The notes under the pieces were generated by a model. The model did no database searches and was not told the origin of the DNA. It saw nothing but the letters and a program-made list of their open reading frames with translations. Below are positions 1 to 45,562 of a stretch of DNA of 45,562 nt, piece after piece. The stretch comes from a bacterium. Its GTDB lineage: Bacteria; Bacillota_I; Bacilli_A; Izemoplasmatales; Hujiaoplasmataceae. How positions within the stretch are numbered: the stretch's first letter is position 1; every line of letters starts with the position of its first letter. Both the position numbers and the translations under genes were made by a program. The stretch spans positions 1 to 45,562 of the forward strand of contig JAUXXX010000068.1 in the NCBI GenBank assembly GCA_030684695.1, in the 5' to 3' direction.

Positions 1-609
1 GCAGTGAAGCAAGGGGTTAAGGTCATGTTTTGTACTCCACATTATATTAAATCGCGAAACTATTTATCGGTATATGAAGATAACGTAGTTGTTTTTGAAC
101 AACTGCAACAACTTGTGAAACAAATTGGCATACCCATTGAACTCTATTTAGGTACTGAAATCTATTATTCGCTTGATTCCATCAAAGACTTACGTGAAAA
201 AAGAGTGGTTCCGATAGGGGCAACCAACCGTGTATTGCTTGAATTTCATGAAACGGAAGAACAAGAAGATATTGCAGAAGCTATACATAATATGAAAGCT
301 CTCAAACTCGTTCCTATTATTGCTCATATAGAACGTTATTCTTATATTAACAAGGTAGAACACCTTCAAATTATCAAGAAAATGGGCGGATTGATTCAAG
401 TCAATGCATCTTCTGTCTTAGGGAGAAGTGGAAAGGTCGATCAACGCATTTTGCTGAAATGGATGAAGCTTGGCCTCATTGATTTTATAGCCTCTGATGT
501 TCATGTCTTTCGTAAGAATGATTTACTTGAAGCCTATCGCTTCGTTGAAAAAAAACTTGGCAAGGCAATCGCAGACAAGTTGTGTAACAACCCGGCAGCC
601 TTTCAGTGA
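1..609 (+). CDS. CpsB/YwqE-type tyrosine-protein phosphatase (PHP fold), 5' partial
   Basis: The reading frame is open to the first base of the window, so the N-terminus, including the first metal-binding His motif, lies upstream. What remains (about 200 residues; the family is usually about 250) carries the later PHP metal-binding blocks in order: TPHY, a Glu in GTEIYY, AHIERY and ASDVH. These fit the manganese-dependent protein-tyrosine phosphatases that dephosphorylate the capsule/exopolysaccharide tyrosine kinase. The polysaccharide dehydratase gene at 3264 supports a surface-polysaccharide context, although a two-component system lies between them. A hairpin terminator begins at its stop codon. 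The family is clear; the substrate is inferred. Confidence 0.85.
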   Translation, partial: AVKQGVKVMFCTPHYIKSRNYLSVYEDNVVVFEQLQQLVKQIGIPIELYLGTEIYYSLDSIKDLREKRVVPIGATNRVLLEFHETEEQEDIAEAIHNMKALKLVPIIAHIERYSYINKVEHLQIIKKMGGLIQVNASSVLGRSGKVDQRILLKWMKLGLIDFIASDVHVFRKNDLLEAYRFVEKKLGKAIADKLCNNPAAFQ

Positions 610-637
610 CCCTTGTGCAAGGGTCACTTTGTTTTTT
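605..637 (+). terminator. Rho-independent terminator after the cpsB-like gene
   Basis: AGTGACCCTTG (605-615) and CAAGGGTCACT (618-628) form a perfect inverted repeat, followed by a T-rich run. The stem overlaps the stop codon of the phosphatase gene. Confidence 0.85.
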
Positions 638-711
638 ACTTATATATTTTACAAAAATGTTTATATTTCACACAAAATCAAAGGAATACTCACAATATCT
701 CCATAAATAAT

Positions 712-720
712 TGTTATAAT
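712..720 (+). promoter_or_regulatory. Extended -10 promoter of the two-component operon
   Basis: TGTTATAAT is a perfect TGnTATAAT extended -10 element; no good -35 box is seen 17 bp upstream. Transcription would start near 727, giving a leader of about 165 nt before the response regulator. Confidence 0.6.
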
Positions 721-726
721 CGAGAT

Positions 727-840
727 ATAGAAAATTCAAGGGTTGTCATAACGCATAACTTCTCCCCCTATATCCGATATATAACCTTGGATTTTTACGG
801 TATGGGCAACTGGTTTACCGGTTGTCCATGCTTTTGTTTT
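727..840 (+). ncRNA. Structured leader or small RNA with a terminator-like hairpin
   Basis: Two strong stem-loops follow the promoter. The first pairs 731-746 with 781-795: 15 pairs including two G-U, one bulged G at 742, and a 34-nt loop. The second pairs 802-813 with 818-829: 12 pairs including two G-U, with loop TTTA, followed by a T-rich tract at 831-840, as in an intrinsic terminator. GGTTGTC at 741-747 can alternatively pair with 805-811 and would then open both stems, as in an attenuator or riboswitch. A smaller hairpin (848-853/858-863) lies just before the start of the next gene. No known riboswitch class was recognised. It could equally be a stand-alone small RNA of about 110 nt. 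Confidence 0.55.
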
Positions 841-891
841 AACAGCGAAGACGAAAACGTCTTTTCTTTTCAAAGGATGTGTGATGAATAA

Positions 892-1581
892 ATGAGGAAT
901 TTTAATGTTTTAGTTGCGGACGACGAGTTCAGAATTCGCAAATTACTCGCTGAATTTCTACAAAGAGAAGGGTATAAAGTCATTGAAGCAGAAGATGGTG
1001 AGCAAGCCATCGATGCATTGTTTGAATCCAAGGTCAAAATTGACTTGGTCATTTTAGACGTGATGATGCCCAAATACGATGGCTGGTTTGTTTTAGAACG
1101 GATACGTGAGTTTTCAACAGTTCCGGTTGTGATGTTAACCGCACGAAGTGACGAGTACGATCAATTAAAGGGCTTTAAGCTTGGTGCCGATGATTATGTC
1201 ACAAAGCCATTTTCTCCTTCTGTATTGATGGCTCGAATTAACAAGTTGATTAAGAAAGAAAAAATGGATCAAGAAGAAATGATTTTTGGAATCATTCGGA
1301 TGAACTTGTTAGCACGTGAAGTCTTCATTGAAGGCAAAAAAGTCGAACTCACTCCCAAGGAATTTGAGTTATTGAAGTTTTTTATCGATAACAAAGGGAT
1401 TGCACTGTCTCGAGATAAAATCCTTAATGCAGTCTGGAATTACGACTATTTTGGGGATTTACGAACTGTCGATACCCACATTAAACAACTAAGAGCCAAA
1501 ATTGGTATTGCTTCTAGTTATATCTCGACCGTTCGAAGCATCGGCTATCGTTTGGATCAAGAACATGAGATCATCGATTAA
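892..1581 (+). CDS. OmpR/PhoB-family response regulator
   Basis: This 229-residue protein has a receiver domain (about 1-120) with the acidic pair D10-D11, phospho-acceptor D56 in VILDVMMP, T83 in MLTARS and K105 in VTKPF. A winged-helix DNA-binding domain of OmpR type follows (about 130-225), with TPKEFELL and the C-terminal VRSIGYRL signature. It is the cognate partner of the downstream histidine kinase, whose start lies inside this gene. The only upstream purine-rich site, AAAGGATG (872-879), is rather far from ATG 892, so the start is good but not certain. Expression probably passes through the hairpin leader. The signal sensed and the target genes cannot be read from the sequence. Confidence 0.95.
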   Translation: MRNFNVLVADDEFRIRKLLAEFLQREGYKVIEAEDGEQAIDALFESKVKIDLVILDVMMPKYDGWFVLERIREFSTVPVVMLTARSDEYDQLKGFKLGADDYVTKPFSPSVLMARINKLIKKEKMDQEEMIFGIIRMNLLAREVFIEGKKVELTPKEFELLKFFIDNKGIALSRDKILNAVWNYDYFGDLRTVDTHIKQLRAKIGIASSYISTVRSIGYRLDQEHEIID

Positions 1582-3130
1582 AAGCCGCTTATTCTTACTA
1601 ACTTATGGCGTTATTTTAGCGTTCATTGTGGGATTGATTGTTCTAAACAATACATTTTTAGAACGATACTACACAAAAGAGCGCGAAAAAACGCTTATTT
1701 TTGCTTTCGAAGAAGTAAAAAAGATCCCGTTGAATGATTTAGAATTTTCACAAAAAGTCATGGAAGTTGAACAAGCTCATAATATTATGATTCAAATCTT
1801 GCATGAACCTTATGTCCAATCGCCACCAAATCCAGAAGATGACTTTACGAATCTTACCCCACCATATACACGGTTGTTTGGGAACCCTTTCTTTTTAAGA
1901 GATCATGTAATTGTCCAAATCATTACGGAATTTTCAAAGAGTGAATCTTCTCAAGTCAATTCTCAAGCGATGTCCATTGTGGATGAAGCAGGCTTTTTAT
2001 CTTATTTAGCAGAATTAAGTCCTACTAATATTCCCAATCAAAATCAATTTCGAATATTGGCTCTATGTGTACAAGAAACGCTTGATAATAACGATTATAT
2101 CTATTACATCATGACAGTTTCATTCCAAAGCATTCGAGATAATATCGCTATATTTAATGCATTTACGATTTTTGTTGGCGTCATTTTTATGTTTATTTCT
2201 GGGTTTGTCATGTATTTTACTTCCTACCAATTTACCACCCCCATTCTAGCGATGAATCAAGTAACCCAAGATTTAGCAAATCTCGACTTTTCACAAAAAG
2301 TTGTCGTTAAAACCAACGATGAACTAGGAGATTTGGGAGATTCGATTAACAAGATGTCCAGCCAGTTGGAATCTTCCATTAAGGCGCTTCAAGAAGCCAA
2401 TCAAAAACTGGAAGTGGATATTGAATTGAAAACCAGAATTGATGACATGCGTAAAGAGTTTATTGCAAGTGCTTCGCATGAGTTAAAAACCCCAATTTCA
2501 TTGATTCTTGGCTATTCTGAAGCCTTAAAACTTACTGGGCTTGATCAACAGACCATCGAGGAGTACTTAAATATCATCATTGATGAGTCTAACAAGATGA
2601 ACAAGTTGGTGATGGGACTTTTAAAGTTAAGTCAGCTAGAGAGTGGCTTCCAACAAGTGAACATCACTTGTTTTGATGTTAGACATCTTGTGGAAGAAAC
2701 CGTGAATTTAGTTCAAATATTGTTGGATGAATCCTCCATCCATACTCAAATCATTGGACTAGAGTCTTTCGAGGTGGAAAGTGATTACGACGCCTTACAA
2801 ACTGTTTTATCTAACTATTTAACCAATGCGATTCATTATGTAGATGATCGACTACGCATTACTATTCGCTTGATTGCGTTGGAAGATGGATGGATACGCG
2901 TTGAAGTAGAAAACACAGGAAAACCAATTGAAGAGTCGCAACTCGCAAGAGTATGGGATAGTTTTTATAAAATTGATAAAGCAAGAACAAGACAGTATGG
3001 AGGACAAGGACTTGGATTGTCCATTGTAAAGAATACACTGACCAATTTAGGGTATCGCTATCAAGTTAACAATACAAAAACAGGAGTATGTTTTTCTTTC
3101 GATATTTCCCCAATATATCACATGGAATAA
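1565..3130 (+). CDS. Membrane sensor histidine kinase
   Basis: The 521-residue protein has a first membrane segment at about 10-28, an extracytoplasmic sensor region of about 165 residues, a second membrane segment at about 195-220 and a HAMP linker. A HisKA domain follows, with phospho-acceptor His305 in SASHELKTP, then a HATPase domain with N box (NYLTNAIHYV), VENTGKP and GGQGLGLSIV. I chose ATG 1565, which overlaps the regulator stop by 17 bp and leaves a normal N-terminus; longer versions run into the regulator gene. The overlap suggests translational coupling. The sensor domain matches no family I recognise, so the stimulus is unknown. Kinases of this architecture often sense envelope or nutrient stress. 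Confidence 0.94.
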   Translation: MRSSIKSRLFLLTYGVILAFIVGLIVLNNTFLERYYTKEREKTLIFAFEEVKKIPLNDLEFSQKVMEVEQAHNIMIQILHEPYVQSPPNPEDDFTNLTPPYTRLFGNPFFLRDHVIVQIITEFSKSESSQVNSQAMSIVDEAGFLSYLAELSPTNIPNQNQFRILALCVQETLDNNDYIYYIMTVSFQSIRDNIAIFNAFTIFVGVIFMFISGFVMYFTSYQFTTPILAMNQVTQDLANLDFSQKVVVKTNDELGDLGDSINKMSSQLESSIKALQEANQKLEVDIELKTRIDDMRKEFIASASHELKTPISLILGYSEALKLTGLDQQTIEEYLNIIIDESNKMNKLVMGLLKLSQLESGFQQVNITCFDVRHLVEETVNLVQILLDESSIHTQIIGLESFEVESDYDALQTVLSNYLTNAIHYVDDRLRITIRLIALEDGWIRVEVENTGKPIEESQLARVWDSFYKIDKARTRQYGGQGLGLSIVKNTLTNLGYRYQVNNTKTGVCFSFDISPIYHME

Positions 3131-3160
3131 GCCAAGAGTTCATCTGGCTTATTTTTTTTT
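3126..3160 (+). terminator. Terminator after the histidine kinase
   Basis: AATAAGCCA (3126-3134) pairs with TGGCTTATT (3145-3153) around a 10-nt loop, followed by a run of T. The stem overlaps the stop codon. Confidence 0.88.
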
Positions 3161-3200
3161 GAAAAGTATTCGTTCTCACACGCAATATAATGCTCTACGA

Positions 3201-3229
3201 TTGATAAATTGTTCGTTTTATGCTATTAT
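3201..3229 (+). promoter_or_regulatory. Promoter of the polysaccharide dehydratase gene
   Basis: TTGATA (3201-3206) and TATTAT (3224-3229) are separated by 17 bp, and TGC precedes the -10 box (extended -10). AGGAGG at 3254-3259 then leads into ATG 3264. Confidence 0.75.
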
Positions 3230-3263
3230 ACGATACACTGGAATCAATTCTTTAGGAGGTTCT

Positions 3264-5132
3264 ATGCGTAAAGGCAGCTCAGTACCCATTGGGGAATACA
3301 TGAAAACTATGCGCGTTGTTCAGTTTATTCTGATTGACGTCATTTCCATTTTTTTAACTTATGGAGTTGTGATATTTACCATCTACTTTTCAAGGGTAGT
3401 TGGTTTTACCCCTTCTAATGCATTAATGTTACTCCCAGGTGTCATTGTATTTAAGATTATTGTCTATTATTTTTCTAAATTGTATAAGTTAGTTCTTGAT
3501 AATGTCGGTATTGATGAAGTGTTTCGAATTTTCGTTGCTGTAACATTTACCAATGTTATCATTGTCATTTTTTTCTTGTCGATTCCACAGTTTCAATTTA
3601 TACCAGAGTTTTATTTTATCTTTACCACAGTCATTGAAGCAGTCTTGTTATCATCCACACGCATGGTAAAACGTTTTATTAAAATGTTTGCCTTTCGTTT
3701 ACGGGAACAAAGCGGTAGAAGAACTCTTCTTGTCGGCGCCGGAGCTGGTGGGAGAATGGTCTATAACGAATTACGAAACAACCAAGACTTAACGTCCAGT
3801 CCGATTGCTTTTGTCGATGACGATCCTTTGAAAATTGGAAAGTTGATGGCTGGACTGCCTATTTATGGGCCAATTTCCAAAACTCCAGAAATCATTGATC
3901 GTTTAGCCATTGAAGAAGTGATTATTGCCATTGCGGACATTGACTCTGTCCGACTGCAACAAATTATTCAAATTGTTGCTCAAAGACCAGTGAAAATGCG
4001 TCGCTTGCCTCAGTTTAAAGAATTGAAGAAAGACGCTCCAAAACGATTACTCGAAGTCAATGTTGAAGACTTGTTAAGTAGAGATGTTATTGAACTTGAC
4101 ACCTTTGGTATTCAAGAATTTATTGCTGGCAAAAGAGTATTGGTAACTGGTGCGGGTGGATCAATTGGGTCTGAGCTTGTTCGACAAATCATGAAGTACA
4201 ATCCTGGTACGGTGTTATTGCTTGATATCTATGAAAATGGAATTTATGATTTACAAATGGAACTGAATCGGATGTATCCTTACGGATATTTGAATCACGT
4301 TGAACGCAAAGTATTGATTGCATCCGTATATAATTACGAACGGATGCATCAAATATTTGCGGATTTCCAGCCGCAACTCGTTTTTCATGCGGCCGCATAC
4401 AAACATGTACCTCTTATGGAGGATTCTTCTGTAGAAGCCGTCCGTACTAATTTATTGGGGACATATAACGTGTGTAAACTTTCAGATGAATTCCAAGTGG
4501 AAAAAATGGTTTTAGTTTCAAGTGATAAAGCCGTGCGTCCGACCAACGTCATGGGGGCCACGAAGCGTTTTGCTGAGATGATTTTACAACACTTTGACAA
4601 AAATTCGAAAACAAATTACTCTGCTGTTCGTTTTGGAAATGTATTGGGTTCCAATGGATCCGTTGTTCCATTGTTTAGAAAACAAATTGAATCTGGAGGA
4701 CCAGTAACGGTAACCGATCGCAATGTTATTCGTTATTTTATGACTATCCCGGAAGCTGTTAGTTTAATTTTGCAATCAGGTGCTTTTGCAAAAGGGGGCG
4801 AAATCTTTATTCTTGATATGGGAGAACCAGTTAAAATCATTGATCTAGCAGAGAAGATGATTATGTTGTCAGGTTTCAAGCCCTACATCGACATCGAAAT
4901 TGTCATTACCGGACTTCGTCCTGGTGAAAAACTATTTGAAGAATTGCTTGTTGATAAAAACTTGCAACAAAATAAAACAGCGAACAAAAAGATTTTCTTA
5001 GAAGACATTCAGGATTTACCTGAAATTGAAAAGGAAATCATCCAGATTAGACAAGTATTAGAAACCTTATCAAACATCGAAGTGAAAGCGATGGTTCAAC
5101 GTGTTGTACCAACGTATTCATTTAAGAAGTAG
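3264..5132 (+). CDS. CapD/PglF/WbpM-type nucleotide-sugar 4,6-dehydratase
   Basis: The 622-residue membrane protein has about four hydrophobic segments in residues 15-135. A CoA-binding-like Rossmann domain follows (LLVGAGAGG at about 155-163), then a short-chain dehydrogenase domain starting VTGAGGSIGSE near 294. HAAAYKHVPLME and S420-D421-K422 in SSDKAVRPTNVMG are the hallmark blocks of membrane UDP-GlcNAc 4,6-dehydratases. There Met replaces the usual catalytic Tyr, which is normal for this subfamily. The start follows AGGAGG at 3254-3259 and gives a proper membrane N-terminus; 35 extra upstream codons look non-coding. Its likely role is to make the first deoxyamino-sugar precursor of a surface polysaccharide, in line with the CpsB-like phosphatase at the window start. 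Sugar specificity is inferred. Confidence 0.92.
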   Translation: MRKGSSVPIGEYMKTMRVVQFILIDVISIFLTYGVVIFTIYFSRVVGFTPSNALMLLPGVIVFKIIVYYFSKLYKLVLDNVGIDEVFRIFVAVTFTNVIIVIFFLSIPQFQFIPEFYFIFTTVIEAVLLSSTRMVKRFIKMFAFRLREQSGRRTLLVGAGAGGRMVYNELRNNQDLTSSPIAFVDDDPLKIGKLMAGLPIYGPISKTPEIIDRLAIEEVIIAIADIDSVRLQQIIQIVAQRPVKMRRLPQFKELKKDAPKRLLEVNVEDLLSRDVIELDTFGIQEFIAGKRVLVTGAGGSIGSELVRQIMKYNPGTVLLLDIYENGIYDLQMELNRMYPYGYLNHVERKVLIASVYNYERMHQIFADFQPQLVFHAAAYKHVPLMEDSSVEAVRTNLLGTYNVCKLSDEFQVEKMVLVSSDKAVRPTNVMGATKRFAEMILQHFDKNSKTNYSAVRFGNVLGSNGSVVPLFRKQIESGGPVTVTDRNVIRYFMTIPEAVSLILQSGAFAKGGEIFILDMGEPVKIIDLAEKMIMLSGFKPYIDIEIVITGLRPGEKLFEELLVDKNLQQNKTANKKIFLEDIQDLPEIEKEIIQIRQVLETLSNIEVKAMVQRVVPTYSFKK

Positions 5133-5137
5133 TAATC

Positions 5138-5162
5138 AAGCATACCGAGTGTATGCTTTTTT
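5138..5162 (+). terminator. Terminator after the dehydratase
   Basis: AAGCATAC (5138-5145) pairs with GTATGCTT (5151-5158) around CGAGT, followed by T residues. Confidence 0.82.
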
Positions 5163-5171
5163 CATGGTTTT

Positions 5172-5180
5172 TGATATAAT
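5172..5180 (+). promoter_or_regulatory. Extended -10 promoter of rlmD
   Basis: TGATATAAT is a perfect extended -10. It lies only 17 bp before TTG 5198, so the predicted 5' leader is about 10 nt and holds little beyond the ribosome binding site. Confidence 0.65.
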
Positions 5181-5197
5181 GAATTGAGGTGATAATT

Positions 5198-6565
5198 TTG
5201 GACACAAGTTGGATTCATATCGGTGATCAAATTGAATTAGAAATTAGGAAACAAGGCATCAATGGAGAAGGCATTGGCTATCACAATAAACTAGCTATTT
5301 TTGTCTTTGGAGCGATTGCACAAGAAATCGTTGTTTGTGAAATTACTCAAGTATTTCCAACGTATGCAAACGCAAAGATACATGTAATCAAGCAACCATC
5401 CTTGCGTCGTGTAGAAGCACCATGCCCATATTACGATCGATGTGGTGGATGTCAAATGCAACACATCGAATACAATGAACAACAAAAAATCAAACAAAGC
5501 ATCCTGAAGCAAGCATTGAAGCGTTATACGACACTCGATGTAGATCGACTTCCTATCTTGAAAACTTTAGGGAATAAACCGGGATTTCATTATCGAAACA
5601 AATCTCAAATGCCATTTCGAAACACCACTCAAGGGCTTCAATTAGGCTTATTTCAACCTGGTACAAATCACTTTGTTGGGATTCCTTCTTGTTTGGTACA
5701 AGAAGAGATGGTGAACAAAGTGAACCAGTTGGCATTAGAACTTTGTCATAAATATCAATTAGCAGCAATTGATTCTCAACATAAGGATGGAATTTTACTT
5801 CACTTGGTGACCAGACATTTATCTTCTACCAATCAAGTCCAAGTAACCTTTGTTGTTACAAAAAAAGTACCTATTTTGACAACCATTGCTAATGATTTAA
5901 TCAAACTGGAGCCCAAAATAGTTTCTGTACATGTTTCTGTCAATTCTCCAAATTCCGTTCAAATATTTGGACGCTCAACGACATTGCTTCTAGGAAGTCC
6001 TTCAATTGTAGAAACGATTTCAGGATTGCAGATTTCATTAAGTCCAGAAGCGTTTCACCAACTCAACTCCTATCAAATGGGAAGAATGTATGATGCCATG
6101 ATTAAAATGGCCGCAATTAAGCCAACAGACATAGTTATTGATGCATTTTGTGGTGTTGGGATTACTTCTTTGCAAATCGCTAAAATCGCTCGTAAGGTCA
6201 TAGGTATCGATTATTCAGAAGTGTCCATTCAAGATGCTCAAAACAATGCAAAAACCAATCAAGTTTCCAACGTTCGTTTCATCGCAGAAAAAGTAGAACG
6301 GGCACTTCCTCAATACATTGTGAATAATTCTACGCCCGATGTGATCGTTTTTGACCCACCACGAACGGGACTAGACGAATCGATGATTCAATTATTAATC
6401 AAAACTAGAATTCAAAAGGTGGTGTATATTTCTTGTAACCCATCAACGTTAGCTAAGAACATTGCCTCTCTTGCTCAAAGTTATCAAGTCAAGCAAATTC
6501 AACCGATTGATATGTTTCCTCATACAGCGAGCGTTGAAAGTATCACGTTACTTGAATTAATCTAA
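5198..6565 (+). CDS. rlmD: 23S rRNA (uracil-5-)-methyltransferase, RlmD/RumA family
   Basis: The 455-residue protein begins with a TRAM RNA-binding domain (about 5-65). Iron-sulfur cysteines C76, C82, C85 and C165 follow, and then a SAM-dependent methyltransferase domain with DAFCGVGITSLQIA, DPPRTGL and the catalytic Cys413 in YISCNPSTLAKN. This order is diagnostic for the RumA/RlmD/RlmCD group, which methylates C5 of specific 23S rRNA uridines. I prefer TTG 5198 because GAGGTGAT sits 7 nt upstream; a GTG at 5189 overlaps that binding site. It is monocistronic, with its own promoter and terminator. In Firmicutes members of this group may modify one or two uridines, so the exact target position is uncertain. 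Confidence 0.93.
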   Translation: MDTSWIHIGDQIELEIRKQGINGEGIGYHNKLAIFVFGAIAQEIVVCEITQVFPTYANAKIHVIKQPSLRRVEAPCPYYDRCGGCQMQHIEYNEQQKIKQSILKQALKRYTTLDVDRLPILKTLGNKPGFHYRNKSQMPFRNTTQGLQLGLFQPGTNHFVGIPSCLVQEEMVNKVNQLALELCHKYQLAAIDSQHKDGILLHLVTRHLSSTNQVQVTFVVTKKVPILTTIANDLIKLEPKIVSVHVSVNSPNSVQIFGRSTTLLLGSPSIVETISGLQISLSPEAFHQLNSYQMGRMYDAMIKMAAIKPTDIVIDAFCGVGITSLQIAKIARKVIGIDYSEVSIQDAQNNAKTNQVSNVRFIAEKVERALPQYIVNNSTPDVIVFDPPRTGLDESMIQLLIKTRIQKVVYISCNPSTLAKNIASLAQSYQVKQIQPIDMFPHTASVESITLLELI

Positions 6566-6600
6566 TCTGTTTCCATAGTAGAACAATCAATCTTAGAAAC

Positions 6601-6637
6601 GCCATCGACCAATCATTACGGTAGATGGCTCTTTTTA
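6601..6637 (+). terminator. Terminator after rlmD
   Basis: GCCATCGACC (6601-6610) pairs with GGTAGATGGC (6620-6629), with one internal mismatch, followed by TCTTTTTA. Confidence 0.75.
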
Positions 6638-6640
6638 TGC

Positions 6641-6655
6641 AAAAACATTCAAAAA
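6641..6655 (+). repeat. 15-bp direct repeat flanking fhs, copy 1
   Basis: AAAAACATTCAAAAA occurs here and again at 8575-8589 on the other side of fhs. A second shared 12-mer, TGTGCAAAGATA, is at 6695-6706 and 8564-8575. Part of the match is low-complexity A. Confidence 0.5.
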
Positions 6656-6727
6656 ACCAGATAGAATACTCCCCTTGTACCTATGCTAAAATTGTGCAAA
6701 GATATTCAACTTTCTACATGATTATCG

Positions 6728-6754
6728 TATAATAGAGATTGTTAAACGCTTTCA
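6728..6754 (+). promoter_or_regulatory. fhs promoter with cre/LacI-like site
   Basis: TATAAT at 6728-6733 is a good -10 box; the -35 region (6705-6710, TATTCA) is poor. At 6741-6754 GTTAAACGCTTTCA matches 12 of 14 positions of the CcpA cre consensus TGWAARCGYWWWCA. It lies over the expected transcription start, where repressors act. Which LacI-family protein binds, if any, is unknown; one is encoded at 18880-19851. The rest of the 282-bp gap holds the rlmD terminator and no credible gene. Confidence 0.45.
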
Positions 6755-6847
6755 TTTAAGATATTAGTTTATGAGGTTTAAAATGTTTACAAGAGTTCTT
6801 GATAATCCTTAACAAATAAAACGAATCTACACCTTAGGAGTATGAAA

Positions 6848-8515
6848 ATGAAATCAGACTTAGAAATTGCTCAAAGTGCAACGATGAAAAAAATAACTTC
6901 AATCGCTTCACAAATTGGACTTTTAGAAGATGATATTGAGTTATATGGACATTACAAAGCGAAAGTTGGTTTTAGTGCTATTCAAAGCAATCGATTCCAA
7001 TCAAAGGGTAAAATTATCTTAGTAACAGCAATCAATCCCACTCCTGCGGGAGAAGGAAAGACCACCACTACCGTTGGACTTGGTGATTCGCTGAAACGAT
7101 TGGGATACAAGACCATGATTGCTTTACGTGAGCCATCTTTAGGACCGGTGATGGGAGTAAAAGGAGGCGCAGCGGGTGGTGGATATAGCCAAGTTGTACC
7201 AATGGAAGACATCAATTTGCATTTCACAGGAGATATTCATGCCATTACTGCTGCGAATAATCTGATTAGTGCAGTAATTGATAACCATCTATACCATGGC
7301 AATGAGTTGAAGATCGATTCCACAAGAATTATTTGGAAGCGCGCAATGGATATGAATGATCGAGCCCTTCGAAAAATCGAAGTTGGACTCTCTAGTAAAA
7401 AAGAAGTGGAACGACTCGATGCTTTTGATATCACCGTTGCTTCTGAAGTAATGGCTGTCTTGTGTTTATCAAGCGATTTAGATGATTTAAAACAACGGAT
7501 CTCGAACATGGTCATTGCTTATAATACGGATGGTTTTGTGGTCACTTGTGCAGATTTAAAAATCCAAGGTGCTGTTACCATGTTGTTAAAAGATGCCATC
7601 AAACCAAATCTGGTCCAAACTTTGGAAAATACGCCAGTATTGATTCATGGGGGACCTTTTGCAAACATTGCTCACGGATGTAATTCAATCATCGCCACTT
7701 CATTTGCACAAAGAGTGAGCGAATATGTAGTTACCGAAGCAGGATTTGGCGCAGATTTAGGTATGGAAAAATTTATGGACATTAAGATGCGCCAACTTCA
7801 AACAATGCCATCTTGTGTCGTGATTGTTGTTTCCATTCGAGCATTGAAAATTCATGGTGGGGTTTCCAAGGATTTGATGAATCAAGAAAATGTTGAAGCG
7901 CTAAAAAAAGGCGTTGCGAACTTACAAAAACATATCGAGAGCGTATCGTTATTCCACGTACCTTATGTGTTGGCAATCAATAAGTTTTCTACCGACTCAC
8001 AAGCAGAAGTTGATTGGTTAATGCAATGGACAAGAGATTTTCAAATTCCAGCACAGTTATCTGAAGTCTTTGGAAAAGGAAGTGAAGGCGGTGTTGAGTT
8101 GGCCAAAGAAGTGGTACGCTTAGCTTCTTTACCAAAGCACCCACTCGCGGGACCATTATATGATCTTTCTTTATCGATCAACGACAAAATAAAAACCATT
8201 GCCACAAACATCTATGGAGCAGATGATGTTGTGTTTTCAGAAAAAGCATTGACTCAAATTCAAGATTATATCAAATTAGGATGGGATAAATTACCCATTT
8301 GCATGGCTAAAACCCCCTTATCATTAACCGATAATCCAAAAATAGTTGGTAGACCCAAGGGATTTGTGATTACTGTGCGTGAGTTCAAACCATCCATTGG
8401 TGCAGGATTCCTCGTTGCATTAACGGGCGATGTAATGACAATGCCTGGTTTGCCAAAACTAGGAGCATATGAAAATATGGATGTCGTAGACAATGTAATC
8501 GTTGGATTATTTTAA
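6848..8515 (+). CDS. fhs: Formate--tetrahydrofolate ligase
   Basis: The 555-residue length matches the family (about 556). The P-loop GEGKT (68-72) follows PTPA. The family-specific stretch EPSLGPVMGVKGGAAGGG comes next, then NLHFTGD, and MTMPGLPKLGA near the C-terminus. The enzyme makes 10-formyl-tetrahydrofolate from formate, ATP and tetrahydrofolate in the cytoplasm, feeding purine and fMet synthesis or, in acetogens, the methyl branch. No other one-carbon gene (FolD, MetF) is nearby, so an acetogenic role cannot be claimed. I chose ATG 6848, 7 nt after AGGAG (6836-6840), over ATG 6842, which nearly touches it. The gene stands alone and may be carbon-source regulated through the site at 6741-6754. 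Confidence 0.97.
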   Translation: MKSDLEIAQSATMKKITSIASQIGLLEDDIELYGHYKAKVGFSAIQSNRFQSKGKIILVTAINPTPAGEGKTTTTVGLGDSLKRLGYKTMIALREPSLGPVMGVKGGAAGGGYSQVVPMEDINLHFTGDIHAITAANNLISAVIDNHLYHGNELKIDSTRIIWKRAMDMNDRALRKIEVGLSSKKEVERLDAFDITVASEVMAVLCLSSDLDDLKQRISNMVIAYNTDGFVVTCADLKIQGAVTMLLKDAIKPNLVQTLENTPVLIHGGPFANIAHGCNSIIATSFAQRVSEYVVTEAGFGADLGMEKFMDIKMRQLQTMPSCVVIVVSIRALKIHGGVSKDLMNQENVEALKKGVANLQKHIESVSLFHVPYVLAINKFSTDSQAEVDWLMQWTRDFQIPAQLSEVFGKGSEGGVELAKEVVRLASLPKHPLAGPLYDLSLSINDKIKTIATNIYGADDVVFSEKALTQIQDYIKLGWDKLPICMAKTPLSLTDNPKIVGRPKGFVITVREFKPSIGAGFLVALTGDVMTMPGLPKLGAYENMDVVDNVIVGLF

Positions 8516-8563
8516 GTTTTTTCACAAACTAATTGTTCTTCATTTCTCATGTTAGTTGATTCG

Positions 8564-8589
8564 TGTGCAAAGATAAAAACATTCAAAAA
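8564..8589 (+). repeat. Repeats flanking fhs, copy 2
   Basis: TGTGCAAAGATA (8564-8575) runs directly into AAAAACATTCAAAAA (8575-8589). Upstream of fhs the same two words occur in the other order, 39 bp apart. No transposase or terminal inverted repeats accompany them. The surrounding gap 8516-8746 holds no gene and no clear terminator for fhs. Confidence 0.5.
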
Positions 8590-8651
8590 CAATGTTTGAT
8601 TCAATCAATTAATAATTCTTTGGATATACTCTATTAAGATGGGAACGTATT

Positions 8652-8660
8652 TGGTACAAT
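8652..8660 (+). promoter_or_regulatory. Extended -10 promoter before the 8747 gene
   Basis: TGGTACAAT matches TGnTAnAAT, 86 bp before the TTG start. No clear -35 box is seen. Confidence 0.4.
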
Positions 8661-8746
8661 TACATTAGTAGTTCATCGATTCAATTAATCATTTTTCACA
8701 AAGCAAAGGAAATATAGAGTTTGATTCATAAAATAGGAGTGATAAT

Positions 8747-9160
8747 TTGAAAGACTTTCCATCGAAATTAAAAGAGTTAGGTTTAAAAGTAGTAAAACGA
8801 GTAGAAGAAGGAATCGACTTTGCGAAATCATCTGTTGATTCGACCATTCTTCATGACAATTTGCGACGTCGTTTTAACTTGGAAAATCCATACCGGTTCA
8901 TTGTTTGTGAGCCTAATACCAAACCTTCTATTTTGCAAACATTACTCCCAACCAATGCAAAACGGTATGAAGAAGATGATCTATTTGTATTCTTCGGCTC
9001 GAAGGAAGAAACAAAGTTACGTCCAGGGGATATTGTTCATGACTTGGCAGATTCAGCGAAATATGAAATCAAAGAAATTGAAACAGTATTGGTTGTTGTT
9101 TCATACAATAACAAAGATTATGAAGTATCAGGAACCGCAGTAAAATGCAAAGTATTGTAA
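8747..9160 (+). CDS. Protein of unknown function, 137 aa
   Basis: I do not recognise a family. The N-terminal 30 residues (KELGLKVVKRVEEG) look helical and basic. The rest is mixed alpha/beta with FIVCEPNTKPS, YEEDDLFVFFGSKEETKLRPGD and a C-terminal beta-rich end. There is no signal peptide, membrane segment or Cys motif. TTG 8747 is the best start, with AGGAG at 8735-8739; GTGATAATTTG-like starts recur in this window. Its last 16 bases overlap the HD-domain hydrolase gene, so the two are probably translated together and may work together. It reads as a real gene because of the ribosome binding site, tight coupling and codon use like its neighbours. Confidence 0.7.
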   Translation: MKDFPSKLKELGLKVVKRVEEGIDFAKSSVDSTILHDNLRRRFNLENPYRFIVCEPNTKPSILQTLLPTNAKRYEEDDLFVFFGSKEETKLRPGDIVHDLADSAKYEIKEIETVLVVVSYNNKDYEVSGTAVKCKVL

Positions 9161-9750
9161 TCGACTATTCCAATCCAGTAGATTCCTTTGTGTCGATCTT
9201 TAAGCAGTATATCAAAAGAGAGGGCTCTGACAAACTACTTCTTTATCTGTTATCTCAGGAATGCGACTTTTTCAGTGCACCAGCTTCGACGAGATTCCAT
9301 TTATCCAAGAAGAGTGGGCTTGTGATACATAGCCTTCACGTTTTGGAATGTTTGGTGGATTATGTATCTCGTCCACGGATGGAATCGGTGTATCAATTTA
9401 ATCCTTCGACAGAGTCGGTTGTGATTGTGGCGTTACTACATGATTTGTGTAAAATTAATGTTTATAAGCCAAGTAAGCGCAATGTCAAAGACAAGGATGG
9501 AAAATGGAAAGAAGAAGATACCTATGAATTTAGGGATGAACTACCCTATGGTCATGGAGAAAAAAGTGTCTATATTATCTCTGGCTTTATGCGCTTAACA
9601 AGGGAAGAAGCCTTTGCCATTCGTTATCATATGGGCTTTTCTGGAACAGAAGATAAAATGAGTGTCGGTTCTTCGTTCGAACGTTTTCCGCTTGCATTCG
9701 CACTTTCCACAGCAGATATGGAAGCCACTTTCTTTTTAGAAAAAAACTAA
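9145..9750 (+). CDS. HD-domain hydrolase
   Basis: The 201-residue protein carries an HD-type metal site: H62 in VIHSLHVL, H99-D100 in ALLHDLCKIN, H137 in YGHGEKS and D191 in STADMEA. This spacing fits HD phosphohydrolases acting on nucleotides or nucleic acids, and resembles HD proteins annotated near YhaM-type nucleases. The substrate cannot be told. A charged insertion at about 110-130 (KRNVKDKDGKWKEED) separates the HD pair from the next His. ATG 9145 lies 16 bp inside the preceding unknown gene. A strong terminator follows, so the two genes form a closed pair. Confidence 0.8.
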   Translation: MQSIVIDYSNPVDSFVSIFKQYIKREGSDKLLLYLLSQECDFFSAPASTRFHLSKKSGLVIHSLHVLECLVDYVSRPRMESVYQFNPSTESVVIVALLHDLCKINVYKPSKRNVKDKDGKWKEEDTYEFRDELPYGHGEKSVYIISGFMRLTREEAFAIRYHMGFSGTEDKMSVGSSFERFPLAFALSTADMEATFFLEKN

Positions 9751-9775
9751 ATAATCAGAATTGATATTATAAGTT

Positions 9776-9803
9776 AAGAAACTTCTTTGGAAGTTTCTTT
9801 TCT
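9776..9803 (+). terminator. Terminator after the HD hydrolase
   Basis: AAGAAACTTC (9776-9785) pairs perfectly with GAAGTTTCTT (9790-9799) around TTTG, followed by TTTTC. Confidence 0.88.
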
Positions 9804-9823
9804 CATTCAAGTCTGATTTTCCA

Positions 9824-9832
9824 TGATATAAT
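9824..9832 (+). promoter_or_regulatory. Extended -10 promoter of the MATE gene
   Basis: TGATATAAT is a perfect extended -10, 21 bp before the TTG start, giving another very short leader. Confidence 0.6.
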
Positions 9833-9853
9833 GGATGAAAGGATGGTGATACA

Positions 9854-11245
9854 TTGAGTACAAGTTATAACACAACAGAAGGATCCATCTTAAGAAAACT
9901 TTTAGCCATCGCCATTCCTGTTTTACTGACATCCATTTCACAAATGGCTTACAATCTGACCGATATGTTTTGGTTGGGGCAAGTAGATACGATTGGATTA
10001 TCAGAAAGCGAAACCATTGCAGGAGTTGGAACGGCTGGTTATATCACTTGGTTTGCCTTTGGTTTAATCTTGATTGGACGAATTGGGACATCCGTGAAAG
10101 TGAGTCATGCAGTGGGTGAAAAAAATCCTGCTAAAATTACCAAATATGCTTCCAATGGTTTGTTCATATTAATTGCATTTGGAATCATATTTAGTGGTAG
10201 CGTATTAATCTTTCAACATCAGATTTTAGGCCTGTTTCAAATTACAAATCCACAAGTAATTCAATATGCGTTGGATTATTTACGAATTGTTGGTGGATTA
10301 TTGGTCATACAGTTTGTAATCAGTGGCTTCGCAGCTATGAATGAAGGCTTAGGAAAAACGAAAAAGAACTTCTTGGTGTTGGTTATTGGTTTGGCACTGA
10401 ATATTGTTCTCGATCCACTATTCATTTTAGTCTTTCAGTGGGGAGTGAGTGGAGCGGCACTAGCGACTATTTTATCGCAAGGCATTTCGCTCTTGGTGTT
10501 TATTGGGTTACATGTCTTTGCCAAAGAAAAGGTATTGAAAATTTCACTAAAAGCCATCGATCCATCTGCGATGCGTGAAATCATTCGAATCGGTGTTCCA
10601 AGCGGTGTTCAAAGTATGATTTTTACATCCATTTCGATTTATCTGGCTCGAATGGTGTATGTGTATGGCGAAAACGTGATGACTGCACAGCGAATCGGGA
10701 CTCAAATTGAACAATTTACATGGATGATTGGTGGAGGGTTTCAAACAGCACTTGGAGTTTTTGTAGGTCAAAACTATGGTGCGAAGCAGTTTGCAAGAAT
10801 TAAGAAAGGAACGATCTTGTTAAGTTCAATCTTAATTCCTTATGCCATCTTCATTGCGCTGTTACTATTGTTTGAAGCAGAATGGTTGATGCGTTTGTTC
10901 GTGGATGATGAACGAATCATTGCGCACGGGAAAGTTTATTTACAAATCATCAGCTTGGCTCAAATCTTTATGATGATGGAAACGATTGGATCGGGTCTGT
11001 TTAATGGAATCGGAAAAACTAAAGTGCCGTCCGTTATTGGCATAATCGGAAACGTACTACGGATTCCTCTGGCCATTTTACTTATTTCTTCCTTTCAAGA
11101 ACAGGGAATTTGGTGGAGTTTGAACATTTCCGATATTGGAAAAGGAACAGCGTTGGTCATCGCCTCCTTATGGATGATTCCACGATTAGAAACTTGGTAT
11201 CAAAAAGATCAAGCAAGGAAACAAGTACTGCGACCAACGCTTTGA
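9854..11245 (+). CDS. MATE-family multidrug/cation antiporter
   Basis: The 463-residue protein has about 12 hydrophobic segments in two homologous halves. ILRKLLAIAIPVLLTSISQMAYNL starts the first half, and the second begins near residue 235 with IIRIGVPSGVQSM. NLTDMFWLG and the paired Gly-rich loops are typical of MatE proteins (NorM/DinF/MepA group), which export cationic compounds using a Na+ or H+ gradient. TTG 9854 is chosen because AAAGGATGGTGAT lies just upstream and the N-terminus is short and polar, as usual. It is monocistronic between two terminators, with no adjacent regulator. The substrate is unknown. Confidence 0.93.
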   Translation: MSTSYNTTEGSILRKLLAIAIPVLLTSISQMAYNLTDMFWLGQVDTIGLSESETIAGVGTAGYITWFAFGLILIGRIGTSVKVSHAVGEKNPAKITKYASNGLFILIAFGIIFSGSVLIFQHQILGLFQITNPQVIQYALDYLRIVGGLLVIQFVISGFAAMNEGLGKTKKNFLVLVIGLALNIVLDPLFILVFQWGVSGAALATILSQGISLLVFIGLHVFAKEKVLKISLKAIDPSAMREIIRIGVPSGVQSMIFTSISIYLARMVYVYGENVMTAQRIGTQIEQFTWMIGGGFQTALGVFVGQNYGAKQFARIKKGTILLSSILIPYAIFIALLLLFEAEWLMRLFVDDERIIAHGKVYLQIISLAQIFMMMETIGSGLFNGIGKTKVPSVIGIIGNVLRIPLAILLISSFQEQGIWWSLNISDIGKGTALVIASLWMIPRLETWYQKDQARKQVLRPTL

Positions 11246-11252
11246 ATTTAGT

Positions 11253-11279
11253 AACCACACAAGGTGTGGTTTTCTTTTT
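11253..11279 (+). terminator. Terminator after the MATE gene
   Basis: AACCACAC (11253-11260) pairs with GTGTGGTT (11264-11271) around AAG, followed by a T-rich tract. Confidence 0.88.
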
Positions 11280-11287
11280 GGCTTGTG

Positions 11288-11328
11288 TTGTATGAATGGT
11301 CATTTAAGAGTATAATATAGGATATCCT
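11288..11328 (+). promoter_or_regulatory. Promoter and possible operator of the hydrolase/GlpA-like operon
   Basis: TTGTAT (11288-11293) and TATAAT (11311-11316) are spaced by 17 bp. The 10-bp perfect palindrome AGGATATCCT (11319-11328) overlaps the expected transcription start and could be an operator. Confidence 0.65.
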
Positions 11329-11357
11329 GTTTCATGTTTCTACCTAGGAGGTAAGCG

Positions 11358-12323
11358 ATGATTGCATCGGTACTCCCACTGATTCTTGGTGGGATCAGTG
11401 TTTTACTCATAGGGATGATTGGGCTTTCTTTTTACATTGCACTTTCCCTAGTTCATCCAAAAAAACGTTCCATAGAAGAAACAAAACAGTTGGAGTTGGA
11501 ACGAACCCCAACGATTTTTCGTGACTTTGAAACATGGGAAAAGATTAATCAAGAGGTTACTTCAAACAAAGGGTATGTACTAAAAGGCTGGTGTTTCCCA
11601 GCGTTAGGCAAGAAAGCATTTACCAACCAATTCGTTGTGTTGATCGTCCATGGATTTTCATATACCCATCATGGTAGTGTCAAATATGCATCGATTTTTC
11701 GAAATCTTGGAATGGATGTCATCATGTATGACCAACCCAATCACGGGGAAAGTGGAGGTACGATGACTTCCATGGGCTTTCAAGAAAGCATCGATTTGCA
11801 GCAATGGATTTCATTGATTCAAAAGAAGTATCCTCACGATGTACGTATCGGCTTATGTGGTGAATCCATGGGAGCTGCTAGTTGTTTGTTAGCTCAATCA
11901 AGAACAGATCAAATCATTTTTACCGTTGCGGATTGTTCATTCTCGACATTGAAGCAATTAATGATCCACCAGCTGAAACATCGACGAAGCATTCCACTCT
12001 TTCCTTTCTACTTTTTATCCAATTTCTTTTTCCGGATGTTTTCTGGAGCTTATTATGAAAGTATTTCTCCAAAAGGTGCAGTAAGAAACGCCAAAGCACC
12101 CATCCTTTTCTGTCATGGATTAAGCGATTCATACATTCCGCCACATCATAGCGAAGAGTTGCATCATGCCTGTAAAAGCCCTTCGATGTTGTATCTTGCA
12201 GGCAATGAAAGTAAACACGCTCAAGCATTTCGAAACAATCAAGTCGAGTATACTGCCTTTGTTCATTCGTTTTTAAAAGAAGTGGTAGGACTCAAAATAG
12301 AAATAGGTGAAAATCATGTTTGA
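11358..12323 (+). CDS. Membrane-anchored alpha/beta hydrolase
   Basis: The 321-residue protein has one N-terminal membrane segment (about 5-30) followed by an alpha/beta hydrolase fold. The oxyanion region is VLIVHGFSYTHHG (from about 94). The nucleophile is S170 in GLCGESMG, the acid is probably D257 in HGLSDSYIP, and the His is H287 in ESKHAQAF. VIMYDQPNHGESGG is typical of serine esterase/lysophospholipase-like members. RBS TAGGAGG lies upstream. It is the first gene of an operon, and its stop overlaps the next start by 8 bp. Coupling to a glycerol-3-phosphate-dehydrogenase-like set suggests it may release glycerol or a glycerophosphate-like substrate from an ester; this is inference. Confidence 0.88.
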   Translation: MIASVLPLILGGISVLLIGMIGLSFYIALSLVHPKKRSIEETKQLELERTPTIFRDFETWEKINQEVTSNKGYVLKGWCFPALGKKAFTNQFVVLIVHGFSYTHHGSVKYASIFRNLGMDVIMYDQPNHGESGGTMTSMGFQESIDLQQWISLIQKKYPHDVRIGLCGESMGAASCLLAQSRTDQIIFTVADCSFSTLKQLMIHQLKHRRSIPLFPFYFLSNFFFRMFSGAYYESISPKGAVRNAKAPILFCHGLSDSYIPPHHSEELHHACKSPSMLYLAGNESKHAQAFRNNQVEYTAFVHSFLKEVVGLKIEIGENHV

Positions 12324-13752
12324 TGTATTGATCATTGGTGGCGGAGTCATCGGATGTAGTGTTGCCAAGTATTTATCAGAATACCAACTCAAAATCGGAC
12401 TCCTTGAGAAAGCAAGTGATGTATGTGAACTGACTTCCAAAGCCAACAGTGGAATCGTTCACAGTGGAATTGATGCCCATCCTGGATCATTAAAAGCAAC
12501 TCTAAATCTTCAAGGGAATCAGATGATGGAATCTTTTTGTAAAGAACTAGACGTTCCGTTCATTCGAAATGGTTCCTTGATTCTTTGTTTTGAAGAAAGT
12601 GATTATCCAGATCTACTTAGACTATATGATCAAGGGGTCAAAAATGAGGTTCCTGGAATCAAGATTCTTAATCAAGAAGAATTGCTTCAACTAGAGCCTA
12701 ATCTAAATCCCCACGTATATGCAGGAATTTTGGCTCCTAGTGGTGGAATTGTCGATCCCTTTAAACTGACTCTTATGCAAGCAGAAGTTGCTTCAACCAA
12801 TGGCGTATCATTCTTTTTACAAACCACAGTGTTCTACATTCAAAAGAAACAAGATTACTTTCAAGTAGAAACCTCAAAAGGGGTATTTCAAGCAAAACTC
12901 ATTGTGAATGCAGCGGGGATCTATGCCGATGAATTTAACAATCAAGTCTCCAATCATATATTAAAGATTATCCCCAGAAAGGGCGAATATTGTCTCTTTG
13001 ATAAGCAAGTGGGATCACTTGTAAAACATACCATTTTCCAACTGCCAACACCTCTTGGAAAGGGAGTTGTAGTAACACCTACCACCGATGGAAATTTATT
13101 GCTTGGACCCACAGCCTACGATATTTTAGACAAAGAAGATATTTCAACTACGGTAGAGGGACTTAAGTTCGTGGTCGAAAAAGGCAAAAAAACCATCAAA
13201 GAAGTTCCGATGTCGTTCGTGATTACCGCATTTGCAGGACTTCGAGCTACAGAAGCGAATGGAGATTTTATCTTAGGGGAAAGCCAAGATGTCCCAAACT
13301 TCTTTAATGCAGCGGGTATGGAATCTCCAGGATTAAGTGCAGCGCCGGCCATTGGGGTGTATTTGGGAAATCAAATTACAACGAAGTTACGCGCAAAAAA
13401 GAAAGATCACTTTGTTACTCGAAACAAATCTGTTGTCGATTTTGATAAATTGTCTTTAACAGAGAAAGCAAGATACATTGAAAATGATCATGATTTTGGG
13501 CAAATTGTTTGTCGATGCGAATTGGTCACATTAGCACAAATCAAAGAAGCGATCCATAGACCCTTAGGGGCAACGACCATCGATGGCATCAAACGGCGTA
13601 CGAGAGCAGGAAGTGGACGTTGCCAAGGTGGATTTTGTTCTCCCCGGATTTTAGATATCTTGTCCAAAGAACTTCACAAAGATCCCAAAGAAATTGCGAA
13701 ATCAAGTGAACAATCCACTTATCTTGTGGGACTTGATAAAGAATTATTGTAG
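12316..13752 (+). CDS. GlpA-like FAD oxidoreductase with BFD-type [2Fe-2S] domain
   Basis: The 478-residue protein starts with an FAD-binding Rossmann motif (DVLIIGGGVIGCS). It continues as a DAO/GlpO-type domain (NSGIVHSGID, IVNAAGIYAD, GPTAYD, AGMESPGLSAAPA). The C-terminal about 75 residues hold a bacterioferritin-ferredoxin-like domain with cysteines in VCRCE and GRCQGGFC. Together with the next two genes this is the clostridial three-gene set usually annotated as anaerobic glycerol-3-phosphate dehydrogenase-like. ATG 12316 follows AGGTGA (12305-12310) and overlaps the hydrolase stop; GTG 12307 lies within the binding site. No GlpK or GlpF is nearby, so the substrate (glycerol 3-phosphate or another 2-hydroxy acid) is uncertain. 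Confidence 0.88.
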   Translation: MFDVLIIGGGVIGCSVAKYLSEYQLKIGLLEKASDVCELTSKANSGIVHSGIDAHPGSLKATLNLQGNQMMESFCKELDVPFIRNGSLILCFEESDYPDLLRLYDQGVKNEVPGIKILNQEELLQLEPNLNPHVYAGILAPSGGIVDPFKLTLMQAEVASTNGVSFFLQTTVFYIQKKQDYFQVETSKGVFQAKLIVNAAGIYADEFNNQVSNHILKIIPRKGEYCLFDKQVGSLVKHTIFQLPTPLGKGVVVTPTTDGNLLLGPTAYDILDKEDISTTVEGLKFVVEKGKKTIKEVPMSFVITAFAGLRATEANGDFILGESQDVPNFFNAAGMESPGLSAAPAIGVYLGNQITTKLRAKKKDHFVTRNKSVVDFDKLSLTEKARYIENDHDFGQIVCRCELVTLAQIKEAIHRPLGATTIDGIKRRTRAGSGRCQGGFCSPRILDILSKELHKDPKEIAKSSEQSTYLVGLDKELL

Positions 13753-13760
13753 GTGACATG

Positions 13761-15020
13761 ATGAGAAATGTTGACGTTTGTATTATTGGAGGAGGTCCAG
13801 CTGGACTAGCAGCTGCTCTTTCTGCACGAAAAGAAGGCATCGAAAACATCCTAATTTTAGAGCGCGAAACTTTTTTAGGTGGAATCTTAAATCAATGTAT
13901 TCACAACGGCTTTGGTCTTCATACGTTCAAAGAAGAATTGACCGGTCCAGAGTATGCTGCTCGTTATGTTCAAATGGTTGAAGAAGCAAGCATTCCAGTA
14001 TTACTCGATACGATGGTGATTGACATATCCAAGGATAAAGTGGTTACCGCAATTTCTCCGCAAGCGGGACTGATACAAATACAAGCAATTTCGATTGTAT
14101 TGGCCATGGGGTGTAGGGAAAGGCCACGTGGTGCGTTAAACATTCCTGGGTTTCGACCTTCAGGAATTTACTCTGCTGGGACGGCTCAACGCTATGTCAA
14201 CATTGAAGGATTTCTTCCTGGGAAAGAAGTGGTAATCTTAGGATCTGGAGACATCGGACTCATCATGGCAAGACGCATGACACTCGAAGGTGCTCATGTA
14301 TTAATGGTGTGTGAAATTTTACCCTTTTCAGGGGGGTTAAAAAGAAACATTGTTCAGTGTTTAGACGACTTTAATATTCCTTTACGTTTAAGTCATACGA
14401 TTACGAAAATTCATGGGAAGTATCGGGTGGAAGGAGTTACCGTTCAGCAAGTCTCCTTGGACAAAACTCCCATTGCTGGAACCGAAGAATTTGTAGCGTG
14501 TGACACCATTTTATTATCGGTGGGGTTGATTCCTGAAAATGAGTTGTCTCGAAAAGCAGGTCTTAAGATACATACTACCACTCAAGGACCTTTGGTAAAT
14601 GACCGCTTTGAAACCTCCATTCCAGGGGTGTTCGCCTGTGGAAATGTCCTTCACGTTCATGATCTGGTCGATTGGGTGAGTCAAGAGGCTGAATTTGCTG
14701 GCCAGTTTGCTGCTCAATTTGTCAAATTAGGAAGTCAAATTTCACGGCTTCTTCCCATTGTATGTGGATATGGAATTCGCTATACGGTCCCTACCACTTT
14801 ATGCATTGATTCTATGAAGACCTTGACTACTGTTCGTTTTCGGGTTACGGATGTTTTTAAGGATTACTATTTGGATGTATTTGTCGGGCAAGTTCGTGTA
14901 AGTCATCAAAAGAAGCGGATTGTAGCACCAGGAGAAATGGAAAGTATTCTATTTAAAAAACATTGGCTTGATTCAAAAACAGAAGATGAAGAAATCACGA
15001 TATTGCTTCAAAAGGAGTAA
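13761..15020 (+). CDS. GlpB-like FAD/NAD(P)-binding oxidoreductase
   Basis: The 419-residue pyridine-nucleotide-disulfide-type flavoprotein has an N-terminal GGGPAG motif for FAD and GGILNQCIHNGFG. AMGCRERPRG comes next, then a second Rossmann motif, VVILGSGDIGLIMARR, near 155-170 for NAD(P), and a distal FGVFACGN-type block seen here as PGVFACGN. It lies between the GlpA-like protein and the DUF1667 protein, the standard gene order of this set in clostridia. It presumably passes electrons from the first flavoprotein to a carrier. The gap to the upstream stop is 8 bp. ATG 13761 is spaced better from AGGTGA (13751-13756) than ATG 13758, which is nearly adjacent. Confidence 0.87.
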   Translation: MRNVDVCIIGGGPAGLAAALSARKEGIENILILERETFLGGILNQCIHNGFGLHTFKEELTGPEYAARYVQMVEEASIPVLLDTMVIDISKDKVVTAISPQAGLIQIQAISIVLAMGCRERPRGALNIPGFRPSGIYSAGTAQRYVNIEGFLPGKEVVILGSGDIGLIMARRMTLEGAHVLMVCEILPFSGGLKRNIVQCLDDFNIPLRLSHTITKIHGKYRVEGVTVQQVSLDKTPIAGTEEFVACDTILLSVGLIPENELSRKAGLKIHTTTQGPLVNDRFETSIPGVFACGNVLHVHDLVDWVSQEAEFAGQFAAQFVKLGSQISRLLPIVCGYGIRYTVPTTLCIDSMKTLTTVRFRVTDVFKDYYLDVFVGQVRVSHQKKRIVAPGEMESILFKKHWLDSKTEDEEITILLQKE

Positions 15021-15023
15021 TAT

Positions 15024-15392
15024 ATGAAAGAAACCAAACAATTAGTCTGTATTAGTTGTCCCATGGGGTGTCGACTAGAAGTGGAAATGGAAGATAAAAC
15101 CATACTTCAAGTTTCAGGAAATCTTTGTTCTCGAGGAATTGTGTATGCAAACAAAGAACTGACCAATCCCACACGAATCTTAACGTCAATCTTGCCTATC
15201 ATTGGTGGTGTTGAAGAAATGGTATCTGTGAAGTCAAAAACAGATATACCCAAAAATCGGGTATTTGAATGTGTAAAATCACTCAAGGGATTGGTATTAC
15301 AAGCACCCATTCACGTAGGAGATGTGATCGTTAAAGATTTATGTGGTACGGGAGTTTCATTGGTGGCTACGAAAACGGTGTTGAAGAAATGA
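15024..15392 (+). CDS. DUF1667 Cys-rich small protein
   Basis: The 122-residue protein has cysteines near both ends: CISCPMGC early, a single Cys in NLCSRG, one in FECVKS, and DLCGTG near the end. This pattern and its position after the GlpA-like and GlpB-like genes identify the DUF1667 family, probably a small iron-sulfur subunit of the same oxidoreductase. RBS AAGGAG lies just before ATG 15024, 3 bp after the upstream stop. Its stop overlaps the next start as ATGA. The biochemical role of DUF1667 has not been established as far as I know. Confidence 0.85.
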   Translation: MKETKQLVCISCPMGCRLEVEMEDKTILQVSGNLCSRGIVYANKELTNPTRILTSILPIIGGVEEMVSVKSKTDIPKNRVFECVKSLKGLVLQAPIHVGDVIVKDLCGTGVSLVATKTVLKK

Positions 15393-15859
15393 TTTCCGAA
15401 TATGTCACGTATCGTAGTCCTATAGGAATGATTGCTTTTGAATGTTCTATTGGAAGTGTAGAGTTTTTGGATTTAGCTCCTCAATCCAAAGAATTACTGC
15501 TGCCAACTTCACCGTTAGCTCAAGATGTATATCGTCAATTGGATGAATACTTCCAAGGAACTCGACAACATTTTGATTTTCCCATTTCCGTTCAAGGAAC
15601 TACTTTTGAACAGCGGGTGTATAAAACACTTTCAAATGTTCCTTATGGTAGTACCATTTCATACCAAGAACTGGCTTTCCAAGCAGGTTACCCACGCGCT
15701 TCACGTGCGGTTGGTTCTGCCATGAAGAAGAACAAATTCCCCCTCACAATTCCTTGTCACCGCGTTATTAAAGCCAACGGATCTTTGGGGTTTTATGGAG
15801 GTGGAGAGCAAATGAAAGCATGGCTACTATCTTTTGAAGAAGAACATAAACTCAAATAG
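15389..15859 (+). CDS. ogt: Methylated-DNA--[protein]-cysteine S-methyltransferase
   Basis: The 156-residue suicide repair protein transfers the methyl group of O6-methylguanine to its own Cys. C123 lies in the IPCHRVI motif, and the helix-turn-helix block VPYGSTISYQELA is also present, as are GFYGGGEQMKAWLL and the usual length. ATG 15389 overlaps the DUF1667 stop (ATGA). A longer frame starting at 15341 lies wholly inside DUF1667 and is rejected. Being last in a metabolic operon is unusual for a DNA repair gene; read-through co-expression or simple stacking would explain it. Confidence 0.94.
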   Translation: MISEYVTYRSPIGMIAFECSIGSVEFLDLAPQSKELLLPTSPLAQDVYRQLDEYFQGTRQHFDFPISVQGTTFEQRVYKTLSNVPYGSTISYQELAFQAGYPRASRAVGSAMKKNKFPLTIPCHRVIKANGSLGFYGGGEQMKAWLLSFEEEHKLK

Positions 15860-15891
15860 TTAACAATATTTAGATAGATAGGAAATATTGG

Positions 15892-15920
15892 CCCTTTTTT
15901 TAAAAAGGGTTTTTCTTTTT
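15892..15920 (+). terminator. Terminator after ogt
   Basis: CCCTTTTT (15892-15899) pairs with AAAAAGGG (15902-15909), followed by TTTTTCTTTTT. Confidence 0.85.
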
Positions 15921-15930
15921 AAATTTTTAT

Positions 15931-15959
15931 TTGACTTTGAGAATCGCTCCTTTTATAAT
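15931..15959 (+). promoter_or_regulatory. feoAB promoter
   Basis: TTGACT (15931-15936) and TATAAT (15954-15959) with a 17-bp spacer form the closest match to the sigma-A consensus in the window. Confidence 0.85.
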
Positions 15960-15970
15960 GTTAATGTAGA

Positions 15971-16019
15971 CTAACTTAAGTCCTTCTTTTTTGGAACATA
16001 AGTTAGCTTTAACTAACTT
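15971..16019 (+). promoter_or_regulatory. Triple half-site in the feoA leader, candidate metal-repressor operator
   Basis: CTAACTT occurs at 15971-15977 and 16013-16019, and its reverse complement AAGTTAG at 16000-16006. The last two form a 7-bp inverted repeat with a 6-nt spacer; the first and second can also pair as an 8-bp RNA stem. The sites lie just downstream of the feo promoter. DtxR-family operators are typically TTAG/CTAA-rich palindromes, so the DtxR-like protein encoded at 18472 is a natural candidate. No binding is shown. Confidence 0.5.
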
Positions 16020-16047
16020 TTTAGCGTAGGCGGAGGAACAACATTTC

Positions 16048-16281
16048 ATGACATTAAAAGACATCAAGCCAGGACAGACATGTGTAATTGTCAATGTATT
16101 AACCAATAATTTGAGAAAGCGCATTATCGATATGGGACTTACCAATCGCACATTGGTGAAGGTAAAGAAACTAGCACCGCTTGGAGATCCCATGGAGATT
16201 TTAGTAAGAGGATACTTACTGACCATCCGGAAGGCAGAAGCACGTACCATTGAAGTCACACTTGTTGAGGAAGTAAAATGA
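16048..16281 (+). CDS. feoA: Ferrous iron transport protein A
   Basis: The 77-residue SH3-like protein contains LKDIKPGQTCVIV, RKRIIDMGLT and GDPMEILVRGYLLTIRK, the standard FeoA blocks. It is the small cytoplasmic partner of FeoB. ATG 16048 follows GGAGG (16032-16036) at slightly long spacing. The stop overlaps the feoB start as ATGA. It is expressed from a consensus promoter, with candidate iron-responsive sites in its leader. Confidence 0.95.
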   Translation: MTLKDIKPGQTCVIVNVLTNNLRKRIIDMGLTNRTLVKVKKLAPLGDPMEILVRGYLLTIRKAEARTIEVTLVEEVK

Positions 16282-18464
16282 GTTTACGTATTGCTTTAGT
16301 CGGAAATCCCAACAGTGGTAAAACCACGTTGTTTAATGCTTTAACAGGCTCAAATCAAAGTGTCGGTAACTGGCCTGGGGTCACTGTAGAAAAAAAATCA
16401 GGGATTTATAAAAAAGACAACTTCGAAGTTGAAATCATCGATTTACCGGGGATTTATTCATTATCCACCATTTCACTAGAAGAAGAATTGACTTCAAACT
16501 ATATCAAGAACCAAAAAATGGATGTTATCATCAATATTGTCGATGCATCTAATTTGGAACGGAATTTATACTTAACGTATCAATTGTTGGATTCCTCGAT
16601 TCCCGTCGTGGTTGCTCTCAACTGCATGGACATCGTCGAAAAGCAACTCGCAAATATTAACACAGTGAAACTGGCGCATATTTTAGGTGTTCCAATTGTG
16701 CCAATCACCGCTTCAAAAAAAATGGGGATTTTAGAATTAATGCGTCAGGTAGAAGTGTTGAATCATACGAAAAGACAAGTTCATCCCATTTACAATCCAT
16801 TGGTGGAATCCACCATTCAACGATTTACTGACATCTTGCAAGATCGTTTTTTTGCCATTCGCTATTTTGAAGACGGTGAAAAAGCATTTACAAAGGATTG
16901 TGTATTAAAAAGCAAATTGCCTCAACTTGAGGAAGCAAAAGAAAGTGAAAAGGAAAAACATGGCATCGATTTTGATATGGTTTTACCCAATGCACGCTAT
17001 GAATCTATTGAGCAGATACGGGATGAAGTGTTATCGAAACCACTATTGGAAACCATTTCTACTACAGAAAAAATTGATCAAGTATTAACGCATCGTTTGT
17101 TTGGGATTCCTTTATTTGGACTGATTATGTTTTTGGTCTTTTTCATTGCATTTGGACCGATGGGGTCCTTCATCACGGATGGATTTGTTTCCTTAATCGA
17201 ATTATTCTTTCAGTTGATTGGGCAAGGAGTTGAAGCTGCTGGAATGGCTCCGTGGGTCACAAGTTTAATTAACAACGGCTTTTTTGGTGGGTTAGCAAGT
17301 GTGGTTGGATTCTTACCACAATTGATGATTTTATTCTTATTTTTATCACTACTTGAAGATAGTGGTTATATGTCCAGAGCAGCGTTTATTATGGACCGAG
17401 CATTACGTAGATTTGGACTATCTGGGAAATCCTTTATTCCGATGCTCCTTGGGTTTGGCTGTAGTGTGCCAGCCATGGTTTCTACTAGAACGCTTGATAA
17501 AGCAGAAGACCGAAAACTTACTACGATGATCATCCCATTTATGTCTTGTGGGGCGAAAGCACCCATTTATGGGGTATTTGCAGGAGCGTTGTTTGCTAGA
17601 GGGGCATATGTTGTGGTATTTTCAATGTACATTCTTGGAATTTTGGTCGCGTTGTTATCGGCATTATTGTTCAAAAAGACGATTTTAAAATCGGCATCCG
17701 CCAATTACTTAATGGAGTTACCAGAATATCGTCGTCCCACAATCAAGAACACATGGATTCACACTTGGGAACGATCCAAAGGCTTTTTAATCAAAGCAGG
17801 AACCATTTTACTTGGTGCGTTCATCGTTATTTGGTTCTTAAGCTATTTTGGTACCGTAGATGGAAGTTTCCGCCTCTTAAGTGAAGACGAGATAGAGTTC
17901 AGTTTACTGGGTCAAATCGGACAGTTTATGTTACCTATTTTCCAACCCATGGGAGTGTATGACTGGCGTGCAACTGTGGCGATACTTACTGGATTTGTTG
18001 CGAAAGAATCGGTCGTTGGAACATTGGGAATTTTGTATGGAGTATCTGGAGATGTGATTGAAAACGGGTCTGCGTTGTATCCTTACATTCGTGCAGCGTT
18101 TACCCCCGTTCAAGCGTATGCCTTTATGGCCTTTGCATTATTGAGCGCTCCTTGTATCGCTGCCTTGGCTGCGATGAAAAAGGAATTAGTGTCTATGAAA
18201 TGGTTTTTATTCGCCTTGGTATATGAGATGGGTGTCGCTTATCTCGTTGCGTTTTTAATCTATCAAATTGGTAGTATGTCTAGTGGAGGAATACTGACGA
18301 TTGTTTTCTTACTGATTGTGATTGGAATCGTTGCTTCTACGGGATATAGAGTCTTTAAAAACAAAGGAAGTACGTGTGTTACTTGTAGTGGATGTGTTGT
18401 GGACAAAAGTTGCACCAGAAGTGAATTAGAACGAAAATCAAACACAGACGTCACCCAAGAGTGA
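16278..18464 (+). CDS. feoB: Ferrous iron transporter B
   Basis: The 728-residue protein starts with a GTPase domain: G1 GNPNSGKTT (9-17), G3 DLPG, G4 NCMD. The helical guanine-dissociation-inhibitor region follows. The membrane domain has Nramp-like gate motifs GFGCSVPAM and LSAPCIAAL, each with its conserved Cys. The C-terminus ends with a Cys-rich tail (CVTCSGC), a common FeoB ending. It imports Fe2+ across the cytoplasmic membrane. The start overlaps feoA by 4 bp, so translation is coupled. Length and domain order are normal. Confidence 0.97.
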   Translation: MSLRIALVGNPNSGKTTLFNALTGSNQSVGNWPGVTVEKKSGIYKKDNFEVEIIDLPGIYSLSTISLEEELTSNYIKNQKMDVIINIVDASNLERNLYLTYQLLDSSIPVVVALNCMDIVEKQLANINTVKLAHILGVPIVPITASKKMGILELMRQVEVLNHTKRQVHPIYNPLVESTIQRFTDILQDRFFAIRYFEDGEKAFTKDCVLKSKLPQLEEAKESEKEKHGIDFDMVLPNARYESIEQIRDEVLSKPLLETISTTEKIDQVLTHRLFGIPLFGLIMFLVFFIAFGPMGSFITDGFVSLIELFFQLIGQGVEAAGMAPWVTSLINNGFFGGLASVVGFLPQLMILFLFLSLLEDSGYMSRAAFIMDRALRRFGLSGKSFIPMLLGFGCSVPAMVSTRTLDKAEDRKLTTMIIPFMSCGAKAPIYGVFAGALFARGAYVVVFSMYILGILVALLSALLFKKTILKSASANYLMELPEYRRPTIKNTWIHTWERSKGFLIKAGTILLGAFIVIWFLSYFGTVDGSFRLLSEDEIEFSLLGQIGQFMLPIFQPMGVYDWRATVAILTGFVAKESVVGTLGILYGVSGDVIENGSALYPYIRAAFTPVQAYAFMAFALLSAPCIAALAAMKKELVSMKWFLFALVYEMGVAYLVAFLIYQIGSMSSGGILTIVFLLIVIGIVASTGYRVFKNKGSTCVTCSGCVVDKSCTRSELERKSNTDVTQE

Positions 18465-18471
18465 GGGTTGT

Positions 18472-18864
18472 ATGAAAAAACTCATTACCGATTTTTCGGA
18501 ATCACTGGAAGACTATTTGGAAGCGATTTATGTATTAGGTGGACAAAATGTACGTAGTGTTGATTTGGCCAACCATTTAGGCGTATCAAAGGCAAGTGTG
18601 AATCATGCCATTCATCAGCTATCCTTGAATGAGTTGGTTGAAAAAGCTCCGTATGGGGATATTCATCTCACTTCGCAAGGCATGGATTTTTCTGTTCGTA
18701 TTTTACGCAAGCACCAAGTCATAAAGCAGTTTCTCACAGACATTCTTGGTGTAGATGATTCAACAGCGGAATTAGAAGCCTGTGGAATTGAACATAACAT
18801 TAGTGATGATACCTTAAATCGATTGATTTCTTTGATGGAGTCAAAAAAAACTTCGACCGAATAA
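18472..18864 (+). CDS. DtxR/MntR-family metal-dependent repressor
   Basis: The 130-residue protein has an N-terminal winged helix (SLEDYLEAIYVL, HLGVSKASVNHAIHQL) and a short metal-binding/dimerisation domain with CGIEHNIS. The Cys-x2-Glu-His arrangement resembles the iron-type DtxR/IdeR site more than MntR, where Glu takes the Cys position. There is no SH3-like third domain. It follows feoB by 7 bp, taking the place of feoC, and probably closes an autoregulatory loop on the feo promoter. A bidirectional terminator overlaps its stop codon. Confidence 0.88.
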   Translation: MKKLITDFSESLEDYLEAIYVLGGQNVRSVDLANHLGVSKASVNHAIHQLSLNELVEKAPYGDIHLTSQGMDFSVRILRKHQVIKQFLTDILGVDDSTAELEACGIEHNISDDTLNRLISLMESKKTSTE

Positions 18865-18878
18865 AGGTCGAAGTTTTT
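18846..18878. terminator. Bidirectional terminator between the DtxR-like and LacI-like genes
   Basis: CTTCGACC (18851-18858) pairs with GGTCGAAG (18866-18873). It is extended by AAAAA and TTTTT, so it can terminate transcription from both converging genes. Confidence 0.9.
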
Positions 18879-18879
18879 A

Positions 18880-19851
18880 TTAGCATTTGGTTGTTTCGCG
18901 ATCAATCAAGGTAACATCGATTTGAACATGGAACTTTTCAATAGGTTCTTTGTTCATTAACTTCACTAAGGTGTCGACGGCATATTGCCCGATTTTTGCG
19001 GTTGATTGGGAGATTGTTGTCAATTTAGGACTAATGATGCGGGATAACTCAATGTTATCAAAGCCAATGACCTGAACATCCTCAGGAACACGTTTGCCTG
19101 CAGATTTTAAACTTTGAATCACGTTTAGTGCAATGATATCCGAATCACAAAAAATTCCGTCACAGTCTAGATTGGAGTTCACAACGTTTTGGATGTCCTC
19201 TTGACTGGGGTTTTTAAAGTCTAGATCGAAGCTGAAATTATATATTTTTAGCTTTTCTAATACGGATTTAAACCCAATAGTACGATCTTGTACTGGCAGC
19301 AAGACACTCGGACCTCTGAAATGGATGATTTTTTTACATCCACAATCCACAAGTTTTTGTGCAGCTAACCTGCCACCCATGGTATTGTTGGAAGTAACTG
19401 AGGGAACGTCTTCTGTTAATTTGTGGTCAATGGCAATAATTGGAATGTTTAATGATTTGTAGTCTTGAATCCGAGTGGTGTTTGAAATCATAATCACACC
19501 ATCGATGTTGTATTGTTGGAAGACTTGGAGGTATTTGGTTTCACGTTCCTTGTTGTCCTGAGAGTTACATACCATCATACGATAGTTATGTTTTACTGTA
19601 ATGTCTTCGATGACTTCGAGTAATTCTGCAAAGTAATAAGATGTCAAGTGAGGAACGATGATGCCAATGATTCTTGATTGTTTCTTAAACAGGGAGCGAG
19701 CTAATTCGTTTGGAACATACTGTAACTCTTTAATTGCTTCATACACAAGTTCTTTGGTAGTTTCATTCACGTATCCTTTTTTGTTGATAACGCGTGAAAC
19801 GGTCGCAACACTGACGTGGGCTAGTTTCGCGACATCTTTAATGGTAGCCAT
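18880..19851 (-). CDS. LacI-family transcriptional repressor
   Basis: The 323-residue protein begins with the LacI helix-turn-helix (ATIKDVAKLAHVSVATVSRV) and hinge (YVPNELARSL). A periplasmic-binding-type sugar domain follows, with IIGIIVPHLTSYYF, DGVIMIS, IIAIDHK, VIGFDNIE and LTTISQS. It is divergent from a GH13 alpha-glucosidase/amylase gene, so maltodextrin or related sugar control is the best guess. It could also be a more global regulator. The 370-bp divergent gap contains several palindromes. Its start codon follows an AAGGAAGTG-type ribosome binding site read on the minus strand. Confidence 0.93.
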   Translation of the reverse strand: MATIKDVAKLAHVSVATVSRVINKKGYVNETTKELVYEAIKELQYVPNELARSLFKKQSRIIGIIVPHLTSYYFAELLEVIEDITVKHNYRMMVCNSQDNKERETKYLQVFQQYNIDGVIMISNTTRIQDYKSLNIPIIAIDHKLTEDVPSVTSNNTMGGRLAAQKLVDCGCKKIIHFRGPSVLLPVQDRTIGFKSVLEKLKIYNFSFDLDFKNPSQEDIQNVVNSNLDCDGIFCDSDIIALNVIQSLKSAGKRVPEDVQVIGFDNIELSRIISPKLTTISQSTAKIGQYAVDTLVKLMNKEPIEKFHVQIDVTLIDRETTKC

Positions 19852-20221
19852 GCATACACTTCCTTTTTTGGTCTATGCCTCTATTATAACGACACTTCTT
19901 TGTTTTTGAAAGCATAAATGTAGAAAGTATGTAATTAATTACACATTATAGTGAAATACTGAAAAGGTCTATGTAAAAGCCGTTACATACGAGAAATGAC
20001 CATGCATTTCACACGAATACTTCATATCAACCATACATTCACCAATCTTCATTCGATACGAGGTTCTTTTGGGATATATGTAATACACTGCCTCTAAAGT
20101 ATTCTTTTACATAAAAAACGTGGATATTTGATATGAACCAATACCATAATCGTTTTATGAATGGACTAGTAGAACAAAATACGATATCATAAAATAGAAA
20201 ACGTTTGAGAAAGGATTTATT
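19852..20221. promoter_or_regulatory. Divergent lacI-like/GH13 control region
   Basis: This 370-bp gap contains no credible gene. For the repressor there is a minus-strand TATAAT (19883-19888). For the amylase, TGGACT (20162-20167) and TATCAT (20185-20190) are spaced by 17 bp. Palindromes are: TGTAATTAATTACA (19930-19943, perfect); TATGTAA/TTACATA (19970-19989); and TTCATATCAA (20021-20030) with its exact reverse complement at 20128-20137. AAACGTTT (20199-20206) lies between the amylase -10 box and ribosome binding site. The last is the most LacI-like, because family operators usually have a central CG. Confidence 0.6.
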
Positions 20222-21526
20222 ATGTTAAAAACAAATATCGCTTTACGAAATAAAGTCATCTATCAAGTATTTATTCGAAACCACACATTAGAAGGAACCA
20301 TACAAGCACTGATTCAAGATTTAGACCGTATCAAAGAACTAGGAGTCGACATGGTGTATGTGTTACCTGTTCATCCCATTGGGGAGTTAAAAAGAAAAGG
20401 TTCCATGGGAAGTCCTTATTCCATTCAAGACTATCGTCAAATATCACCAGACTTAGGAACGATGGCGGATTTCCAAACATTAATTCACGAAGTACATAAG
20501 CGAAATATGCAGTTCATGATGGACATTGTTTTTAATCATACATCTCGGGATTCCGTTTTACTTAAGAGTCATCCAGAGTGGTTTTATAAAAATATTCATG
20601 GCCAATTTGCCAATCGTGTCGGGGACTGGTGGGATATCACCGATCTTGATTTTCGGAAAAGTAAGGATTTATGGGTTGAACTCATCGATATATTGGAGTT
20701 TTATGCGATTCAAGGAGTCGATGCTTTCCGTTGTGACGTGGCGAGTATCGTTCCTCTTGAATTTTGGGCACTAGCGCGTAAACGCGTTTCCAGAATCAAC
20801 AAGAACATCATCTGGCTGAGTGAATCGGTTCACGGAGGATTTGTAAAGTACCTTCGTGATCAAGGAATTGATGCATGGAGCGAAGCCGAAATGTACTCTG
20901 TTTTTGATATGGCATACGATTACGATGTGTTTCCTTATTTGGAAGATGCAATTGCAGGAAAACGTCCTTTCAAAGACTATTTAGAAGCACTACATCGACA
21001 ACTTGAAATCTATCCAGCTAATTATGTGAAAATGAAATATGTTGAAAACCATGATGTGGAACGAATCATGACTTTGACAAATAACAACATTTATAAAAGC
21101 ATGAATTGGATTGCTTGTTCGTATTTTCAAAAAGGGGCGATGATGCTTTATGCAGGGACGGAGTATTTGTCTAACATTCGTCCGAATTTGTTTGAAAAGG
21201 ATGTTTTTACCAAAGAGGTTGATATTTCTTCGTTGATCAGCAAACTGAGTAAAATCAAAAAGAAAAGCATCTTTTCTCAAAGCATATATGAAGTTCATAT
21301 TCCTGTGATCGAGGGAGTCATCTATTTGAGTCATCGTTTAGGAAATAAGGAGTGGCACGGAATCTTTAATGTTGGTCAAGTAACTGGTCAAATCCAAGTT
21401 AAGTTGCCCGATGGAGTATACATGAACCAGTTAAACAAGAAACGCATTCACGTCCAAGATTCATCCATCGATTGTGGAAAAGATCCGATATACATCGAAG
21501 TTAAAAATTCAAAGAGAGCGCGTTAG
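20222..21526 (+). CDS. GH13 alpha-amylase-family glycoside hydrolase
   Basis: The 434-residue cytoplasmic enzyme (no signal peptide) has the four GH13 regions: DIVFNH near 101-106, the nucleophile D172 in GVDAFRCDVAS, the acid/base E201 in WLSES, and ENHD (275-278) with D278. It is shorter than most amylases, with a reduced C-terminal beta domain. GSMGSPYSIQDYR matches intracellular oligosaccharide-cleaving members such as alpha-glucosidases and maltodextrin hydrolases. ATG 20222 is preceded by GAGAAAGGA. It is probably repressed by the divergent LacI-family protein. No sugar transporter is adjacent. Exact substrate is unknown. Confidence 0.9.
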   Translation: MLKTNIALRNKVIYQVFIRNHTLEGTIQALIQDLDRIKELGVDMVYVLPVHPIGELKRKGSMGSPYSIQDYRQISPDLGTMADFQTLIHEVHKRNMQFMMDIVFNHTSRDSVLLKSHPEWFYKNIHGQFANRVGDWWDITDLDFRKSKDLWVELIDILEFYAIQGVDAFRCDVASIVPLEFWALARKRVSRINKNIIWLSESVHGGFVKYLRDQGIDAWSEAEMYSVFDMAYDYDVFPYLEDAIAGKRPFKDYLEALHRQLEIYPANYVKMKYVENHDVERIMTLTNNNIYKSMNWIACSYFQKGAMMLYAGTEYLSNIRPNLFEKDVFTKEVDISSLISKLSKIKKKSIFSQSIYEVHIPVIEGVIYLSHRLGNKEWHGIFNVGQVTGQIQVKLPDGVYMNQLNKKRIHVQDSSIDCGKDPIYIEVKNSKRAR

Positions 21527-21540
21527 TCGCTCTTTTTGAA
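21509..21540 (+). terminator. Terminator after the GH13 gene
   Basis: AGAGCG (21515-21520) pairs with CGCTCT (21528-21533), extended by A/T pairs, followed by TTTTT. The stem overlaps the end of the gene. Confidence 0.85.
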
Positions 21541-21564
21541 TTCATCGATTTGGGTACTTGAATG

Positions 21565-21573
21565 TGTTATAAT
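21565..21573 (+). promoter_or_regulatory. Extended -10 promoter of trmFO-xerC-rlmH
   Basis: TGTTATAAT is a perfect extended -10, 18 bp before ATG 21592. AAAGGTGAT is the ribosome binding site within a very short leader. Confidence 0.65.
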
Positions 21574-21591
21574 AAAGAAAAGGTGATATAA

Positions 21592-22902
21592 ATGAAAGAA
21601 CAAATCGTCCACGTTATTGGAGCCGGGCTTGCTGGTTGTGAAGCCAGTTATCAATTAGCGAAGCGTGGGATTTTCGTAAAACTATATGAGATGAAACCGA
21701 AAAAAAAGAGTCCTGCACATTCGCTTGATACATTTGCGGAGCTGGTATGTTCAAATTCCTTTCGCTCTGACTCCCTTGAGAATGCCGCAGGCATTTTAAA
21801 GGCTGAGTTACGGATGCTTGATTCACTTGTAATGAAAGCTGCTTCCAAGTATCAAGTACCTGCCGGTAGCGCATTAGCTGTGGACCGGGAAGGCTTTTCA
21901 ACGTATGTGACTCAACTGCTACAAGCTCATCCATTGATTGAAATTGTGGAAGAAGAAGTTAAGACTATTCCACCAGGATATGTGATCATCGCGACTGGGC
22001 CATTAACTGCAGAAGACTTATTCGAAGACATTAAGAAGCTTTCAGGAGAAGAAAGTTTATATTTTTTTGACGCTGCAGCACCCATTGTCGAATACGATTC
22101 CATCGATTTTTCGATTGCTTATTTTAAGAGTCGTTATGACAAGGGAGAAGCTACTTACATCAATTGTCCCATGACAAAAGATCAATACGATCATTGGTAT
22201 AACGAACTCATTCATGCCCAGTGTGTCGTTCCTAAAGATTTTGAAATGAAAGTATTTGAAGGTTGTATGCCATTTGAAGAAATGGCCAAACGTGGAAAAG
22301 AAACCTTACTCTTTGGACCAATGAAACCTGTGGGTCTTCGACTCCCAGATGGAACGAAACCGTACGCTGTGGTTCAGCTACGCCAAGATAACCTCCAAAA
22401 AACGTTGTTTAATATTGTTGGTTTTCAAACACATTTGACATTTTCAGAGCAAAAGCGGATTTTACGCTTGATTCCGGGATTGGAAAAAGTAAATATTGTA
22501 CGTTATGGGGTCATGCACAAAAACACGTTTGTCAATGGACCTCGTCTATTGAATAGTTGTTATCAAATGAAAGAACACCCATCAATTTTTATTGCAGGTC
22601 AGCTCTCTGGTGTGGAAGGCTATGTAGAAAGTGTAGGATCCGGAATGGTCGCTTCCATCAACATGGCTCGACTTTTGAAAAATCTTCCACTGATTGAGTT
22701 TCCTAGACATAGTGCTATTGGTGCACAAGCCTTTTATCTTGCCAATGCATCTCCAATCGATTTTCAACCGATGAATGTTAACTTTGGACTGTTTCCTCCT
22801 CTAGACGAAGACGCAAAAAAGAAAGAGCGAAAGAGCCGATATGCAAATCGAGCACTTCAGTCCATCCAGGAAGGATTGGAAAGAGGGATATTTGATGAGT
22901 AA
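21592..22902 (+). CDS. trmFO: Folate/FAD-dependent tRNA (uracil-54-C5)-methyltransferase
   Basis: The 436-residue flavoprotein starts with the FAD motif VIGAGLAGCEA and contains the TrmFO signatures ELVCSNSFRSDS, FFDAAAPIVEYDSID and GQLSGVEGYVESVGSG. It makes ribothymidine at position 54 of tRNA using methylene-tetrahydrofolate and FADH2, as in many Firmicutes. The next gene is a tyrosine recombinase starting 8 bp before its stop, an arrangement widely conserved in Firmicutes. Length is normal. Confidence 0.97.
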   Translation: MKEQIVHVIGAGLAGCEASYQLAKRGIFVKLYEMKPKKKSPAHSLDTFAELVCSNSFRSDSLENAAGILKAELRMLDSLVMKAASKYQVPAGSALAVDREGFSTYVTQLLQAHPLIEIVEEEVKTIPPGYVIIATGPLTAEDLFEDIKKLSGEESLYFFDAAAPIVEYDSIDFSIAYFKSRYDKGEATYINCPMTKDQYDHWYNELIHAQCVVPKDFEMKVFEGCMPFEEMAKRGKETLLFGPMKPVGLRLPDGTKPYAVVQLRQDNLQKTLFNIVGFQTHLTFSEQKRILRLIPGLEKVNIVRYGVMHKNTFVNGPRLLNSCYQMKEHPSIFIAGQLSGVEGYVESVGSGMVASINMARLLKNLPLIEFPRHSAIGAQAFYLANASPIDFQPMNVNFGLFPPLDEDAKKKERKSRYANRALQSIQEGLERGIFDE

Positions 22903-23809
22903 GCAGTATTTATCACAATATATGGATTATCTGAGAATTGAACGAAACTATTCGATTCATACCATTACAGCATACCAAAATGATGTGGTGATGTTTAAGA
23001 AGTTTTTAGAATCGGAAGAATTAGGAGATTATTTAGAAGCATCGGAACGAGTTGCCAAGTTTTATATTGCTTTTCTACATGCCAGCTACTCACCCACTTC
23101 CATCCGACGCAAAATCGCCTCAGTGAAAGCTTTTTATGATTATTTGATTATGGAAAAGCACCGTCTTGAGAACCCTTTTGCAAAAGCAGTTTTACCCAAA
23201 GCGGAAAAAAAGCTTCCTAAATTTATCTATGAAACAGAAGTCGCCACGTTCCTAGATTCCATTGATGTAGCTACCTTAAAAGGCAAACGGGATTTAGCAA
23301 TCTTTGAACTTTTATATAGTTCGGGTCTTCGAGTCTCTGAACTCACCTCGTTAACCACTTCAAGCATTGATGTTTTTTCAAAAACCATCAAGGTTATGGG
23401 CAAAGGGAAAAAGGAACGAGTTGTGCCCATTCATCAAAAAGCTATTGATGCCATTTCTGCGTATTTATCGTTTACCCGCCCTGTCTTTTTAGCGCGAAGT
23501 GAGCAAGTCGATTCCAAAATGCTGTTTTTAAACTTTAAAGGGTTTCCGCTGATGGATCGTGGTGTTCGGGCCATACTAGATAAAGAGTTGACGAAGCAAG
23601 CTTCCACTCAACAACTATCTCCCCATACCTTCCGTCATAGTTTCGCTACGCATTTACTAGACCATGGATTGGATTTGCGAAGTGTTCAAGAATTATTAGG
23701 ACATTCCTCCCTTCGTACCACTCAAATATATACGGAAGTATCCAAGGAAAAACTCAAAGATGTCTATGTGAATACCCATCCAAGAGCAAAGAGGACAAAA
23801 GATGAATAG
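22895..23809 (+). CDS. xerC: Tyrosine recombinase, XerC/CodV type
   Basis: The 304-residue protein has an N-terminal SAM-like core-binding domain (about 5-90) and a catalytic domain. R146 lies in SSGLRVSEL, K in GKGKKERVVP, H244 and R247 in HTFRHSF, H270 in GHSSLRTTQIY and the nucleophile Y279. Position directly after trmFO argues for chromosome-dimer resolution (CodV/XerC) rather than a mobile-element integrase. ATG 22895 overlaps the trmFO stop by 8 bp. An upstream in-frame start at 22841 lies within trmFO and would add a non-homologous tail. Stop overlaps rlmH by 8 bp. Confidence 0.92.
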   Translation: MSKQYLSQYMDYLRIERNYSIHTITAYQNDVVMFKKFLESEELGDYLEASERVAKFYIAFLHASYSPTSIRRKIASVKAFYDYLIMEKHRLENPFAKAVLPKAEKKLPKFIYETEVATFLDSIDVATLKGKRDLAIFELLYSSGLRVSELTSLTTSSIDVFSKTIKVMGKGKKERVVPIHQKAIDAISAYLSFTRPVFLARSEQVDSKMLFLNFKGFPLMDRGVRAILDKELTKQASTQQLSPHTFRHSFATHLLDHGLDLRSVQELLGHSSLRTTQIYTEVSKEKLKDVYVNTHPRAKRTKDE

Positions 23810-24284
23810 TATCCAAATCATTTGCATTGGCAAAATCAAAGAACCATATTTGATTTCTGGTATTCAAGAGTTTTCCAAACGATTAAAACCGTATGCAAAA
23901 CTTGATATCATTGAACTTGATGAATGTAAGAGTACCATGAACCCTAGTTCATCTGAACTACAATCAGTGATTAGTGAGGAGTCAAAACGAATTCTCGATA
24001 GATTACCAAAGGATGCTTATGTCTTTGCGTTGGCTATCGAAGGAACACAGTATTCAAGCGAAGAGTTTGCAAAAAGAATCGATGAAATATCCATCTATCA
24101 AACCAATAAGATTGTCTTCATCATTGGAGGTTCTCATGGATTAAGTGCTACTCTAAAAAATTCAGTCCACCAAACGCTGTCGTTTTCTAAAAGCACCTTT
24201 CCCCATCAATTAATGCGTTTGATTTTACTTGAGCAAGTATATCGGGCCGTTACCATCTTACATCATTTGCCTTATCACAAATAA
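23802..24284 (+). CDS. rlmH: 23S rRNA (pseudouridine1915-N3)-methyltransferase
   Basis: The 160-residue SPOUT-fold methyltransferase has IICIGKIKEPYL, FALAIEGTQYSSEEFA, FIIGGSHGLS (SAM-binding knot) and LMRLILLEQVYRA near the C-terminus. Length matches the family (about 159). It methylates a pseudouridine in helix 69 of 23S rRNA. Third gene of the trmFO operon, overlapping xerC by 8 bp, followed by a bidirectional terminator. Confidence 0.96.
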   Translation: MNSIQIICIGKIKEPYLISGIQEFSKRLKPYAKLDIIELDECKSTMNPSSSELQSVISEESKRILDRLPKDAYVFALAIEGTQYSSEEFAKRIDEISIYQTNKIVFIIGGSHGLSATLKNSVHQTLSFSKSTFPHQLMRLILLEQVYRAVTILHHLPYHK

Positions 24285-24317
24285 AAATGACGCACATAAT
24301 CGCTGCGTCATTGTTTA
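24284..24317. terminator. Bidirectional terminator between rlmH and pepT
   Basis: AATGACGCA (24286-24294) pairs with TGCGTCATT (24304-24312). T-rich sequence lies on both sides when read in each direction. Confidence 0.85.
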
Positions 24318-24319
24318 TT

Positions 24320-25537
24320 TTATAAGGAAAAATGTTCCACAATTGTTTTTAAGATGACGAGTGAGAGATTCATTTCCTGAATACTCGCATATTCATAAGG
24401 ACCATGGAAGTTATAACATCCGGTTCCTAAGTTTGGACAAGGCAGCCCCATGTATGTTAATCGAGCTCCATCGGTTCCACCACGAATTGGTTCAATGATG
24501 GGAGTAATACCATGTGCCAATATCGCATCTTTAGCGACATCAATAATTTCTTGATGATTTACGAGTAAATCTTTCATGTTAAAATAGGAATCTTTGATTG
24601 TCACTTTTACAGTATTTTTTCCATATTTTGCATTTAAGAACGCTTCTGCACGTACAAACTCGTCTTTTTGAGATTGGAATAGGGTTTTGTCGTGATTGCG
24701 AATGATGTATTCTGCTTTTGTAACTTCTGTCATACCTTCAATGAAGTGAAGATGATTAAATCCTTCGTATTTTTCGGTAAGTTCTGGACGAGCAGAACTG
24801 GATAACAATCGATCAAACTCCATAGCAAGTGAAATAGCATTCACCATTTTATGCTTTGCACTGCCTGGATGGACACTTTTTCCGTTAAACTCAATGACTG
24901 CACTCGCTGCATTGAAGTTTTCATAAGCGATTTCACCAGCAGCAGAGCCATCCAAGGTATATCCAAAATCCGCTCCAACTTTCGATAAGTCCAAATGATC
25001 GGTTCCTTTGCCCACTTCTTCATCGGGAGTGAATACAACTACAAGTTCTCCGTGAGGGATGGAAGGATTTTGTATATAATATTCCACTAAAGCCATAATA
25101 ATCGCTACACCGGCTTTGTCATCTGCCCCAAGTAGTGTAGTACCATCGGTGGTGATTAAATCAGATCCGATGTGACGCCTTAAATTACTAAAAACACTAG
25201 GATCTAGAATGATATTTTTTTCTTTATTAAGAACAATAACACCCCCATCGTAATTTTTAACAATCGAGGGTAGCACGTTGTAACCACTGGCATCAGGTGA
25301 GGTATCCACGTGAGCTACTAAAGCAATGGAAGGAATCTTCTTTGTGGAATTACTTGGAAGTTTACCAATCACATAACCAAATTCATCAATTGAAGCACGA
25401 ATGCCTAAATCGATTAATTCTTTTAACAAGAGTTTAGAGAGTTCCAATTGTTTTTTTGAGGAAGGATAGGTTGTCGAATGGGGATCAGATTGGGTATCAA
25501 ATTGGACATAACGTAAAAAACGGGGAATGAGTGACAT
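24320..25537 (-). CDS. pepT: Peptidase T (tripeptide aminopeptidase)
   Basis: The 405-residue M20-family zinc aminopeptidase has the metal-site blocks ALVAHVDTSPD, LLGADDKAGVAII and FTPDEEVGKGTD. GGTDGARL and GTGCYNFHGPYEYAS complete the site. These match PepT closely in order and length (about 410). It removes N-terminal residues from tripeptides in the cytoplasm. It is monocistronic on the minus strand, convergent with rlmH, with a TATAAT box (25569-25574, minus strand) just upstream. Confidence 0.95.
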   Translation of the reverse strand: MSLIPRFLRYVQFDTQSDPHSTTYPSSKKQLELSKLLLKELIDLGIRASIDEFGYVIGKLPSNSTKKIPSIALVAHVDTSPDASGYNVLPSIVKNYDGGVIVLNKEKNIILDPSVFSNLRRHIGSDLITTDGTTLLGADDKAGVAIIMALVEYYIQNPSIPHGELVVVFTPDEEVGKGTDHLDLSKVGADFGYTLDGSAAGEIAYENFNAASAVIEFNGKSVHPGSAKHKMVNAISLAMEFDRLLSSSARPELTEKYEGFNHLHFIEGMTEVTKAEYIIRNHDKTLFQSQKDEFVRAEAFLNAKYGKNTVKVTIKDSYFNMKDLLVNHQEIIDVAKDAILAHGITPIIEPIRGGTDGARLTYMGLPCPNLGTGCYNFHGPYEYASIQEMNLSLVILKTIVEHFSL

Positions 25538-25568
25538 AATTATACCTCTAGTTTTGTAAGATAATTCT

Positions 25569-25574
25569 ATTATA
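25569..25574 (-). promoter_or_regulatory. -10 box of pepT
   Basis: Read on the minus strand this is TATAAT, 31 bp before the pepT start. No convincing -35 box. Confidence 0.45.
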
Positions 25575-25674
25575 ACCTATCGTTGAAAATTTCATCTTTT
25601 ATATGACAAAGAAACACAAGAACCCTTGTTTTTTTTATACACACAAAAGTTTGTCCATGTGATGATATGTGCAA

Positions 25675-25698
25675 TTTGTGGTATAATAATATCACAAA
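25675..25698 (+). promoter_or_regulatory. Promoter embedded in a 24-bp near-palindrome (candidate operator)
   Basis: TTTGTG (25675-25680) and CACAAA (25693-25698) are exact reverse complements, and TAT (25682-25684) pairs with ATA (25689-25691). The arms match at 9 of 10 positions around AATA. The -10 box TATAAT (25682-25687), preceded by TG one base earlier, lies inside. A bound dimer would block transcription of the esterase cassette. A weaker ACAAA/TTTGT repeat is at 25643-25654. Confidence 0.65.
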
Positions 25699-25717
25699 AC
25701 ACTACAAGGAGTAATTT

Positions 25718-26665
25718 ATGCTTGACGTACGCTTTAATCGAAAAACCATTCGGGGTAGTTTAGCAAGACAACTACTCAAAATGGGCCAACAATTATCGTT
25801 TATAAAAAAGCACGGTCCTGTGGATTTTGGAAGAATTTATACCACAAAATTAAGTGTCGATTTCGTATTTCCAAAGAAATTTATGAATGAGTGGATTACT
25901 TACAAAACAGCTCGAATGGAACGGATTTCTTTACGAAGTGGAAAATCACCCAACATCATTTTGCAGTTTCATGGGGGAGCCTATGTTTCTGGGTATAGTG
26001 ATGTCTATCGCAGAAGTGCTATCAAATATTTTAACATCTCCTGTGGGACAGATGTTATTAGTTTAGACTATCGTTTGGCTCCAAAATATCCATATCCCGC
26101 AGCATTAGAAGATGCTGTTGCGGCATACGAATATTTGCTAGTGGAAGGATATCAAGCCGACCAAATCATGATAGTGGGGGACTCAGCAGGTGGTGGACTG
26201 GCGTTGGCACTAGGTCTATATTTGCGCGATCATGAGATAGCACTTCCACGCGCGATTATTACCATGTCTGCTTGGACTGATCTCGCGCAAGAAGGAGAAT
26301 CATACTTGCGTAATCGACACCTTGATCCATTACTTGGAGAAGGAACACAGCCACTTGATATTTTGGCGTATGCAGGAAGCAAGGAAATGATTAAACATCC
26401 ATATATTTCACCAGCATATGGAAATTACGAGGATTTTACCACACTGATGATGCATGTAGGAACAGATGAAGTGCTTGAATCCGATACCATAACAGTGGCG
26501 AAAAAGGCAGCGAATGCAGGGAACCAAGTCTCAGTAACCATGTATCGCGGGATGTTTCACGTTTTTCAATTGGCTTTTGATTTAATTCCTGAAGCAAAAA
26601 AATCTTGGAATCATATTCGTGATTTTATTCAATACGAATTTGGGTGCGCAAGAATTAAAAAATAG
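25718..26665 (+). CDS. Alpha/beta hydrolase of the hormone-sensitive-lipase type
   Basis: The 315-residue esterase/lipase-like protein has the oxyanion motif HGGA (85-88), DYRLAPKYPYPAALED, nucleophile S156 in GDSAGGG, acid probably D250 in HVGTDEVL, and H281 in GMFHVF. It has no signal peptide. ATG 25718 follows AAGGAGTAATTT. It is the first of three genes with a condensation/acetyltransferase-like protein and a zinc-ribbon membrane protein, a grouping I recall from clostridia without an assigned function. It probably hydrolyses or transfers an acyl ester; the substrate is unknown. Confidence 0.9.
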   Translation: MLDVRFNRKTIRGSLARQLLKMGQQLSFIKKHGPVDFGRIYTTKLSVDFVFPKKFMNEWITYKTARMERISLRSGKSPNIILQFHGGAYVSGYSDVYRRSAIKYFNISCGTDVISLDYRLAPKYPYPAALEDAVAAYEYLLVEGYQADQIMIVGDSAGGGLALALGLYLRDHEIALPRAIITMSAWTDLAQEGESYLRNRHLDPLLGEGTQPLDILAYAGSKEMIKHPYISPAYGNYEDFTTLMMHVGTDEVLESDTITVAKKAANAGNQVSVTMYRGMFHVFQLAFDLIPEAKKSWNHIRDFIQYEFGCARIKK

Positions 26666-26685
26666 TTTCACTGAGGAGTCACGGT

Positions 26686-27984
26686 ATGGCAAAACATAAA
26701 ACATACGCCGATTGGTTTAAACTAGACAATGCGGCGAAGATATTTCCTGTAGTTTCAAATCGAAAAGAAACCAACACGTTTCGCGTTCAAGTGGAGTTAA
26801 AAGAAGTAGTTGATGTGTCTGTTCTACAATTAGCCACGGATGCGATTTTAGAAAGATTCCCCATGTTTAAAGTCCGCTTAAAAAGCGGGCTCTTTTGGTA
26901 TTATCTCGATTATAACGAACGCCCTTTAAAAGTATTGCCATTACCACTTCGTGTTTGTGGGAGTTTATCCCCTAAGGAAAACAATGGGTATATGCTTCAA
27001 ATCTATCATCGGGGGCCATTGATCGCCATTGAAGTATTTCACTCCCTAGCAGATGCTGGTGGAGCGTTTATGTTGTTAAAGTCGCTTCTCTATGAATACT
27101 TTGTTCAAAAAGGGTATAAAGTCACTCCAGATAACATGATTATTACCAAGGATTCCTTGCCAACATTGTCTGAGTATGAAGATTCTCAACAAACATACTA
27201 CAACCCTAAAAATACCAAACATATACCAGAAGAAAAAGCATATTTGATCAAAGGGACGCCCATTAGCGACAATTTTGTTGGTCTAATTTCAGGAACTATC
27301 TCGACAAAAGCAATATCTGATATAGCAAAAAAGAATCAAGCAACGATCACTGAATATTTGGTTGCTCATCTGATGGATGTGTTATATCGAACTCAAATTC
27401 AGCACAAGGAACACTTAAAACAGCACAAAAAACCAATGAAAATCTTCATACCAGTCAATCTTCGGAAACACTTTCCGTCAAAGACATTGCGTAATTTCTC
27501 CATCTTCCTAAAAACGGATATGGTCATGGACCGTTCCGATATTACATTTGAAGAGATGTTAGCACATACTAAAGATTGTTTTAAACGTGGACTTGATAAA
27601 CAAGAGTTGAACCGTAAAATGAGTGAAAATGTCTCGTTTGAACGCAATATTTTTCTACGTTTAGCCCCATTATTTTTAAAACGCTTAGCGATGAAAATCG
27701 GTTATTCGTTTTTAGGGATGAGTTTAAATACGATGAGTTTTTCCAATGTAGGTAAGATTGATTTTCCAAAATCCATGGAACCATATATTGATAATGTATC
27801 CGCCGCAGTATACTCAGGTAAGAACAATACCATCAACTGTGCTCTTTGCTCGTTTCAAGATAAATTCAAAATTACATTTACTCGATCCATTGTGGAAACG
27901 ACTGTAGAACGTGAATTTTTCCGTATTTTCACTTCTATGGGCATTCCCGTAGAAGTCGAAAGTAACTTTGTGGAGGAATATTAA
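26686..27984 (+). CDS. Condensation/alcohol-acetyltransferase-like protein
   Basis: The 432-residue protein resembles the chloramphenicol-acetyltransferase-like fold of alcohol acetyltransferases and NRPS condensation domains. H119 and D123 lie in HSLADAGG, an HxxxDxG version of the HHxxxDG active-site motif. A bridging segment (SFSNVGKID, about 350) follows in the second half. There are no carrier-protein or NRPS genes nearby, so a stand-alone acyltransferase is likely. It sits 20 bp after the esterase gene and 1 bp before the zinc-ribbon gene start. Donor and acceptor are unknown. Possible roles are acyl-ester synthesis or lipid/surface modification; this is inference from the neighbours. 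Confidence 0.72.
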   Translation: MAKHKTYADWFKLDNAAKIFPVVSNRKETNTFRVQVELKEVVDVSVLQLATDAILERFPMFKVRLKSGLFWYYLDYNERPLKVLPLPLRVCGSLSPKENNGYMLQIYHRGPLIAIEVFHSLADAGGAFMLLKSLLYEYFVQKGYKVTPDNMIITKDSLPTLSEYEDSQQTYYNPKNTKHIPEEKAYLIKGTPISDNFVGLISGTISTKAISDIAKKNQATITEYLVAHLMDVLYRTQIQHKEHLKQHKKPMKIFIPVNLRKHFPSKTLRNFSIFLKTDMVMDRSDITFEEMLAHTKDCFKRGLDKQELNRKMSENVSFERNIFLRLAPLFLKRLAMKIGYSFLGMSLNTMSFSNVGKIDFPKSMEPYIDNVSAAVYSGKNNTINCALCSFQDKFKITFTRSIVETTVEREFFRIFTSMGIPVEVESNFVEEY

Positions 27985-27985
27985 A

Positions 27986-28678
27986 ATGAAACATTGCGAT
28001 CAATGCCACGTCGATGTGAAATCTCATCGTAAATATTGTCCATTATGCCATCAGTTATTGACAGGAGAAGTCGAAGATTTTATTCCAGAAGTATATCCCA
28101 AGTTTTTTCCTCTACGAAGACCCTTGTTACCATTTACTAAAAAGGTGTTGCGTGTCACAACGATTGTAGCGATTTTTTTGTTAATGATCATCAATGCAAT
28201 CAATTTTGATGGTAAGTTGTGGTCCATTATTCCGATTGGAGCGATTTTATACTTTTGGGTCTTGGTTCGTTATGGGTTGTTAACCAATCAAAACGTTCCA
28301 TTTCGAATTGCGTTTTTAACAACAATTTTAATCGTTTTACTGGTTATTTATGACACCAATACCATTGACTACTCCCAAAATACTACATCCGTAAGCTGGG
28401 CACTTAATTACGTGACTCCTCTTGGACTACTAGTTGCTAGTGTGGCGATTAGTTTTATCATTTGGTTAAAACGGATTAATTACCGTGATTATTTGTTTTA
28501 TTTGGTCACAATCTTGGTGTTTTCCTTTGTTCCACTTGTATTATTCTTTCTAGATGTAATCCAAGTAGCTTGGCCGAGTATTACTACATTTTCTGTCGCG
28601 ATTTTAATTTTAGCGATCATTGTTTTCTTTTTTCCTAAACACATCAAAGACGAAATTAAGAAACGTTTTCATCTATAA
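27986..28678 (+). CDS. Zinc-ribbon membrane protein (DUF6320-like)
   Basis: The 230-residue protein starts with a compact zinc ribbon: C4, C7, C18 and C21 (CDQC and CPLC). About six hydrophobic segments follow (residues 55-225). Its place directly after an alcohol-acetyltransferase-like gene matches the DUF6320 family as I remember it; the family name is from memory, not from a search. ATG 27986 lies 8 nt after TGGAGGA (27971-27977); the in-frame TTG at 27968 precedes that site and is rejected. Function is unknown. It could anchor or regulate the acyltransferase at the membrane. Confidence 0.75.
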   Translation: MKHCDQCHVDVKSHRKYCPLCHQLLTGEVEDFIPEVYPKFFPLRRPLLPFTKKVLRVTTIVAIFLLMIINAINFDGKLWSIIPIGAILYFWVLVRYGLLTNQNVPFRIAFLTTILIVLLVIYDTNTIDYSQNTTSVSWALNYVTPLGLLVASVAISFIIWLKRINYRDYLFYLVTILVFSFVPLVLFFLDVIQVAWPSITTFSVAILILAIIVFFFPKHIKDEIKKRFHL

Positions 28679-28702
28679 AAGACTCATACTCCACTGTGTT
28701 GA

Positions 28703-28730
28703 TTGACAAAGTTTGTGAACTGTGTATAAT
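28703..28730 (+). promoter_or_regulatory. Promoter of the ktrA-like gene
   Basis: TTGACA (28703-28708, perfect -35) and TATAAT (28725-28730, perfect -10) are 16 bp apart. ACAAAGTTTGT (28706-28716), a palindrome with one central base, overlaps the -35 box. Confidence 0.85.
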
Positions 28731-28767
28731 GTATAGAGTAGATTTTTGTTAGAAAGAAGGGAATCCA

Positions 28768-29433
28768 TTGACGAAAAAAACATTTGCAGTCATCGGTGTT
28801 GGACGGTTTGGATATGCACTCATTGAAGAGTTGGCAGAACTAGATGCGGATATCTTAGTGATTGATCGAAACTATGATAAAATTGAAAAAGTGGCGAAAA
28901 TGGTCACCAATGCAGTTTGTTTGGATTCAACCGACATTGATGCATTAAAAGAAATCGGAATTACTTCCTATGACACGGTTGTTGTCGCAACGGGTGTCAA
29001 TGTAGACAACTCGATTCTAACGACACTAATTCTAAAAGATTTAGGTGTAGAAGATGTCTATGTGAAAGTACAAAGTGAGTATCACTCGAAAGTACTTAGC
29101 AAATTAGGTGTGGGTCACGATCATCTTATTTGGCCGGAGCAAGCCATGGGAAAACGTTTGGCAAAGATGCTTGTTTCTGGAGACATCATGGAGTATTTAG
29201 AACTTGATCCGGAATTTAGTTTTGTTTCGATGCAGGCTACCAAGCGCTTGATTGGAAAACATTTGCTAGAACTTGATATCAGAGCCCGCTTTTTTGTAAA
29301 TATCGTCGCATTAAGACGAAATGACCGGATCATTATCCCGTCATCTACTACCTTGTTTGAACAAAATGATGAAGTGTTGTTTGTTGGAAGTAACGACAAC
29401 ATTACTAAGTTCGCTGCTTGGCTCAATAAATAA
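28768..29433 (+). CDS. ktrA: Potassium uptake regulatory subunit, KtrA/TrkA (RCK) family
   Basis: The 221-residue cytoplasmic gating subunit has an RCK_N Rossmann domain (VIGVGRFGYALIEEL, then acidic VIDRN) that binds ATP/ADP or NAD. An RCK_C domain follows from about residue 140. TTG 28768 is the start, with AGAAGGGA upstream. It has its own consensus promoter and converges with the KtrB-like channel gene, so the two subunits are made from separate transcripts. KtrA or TrkA naming depends on the partner; length favours KtrA. Confidence 0.92.
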   Translation: MTKKTFAVIGVGRFGYALIEELAELDADILVIDRNYDKIEKVAKMVTNAVCLDSTDIDALKEIGITSYDTVVVATGVNVDNSILTTLILKDLGVEDVYVKVQSEYHSKVLSKLGVGHDHLIWPEQAMGKRLAKMLVSGDIMEYLELDPEFSFVSMQATKRLIGKHLLELDIRARFFVNIVALRRNDRIIIPSSTTLFEQNDEVLFVGSNDNITKFAAWLNK

Positions 29434-29435
29434 AA

Positions 29436-29473
29436 ACAACCTCCAATCCAGATAAACTGGGTTGGAGGTTTTC
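29436..29473. terminator. Bidirectional terminator between ktrA and ktrB
   Basis: AACCTCCAA (29438-29446) pairs with TTGGAGGTT (29462-29470), with an inner CCA/TGG helix. T residues lie on both outer sides. Confidence 0.8.
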
Positions 29474-29481
29474 ATATAAGA

Positions 29482-30804
29482 CTAACCGACAATGATTCGT
29501 TCTGTAGCGTATTCGACATTGGACGCATTGGGGTGACCCCAGTTTTTATTAAGAATTCCAAAGATGGTGATGGGTCCCAAACGACCAATAAACATGATAA
29601 TCGTTAGGACAATCTTCGATGCGGGTAACAAATGAGGAGTGGCTCCTAAAGACAATCCAACGGTAGCAAATGCAGACACCGTTTCAAACAATAGATTTTG
29701 ATAAGACATATCAAATAATGGGTTATCCGCTTCAATGCGAGAAACAAACAAGAACGCCACAAACACAGAAGCAGCAGCGAGTATTGTAATGGTAAAAGCT
29801 TTTACACGTGATACTTCATCAATTTTTCTATTTTTAACAACGGGAGTCTTTCCTTGTAAAAAGCAAGTAATCGATTTAAATATTGTATAAAAAGTCGTTG
29901 TTTTAATCCCCCCACCAGTAGAGTTTGGTGAGGCACCAATAAACATTAATGCCATCATAAATGTTAAGGTAGAACGATGTAGTATGGTGATGTCAACGGT
30001 AGAAAAACCTGCTGTTCTAGTGGTGACGCTTTGAAATAAAGCCTCTAACCATGAAACTGAACTATAATCCGATAACTTGATGAACAAAGCACCGATGATG
30101 ATTAACGCTGCACTGGTCTTGATAACGATATGAGAGAAGAGATTTAAGTGTTTCCAACTCCGTTTTTTATAAATATCTTGTAGGACAATAAATCCAAGTC
30201 CACCTAAGATAATCATGACCATGGTTGAAAGATTGAACAAAATATTAGTAGAATAAACTTGAATCGATGTAGCGCCTAAGATATCAAATCCTGCATTGTT
30301 AAATGAAGAAATGGAATGAAACACACTGTGTCCGAGTGCGCTCCAAAAAGAGTAATCTTGAATAAAAACTATAAAATTAAAGGCAATACCGACAGACTGA
30401 ATTAACAGAGTGGTAAGCACAATGGCTTTGATTAATCGCACCAATCCCCCCATGGAAGACTGATTTAGGGCTTCTTTAATAATGTATCGTTCGGTGACAC
30501 CAATTTTGATTCCAAAAATGACGAGCACATAGATGGCAATTGTAACAATGCCAAGTCCTCCGACTTGGATTAAGAAGCCTAATACAAATTTACCAAACAA
30601 GGTCAGTGTCGCTGCTAGGTTCGCTACAGGAGATAAACCTGTAACACACACTGCTGAAGTAGACAAGAATAAGGCATCAACGAAGGAAAAATTAGCACCC
30701 TCCACTGTAGAAAATGGCAGTAAAAACAAGATGGTGCCGATGACAATCATCGCAAGGAAACTGAGTAATACAATAATTAATGGCGAAATATGTTGGTGTT
30801 TCAT
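29482..30804 (-). CDS. ktrB: Potassium channel subunit, KtrB/TrkH family
   Basis: The 440-residue membrane protein contains four pore repeats with filter Gly: CVTGLSPV (G56), FNNAGFD, TRTAGFST and FATVGLSLG. This is the KtrB/TrkH signature. It carries K+ (usually coupled to Na+ in KtrB) across the membrane, gated by the convergent KtrA-like protein. I prefer the ATG at 30804 (minus strand), preceded by GGGGAAATG. The 13 extra codons upstream lack homology-like features and would start with TTG. Confidence 0.93.
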   Translation of the reverse strand: MKHQHISPLIIVLLSFLAMIVIGTILFLLPFSTVEGANFSFVDALFLSTSAVCVTGLSPVANLAATLTLFGKFVLGFLIQVGGLGIVTIAIYVLVIFGIKIGVTERYIIKEALNQSSMGGLVRLIKAIVLTTLLIQSVGIAFNFIVFIQDYSFWSALGHSVFHSISSFNNAGFDILGATSIQVYSTNILFNLSTMVMIILGGLGFIVLQDIYKKRSWKHLNLFSHIVIKTSAALIIIGALFIKLSDYSSVSWLEALFQSVTTRTAGFSTVDITILHRSTLTFMMALMFIGASPNSTGGGIKTTTFYTIFKSITCFLQGKTPVVKNRKIDEVSRVKAFTITILAAASVFVAFLFVSRIEADNPLFDMSYQNLLFETVSAFATVGLSLGATPHLLPASKIVLTIIMFIGRLGPITIFGILNKNWGHPNASNVEYATERIIVG

Positions 30805-30860
30805 ATCATTTCCCCGATGTTTCAGGTACTCCCTTCTATGCAAGTTTTACACGTTGCTAT

Positions 30861-30889
30861 ATTATACTACTTTTCTAAAAAATGTGCAA
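30861..30889 (-). promoter_or_regulatory. Promoter of ktrB
   Basis: On the minus strand TTGCAC (30884-30889) and TATAAT (30861-30866) are spaced by 17 bp. Confidence 0.6.
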
Positions 30890-30910
30890 ATACGTTTATT
30901 CTTAGCTGTT

Positions 30911-30945
30911 TTTTTAAAAAAAACCATCGCTATGAATGGTTTTTA
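30911..30945 (-). terminator. Terminator after the RluA-family gene
   Basis: ACCAT (30923-30927) pairs with ATGGT (30936-30940), extended by A/T pairs. On the minus strand the stem is followed by a long T run. Confidence 0.78.
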
Positions 30946-30948
30946 CCA

Positions 30949-31656
30949 TTATTTCTTTTCAAGAAGTGTTTCATAAAATGGATGTGGTCGTTCAAAAACT
31001 CGAAGATGTAAATCATGAAATGGATGAGCAAACTCTGGGAAGTTAAATACAAGTTTGGTCATCGATAACGCTTGAGATTTTAAACCCAGTTGTTTGTTTT
31101 TTACGATATTTCCATACAAGGGATCTCCAGCCAATGGATGTCCAATCGACGCAAAATGAGCCCTGATTTGATGAGTTCTTCCAGTCAGAAGCAACACTTC
31201 AATCCAAGAGAGTCCATTGGCTTCTTTTAATACTTTATAGCCAGTTTGAATGATTTGGGTATTGGGAAGTTCCGTTGGACTAATACGAACGACAGCAGAC
31301 TGCTCGTCTTTTAATAAATAACCGGTTAATAAATCCTCCGATTTTGGTAAATATCCAACGACAACACATTGATAATACTTTTTGATGTTGTCTTCTTCAT
31401 TGGCCATTTGTAATAGATGCTGAATGGCTTTATTTTTAGAGATTAAGACAATGCCATCGGTATTAAAATCCAAGCGTGTTACCACTTGAATATCGACGTG
31501 TGCAAGCTTCGGACGCAAACTTCGTAGCGTTGTTAATAGATCTGGTTCCTTGAGCTTTTTATCGGGATGTGACAATAATCCAAACGGTTTATAGACCACC
31601 AATAGACGGTCGTCTTCGTATAAAATTGGGATGGTTTTACTGGAAATAGACGACAT
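30949..31656 (-). CDS. RluA-family pseudouridine synthase
   Basis: The 235-residue enzyme converts uridine to pseudouridine in rRNA or tRNA. The catalytic block is TRLDFNTDGIVLI (the family norm is HRLDxxTSG), with the catalytic Asp intact but Ser replaced by Asp. LLTGRTHQIRAHF and HPLAGDPLYG complete the site. There is no N-terminal S4 domain. A good AAGGAG precedes the minus-strand ATG. The exact uridine target cannot be assigned. Confidence 0.9.
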   Translation of the reverse strand: MSSISSKTIPILYEDDRLLVVYKPFGLLSHPDKKLKEPDLLTTLRSLRPKLAHVDIQVVTRLDFNTDGIVLISKNKAIQHLLQMANEEDNIKKYYQCVVVGYLPKSEDLLTGYLLKDEQSAVVRISPTELPNTQIIQTGYKVLKEANGLSWIEVLLLTGRTHQIRAHFASIGHPLAGDPLYGNIVKNKQLGLKSQALSMTKLVFNFPEFAHPFHDLHLRVFERPHPFYETLLEKK

Positions 31657-31704
31657 AGTGGAACTCCTTTTTGAACACTCAACTTGATGAATGAACGATA
31701 TTGT

Positions 31705-31733
31705 ATTATACCAAACAATTGCTCATAATTCAA
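31705..31733 (-). promoter_or_regulatory. Promoter of the RluA-family gene
   Basis: On the minus strand TTGAAT (31728-31733) and TATAAT (31705-31710) have a 17-bp spacer. Confidence 0.7.
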
Positions 31734-31798
31734 GTTTGGTCGATAATGATAAAAAAGTAAAGACTTCCATAAAAAAGATTTCGAGGAGTGAACTGATG

Positions 31799-31807
31799 TG
31801 ATATAAT
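31799..31807 (+). promoter_or_regulatory. Extended -10 promoter of the guanylate-kinase-like gene
   Basis: TGATATAAT, perfect extended -10, 24 bp before ATG 31832; GGGGGGATGAC is the ribosome binding site. Confidence 0.65.
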
Positions 31808-31831
31808 AGGTTCAAAGTTAGGGGGGATGAC

Positions 31832-32407
31832 ATGTTAATTTTACTAGGACCTAGCGCGTCTGGAAAAACAGAATCGGCGAAAATCATGATTAACCGTTAT
31901 CCAATCTCTCGGGTTGTTACGTGTACCACAAGACCGATGCGCATCAATGAAATTGACGGTTTTGACTATCAATTTTTAACGGAAGAAAAGTTTTTTGCTT
32001 ATAAAAAAAACCGATATTTTGTTGAAACTGCCCAATATAATGGGTATTGGTATGGTACTCCAATCAAAGAAGTACGTGATGACAAACTCATTATTTTAGA
32101 ACCACAAGGATTGAAGTCATTTTTATCTGTTCAATCCGATTCGATTGTGGCTATCTATTTACAAACCACCGAGCAAACACGGATCCAACGGATGCGTCAA
32201 CGCAAAGACAGTGAATCAAACATTAAGAAACGGATTGAATCGGATCGGGTTTTGTTTGATATGAACCGGATAGAAGGTCTTGATTTAATCATTGAAACAT
32301 CCAATCTTTCGTTATCTGATTTGGCAGATTTGGTCTATGAAAATTATCAACGATTGCTTTCAATTAAAAAGCATCGATTTGTTCAATTATCTATATTTGG
32401 AGAGTAG
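31832..32407 (+). CDS. Guanylate-kinase-like protein
   Basis: The 191-residue protein has a P-loop GPSASGKT (6-13), then VVTCTTRPMRINEIDGFDY, a guanylate-kinase GMP-binding block. YGTPIKEV and IYLQTTEQTRIQRMRQR (lid) follow. These order as in guanylate kinase, but some positions differ from typical Gmk (EIDGFDYQF against the usual GxxDGxDYxF) and a second kinase may exist elsewhere in the genome. It may be the housekeeping Gmk or a diverged paralogue. It is followed 3 bp later by an acetyltransferase gene. Confidence 0.78.
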   Translation: MLILLGPSASGKTESAKIMINRYPISRVVTCTTRPMRINEIDGFDYQFLTEEKFFAYKKNRYFVETAQYNGYWYGTPIKEVRDDKLIILEPQGLKSFLSVQSDSIVAIYLQTTEQTRIQRMRQRKDSESNIKKRIESDRVLFDMNRIEGLDLIIETSNLSLSDLADLVYENYQRLLSIKKHRFVQLSIFGE

Positions 32408-32409
32408 AC

Positions 32410-32886
32410 ATGAGTAATCTTACAGGAATCATTCGTCCACTTCAAGAAAATGAATGTGGGTTATTGCTTGATTTTATCAAAGGAATCGCAGAGTACGAAC
32501 ATTTGCTTCATCAAGTCGTCGCGACAGAAGAAACTTTATTTCAGTCCATTTTTGTTCAAAAAAACGCACAAGTCGTTGTGATGTGGGAACAACAAGTCGC
32601 AGTGGGATTTGCGTTGTATTTTTATAATTTTTCGACATTTATAGGCCGAAAAGGACTCTATTTAGAAGATTTATATGTGCTTCCTAAATACCGAAAAAAA
32701 GGGTATGGGAAACAATTGTTTTTGCATCTTGTTTCCATCGCTAAGCGCGAAAACTGTGGACGTATGGAATGGTCTGTTCTTGATTGGAATCAAGATGCTA
32801 TTGGGTTTTACCATTCGTTAGGCGCAAAAGCCATGGATGGATGGACAGTATTTCGTCTCACAGAAGACGCATTAAAGGGTTTGTAA
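32410..32886 (+). CDS. GNAT-family N-acetyltransferase
   Basis: The 158-residue protein has the acetyl-CoA block LEDLYVLPKYRKKGYGKQL, with the usual V-x-x-x-x-R/K-x-x-G-x-G/A pattern. A C-terminal WNQDAIGFYHSLGAK follows, as in spermidine/diamine acetyltransferases. Substrate is therefore possibly a polyamine or small amine, but this rests on general resemblance. RBS GGAGAG lies at the end of the kinase gene and the two form an operon. Confidence 0.85.
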   Translation: MSNLTGIIRPLQENECGLLLDFIKGIAEYEHLLHQVVATEETLFQSIFVQKNAQVVVMWEQQVAVGFALYFYNFSTFIGRKGLYLEDLYVLPKYRKKGYGKQLFLHLVSIAKRENCGRMEWSVLDWNQDAIGFYHSLGAKAMDGWTVFRLTEDALKGL

Positions 32887-32915
32887 GCAAATTGTTAGAT
32901 TTCCCGTCATCGATT

Positions 32916-32924
32916 TGTTACAAT
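32916..32924 (+). promoter_or_regulatory. Extended -10 promoter of trxA
   Basis: TGTTACAAT matches the extended -10 pattern, 39 bp before ATG 32964. The -35 region is weak. Confidence 0.55.
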
Positions 32925-32963
32925 AGATTTGGAAATGTTAATTTCATAGGAGGACTTAAATTT

Positions 32964-33275
32964 ATGCCAATTGCACTTACGAACGCGAACTTTAAAAAAG
33001 AAGTATTAGAATCTCCCATCCCGGTCATTGTTGACTTTTGGGCCCCATGGTGCCGCCCATGTCAAATGCTTGGACCCATCATCGAACAAATCTCGAATGA
33101 ATTAGAAGGCACTGTCAAAGTAGGTAAAATCAATGTGGATGAAGAAGGCTTTTTAGCCAACGAATATCGCATTTCTTCCATCCCAACCGTCATGGTTTTT
33201 AAGAATGGAAAGCCCGCTGGTCAAGTAGTTGGATTGTTACGCAAAGAAGATTTGCTTAAACGCTTAGGCTTATAA
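32964..33275 (+). CDS. trxA: Thioredoxin with a CRPC active site
   Basis: The 103-residue thioredoxin fold has WAPWCRPC; redox cysteines are C30 and C33, and the cis-Pro loop is SSIPTVMVF. The dipeptide between the cysteines is Arg-Pro instead of Gly-Pro of ordinary thioredoxin, a change expected to alter redox potential or partner choice. ATG 32964 follows TAGGAGGA (32947-32954). A longer frame that begins upstream within the acetyltransferase gene is rejected. A reductase-like flavoprotein starts 1 bp after the stop. Confidence 0.95.
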   Translation: MPIALTNANFKKEVLESPIPVIVDFWAPWCRPCQMLGPIIEQISNELEGTVKVGKINVDEEGFLANEYRISSIPTVMVFKNGKPAGQVVGLLRKEDLLKRLGL

Positions 33276-33276
33276 G

Positions 33277-34137
33277 ATGTTTGATGTCTTAATCGTCGGT
33301 GGAGGTCCAGCTGGTATCTCTGCCGCGGTCTATTTAAAACGTTTTCGACTCAATATAGTAATCATCATGAAAGACTATGGTACATTAGCCAAAACCGATC
33401 ATATTGAGAATTATTATGGGTTTGTGGAACCAATTACTGGAACTCAACTTGTTGAAAATGGGATCAATCAAGCGAAGCGGATGGGTATATCGATCATCGA
33501 AGAAGAAGTTTTAAATATCGAATACTTTGATACCTTTACAGTGAAAACGAATAAATCAGAGTACCTTGCCAAAACCGTGTTGTTAACCACAGGAGCATCC
33601 CGTAGTGGACTCAAAGTCAAAGGGTTTAATGACTATGTCGGAAAAGGTATTTCTTATTGTGCCGTGTGTGATGGCTTTATTTACCGAAACAAACGTATTG
33701 GAGTTGTTGGTGCTGGAGAGTTTATGCTCGAAGAGTATGAAGTCCTAAAAAACTTCACCAACGAGTTAACGGTGTTTACCAACGGGGTTCCACTAAGTGT
33801 GGATATACACGGTGCTACTCTTGTTAGTGAACCAATTACAGCAATTTTGGGCGATGAGCAAATTCGTCAAGTAAAGACCTCTTTAGCTTCGTATGATGTT
33901 GATGCATTATTTGTAGCAATTGGAACCCCATCTGCATCAGATTTTGCCCTGAGAATGGGAGCTTTTCTCAAGAATAATGATATTGAAGTCGATGAAACCT
34001 TTATGACCAACATTCCAGGATTGTTCGCAGCTGGAGATTGTATTGGTGGATTTTATCAAATTGCGAAAGCAGTATCCGATGGTGCACATGCGAGTGTGGC
34101 TATAAATAAGTACTTAAGGCAAAAGGCGTCTTTATAA
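33277..34137 (+). CDS. Thioredoxin-reductase-like flavoprotein, probably not NADPH-dependent
   Basis: The 286-residue protein carries the FAD motif GGGPAG (8-13), the redox pair C128-x2-C131 in YCAVCDG, and the second FAD block LFAAGDCIGG (about 249-258). In the inserted nucleotide domain the usual GGGxSA and HRRDxxRA signatures are absent: the first is GAGEFMLEE (145-153) and the second reads VFTNG (166-170). It is shorter than NADPH thioredoxin reductases (about 310). This fits the pyridine-nucleotide-independent, ferredoxin-linked reductases (FFTR) described from Clostridium, as I remember them. It is paired with the CRPC thioredoxin. A ferredoxin donor is inference. Confidence 0.8.
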   Translation: MFDVLIVGGGPAGISAAVYLKRFRLNIVIIMKDYGTLAKTDHIENYYGFVEPITGTQLVENGINQAKRMGISIIEEEVLNIEYFDTFTVKTNKSEYLAKTVLLTTGASRSGLKVKGFNDYVGKGISYCAVCDGFIYRNKRIGVVGAGEFMLEEYEVLKNFTNELTVFTNGVPLSVDIHGATLVSEPITAILGDEQIRQVKTSLASYDVDALFVAIGTPSASDFALRMGAFLKNNDIEVDETFMTNIPGLFAAGDCIGGFYQIAKAVSDGAHASVAINKYLRQKASL

Positions 34138-34150
34138 GACGCTTTTGATT
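34121..34150 (+). terminator. Possible first terminator after the reductase gene
   Basis: AAAGGCGTC (34122-34130) pairs with GACGCTTTT-type sequence (34138-34146) with one G-U. The stem overlaps the stop codon, and the T tail is weak. Confidence 0.55.
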
Positions 34151-34163
34151 TTGGATGATTTTT

Positions 34164-34193
34164 GAAAGAACGTGTTCAACGTTCTTTTTTTTT
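34164..34193 (+). terminator. Strong terminator before the chorismate mutase gene
   Basis: AAAGAACG (34165-34172) pairs with CGTTCTTT (34180-34187), followed by a long T run that leads straight into the next promoter. Confidence 0.85.
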
Positions 34194-34201
34194 GGTATAA
34201 T
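34193..34201 (+). promoter_or_regulatory. Extended -10 promoter of the chorismate mutase operon
   Basis: TGGTATAAT directly follows the terminator T run, 33 bp before ATG 34235. Confidence 0.65.
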
Positions 34202-34234
34202 GGTGTTGTTATAAAGACCTTAATGGAGGGCATC

Positions 34235-34528
34235 ATGAGCGATTTATTGAGTTATCGAAATCAAATTGATGAAATTGATACCCAGATTCGTCAATTGTTT
34301 ATCAAAAGGATGAATTTGGTCAAAGAAATTGCGGAGTATAAAATGGCACATGATATTGCTGTTTATGATTCCTCGAGAGAATTAGAAGTGATTGCAAAAA
34401 ATATAGAGTCCTTGGAAGATAAATCATATCAGCCATATTATCAGTCAGTTATCGAAGAAATGATGAAAGTGTCCAAGGAATACCAAAAAGCATTGATTTT
34501 AAGGAGCACCTATGAGCAAGTGGATTGA
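34235..34528 (+). CDS. Chorismate mutase, AroQ type
   Basis: The 97-residue all-helical protein has YRNQIDEIDTQIRQLFIKRMNLVKEIAEYK, shortened here as IDEIDTQIRQLFIKRM, the AroQ N-terminal helix with the active-site Arg and Lys. It rearranges chorismate to prephenate for Phe/Tyr synthesis. No other shikimate or aromatic genes are in the window, so the stand-alone mutase may serve another purpose or partner. ATG 34235 follows GGAGG (34225-34229); the upstream in-frame extension is non-coding. It overlaps the threonine aldolase gene by 17 bp. Confidence 0.85.
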   Translation: MSDLLSYRNQIDEIDTQIRQLFIKRMNLVKEIAEYKMAHDIAVYDSSRELEVIAKNIESLEDKSYQPYYQSVIEEMMKVSKEYQKALILRSTYEQVD

Positions 34529-35534
34529 TTTACGAAGCGATACAGTTACCACACCCACCGAAGAAATGCGTCTTGCAATGTATCAAGCTGAAGTAGGGGA
34601 TGACGTATTTTCAGATGATCCTACAGTCAATAAACTCGAGGAGTTGATTGCACAAAAATTAGGGAAAGAAGCAGCTGTTTTTTGCCCTTCTGGAACATTT
34701 TCAAATCAATTATCCTTATTCACTCATTGCCATAAAGGAGATGAAGTAATTTTAGATCAACAAGCGCACATCGTTCAACACGAATCTGGTGCATCCGCTG
34801 TCATCTCTGGGGTTCAGTTATTCACACTAGAAGGTATCAATGGAGTATGGAATCTAGAAAAACTCCGCAAAGCCATCAAAGTGAAAACCGTATCTACTAC
34901 TAAAACAAAGCTTATTTGTATGGAAACTGCATTTAATGGAGCGGTTTTACCACTCGATTATATGGCCAGTGTCTATCAAATTGCCAAAGAGTTCCATCTA
35001 GCAGTCCATCTTGACGGTGCTCGATTGTTCAATGCCGCAACGGCTTTACAAGTGGATGTAAAAGAAATAGCCCAATACGCAGATACCGTAAGTGTATGTT
35101 TATCGAAAGGGCTCGCTGCACCTGCTGGTACCCTTCTTGTTGGTCCAAAAGCATTTATTGAAGAAGCCAGATGGAAACGTAAGCTCATGGGCGGCGGAAT
35201 GAGACAAGTCGGTATTTTAGCAGCGGCTGGCATCATCGCCATTGAAAAAATGAGTCAGCGACTTTCGATTGATCATGAAAATGCAGCTTATTTGGCCTCT
35301 CGTTTAAAAGAGATTCCACATCTTCAAGTAGATGAATCTCAACGTCAAATTAATATGGTGTTTTTTGATATACCTGATCCTAAAAAGCATCAGCTGGAAC
35401 AATATTTATTTTCGCACCATATCAAGATTTTGCCATATGAGTTCGGTTTTCGATTTGTTACACACTATCAGGTGAATCAAGGCGATATTGATATCGTCAT
35501 TAAACTTATGAAGGAGTACTTTAATCATGCGTAA
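34512..35534 (+). CDS. ltaE: Low-specificity L-threonine aldolase
   Basis: The 340-residue PLP enzyme of the beta-eliminating lyase family contains IDLRSDTVTTPT at the N-terminus, CPSGTFSNQL, HLDGARLFNA (Asp168 for the pyridine nitrogen) and the PLP Lys199 in CLSKGLAAPAG. It cleaves threonine or allo-threonine to glycine and acetaldehyde. With Fhs elsewhere in the window it could supply glycine or one-carbon units. RBS AAGGAG is inside the chorismate mutase gene, which it overlaps. Stop overlaps the Nudix gene by 8 bp. Confidence 0.93.
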   Translation: MSKWIDLRSDTVTTPTEEMRLAMYQAEVGDDVFSDDPTVNKLEELIAQKLGKEAAVFCPSGTFSNQLSLFTHCHKGDEVILDQQAHIVQHESGASAVISGVQLFTLEGINGVWNLEKLRKAIKVKTVSTTKTKLICMETAFNGAVLPLDYMASVYQIAKEFHLAVHLDGARLFNAATALQVDVKEIAQYADTVSVCLSKGLAAPAGTLLVGPKAFIEEARWKRKLMGGGMRQVGILAAAGIIAIEKMSQRLSIDHENAAYLASRLKEIPHLQVDESQRQINMVFFDIPDPKKHQLEQYLFSHHIKILPYEFGFRFVTHYQVNQGDIDIVIKLMKEYFNHA

Positions 35535-36048
35535 CTTATACACAGTGTATCGAGATGAAACAGTACCAAAAACTGGAAGTTTTTATCTACGTGCTGCTTG
35601 TCGTGGCATTATCCACAAAGATGGTCTTTTCCTCTTTATTCGGAGTAAACGCTATGGCGAATGCAAATTTCCAGGTGGAGGACTCGAAGGCGAAGAAACC
35701 CATGAAAATTGCTTGGCTCGGGAAGTGCTCGAAGAAACAGGACGAAGAGTAATTGGAAGTCCAAGAGAATATGGAAAAGTCTTGGAAATTGGTCAAGACC
35801 ATAAAATGTCGACGGATTTATTCTTACATGAATCGTATTATTATTGCTGTGAAGTATCGGATGATTTCGTAAAGCCGGTGTATGATGGGTATGAAATTGA
35901 ATTTGGATATCGCCCTGTTTGGTTGACCATTCAAGAAGCCATCGAAATCAACTTATCCATTCCTGAGAATAAAGAAATCCCATGGAAAAATCGGGATACC
36001 ATCGTCATGCAACGGTTAAAAAGAGAGGAAGACCAGCGTGCGGATTAA
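35527..36048 (+). CDS. Nudix hydrolase
   Basis: The 173-residue protein has the Nudix box: GGGLEGEETHENCLAREV continues to LEETG, matching Gx5Ex7REUxEExG, with Arg at the final hydrophobic position. An extension of about 60 residues follows. Nudix proteins hydrolyse nucleoside diphosphates linked to another group; the substrate cannot be told. It overlaps ltaE by 8 bp and the next gene by 11 bp, so it is clearly in the same operon. Confidence 0.88.
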   Translation: MRNLYTVYRDETVPKTGSFYLRAACRGIIHKDGLFLFIRSKRYGECKFPGGGLEGEETHENCLAREVLEETGRRVIGSPREYGKVLEIGQDHKMSTDLFLHESYYYCCEVSDDFVKPVYDGYEIEFGYRPVWLTIQEAIEINLSIPENKEIPWKNRDTIVMQRLKREEDQRAD

Positions 36049-36760
36049 TGTTTTCATTAGTTCCAAAGGCGTCTGCTCTAGACGTGAAGCGGATCGATGG
36101 ATACAAAGCGGTAAAGTCCAAGTCAATGGAAAAATAGCATTAACCGGACAAGATATAAGTGAAGCGGACGTCGTCATGATAGACGGACGTCCGCTTGTCT
36201 CGAAACCAAAAATTGTCTATATCGCTTACCACAAGCCCATTGGGATAGAATGTACTACCGATCAAACGAAGAAAGCAAACATCATTGATGCGATTGGATA
36301 TCCAGAGCGGATATTTCCAATTGGCAGGTTGGATAAAGACTCAAGTGGTCTTATTTTGCTCACCAATGATGGACAAATTGTAAATAAAATATTGCGAAGT
36401 GAAAATCAACATGAAAAAGAATATCTCGTGACAGTCGATCAAATCATAACAGATGATTTTATCGAAAATATGGCAAAAGGGGTTCAAATATACAATCCAG
36501 TTCGACATGTTACAACGATAACCTTACCTGCAAAAATATTCAAAATTCATGATCATATGTTTCGAATCATCATCGTTCAAGGCCTAAATTTGCAGATAAG
36601 ACGAATGGCAGAATCGCTTGAAAACAAAGTAAGAACCTTGCAAAGAATTCGTATTTTAAATATCAATTTAGGGGATTTAGGAATTGGAAAATATCGAACG
36701 TTGACCAAACTAGAAACCCAAGAATTAATGCAACTAATTCAGTATTCACCACACAAATAA
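36038..36760 (+). CDS. RsuA/RluB/RluF-family pseudouridine synthase
   Basis: The 240-residue protein has an N-terminal S4 RNA-binding domain (VFISSKGVCSRREADRWIQ) and a catalytic domain with GRLDKDSSGLILLTNDG and LNLQIRRMAE. The Asp in GRLD is catalytic. The family acts on 16S or 23S rRNA, and KGVCSRREADRWI resembles RluF. GTG 36038 is the start, with AGAGAGGAAGA upstream inside the Nudix gene. Last gene of the operon; no clear terminator follows, so some read-through into rnf is possible. Confidence 0.92.
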   Translation: MRINVFISSKGVCSRREADRWIQSGKVQVNGKIALTGQDISEADVVMIDGRPLVSKPKIVYIAYHKPIGIECTTDQTKKANIIDAIGYPERIFPIGRLDKDSSGLILLTNDGQIVNKILRSENQHEKEYLVTVDQIITDDFIENMAKGVQIYNPVRHVTTITLPAKIFKIHDHMFRIIIVQGLNLQIRRMAESLENKVRTLQRIRILNINLGDLGIGKYRTLTKLETQELMQLIQYSPHK

Positions 36761-36794
36761 CCAAAAAAATTGTGTTTATGTTCAGTTCTTATTA

Positions 36795-36803
36795 TGTTAT
36801 AAT
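36795..36803 (+). promoter_or_regulatory. Extended -10 promoter of the rnf operon
   Basis: TGTTATAAT is a perfect extended -10, 45 bp before ATG 36849. At 36770-36787 a TTGTG...TTCA element partly resembles a Rex site but the 3' half is poor. Confidence 0.65.
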
Positions 36804-36848
36804 ATCAAATGGTTTTTTATAAAAAGAAATGGTTTAAGGAGGATGACT

Positions 36849-38150
36849 ATGATTGTACAAAAAGCAAAGGGAATTCATATTGACGGGCGTAAATCCATGT
36901 CCAAAGAGCTCCCATTGCAAGACTACCTCAATCCTCAGTTTGTCTATATTCATTTACTTCGTCAAACAGAAAGTTTGAAACGCGTAGTAGAAGTTGGCGA
37001 ATACGTAAGAATTGGACAAGTTGTCGCTTTGCGGGAAGGATGGGGCCCACTGCCCATCCATGCTTCGGTCAGTGGAACAGTTACTGCAGTGAAAAAAGTG
37101 TGGCATTCATCAGGAAAAATGGTCGATGCAATTGAAATCAAGAACGACTTTTTAGGTGCAATGGATGATTCCATCACTCCTGAAAAAGATCCATCAAGCC
37201 TAACAAAAGAACAATTGGTTGAGAAAATGAAACAAGCAGGACTTTCAGGACTCGGTGGAGCTGGTTTTCCAACATTTGTAAAATATCAATCCAAGTTACC
37301 CATTAACACTGTTATCATCAACGCCGTGGAGTGTGAACCTTACATTACGAGTGATTACATGATGATTGACAGGTACCCAGAAAAACTACTAAAAGGACTT
37401 CATTACATGATGGCTTCTGTAGGCGCAACACGTGGTGTGGTAGCGTACAAAGCCTATAATTCTCATATTACTGATGTTCTTACACCATTCCTTCCACTAT
37501 ATCCAGGGATAGAAATCTATTTATCCAAGGATATATATCCAGCTGGTTGGGAAAAATATTTAATTCAACAAATTACGAAAAAAACATACAATTCTTTGCC
37601 TTCTGAAGCTGGAGCGATTGTGAATAATGCCCAAACAGCTATGGTTTTTGCTGATATGGTGGAGCATAATGTTCCACTGATTGCACGCGGAATTACCATC
37701 ACTGGCGAAGGAATCAAACAACCAAGAAACTTCTTGGTTCCCATTGGAACACCAGTCAAAGATTTGATTGAACAATGTGGTGGCTATATCGATGGACTCG
37801 ATTCGACAAAGACCAATTACATCGCTGGTGGTCCAATGACAGGAAGAGCGATTCTCATTGATGACTTGATTGTAAATGATACTTTAGGCTCCGTCATCAT
37901 CCGTCCAATTCCAGATCCGAAACTTTCGGTAGAATGTATGGGATGTGGAAAATGCGCTGATGCATGCCCCGTCTTTTTAACACCTACTGAAATCTGGCAC
38001 GCTTCCGAACGCGGCGATATTGAGGCTGTAAAAAGATTAAAGGCATCGAAGTGTATGGGATGTGGACTTTGTTCTCATGTTTGTCCTTCTCATATTGATA
38101 TTACTGATTTTGTAGACAAAGCCAAAGCTTTGATTCGGAAAGGAGCGTAA
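36849..38150 (+). CDS. rnfC: Rnf complex subunit C
   Basis: The 433-residue peripheral subunit holds an NADH/FMN-binding region (GLSGLGGAGFPTFVK, INAVECEPYI) like the Nuo51 family. Two [4Fe-4S] motifs lie at CMGCGKCADACP (from C363) and CMGCGLCSHVCP (from C402). It connects NAD to the membrane part of the ferredoxin:NAD oxidoreductase. ATG 36849 is 6 nt after AAGGAGG (36836-36842); ATG 36843 touches the site. It is first in the order C-D-G-G-E-A-B. Confidence 0.95.
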   Translation: MIVQKAKGIHIDGRKSMSKELPLQDYLNPQFVYIHLLRQTESLKRVVEVGEYVRIGQVVALREGWGPLPIHASVSGTVTAVKKVWHSSGKMVDAIEIKNDFLGAMDDSITPEKDPSSLTKEQLVEKMKQAGLSGLGGAGFPTFVKYQSKLPINTVIINAVECEPYITSDYMMIDRYPEKLLKGLHYMMASVGATRGVVAYKAYNSHITDVLTPFLPLYPGIEIYLSKDIYPAGWEKYLIQQITKKTYNSLPSEAGAIVNNAQTAMVFADMVEHNVPLIARGITITGEGIKQPRNFLVPIGTPVKDLIEQCGGYIDGLDSTKTNYIAGGPMTGRAILIDDLIVNDTLGSVIIRPIPDPKLSVECMGCGKCADACPVFLTPTEIWHASERGDIEAVKRLKASKCMGCGLCSHVCPSHIDITDFVDKAKALIRKGA

Positions 38151-38152
38151 AG

Positions 38153-39322
38153 ATGGCCCGTTTTTCTGCTGGAAAAGCTCCATTCATCCGGATTGCGGAT
38201 GAAAAAAATCAAGGAACACAAGTCATTATGCGTGACTTTATTATTGGTTTGTTACCTATTATTTTATTTGCTTGGTATAAAAATGGAATTAAAGTATATC
38301 TAGAAGGAAATGTTTCTTTTCTAGAAATGCTTTATCCTTTGGTATTTATCTTGCTTGGAGGACTGATTTCGTTTTTAATGGAAGGCTTATTTTTCATGAT
38401 TACGGATCCTAAACTTCGTGAGTTAAAACCACTTATGAATAAAATATCGACCTCATTTGCATTGATTCCTGGATTATTACTTGCGATGGTGCTTCCATTG
38501 TATACTCCTATTTGGGTATTGATCTTTGGGGCATTCATGGGTACGATCGTTGGAAAAATGTTATTTGGTGGATTTGGTCACAATATCTTTAATCCAGCCT
38601 TACTTGGGTACATTGCGGTAGGATTCACCCTAATTGGGGTCATCAACGCCAATGGTGGTGTCATGAACCAAAGCGAAGTGTTGATTGATGCATATGCAGG
38701 AGCAACACCTTTATCACTTCTTGCTAACATCAAAACCATCAATTATGATCAATTGGTTACTCCTTACGGAACTTTGTGGAATTTCTTTATTGGAACCATT
38801 CCTGGAGCATTAGCAGAAACTGGAGCATTGGCAATTATCATTGCTTATGTTTGGTTAAGTTATCGCAAAGTATTAAAATGGTTTACTCCTTTGATTTATG
38901 TCGGAACAGTCTTTATCGTTTCATGGGTATTAGGTGCTGTCGTAGGAGATGGTGGAGTATGGTTCCCACTGTATAGTATTTTATCGGGTGGATTGATGTT
39001 TGGGGCAGTGTTGATGGCTACTGAACCTGTAAGTTCTCCGAAGAATCCACTAGGAAAAGTATTTATGGCCTTACTGTTAGGGGTATTAACAGTTTTATTT
39101 CGTTATGTTGGCAACTATCCAGAAGGTGTGGGAACATCGCTTATTCTTCTCAATATTTTTGCGATGCCACTGGATCGCTTTAGTGCGACCATTCGTGCTG
39201 AAGGATACAACAAAAAATCATCGATTATCAAAATTACATTGTTTCTTTTGTTTGTCTTAGCCATCGCAGCCTATGCGATCATTAAGGCAAATGGAATGTA
39301 TACAGCAGGAGGTATTATCTAA
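38153..39322 (+). CDS. rnfD: Rnf complex subunit D
   Basis: The 389-residue membrane protein (about nine to ten segments) has the covalent-FMN motif DAYAGATPLS with T185 as the expected FMN-linked Thr, as in NqrB/RnfD. FGGFGHNIFNPAL is a further family block. Starts 2 bp after rnfC; its last base overlaps the next ATG. It forms part of the electron and ion path through the membrane. Confidence 0.94.
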   Translation: MARFSAGKAPFIRIADEKNQGTQVIMRDFIIGLLPIILFAWYKNGIKVYLEGNVSFLEMLYPLVFILLGGLISFLMEGLFFMITDPKLRELKPLMNKISTSFALIPGLLLAMVLPLYTPIWVLIFGAFMGTIVGKMLFGGFGHNIFNPALLGYIAVGFTLIGVINANGGVMNQSEVLIDAYAGATPLSLLANIKTINYDQLVTPYGTLWNFFIGTIPGALAETGALAIIIAYVWLSYRKVLKWFTPLIYVGTVFIVSWVLGAVVGDGGVWFPLYSILSGGLMFGAVLMATEPVSSPKNPLGKVFMALLLGVLTVLFRYVGNYPEGVGTSLILLNIFAMPLDRFSATIRAEGYNKKSSIIKITLFLLFVLAIAAYAIIKANGMYTAGGII

Positions 39323-40428
39323 TGAAAGCATACTTCCAAAAGAATAAATTGTTATTATTATTTAGTTCGATTTTGATTCTTATCTTTGTTATTGGGGGTA
39401 TCTACTCTCGATTCATGACCAACCAAATTACGTTCCATCAATATAAAGATTTATTTGTTGGAACGACGAATTTAGTCGAATATACGCCTGAAGAAGAGGT
39501 TGATTCTACGGTTTTAGGTCCGGACACTTCTTTAGTTCGTAGTTTTAAAGCGTATGTTGGACAAGAACATAAAGGATATATCTACGTAGTAGAAACCAAA
39601 GGCAGAATGAAGGGCCTTCAAATTGCCTATGCGATTGATCTGGCTACTGATCAAGTAGTAGGTGTCAAAGTGATGCAGTCCAAGGAAACTCCAGAGTATT
39701 TCTCACGGTTGACTCCTGAATTTTTCAATCAGTTTGTCAATTATGATTTGTTTGTTGTAACGATTTCTATTGATACAACAGCAGGGGCGACTGTTTCATC
39801 TGATGCTTTTAGAGTTGCGCTTCAGTATGCAAGAATGCAGTATATGAAAGATACGGATTTTGCTCTTCCTACCAAATTGGTTGAAGTAAACTCTGTTCGA
39901 TACAACACCGATTTTGCGACTCTTGGATCCAATCCAATCATTGTCAATATTACAGACTTATCTACTAACAAAACGATGGATGTATCAGTGTCTGGGGTGT
40001 TTAATTTTATTCAAGTACTGACTCCTGGAATGCCTACTCCCTCAGTTGATGCGCTGTTAGAAATGAAAAATGATTTATCTCTCAATTATCTCTCTTACTC
40101 AAGAGTTTATGCAGTGAGTTTCGATAGTGATTCGTTACAGTTGGTGGTTCGAACCAGAGGATATGCAGGAAATATTACCTTTACTTTTGTACTAAATGCA
40201 GAAAAGACAGCAATTGTCTCAACCGCTTCGATTCAATCTGTAGAAAGTTATGAAGATGGTGGTTATAGCAATCATGGTTCTGTTCCTGGCTTAGAAACTT
40301 ATTTGCTCAATCGCTATTTGAATAATCAGTCAATTGATACAACAGCAGGAGCGACTGGTACATTCAATGGAATGACCCGTTTGTTCACCTATTTAGACTT
40401 GATATTTTCAGGAAACGGAGGCCAATAA
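39322..40428 (+). CDS. rnfG: RnfG-like protein 1, two FMN-binding domains
   Basis: The 368-residue protein is about twice the usual RnfG length (about 190-210). One N-terminal membrane segment (about 9-28) is followed by two FMN-binding domains. Flavinylation-type motifs are DTTAGAT with T157 and DTTAGAT with T345. The second domain (about 255-360) is clearly related to the second domain of the next protein (GNITFTF/GNITVTF, SIQS...ESY.DGG). The domains should lie outside the membrane. GGAGG for the next gene is inside its last codons (GGQ). Whether each Thr carries FMN depends on an ApbE transferase, which is not in this window. Confidence 0.86.
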   Translation: MKAYFQKNKLLLLFSSILILIFVIGGIYSRFMTNQITFHQYKDLFVGTTNLVEYTPEEEVDSTVLGPDTSLVRSFKAYVGQEHKGYIYVVETKGRMKGLQIAYAIDLATDQVVGVKVMQSKETPEYFSRLTPEFFNQFVNYDLFVVTISIDTTAGATVSSDAFRVALQYARMQYMKDTDFALPTKLVEVNSVRYNTDFATLGSNPIIVNITDLSTNKTMDVSVSGVFNFIQVLTPGMPTPSVDALLEMKNDLSLNYLSYSRVYAVSFDSDSLQLVVRTRGYAGNITFTFVLNAEKTAIVSTASIQSVESYEDGGYSNHGSVPGLETYLLNRYLNNQSIDTTAGATGTFNGMTRLFTYLDLIFSGNGGQ

Positions 40429-40430
40429 CG

Positions 40431-41525
40431 ATGAATAAAGGATTGATATCCGGACTCGTATTATTAGTGATTGGCCTTGTTTGCGGGGCTTTACTTGCAG
40501 GAATTAACGCATTCACTTCGCCAGTCATACAAGAAAATGCGATGAATGCAAAACTTCGAATTTTAAGTGAATTCTATATAGTTGAAAATTATGATGTAGA
40601 GGTCATCTCATTAACAGGCCCTATTGACACCGTCTTTTTACTAAGAAACAAAACAAACACCACCGTTATTGAACAAGTGGTTTATAGCGTTAGAGCAAGA
40701 GGATATCAATCAGACATCGTCATGCTTATTGCTTTAAATACCGATTTAACCGTAGACCAATATAAAGTAGTGAGTCAGGGAGATACTTCAGGCATTGGAG
40801 ATGTCATTATCGGATATGATTTCGGCATGACTGGTCAACCAATTGCTAACTTGGACGCGTTTGCAGGTCCATCCCCTAAGTTTACAGTGGATGCTGTATA
40901 TGCTTGTTTCCAACTCGTTGGAGCAAGAGCATTGATTGATCTTGCGGATTTTATTCAACCAGCAAATTTTACTTTAGACTCCATTCGCTATAATTTAGAC
41001 CCCAGTAGCTTTGTACAAAGACCCTTTATTCTTACAGTTTCATTTAGTCCAGGAAATAATGTTGTCGAAATGTATTTAGCGATTGATTTTAGCTTTGTAG
41101 CATTGGTGGACGAATCTGTAAGTGTACCAAATGATGATGTTCTTGCAAGCATCAAACTACAAGCACAAACGATGACTGCAGTATCGCGACGTACATTTTT
41201 CCAAACATTCAATCCAGAGAATCAACAATTAGTGGTCAAATCATTTGGGTTTGAGGGAAATATTACGGTCACATTCCAACTAAATGGGACACTCGATGAT
41301 GTGTTAAGTGTGGTATCTATTCAATCAGATGAATCCTATTCAGATGGTGGATTTTCAACCTACGGCCAAGCTCCTGGCTTTGAAACACACATTCTTAATC
41401 TATTTGTAAACAAACAAACAATTAACTTTGATGCATACTCAGGTGCAACATACACCGAAAATGCATTATCTAGAATGATCAACTTAGTAAACTTATTCCT
41501 AAATGCTGGAAATGGAGGTCAATAA
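40431..41525 (+). CDS. RnfG-like protein 2, one intact and one degenerate FMN motif
   Basis: The 364-residue tandem paralogue has a typical RnfG N-terminus (LLAGINAFTSPVI after a membrane segment at about 5-25). Its first FMN motif is replaced by DAFAGPSP (142-149): Pro-Ser stands where Ala-Thr should be, so it probably cannot be flavinylated. The second, DAYSGAT (334-340), is canonical with T340. The C-terminus GNGGQ equals that of protein 1, because the same codons include the ribosome binding site GGAGG for the next gene. It starts 2 bp after protein 1. Presence of two RnfG-like genes in one rnf operon is unusual. Confidence 0.84.
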   Translation: MNKGLISGLVLLVIGLVCGALLAGINAFTSPVIQENAMNAKLRILSEFYIVENYDVEVISLTGPIDTVFLLRNKTNTTVIEQVVYSVRARGYQSDIVMLIALNTDLTVDQYKVVSQGDTSGIGDVIIGYDFGMTGQPIANLDAFAGPSPKFTVDAVYACFQLVGARALIDLADFIQPANFTLDSIRYNLDPSSFVQRPFILTVSFSPGNNVVEMYLAIDFSFVALVDESVSVPNDDVLASIKLQAQTMTAVSRRTFFQTFNPENQQLVVKSFGFEGNITVTFQLNGTLDDVLSVVSIQSDESYSDGGFSTYGQAPGFETHILNLFVNKQTINFDAYSGATYTENALSRMINLVNLFLNAGNGGQ

Positions 41526-41526
41526 G

Positions 41527-42186
41527 ATGAATCAAAAAGAAAACTTCCTTAAAGGATTTATCAAAGAGAACCCATTGTTTGTTTCAGTGTTGGGAACATG
41601 TCCATCTTTGGCAATTACTACATCTGTTGAAAACGCCATTGGAATGGGAATAGCCGTATTGTTTGTATTGGTTTTATCAAACTGGATCATTTCGATGCTA
41701 ATGGTGAATGAAAAAATGCGGGAGTGGATCAAACCGGTTCGAATTCCAGTATTCATTGTCGTTATCGCTACATTAGTGACGGTTGTGGAAATGGTGATGC
41801 ATGCCTATTTAGTTAGTCTTTATGAAAGTCTCGGTGTATTCATCCCCTTGATTGTTGTGAACTGTATTATTTTGGGTAGAGCAGAAGCGTTTGCTTCGAC
41901 CAACAAACCAGTCAGTGCGATTGTTGATGGGGCAGGGATGGCGCTGGGGTATACATTTGCATTATTACTTATCAGCTTAGTTCGAGAATTATTGGGAAGT
42001 GGGACGTTAACCATTTGGGGAGATTTATCTTTGAATTTACGATTCCTCTTTGATTTCCTAAGAATTACTCCCATTGACATGTTTACCAAACCTGTAGGTG
42101 CATTCTTGACATTTGGATTTATTTTGGCAGTTATTACTGCTTTATCCAATGCAAAACAAGCCAAATTAAAAAAGGCGGTGAAGTAA
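41527..42186 (+). CDS. rnfE: Rnf complex subunit E
   Basis: The 219-residue membrane protein has about six segments. NPLFVSVLGTCPSLAITTSV and VVNCIILGRAEAFAS carry the family Cys residues, which in Rnf/Nqr coordinate an iron cluster between subunits A and E. ATG 41527 is 8 nt after GGAGG (41514-41518) lying within the end of the preceding gene; an upstream in-frame start is rejected. Confidence 0.95.
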   Translation: MNQKENFLKGFIKENPLFVSVLGTCPSLAITTSVENAIGMGIAVLFVLVLSNWIISMLMVNEKMREWIKPVRIPVFIVVIATLVTVVEMVMHAYLVSLYESLGVFIPLIVVNCIILGRAEAFASTNKPVSAIVDGAGMALGYTFALLLISLVRELLGSGTLTIWGDLSLNLRFLFDFLRITPIDMFTKPVGAFLTFGFILAVITALSNAKQAKLKKAVK

Positions 42187-42187
42187 C

Positions 42188-42763
42188 ATGGCAGAGCTCA
42201 TTACATTAGCGTTCGCAGCCTTTATCACTGAAAATGTTATTTTATCTCAATTTCTAGGGATTTGTCCGTTCCTTGGCGTTTCGAAAAAAAGAAGTTCTGC
42301 CATGGGTATGGGTTTTGCAGTCTTGTTTGTTACGTTGTTATCCTCGATTGTTACCTGGTCGATGTATCGTTTTGTTTTAGTTGCACTCGAGCTACAATAC
42401 CTTCGTACCATCGTGTTTATTCTCGTCATCGCTGCATTGGTTCAAATGGTTGAACTGGTCATAAAGAAGATTTCTCCTGCTTTATATAAAGCATTAGGAA
42501 TCTACTTACCATTGATTACAACCAATTGTGCTGTGTTAGGGGTTGCTTTGTTAAATATTGATAAAAACCATAATTTCGGCCAAATGCTAGTTTACTCCAC
42601 GTTTATTGCACTAGGATTTATGTTCGTGATGTATATTTTCTCGATGATGCGTGAGAAAATGGAATTTTCTCCTATTCCAAATGCATTTAAAGGAATTCCA
42701 ATAGCATTGGTTGTAGCAGCAATCTTAGCGATGATCTTTGCACGTTTTGGAGGAATTGTCTAA
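42188..42763 (+). CDS. rnfA: Rnf complex subunit A
   Basis: The 191-residue membrane protein has about six segments. It contains ENVILSQFLGICPFLGVSK and TTNCAVLGVALLN, each with the conserved Cys, and is homologous to RnfE in inverted topology. It starts 1 bp after rnfE, and its last base overlaps the rnfB ATG. Length is normal for RnfA (about 190). Confidence 0.96.
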   Translation: MAELITLAFAAFITENVILSQFLGICPFLGVSKKRSSAMGMGFAVLFVTLLSSIVTWSMYRFVLVALELQYLRTIVFILVIAALVQMVELVIKKISPALYKALGIYLPLITTNCAVLGVALLNIDKNHNFGQMLVYSTFIALGFMFVMYIFSMMREKMEFSPIPNAFKGIPIALVVAAILAMIFARFGGIV

Positions 42764-43050
42764 TGCAAATATTGATTCCTGCGTTGGTTTTAGGAGGAAC
42801 AGGGTTAATTTTAGGATTGCTTATCTACGTGGTTGGAAAGTATTTTCACGTTGAAGAAGACAAACGCCTTGAACGAATCATTGAGTTATTGCCAAGATAT
42901 AACTGCGGCGCTTGCGGTTTTCCAGGTTGTCAAGGAATGGCAGAAGCTCTTCTTACTGGGAAGGTAAAGCCAGCACAATGTAAACCAATCAAAAAAGAAG
43001 ATAAAGAAGTACTTGAGCGACATATGAGCGAAATTTTAGGTCAAAAATAG
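42763..43050 (+). CDS. rnfB: Minimal RnfB: membrane anchor plus four-Cys domain only
   Basis: The 95-residue protein has a hydrophobic segment (about 4-26) and one four-cysteine cluster, C48, C51, C56 and C73 (NCGACGFPGC then QC), of the RnfB/4Fe-4S type. It ends at GQK followed by TAG. Characterised RnfB proteins continue with two or more ferredoxin-like [4Fe-4S] motifs that take electrons from ferredoxin; these are absent. No ferredoxin-like CxxCxxCxxxC stretch follows in any frame before the terminator at 43071, so this is not a frameshift. Start overlaps rnfA by one base. Confidence 0.88.
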   Translation: MQILIPALVLGGTGLILGLLIYVVGKYFHVEEDKRLERIIELLPRYNCGACGFPGCQGMAEALLTGKVKPAQCKPIKKEDKEVLERHMSEILGQK

Positions 43051-43070
43051 CATTACACACACATAGTAAC

Positions 43071-43099
43071 AACACCACATACCTGTGGTGTTTTCTTTT
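43071..43099 (+). terminator. Terminator of the rnf operon
   Basis: AACACCACA (43071-43079) pairs with TGTGGTGTT (43084-43092) around TACC, followed by TTTCTTTT. Confidence 0.88.
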
Positions 43100-43116
43100 G
43101 GTTTACTTTGTTCATA

Positions 43117-43128
43117 TTTGTTAACAAA
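43117..43128 (+). repeat. 12-bp perfect palindrome upstream of the lipoprotein promoter
   Basis: TTTGTTAACAAA, 36 bp before the -35 box of the lipoprotein gene. It may be a regulator site, or chance in A+T-rich DNA. Confidence 0.4.
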
Positions 43129-43164
43129 AAAGCTAATAAAAGTGCTTACATCGTTTTTCACCTG

Positions 43165-43193
43165 TTGCTTTTTTTCTAGTTTTGTACTATAAT
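43165..43193 (+). promoter_or_regulatory. Promoter of the lipoprotein gene
   Basis: TTGCTT (43165-43170) and TATAAT (43188-43193) are 17 bp apart. A strong CAGGAGG site at 43218-43224 precedes ATG 43230. Confidence 0.8.
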
Positions 43194-43229
43194 AGGTATC
43201 AACATGAATAAAAAAAACAGGAGGAACAA

Positions 43230-44360
43230 ATGAAAAAATTAAGTTTATTAGCTCTACTTGTTGTTGCAACGTTTGCATTCATCGGATGTCAAACAACAGC
43301 AGCACCAACAACAGCTGCACCAACAACAGCTGCACCAACAACTGTTGCACCAACAACAGTCGCACCAACAACCGCTGTAAAAGAATTCAAAGTTGACGGA
43401 GATTTCACAGCGTTTGTAGCAGAAGTTCATACTAACGGAGCACAACAAGTTACAATGGTCACTGTAACAATCACAAACGGTGTTATCACCGGTTACAAGA
43501 TTGATGCAAGACAAGCAGTTAAAGTTACAGATACCAAAGGTACTGAAGACACTGCAGATGACACCTACACCTTTACTTGGAATGCTCAAACCAAGGTAGA
43601 ATTAGGTTTCAACTACAGAATGCATTATAACACCTACAGAAACTCTTTAACTGATCCTGCTACCGCCAACCAAGCAGGATACGAAGCTTGGTTAACAGCA
43701 AATAATAGAAACGAATGGCATACTCAAGCAGCTTTAGTTGAAGCTTATTGGTTAGCTAATGGCGTTGCTGCTATGGAATATGATGCAACTACCAAAGTGA
43801 TTTCTAATGTTGCTGGTGTTACTGTGAAAAACAGTGGATATACTGCACTTGCTTTAGAAGCTATTGAAAATGCAAGAGCTGGAAAATTCCAAGCAATCAA
43901 AGCTACTGGAACAGACCTTTACATCGCTTCGATGATCAAAGCAGAAAATGGAACAATTTCTGAGTTAAAATTAGACGTTCGTCAATTATTTACAGCTAGA
44001 ACAGACAAATCTAAATTTGCGTGGAACGTTGCTACAAAACAAGAACTTGGATTTGCCTACAGAATGCATTACAACACTTACAGAAATTCTTTAACTGATC
44101 CAGCTACTGCTACCCAAGCGGGATACGAAACTTGGCTAACTGCTAACAACAGATTAGAATGGTTCCAACAAGCGAACATCATTACTAATTACATTATGGC
44201 AAATGGTTGGAACGCTTCTTACCAAGCAGTTCCAGCAACATCTGCAGGAATTGGAATGTCTCTTGATGGAGTAACACCTATTTCCGCTACTGCAGGAGTA
44301 ACCATTAAGTCTCAATCTTACTTCGATGTTTTATCTTACCTTTTCGCAAAAGTCGCTTAA
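43230..44360 (+). CDS. Lipoprotein with Thr/Pro tether and two FMN-binding-like degenerate repeats
   Basis: The 376-residue protein has a signal peptide with lipobox FIGC (lipidated C20), a tether of five A-P-T-T-A/V repeats (25-49) and two homologous domains. Residues 124-163 and 272-311 are identical at 36 of 40 positions. Each domain ends with a block like the FMN-binding family: VAGVTVKNSGY (194-204) and TAGVTIKSQSY (354-364), resembling D-x-x-S-G-A-T but with Val before the Thr and no Asp. Two FMN-type domains on a lipoprotein recall PplA, the extracellular electron-transfer flavoprotein of Listeria. Flavinylation is doubtful because the motif is altered. Strong promoter and binding site suggest high expression, and the gene lies just after rnf. 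Confidence 0.72.
   Translation: MKKLSLLALLVVATFAFIGCQTTAAPTTAAPTTAAPTTVAPTTVAPTTAVKEFKVDGDFTAFVAEVHTNGAQQVTMVTVTITNGVITGYKIDARQAVKVTDTKGTEDTADDTYTFTWNAQTKVELGFNYRMHYNTYRNSLTDPATANQAGYEAWLTANNRNEWHTQAALVEAYWLANGVAAMEYDATTKVISNVAGVTVKNSGYTALALEAIENARAGKFQAIKATGTDLYIASMIKAENGTISELKLDVRQLFTARTDKSKFAWNVATKQELGFAYRMHYNTYRNSLTDPATATQAGYETWLTANNRLEWFQQANIITNYIMANGWNASYQAVPATSAGIGMSLDGVTPISATAGVTIKSQSYFDVLSYLFAKVA
43302..43376 (+). repeat. Five 15-bp coding repeats in the lipoprotein tether
   Basis: Five tandem 15-bp units each code for A-P-T-T-A or A-P-T-T-V. The first two are identical (GCACCAACAACAGCT). Recent expansion or length variation is plausible. Confidence 0.85.
43599..43718 (+). repeat. 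Internal duplication in the lipoprotein gene, copy 1
   Basis: Codes for residues 124-163. The second copy is at 44043-44162 (residues 272-311). The proteins differ at only four of 40 residues. Confidence 0.85.
44043..44162 (+). repeat. Internal duplication in the lipoprotein gene, copy 2
   Basis: Second copy of 43599-43718; the four changes are Asn to Ala, Asn to Thr, Ala to Thr and Asn to Leu. Confidence 0.85.
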
Positions 44361-44377
44361 TTCACATACCTAAAATT

Positions 44378-44410
44378 AAAAGTTGCCTCGGTGGCAACTT
44401 TTTCTTTTTG
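44378..44410 (+). terminator. Terminator after the lipoprotein gene
   Basis: AAAAGTTGCC (44378-44387) pairs with GGCAACTTTT (44393-44402), followed by T-rich sequence. Confidence 0.9.
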
Positions 44411-44427
44411 CTTTGGAGGATGTAAGG

Positions 44428-44438
44428 TATAATATAAT
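44428..44438 (+). promoter_or_regulatory. -10 region of the unknown membrane-anchored gene
   Basis: Two overlapping TATAAT boxes (44428-44433 and 44433-44438), 18-23 bp before ATG 44457. AGGAGGGAT is the ribosome binding site. Confidence 0.5.
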
Positions 44439-44456
44439 CACGACAGGAGGGATAAC

Positions 44457-44984
44457 ATGAATGAACTTCAATGGATTGTTCCAATCATCGGGATTCTTTT
44501 CAGTGCTTTTTCAATCTTTTTGTTCTTGTTTCGACTACAACGAAAAAAACAAGTTCAAGTGATTATGTCCATCATCACTCAAGAACTCATAGATTGTTCT
44601 TGTACCTACTTTTCTAACACTCATACTATTTCTTGTATTTCAGATAAGTACGAGTATTCATTCAAGATGGTATTTATGCCATCTGGAAGTGAACTGATTA
44701 TTACCAACGAAACATATTGGTGTATCAATACGAATTTATCGGGATGGAAACGATCTACAAAACCCGATTTGGTTGATGGTGTAACCACTTTTCTTGCTAA
44801 AAAGCCTTCTAGGCAGATACCTATGAAAAGAATTGCTATTTTAACACCTTCAGCACATAACATTACCCGCTACCTCAATGAAAGTGATGTTGAGATTGTG
44901 AAACCTGGTGATATTGCATATGGAGTTTACTTTTTGCGAGTCCAAGATTTAGCTGATTTTTTGGCGAAGCTCGAGCGAAAATAG
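44457..44984 (+). CDS. Membrane-anchored protein of unknown function
   Basis: The 175-residue protein has one N-terminal hydrophobic segment (about 6-26) and then basic RLQRKKQ, so the bulk is probably cytoplasmic. The soluble part contains three Cys (in LIDCSCTYF and HTISCISD), ETYWCINTN and a C-terminal RVQDLADFLAKLERK helix. KRIAILTPSAHNITRYLN and GDIAYGVYFLRVQDL could form a small alpha/beta domain, faintly like nuclease-related folds, but I cannot assign a family. It has a strong ribosome binding site. No terminator before the tRNA gene. Confidence 0.75.
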   Translation: MNELQWIVPIIGILFSAFSIFLFLFRLQRKKQVQVIMSIITQELIDCSCTYFSNTHTISCISDKYEYSFKMVFMPSGSELIITNETYWCINTNLSGWKRSTKPDLVDGVTTFLAKKPSRQIPMKRIAILTPSAHNITRYLNESDVEIVKPGDIAYGVYFLRVQDLADFLAKLERK

Positions 44985-45016
44985 TTTACAAATGAGTCGA
45001 TTTGCAGTAATATAAT
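44985..45016 (+). promoter_or_regulatory. Promoter of the tRNA-Lys gene
   Basis: TTTACA (44985-44990) lies 17 bp from TAATAT (45008-45013), or 20 bp from the better TATAAT (45011-45016). The -35 box overlaps the end of the preceding gene. Confidence 0.6.
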
Positions 45017-45033
45017 ACTGCACGTAAATTTAT

Positions 45034-45109
45034 GCGCTATTAGCTCAGTTGGTAGAGCAAATGACTCTTAATCATTGGGTCCTGGGTTCGAGTCCCCGAT
45101 GGCGCACCA
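45034..45109 (+). tRNA. tRNA-Lys (anticodon CTT)
   Basis: The 76-nt cloverleaf has the acceptor stem GCGCTAT/ATGGCGC (one G-U), D stem GCTC/GAGC and anticodon stem AATGA/TCATT with loop CTCTTAA (anticodon CTT). The T arm has TTCGAGT, with one mismatch in its stem. CCA is encoded at 45107-45109. The anticodon reads AAG (Lys). A terminator follows closely, so it is probably transcribed alone. Confidence 0.95.
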
Positions 45110-45118
45110 GTACAAATT

Positions 45119-45150
45119 AAACCGATCATGTCGATCGGTTTTTCTTTTTC
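45119..45150 (+). terminator. Terminator after tRNA-Lys
   Basis: AAACCGATC (45119-45127) pairs with GATCGGTTT (45133-45141) around ATGTC, followed by TTCTTTTTC. Confidence 0.9.
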
Positions 45151-45236
45151 TAATCCTTTATGGATTATCATGAAACAATGTTTTCAACAACAGTGAAAAA
45201 AAGTTCCAATTATCCATAATTTTGTGAAGTTGTTAG

Positions 45237-45245
45237 TGCTATAAT
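45237..45245 (+). promoter_or_regulatory. Extended -10 promoter of the last lipoprotein gene
   Basis: TGCTATAAT, perfect extended -10, 31 bp before ATG 45277; AGGGGGA is the ribosome binding site. Confidence 0.6.
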
Positions 45246-45276
45246 TAAAATAGATATGGCTCATAGGGGGACTATT

Positions 45277-45562
45277 ATGAGAAGGAGCATTTGGCTTTTT
45301 GTGTTATTTGCTTCCATGTGGGGATTACTAGGATGTAATACAACCACTTCATACACGCAAGCATCTACTACGCTTTTTACATCATCTACAAGTTCTATGG
45401 ATATAGTCACACAAACGGCTACACAGTTTACCAATGTACAGACGACACAATCCACAACTTTGTCATCGACTATGTCGATTACTTCAACCACTTCGACTGC
45501 ACAGCCGACAACATCAACTATCGCTTTGAACGGACTACTTTTTCAGTTTCGTGATGAATGGG
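45277..45562 (+). CDS. Lipoprotein with Ser/Thr-rich tether, 3' partial
   Basis: An open frame from ATG 45277 to the window end codes for a signal peptide with lipobox LLGC (Cys20). A Thr/Ser/Gln-rich tether of about 65 residues follows, and then the start of a folded part (ALNGLLFQFRDEW). The architecture is like that of the lipoprotein at 43230, but the tether is not a regular repeat. The functional domain lies beyond the window, so no role can be given. It has its own promoter and ribosome binding site (AGGGGGA at about 45264-45270). Confidence 0.85.
   Translation, partial: MRRSIWLFVLFASMWGLLGCNTTTSYTQASTTLFTSSTSSMDIVTQTATQFTNVQTTQSTTLSSTMSITSTTSTAQPTTSTIALNGLLFQFRDEW

Follow-up and report, generated by a model that had tools for sequence, protein, structure and literature searches.

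The canonical form of RnfABCDGE is represented by the described complexes from C. tetanomorphum (7zc6), A. woodii (9eri) and A. vinelandii (8ahx), and an rnf operon found in a genome of the order Izemoplasmatales, within the 45,562-nucleotide stretch of DNA analysed here (hereafter the window), resembles these systems in its RnfC, RnfD, RnfE and RnfA subunits and in a core RnfG (the N-terminal domain of a protein termed G2). The NADH site, the two [4Fe-4S] motifs of RnfC, the covalent-FMN motif of RnfD and the cysteines of RnfA and RnfE are all present, and the gene order corresponds to the CDGEAB arrangement of Clostridia. The operon differs from the canonical form in encoding a second G subunit (G1), and in the presence of two FMN_bind domains in each G subunit.

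In extracellular electron transfer of the Listeria FmnB/PplA type, a lipid-anchored protein that is flavinylated by ApbE and contains two FMN_bind-like domains is the likely last carrier of electrons. A lipoprotein encoded downstream of the rnf operon would resemble that class in its predicted lipid anchor, its two FMN_bind-like domains and its likely place as last carrier; the systems differ in their electron source, which is Rnf here and Ndh2, quinone and EetAB in the Listeria type.

Multi-flavin RnfGs within rnf clusters, along with a bifurcated path to outside acceptors, have already been proposed (Meheust 2021, PMC8238504). The locus described here is similar to those clusters in that an RnfG-type protein with more than one FMN_bind domain is encoded inside the rnf cluster, but differs in that a separate, ordinary RnfG is found beside the multi-flavin protein and in that no multi-heme domain is present. 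The genomes examined here show the multi-flavin protein to be an accessory on which, in turn, a flavin lipoprotein depends; no relevant paper on duplicated rnfG emerged from a search of the literature. One-way export of electrons to an FMN_bind protein, by way of a membrane subunit of the NqrB/RnfD type, has also been proposed for NQR/RNF-like unidirectional systems (PMC8238504, PMC11334425). Those systems have two subunits, the membrane subunit being fused to an NAD-binding domain, whereas the full CDGEAB set is present here.

Composition of the operon

The operon is intact and reads rnfC-D-G1-G2-E-A-B, with both G genes located between rnfD and rnfE (Table 1). Cytoplasmic electron entry via RnfC is intact: the protein matches PF01512, PF13375 and Fer4 in Pfam, and its CxxCxxCxxxCP motif is present twice. 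The covalent-FMN motif of RnfD is kept in most relatives, and cysteines in the GTCP/GICP and NC motifs of RnfA and RnfE are consistent, in sequence, with a membrane [2Fe-2S] site.

Table 1. Features of the rnf operon and its downstream neighbours, in window coordinates
Feature	Coordinates	Strand	Description
rnfC	36843..38150	+	435 aa; TIGR01945 above cut-off (E=2.4e-95); SLBB and NADH/FMN domains, both [4Fe-4S] motifs intact
rnfD	38153..39322	+	389 aa; PF03116 E=9.8e-64; covalent-FMN motif IDAYAGATP, acceptor T185 (codon 38705-38707)
G1, accessory multi-flavin RnfG-like subunit	39322..40428	+	368 aa; TM helix (9-42), FMN_bind N and C domains; PF04205 E=1.6e-12, 2 stretches
G1 FMN_bind N domain	39622..39831	+	33.8 bits; DTTAGAT, predicted acceptor T157 (codon 39790-39792)
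G1 FMN_bind C domain (outer module)	40159..40383	+	DTTAGAT, predicted acceptor T345 (codon 40354-40356)
G2, core RnfG with added C-terminal domain	40431..41525	+	364 aa; PF04205 E=9.8e-11, 2 stretches
G2 FMN_bind N domain	40701..40874 (profile match 40701-40868)	+	DAFAGPS, predicted acceptor Ser148 (codon 40872-40874)
G2 FMN_bind C domain	41247..41483	+	23.8 bits; DAYSGAT, predicted acceptor T340 (codon 41448-41450)
rnfE	41527..42186 (start taken at 41527)	+	TIGR01948 E=5.8e-65, above cut-off
rnfA	42188..42763	+	TIGR01943 E=3.5e-71, above cut-off
Short rnfB	42763..43050	+	95 aa; a TM helix and a single FeS domain with Cys 48, 51, 56 and 73
Terminator-like hairpin 3' of rnfB	43071..43092	+	
Lipoprotein gene	43230..44360	+	376 aa; lipobox (LLVVATFAFIGC), a linker rich in Thr and Pro, and a pair of FMN_bind-like repeats
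Terminator-like hairpin 3' of lipoprotein gene	44378..44402	+	
Orf175	44457..44984	+	Conserved neighbour

RnfB yields only PF04060 above cut-off, with no Fer4 dicluster domain and no ferredoxin-accepting clusters, whereas the C-terminal domains of described RnfBs hold 2-7 [4Fe-4S] clusters (PMC12174285); its 95 residues compare with 355 in a Monoglobus comparator. The subunit is short across the whole order, and truncation of the gene by a frameshift was ruled out by that recurrent length and by the lack of any Fer4-like frame past the stop codon. The complex is an Rnf by descent, but ferredoxin cannot be taken for granted as its electron donor in the way that it can for described complexes, and the clade-wide loss of the ferredoxin-like domain raises the separate question of what feeds these complexes. 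The initial annotation of this DNA contained neither the short RnfB nor the lipoprotein, the two features with the greatest bearing on function.

The genome encodes a single ApbE of the extracytoplasmic type (E=1.1e-45), with a lipoprotein-like signal; no cytochrome c3 was found in this same genome, which is incomplete. Elsewhere in the window, a thioredoxin and a thioredoxin-reductase-like gene lie upstream, at about 33 kb, and on C120 a small FMN_bind protein adjoins a nitroreductase-like gene.

The two RnfG-like proteins

The initial annotation described two proteins of 368 and 364 residues in one rnf operon, each with two FMN_bind domains, and a Pfam search bore this out, as PF04205 matched two stretches in each protein; the objection that only one domain might be detected per protein thereby fails. 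Taken singly, three of the four domains exceed the gathering cut-off; the C-terminal domain of G1 (21.1 bits, as compared to a cut-off of 22) falls just below it. T157 and T345 of G1 and T340 of G2 were located, as had been claimed, as the acceptor residues of their motifs, where flavinylation is predicted.

The properties of G1 place it in the multi-flavin class, as it combines a membrane anchor with two FMN_bind domains bearing acceptor motifs, to which FMN is predicted to be attached. An AlphaFold2 model of the protein (pLDDT 85.8) finds its best PDB match in the RnfG chain 7zc6_G (E=3e-7). T157 is invariant in 22 of 22 aligned G1 proteins, and the corresponding site of the C-terminal domain is T or S throughout the family members that have that domain. 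Searches of genome contigs for G1 found no match with a single-protein query and succeeded with an alignment query; a G1 with two domains was found again in most of the genera sampled from the family, complete genomes included. An assembly error or split gene was ruled out by that recurrence, and by the fact that the C-terminal domains of G1 and G2 are only 35% identical.

G1 is an extra, accessory subunit that the core Rnf operon does not need, because rnf operons without it exist: in G019 (L112), in G016 (L114, where a 69-aa TM stub is left) and in family f2 (L109). The RnfD of family f18 carries, as a fusion, two FMN domains of the G1 C-terminal type (L107, L108), which places that module beside RnfD.

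The N-terminal half of G2 matches positions 1-128 of TIGR01947 (E=2.5e-14, below the curated cut-off), and in nearly all relatives G2 is a single-domain protein of canonical RnfG length (~177 aa). The search of relatives for the G-G arrangement thus recovered the double-domain G1 but in nearly all cases paired it with a single-domain G2, and a basic design of double-length RnfGs in tandem was rejected. The C-terminal domain of G2 aligns with that of G1 from the same window (blastp, 35% identity, E=7e-35; tree support 90/91) and is, by sequence comparison, a recent, lineage-specific copy of it. In G029, the C-terminal domain of G2 was derived from the N-terminal domain of G2, independently of the gain seen in the window.

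The motif of the N-terminal G2 domain (DAFAGPSP), which had been regarded as destroyed, is better described as degenerate: Ala is replaced by Pro and Thr by Ser, so that the hydroxyl of Ser148 is kept in a weakened site. Sampled G2 orthologues retain Thr or Ser, with the nearest reading DAFAGPT. ApbE has been found to accept Ser at 10-55% loss, and to tolerate Asp to Ala (PMC12052999); for Ala to Pro within the motif, the literature yielded no data. Three strong sites and one weak site (Ser148) for FMN are predicted across G1 and G2.

The lipoprotein and its distribution

The two repeats of the lipoprotein are homologous to one another (hhalign, 99.9%) and match the G domains weakly in hhalign; their motifs, NVAGVT (T198) and TAGVT (T358), have no leading Asp in the window (ISNVAGVT and ISATAGVT). 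Pfam FMN_bind does not match the window lipoprotein, and matches one of 18 lipoprotein members, at E=0.058. Its best structural matches are 2kzx (E=4.4e-4) and 3o6u, and a bridging homologue (L111:10117-10563) matches FMN_bind at E=1.5e-6. In most relatives, Orf175 adjoins the lipoprotein gene.

Among the genomes compared, 27 encode both G1 and the lipoprotein, two encode G1 only (G005 and G006), nine encode neither and none encodes the lipoprotein only, in counts that are not phylogenetically independent and that include one genome (G019) whose operon end lies off the contig. Both G1 and the lipoprotein have been lost in one operon of G016, where Orf175 lies directly 3' of rnfB; sister species of the same genus possess both genes. 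Across genomes, to judge from gene content, the lipoprotein depends on G1, a pattern that fits an outward branch running from Rnf to G1 to the lipoprotein.

A proposed outward electron branch and its alternatives

We consider it somewhat probable that the core complex (C-D-G2-E-A-B) is accompanied by G1 as a membrane-anchored flavin subunit that forms an electron side branch at the outer face. The N-terminal domain of G2 would act as an ordinary RnfG, shuttling electrons between the iron-sulphur cluster of RnfA/E and RnfD; G1, which probably docks at RnfD, would draw electrons from this RnfA/E-RnfD pool via its N-terminal FMN, and its outer, C-terminal FMN would pass them to the lipoprotein, which would reduce an acceptor outside a cell that, if the bacterium resembles its cultured relatives, has no wall. 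In this lineage, the copy of the outer module at the end of G2 would provide one more flavin. The initial annotation had suggested extra flavins and a branch to an outside acceptor on the basis of a double-length G pair; that base design is not supported, but additional domains for covalent FMN on the G subunits are, as is a probable branch, because the acceptor Thr residues of G1 are conserved, the genome encodes an ApbE and an FMN_bind-like lipoprotein that adjoins the operon is co-inherited. The suggestion that the G genes might reflect an assembly error fails, given the presence of G1 across genera and in complete genomes.

It appears unlikely that the extra FMN domains instead lengthen or buffer the path from RnfA/E to RnfD, with no electrons exiting and the lipoprotein an unrelated neighbour. 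Such an internal relay would accord with the two genomes, G005 and G006, that encode G1 but no lipoprotein, with the intact RnfC, RnfA, RnfE and RnfD motif, and with the terminator-like hairpin that sets the lipoprotein gene apart from rnfB (weak evidence, as eight such hairpins were found and 5.7 were expected by chance). However, the core operon is kept without G1, and such a relay is thus not needed; moreover, the lipoprotein never occurs without G1 and is itself FMN_bind-like.

That G1 and the lipoprotein feed an envelope enzyme or repair process (for example thiol, sulfoxide or oxygen detoxification), and not a respiratory acceptor, is rather improbable. Flavinylated systems with such roles have been described (PMC8238504), and the thioredoxin pair of this one window and the FMN_bind protein beside a nitroreductase-like gene on C120 would suit them, but a conserved envelope oxidoreductase was not found in the operons of relatives, where only Orf175 recurs. 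Neutral accretion, in which small FMN_bind domains duplicate easily and extra copies do little, would account for repeated independent domain gains and losses (L056, L050, L058-L061, L114) and for the degrading motif of the N-terminal G2 domain, but is very improbable given that practically all copies retain the acceptor Thr or Ser over 30-40% identity, and that G1 and the lipoprotein are lost together.

The side branch through G1 might be extended, tentatively and with some doubt, to a clade-wide Rnf electron exporter in Izemoplasmatales and related wall-less Bacilli, in which a stripped RnfB, G1 at RnfD and the flavin lipoprotein as terminal reductase would couple an ion pump directly to extracellular electron transfer, with neither quinones nor cytochromes involved. 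It counts against the side branch that AQDS and ferrihydrite gave no stimulation of the Mollicute Peloplasma (PMC11122141), whose operon is a plain rnfCDGEAB, and no Mollicute example of such respiration is therefore at hand. If the proposal is true, free-living relatives of the Mollicutes, which are regarded as plain fermenters, could export electrons via Rnf and gain ion-motive force in doing so. Natural operons that encode both G1 and the lipoprotein, G1 alone, or neither protein offer a clean test of the published Rnf-branching idea for multi-flavin RnfGs; in G018, a further independent gain has given G1 three domains, and the lipoprotein found with it, at 829 aa, has the length of about three copies.

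Domain organization and predicted FMN acceptor sites of the operon

Pfam searches returned two FMN_bind matches in both of the tandem G subunits (G1, taken to be accessory, and G2, the core RnfG), confirming the initial annotation of each as a two-domain protein. Mapped one by one to the DNA, three domains reached the curated cut-off on their own, and the fourth, the C-terminal domain of G1, fell slightly under it. In the AlphaFold2 model of G1 (pLDDT 85.8), a single membrane helix at the N-terminus leads into alpha/beta domains; among solved structures, 7zc6_G, the C. tetanomorphum RnfG, matches best (E=3e-7).

Coordinates of the rnf operon and the genes that follow it
Feature	Position	Strand	Remarks
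rnfC	36843-38150	+	
rnfD	38153-39322	+	
G1, 368 aa	39322-40428	+	Pfam FMN_bind, two matches, E=1.6e-12
G2, 364 aa	40431-41525	+	Pfam FMN_bind, two matches, E=9.8e-11
rnfE	about 41527-42186	+	
rnfA	42188-42763	+	
rnfB	42763-43050	+	
Lipoprotein	43230-44360	+	Immediately downstream of the rnf operon
Orf175	44457-44984		

The acceptor residues correspond to T157 and T345 in G1, and to Ser148 and T340 in G2. T157 is unchanged across all 22 aligned G1 proteins, and the acceptor of the C-terminal G1 domain is a Thr or Ser in every aligned case. The motif in the N-terminal domain of G2, previously regarded as destroyed, in fact retains its acceptor hydroxyl, because a Ser (DAFAGPS) occupies the position of the Thr found in the closest relative (DAFAGPT) and in other relatives (FDAVAGxT). 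The genome encodes one ApbE; ApbE has been reported to use Ser at 10-55% lower yield, and to tolerate a missing leading Asp (PMC12052999). Judged from these motifs, G1 and G2 together are predicted to carry three strong FMN sites (the three Thr residues originally proposed as flavinylatable) and one that is weak rather than dead.

Descent of the G1 and G2 domains

Relatives of G1 are present in 30 of 34 sampled genomes of the same family, and in nearly all of these G1 is two-domained, with 31-41% identity to the G1 of the window. The arrangement of two tandem double-length RnfGs holds for the window but not for these relatives, in nearly all of which G1 is directly followed by a separate G2 of approximately 177 residues (the ordinary size of an RnfG), so that the G2 described here is the exception. 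In a tree of all single domains, the N- and C-terminal domains of G1 and the N-terminal domain of G2 formed three groups; the C-terminal domain of the window's G2 nested within the G1 C-terminal group, as the sister of the window's own G1 C-terminal domain (90/91), with which it shares 35% identity (E=7e-35). The domain is therefore a copy of the G1 C-terminal module that was fused to G2 in this lineage.

According to the same tree, G2 was lengthened independently in one relative (G029), by copying of its N-terminal domain. Another genome (G018) encodes a three-domained G1 of 586 residues. Domains have also been lost: one genus (g9) possesses a short G1 with a C-type domain only, reduced in one member (G016) to a 69-residue membrane stub. 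In a further family of the class (f18), RnfD is fused to two FMN_bind domains of the G1 C-terminal type (L107:6348-8633 and L108:2315-4516), and the module is therefore placed beside RnfD; the Asp of the acceptor motif is substituted in these fusions (NPVSGAT in L107). In family f3, an rnf operon with one G protein only (650 residues) adjoins a gene (L067:9507-10910) for a divergent lipoprotein that combines a rhodanese domain and FMN_bind-like repeats.

A downstream lipoprotein and its co-occurrence with G1

The lipoprotein gene that follows the operon, which the initial annotation did not cover, encodes a Thr/Pro-rich linker and two mutually homologous repeats (hhalign 99.9%), each closed by an AGVT motif. 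The structural match of its model (pLDDT 86.4) is to 2kzx (E=4.4e-4), with a weaker one to 3o6u; a homologue with one repeat only (L111:10117-10563) clearly belongs to FMN_bind (E=1.5e-6). Both repeats keep the acceptor Thr or Ser across 18 family members, in which the leading Asp, absent from the window copy, is usual. The gene may have its own transcript, since a terminator-like hairpin separates it from rnfB. In the genome with the three-domained G1, the lipoprotein (L056:9636-12125) comprises 829 residues, equivalent to the common form repeated roughly three times in tandem. Orf175, conserved and membrane-anchored, comes after the lipoprotein gene; where the lipoprotein is absent, it directly succeeds rnfB.

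Co-occurrence was counted over the f1 and f2 genomes in which an rnf operon is visible, excluding G015, whose contig ends within rnfE. G1 and the lipoprotein occur together in 27, G1 occurs alone in two (G005 and G006), both are missing from nine (G016, G019 and seven of f2), and the lipoprotein without G1 was found in none. The corresponding Fisher values (3e-7, and 0.013 for f1 alone) are not true probabilities, because the genomes are related; in the case of the losses in G016 and G019, other members of their genera have both genes. The core Rnf can do without G1, and G1 can do without the lipoprotein, whereas the lipoprotein always comes with G1, an order of dependence that agrees with electron passage from the core Rnf to G1 and then to the lipoprotein. 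The best reading is that the Rnf core is a normal one and that G1 would tap the flavin pool at its outer face, draining the electrons to the putative flavin lipoprotein. The sequences show the domains, their conservation, the duplication and the co-inheritance; we infer the attachment of FMN, the position of G1, the direction of electron flow, and the acceptor. The extra flavins might instead form an internal relay, without electron export, or G1 and the lipoprotein might supply reductant to an envelope enzyme.

Short RnfB, host context and other flavin systems

RnfB, likewise not covered initially, has 95 residues and consists of one transmembrane helix and a single FeS domain (Cys 48, 51, 56 and 73), whereas described RnfBs possess an additional domain, which holds 2-7 [4Fe-4S] clusters and receives the electrons of ferredoxin (PMC12174285), and the RnfB of a Monoglobus comparator with identical gene order has 355 residues and several Fer4 motifs. 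Among the matches listed for 80 relatives, N-terminal RnfB matches fell in short frames (approximately 70 to 160 residues) and C-terminal RnfB-profile matches in other frames, mostly of several hundred residues; within the class, families f7 and f18 have the short form as well. Across the sampled order, RnfB lacks the ferredoxin-like clusters of its C-terminal part. NADH entry via RnfC is intact.

The host MAG (1.93 Mb, 87% complete) contributes the window as one entire contig. The nearest named relatives bearing G1, labelled Candidatus Izemoplasmatales, Tenericutes or Bacillales UBA5603, and including Mycoplasmatota bacterium zrk2, whose genome is complete (CP076020.1), are free-living kin of Mollicutes, cultured members of which have been described as wall-less (PMC8397711, PMC10470597). 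Meheust et al. 2021 previously reported that RNF clusters can encode multi-flavinylated RnfGs, and put forward a second path, leading outward (PMC8238504); the present operon may be one of the unnamed clusters of that study. As far as our searches can tell, the division of labour between a core G2 and an accessory G1, the late copying of the outer module onto G2, the G1-dependent lipoprotein and the clade-wide short RnfB are new.

'Two Rnf complexes' have been reported for Ca. Izimaplasma, and NqrBCDEF for strain ZiA1, in earlier genome papers, the passages concerned leaving the G subunits undescribed (PMC6256511). A second, distinct complex in the window's genome (contig C88, L071:3597-7507, minus strand) resembles that NqrBCDEF, and comprises an NqrB/RnfD-like subunit (315 residues), an NqrC-like subunit (210 residues, DSIVGATR), RnfE/A-type subunits, and NqrF with 2Fe-2S and FAD/NAD domains; no NqrA or RnfC gene adjoins it. 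The same genome encodes a 143-residue membrane-anchored FMN_bind protein (L072:7059-7490, DAIAGVT), the gene for which overlaps a nitroreductase-like gene, and similar frames of 130-145 residues are present in many relatives.
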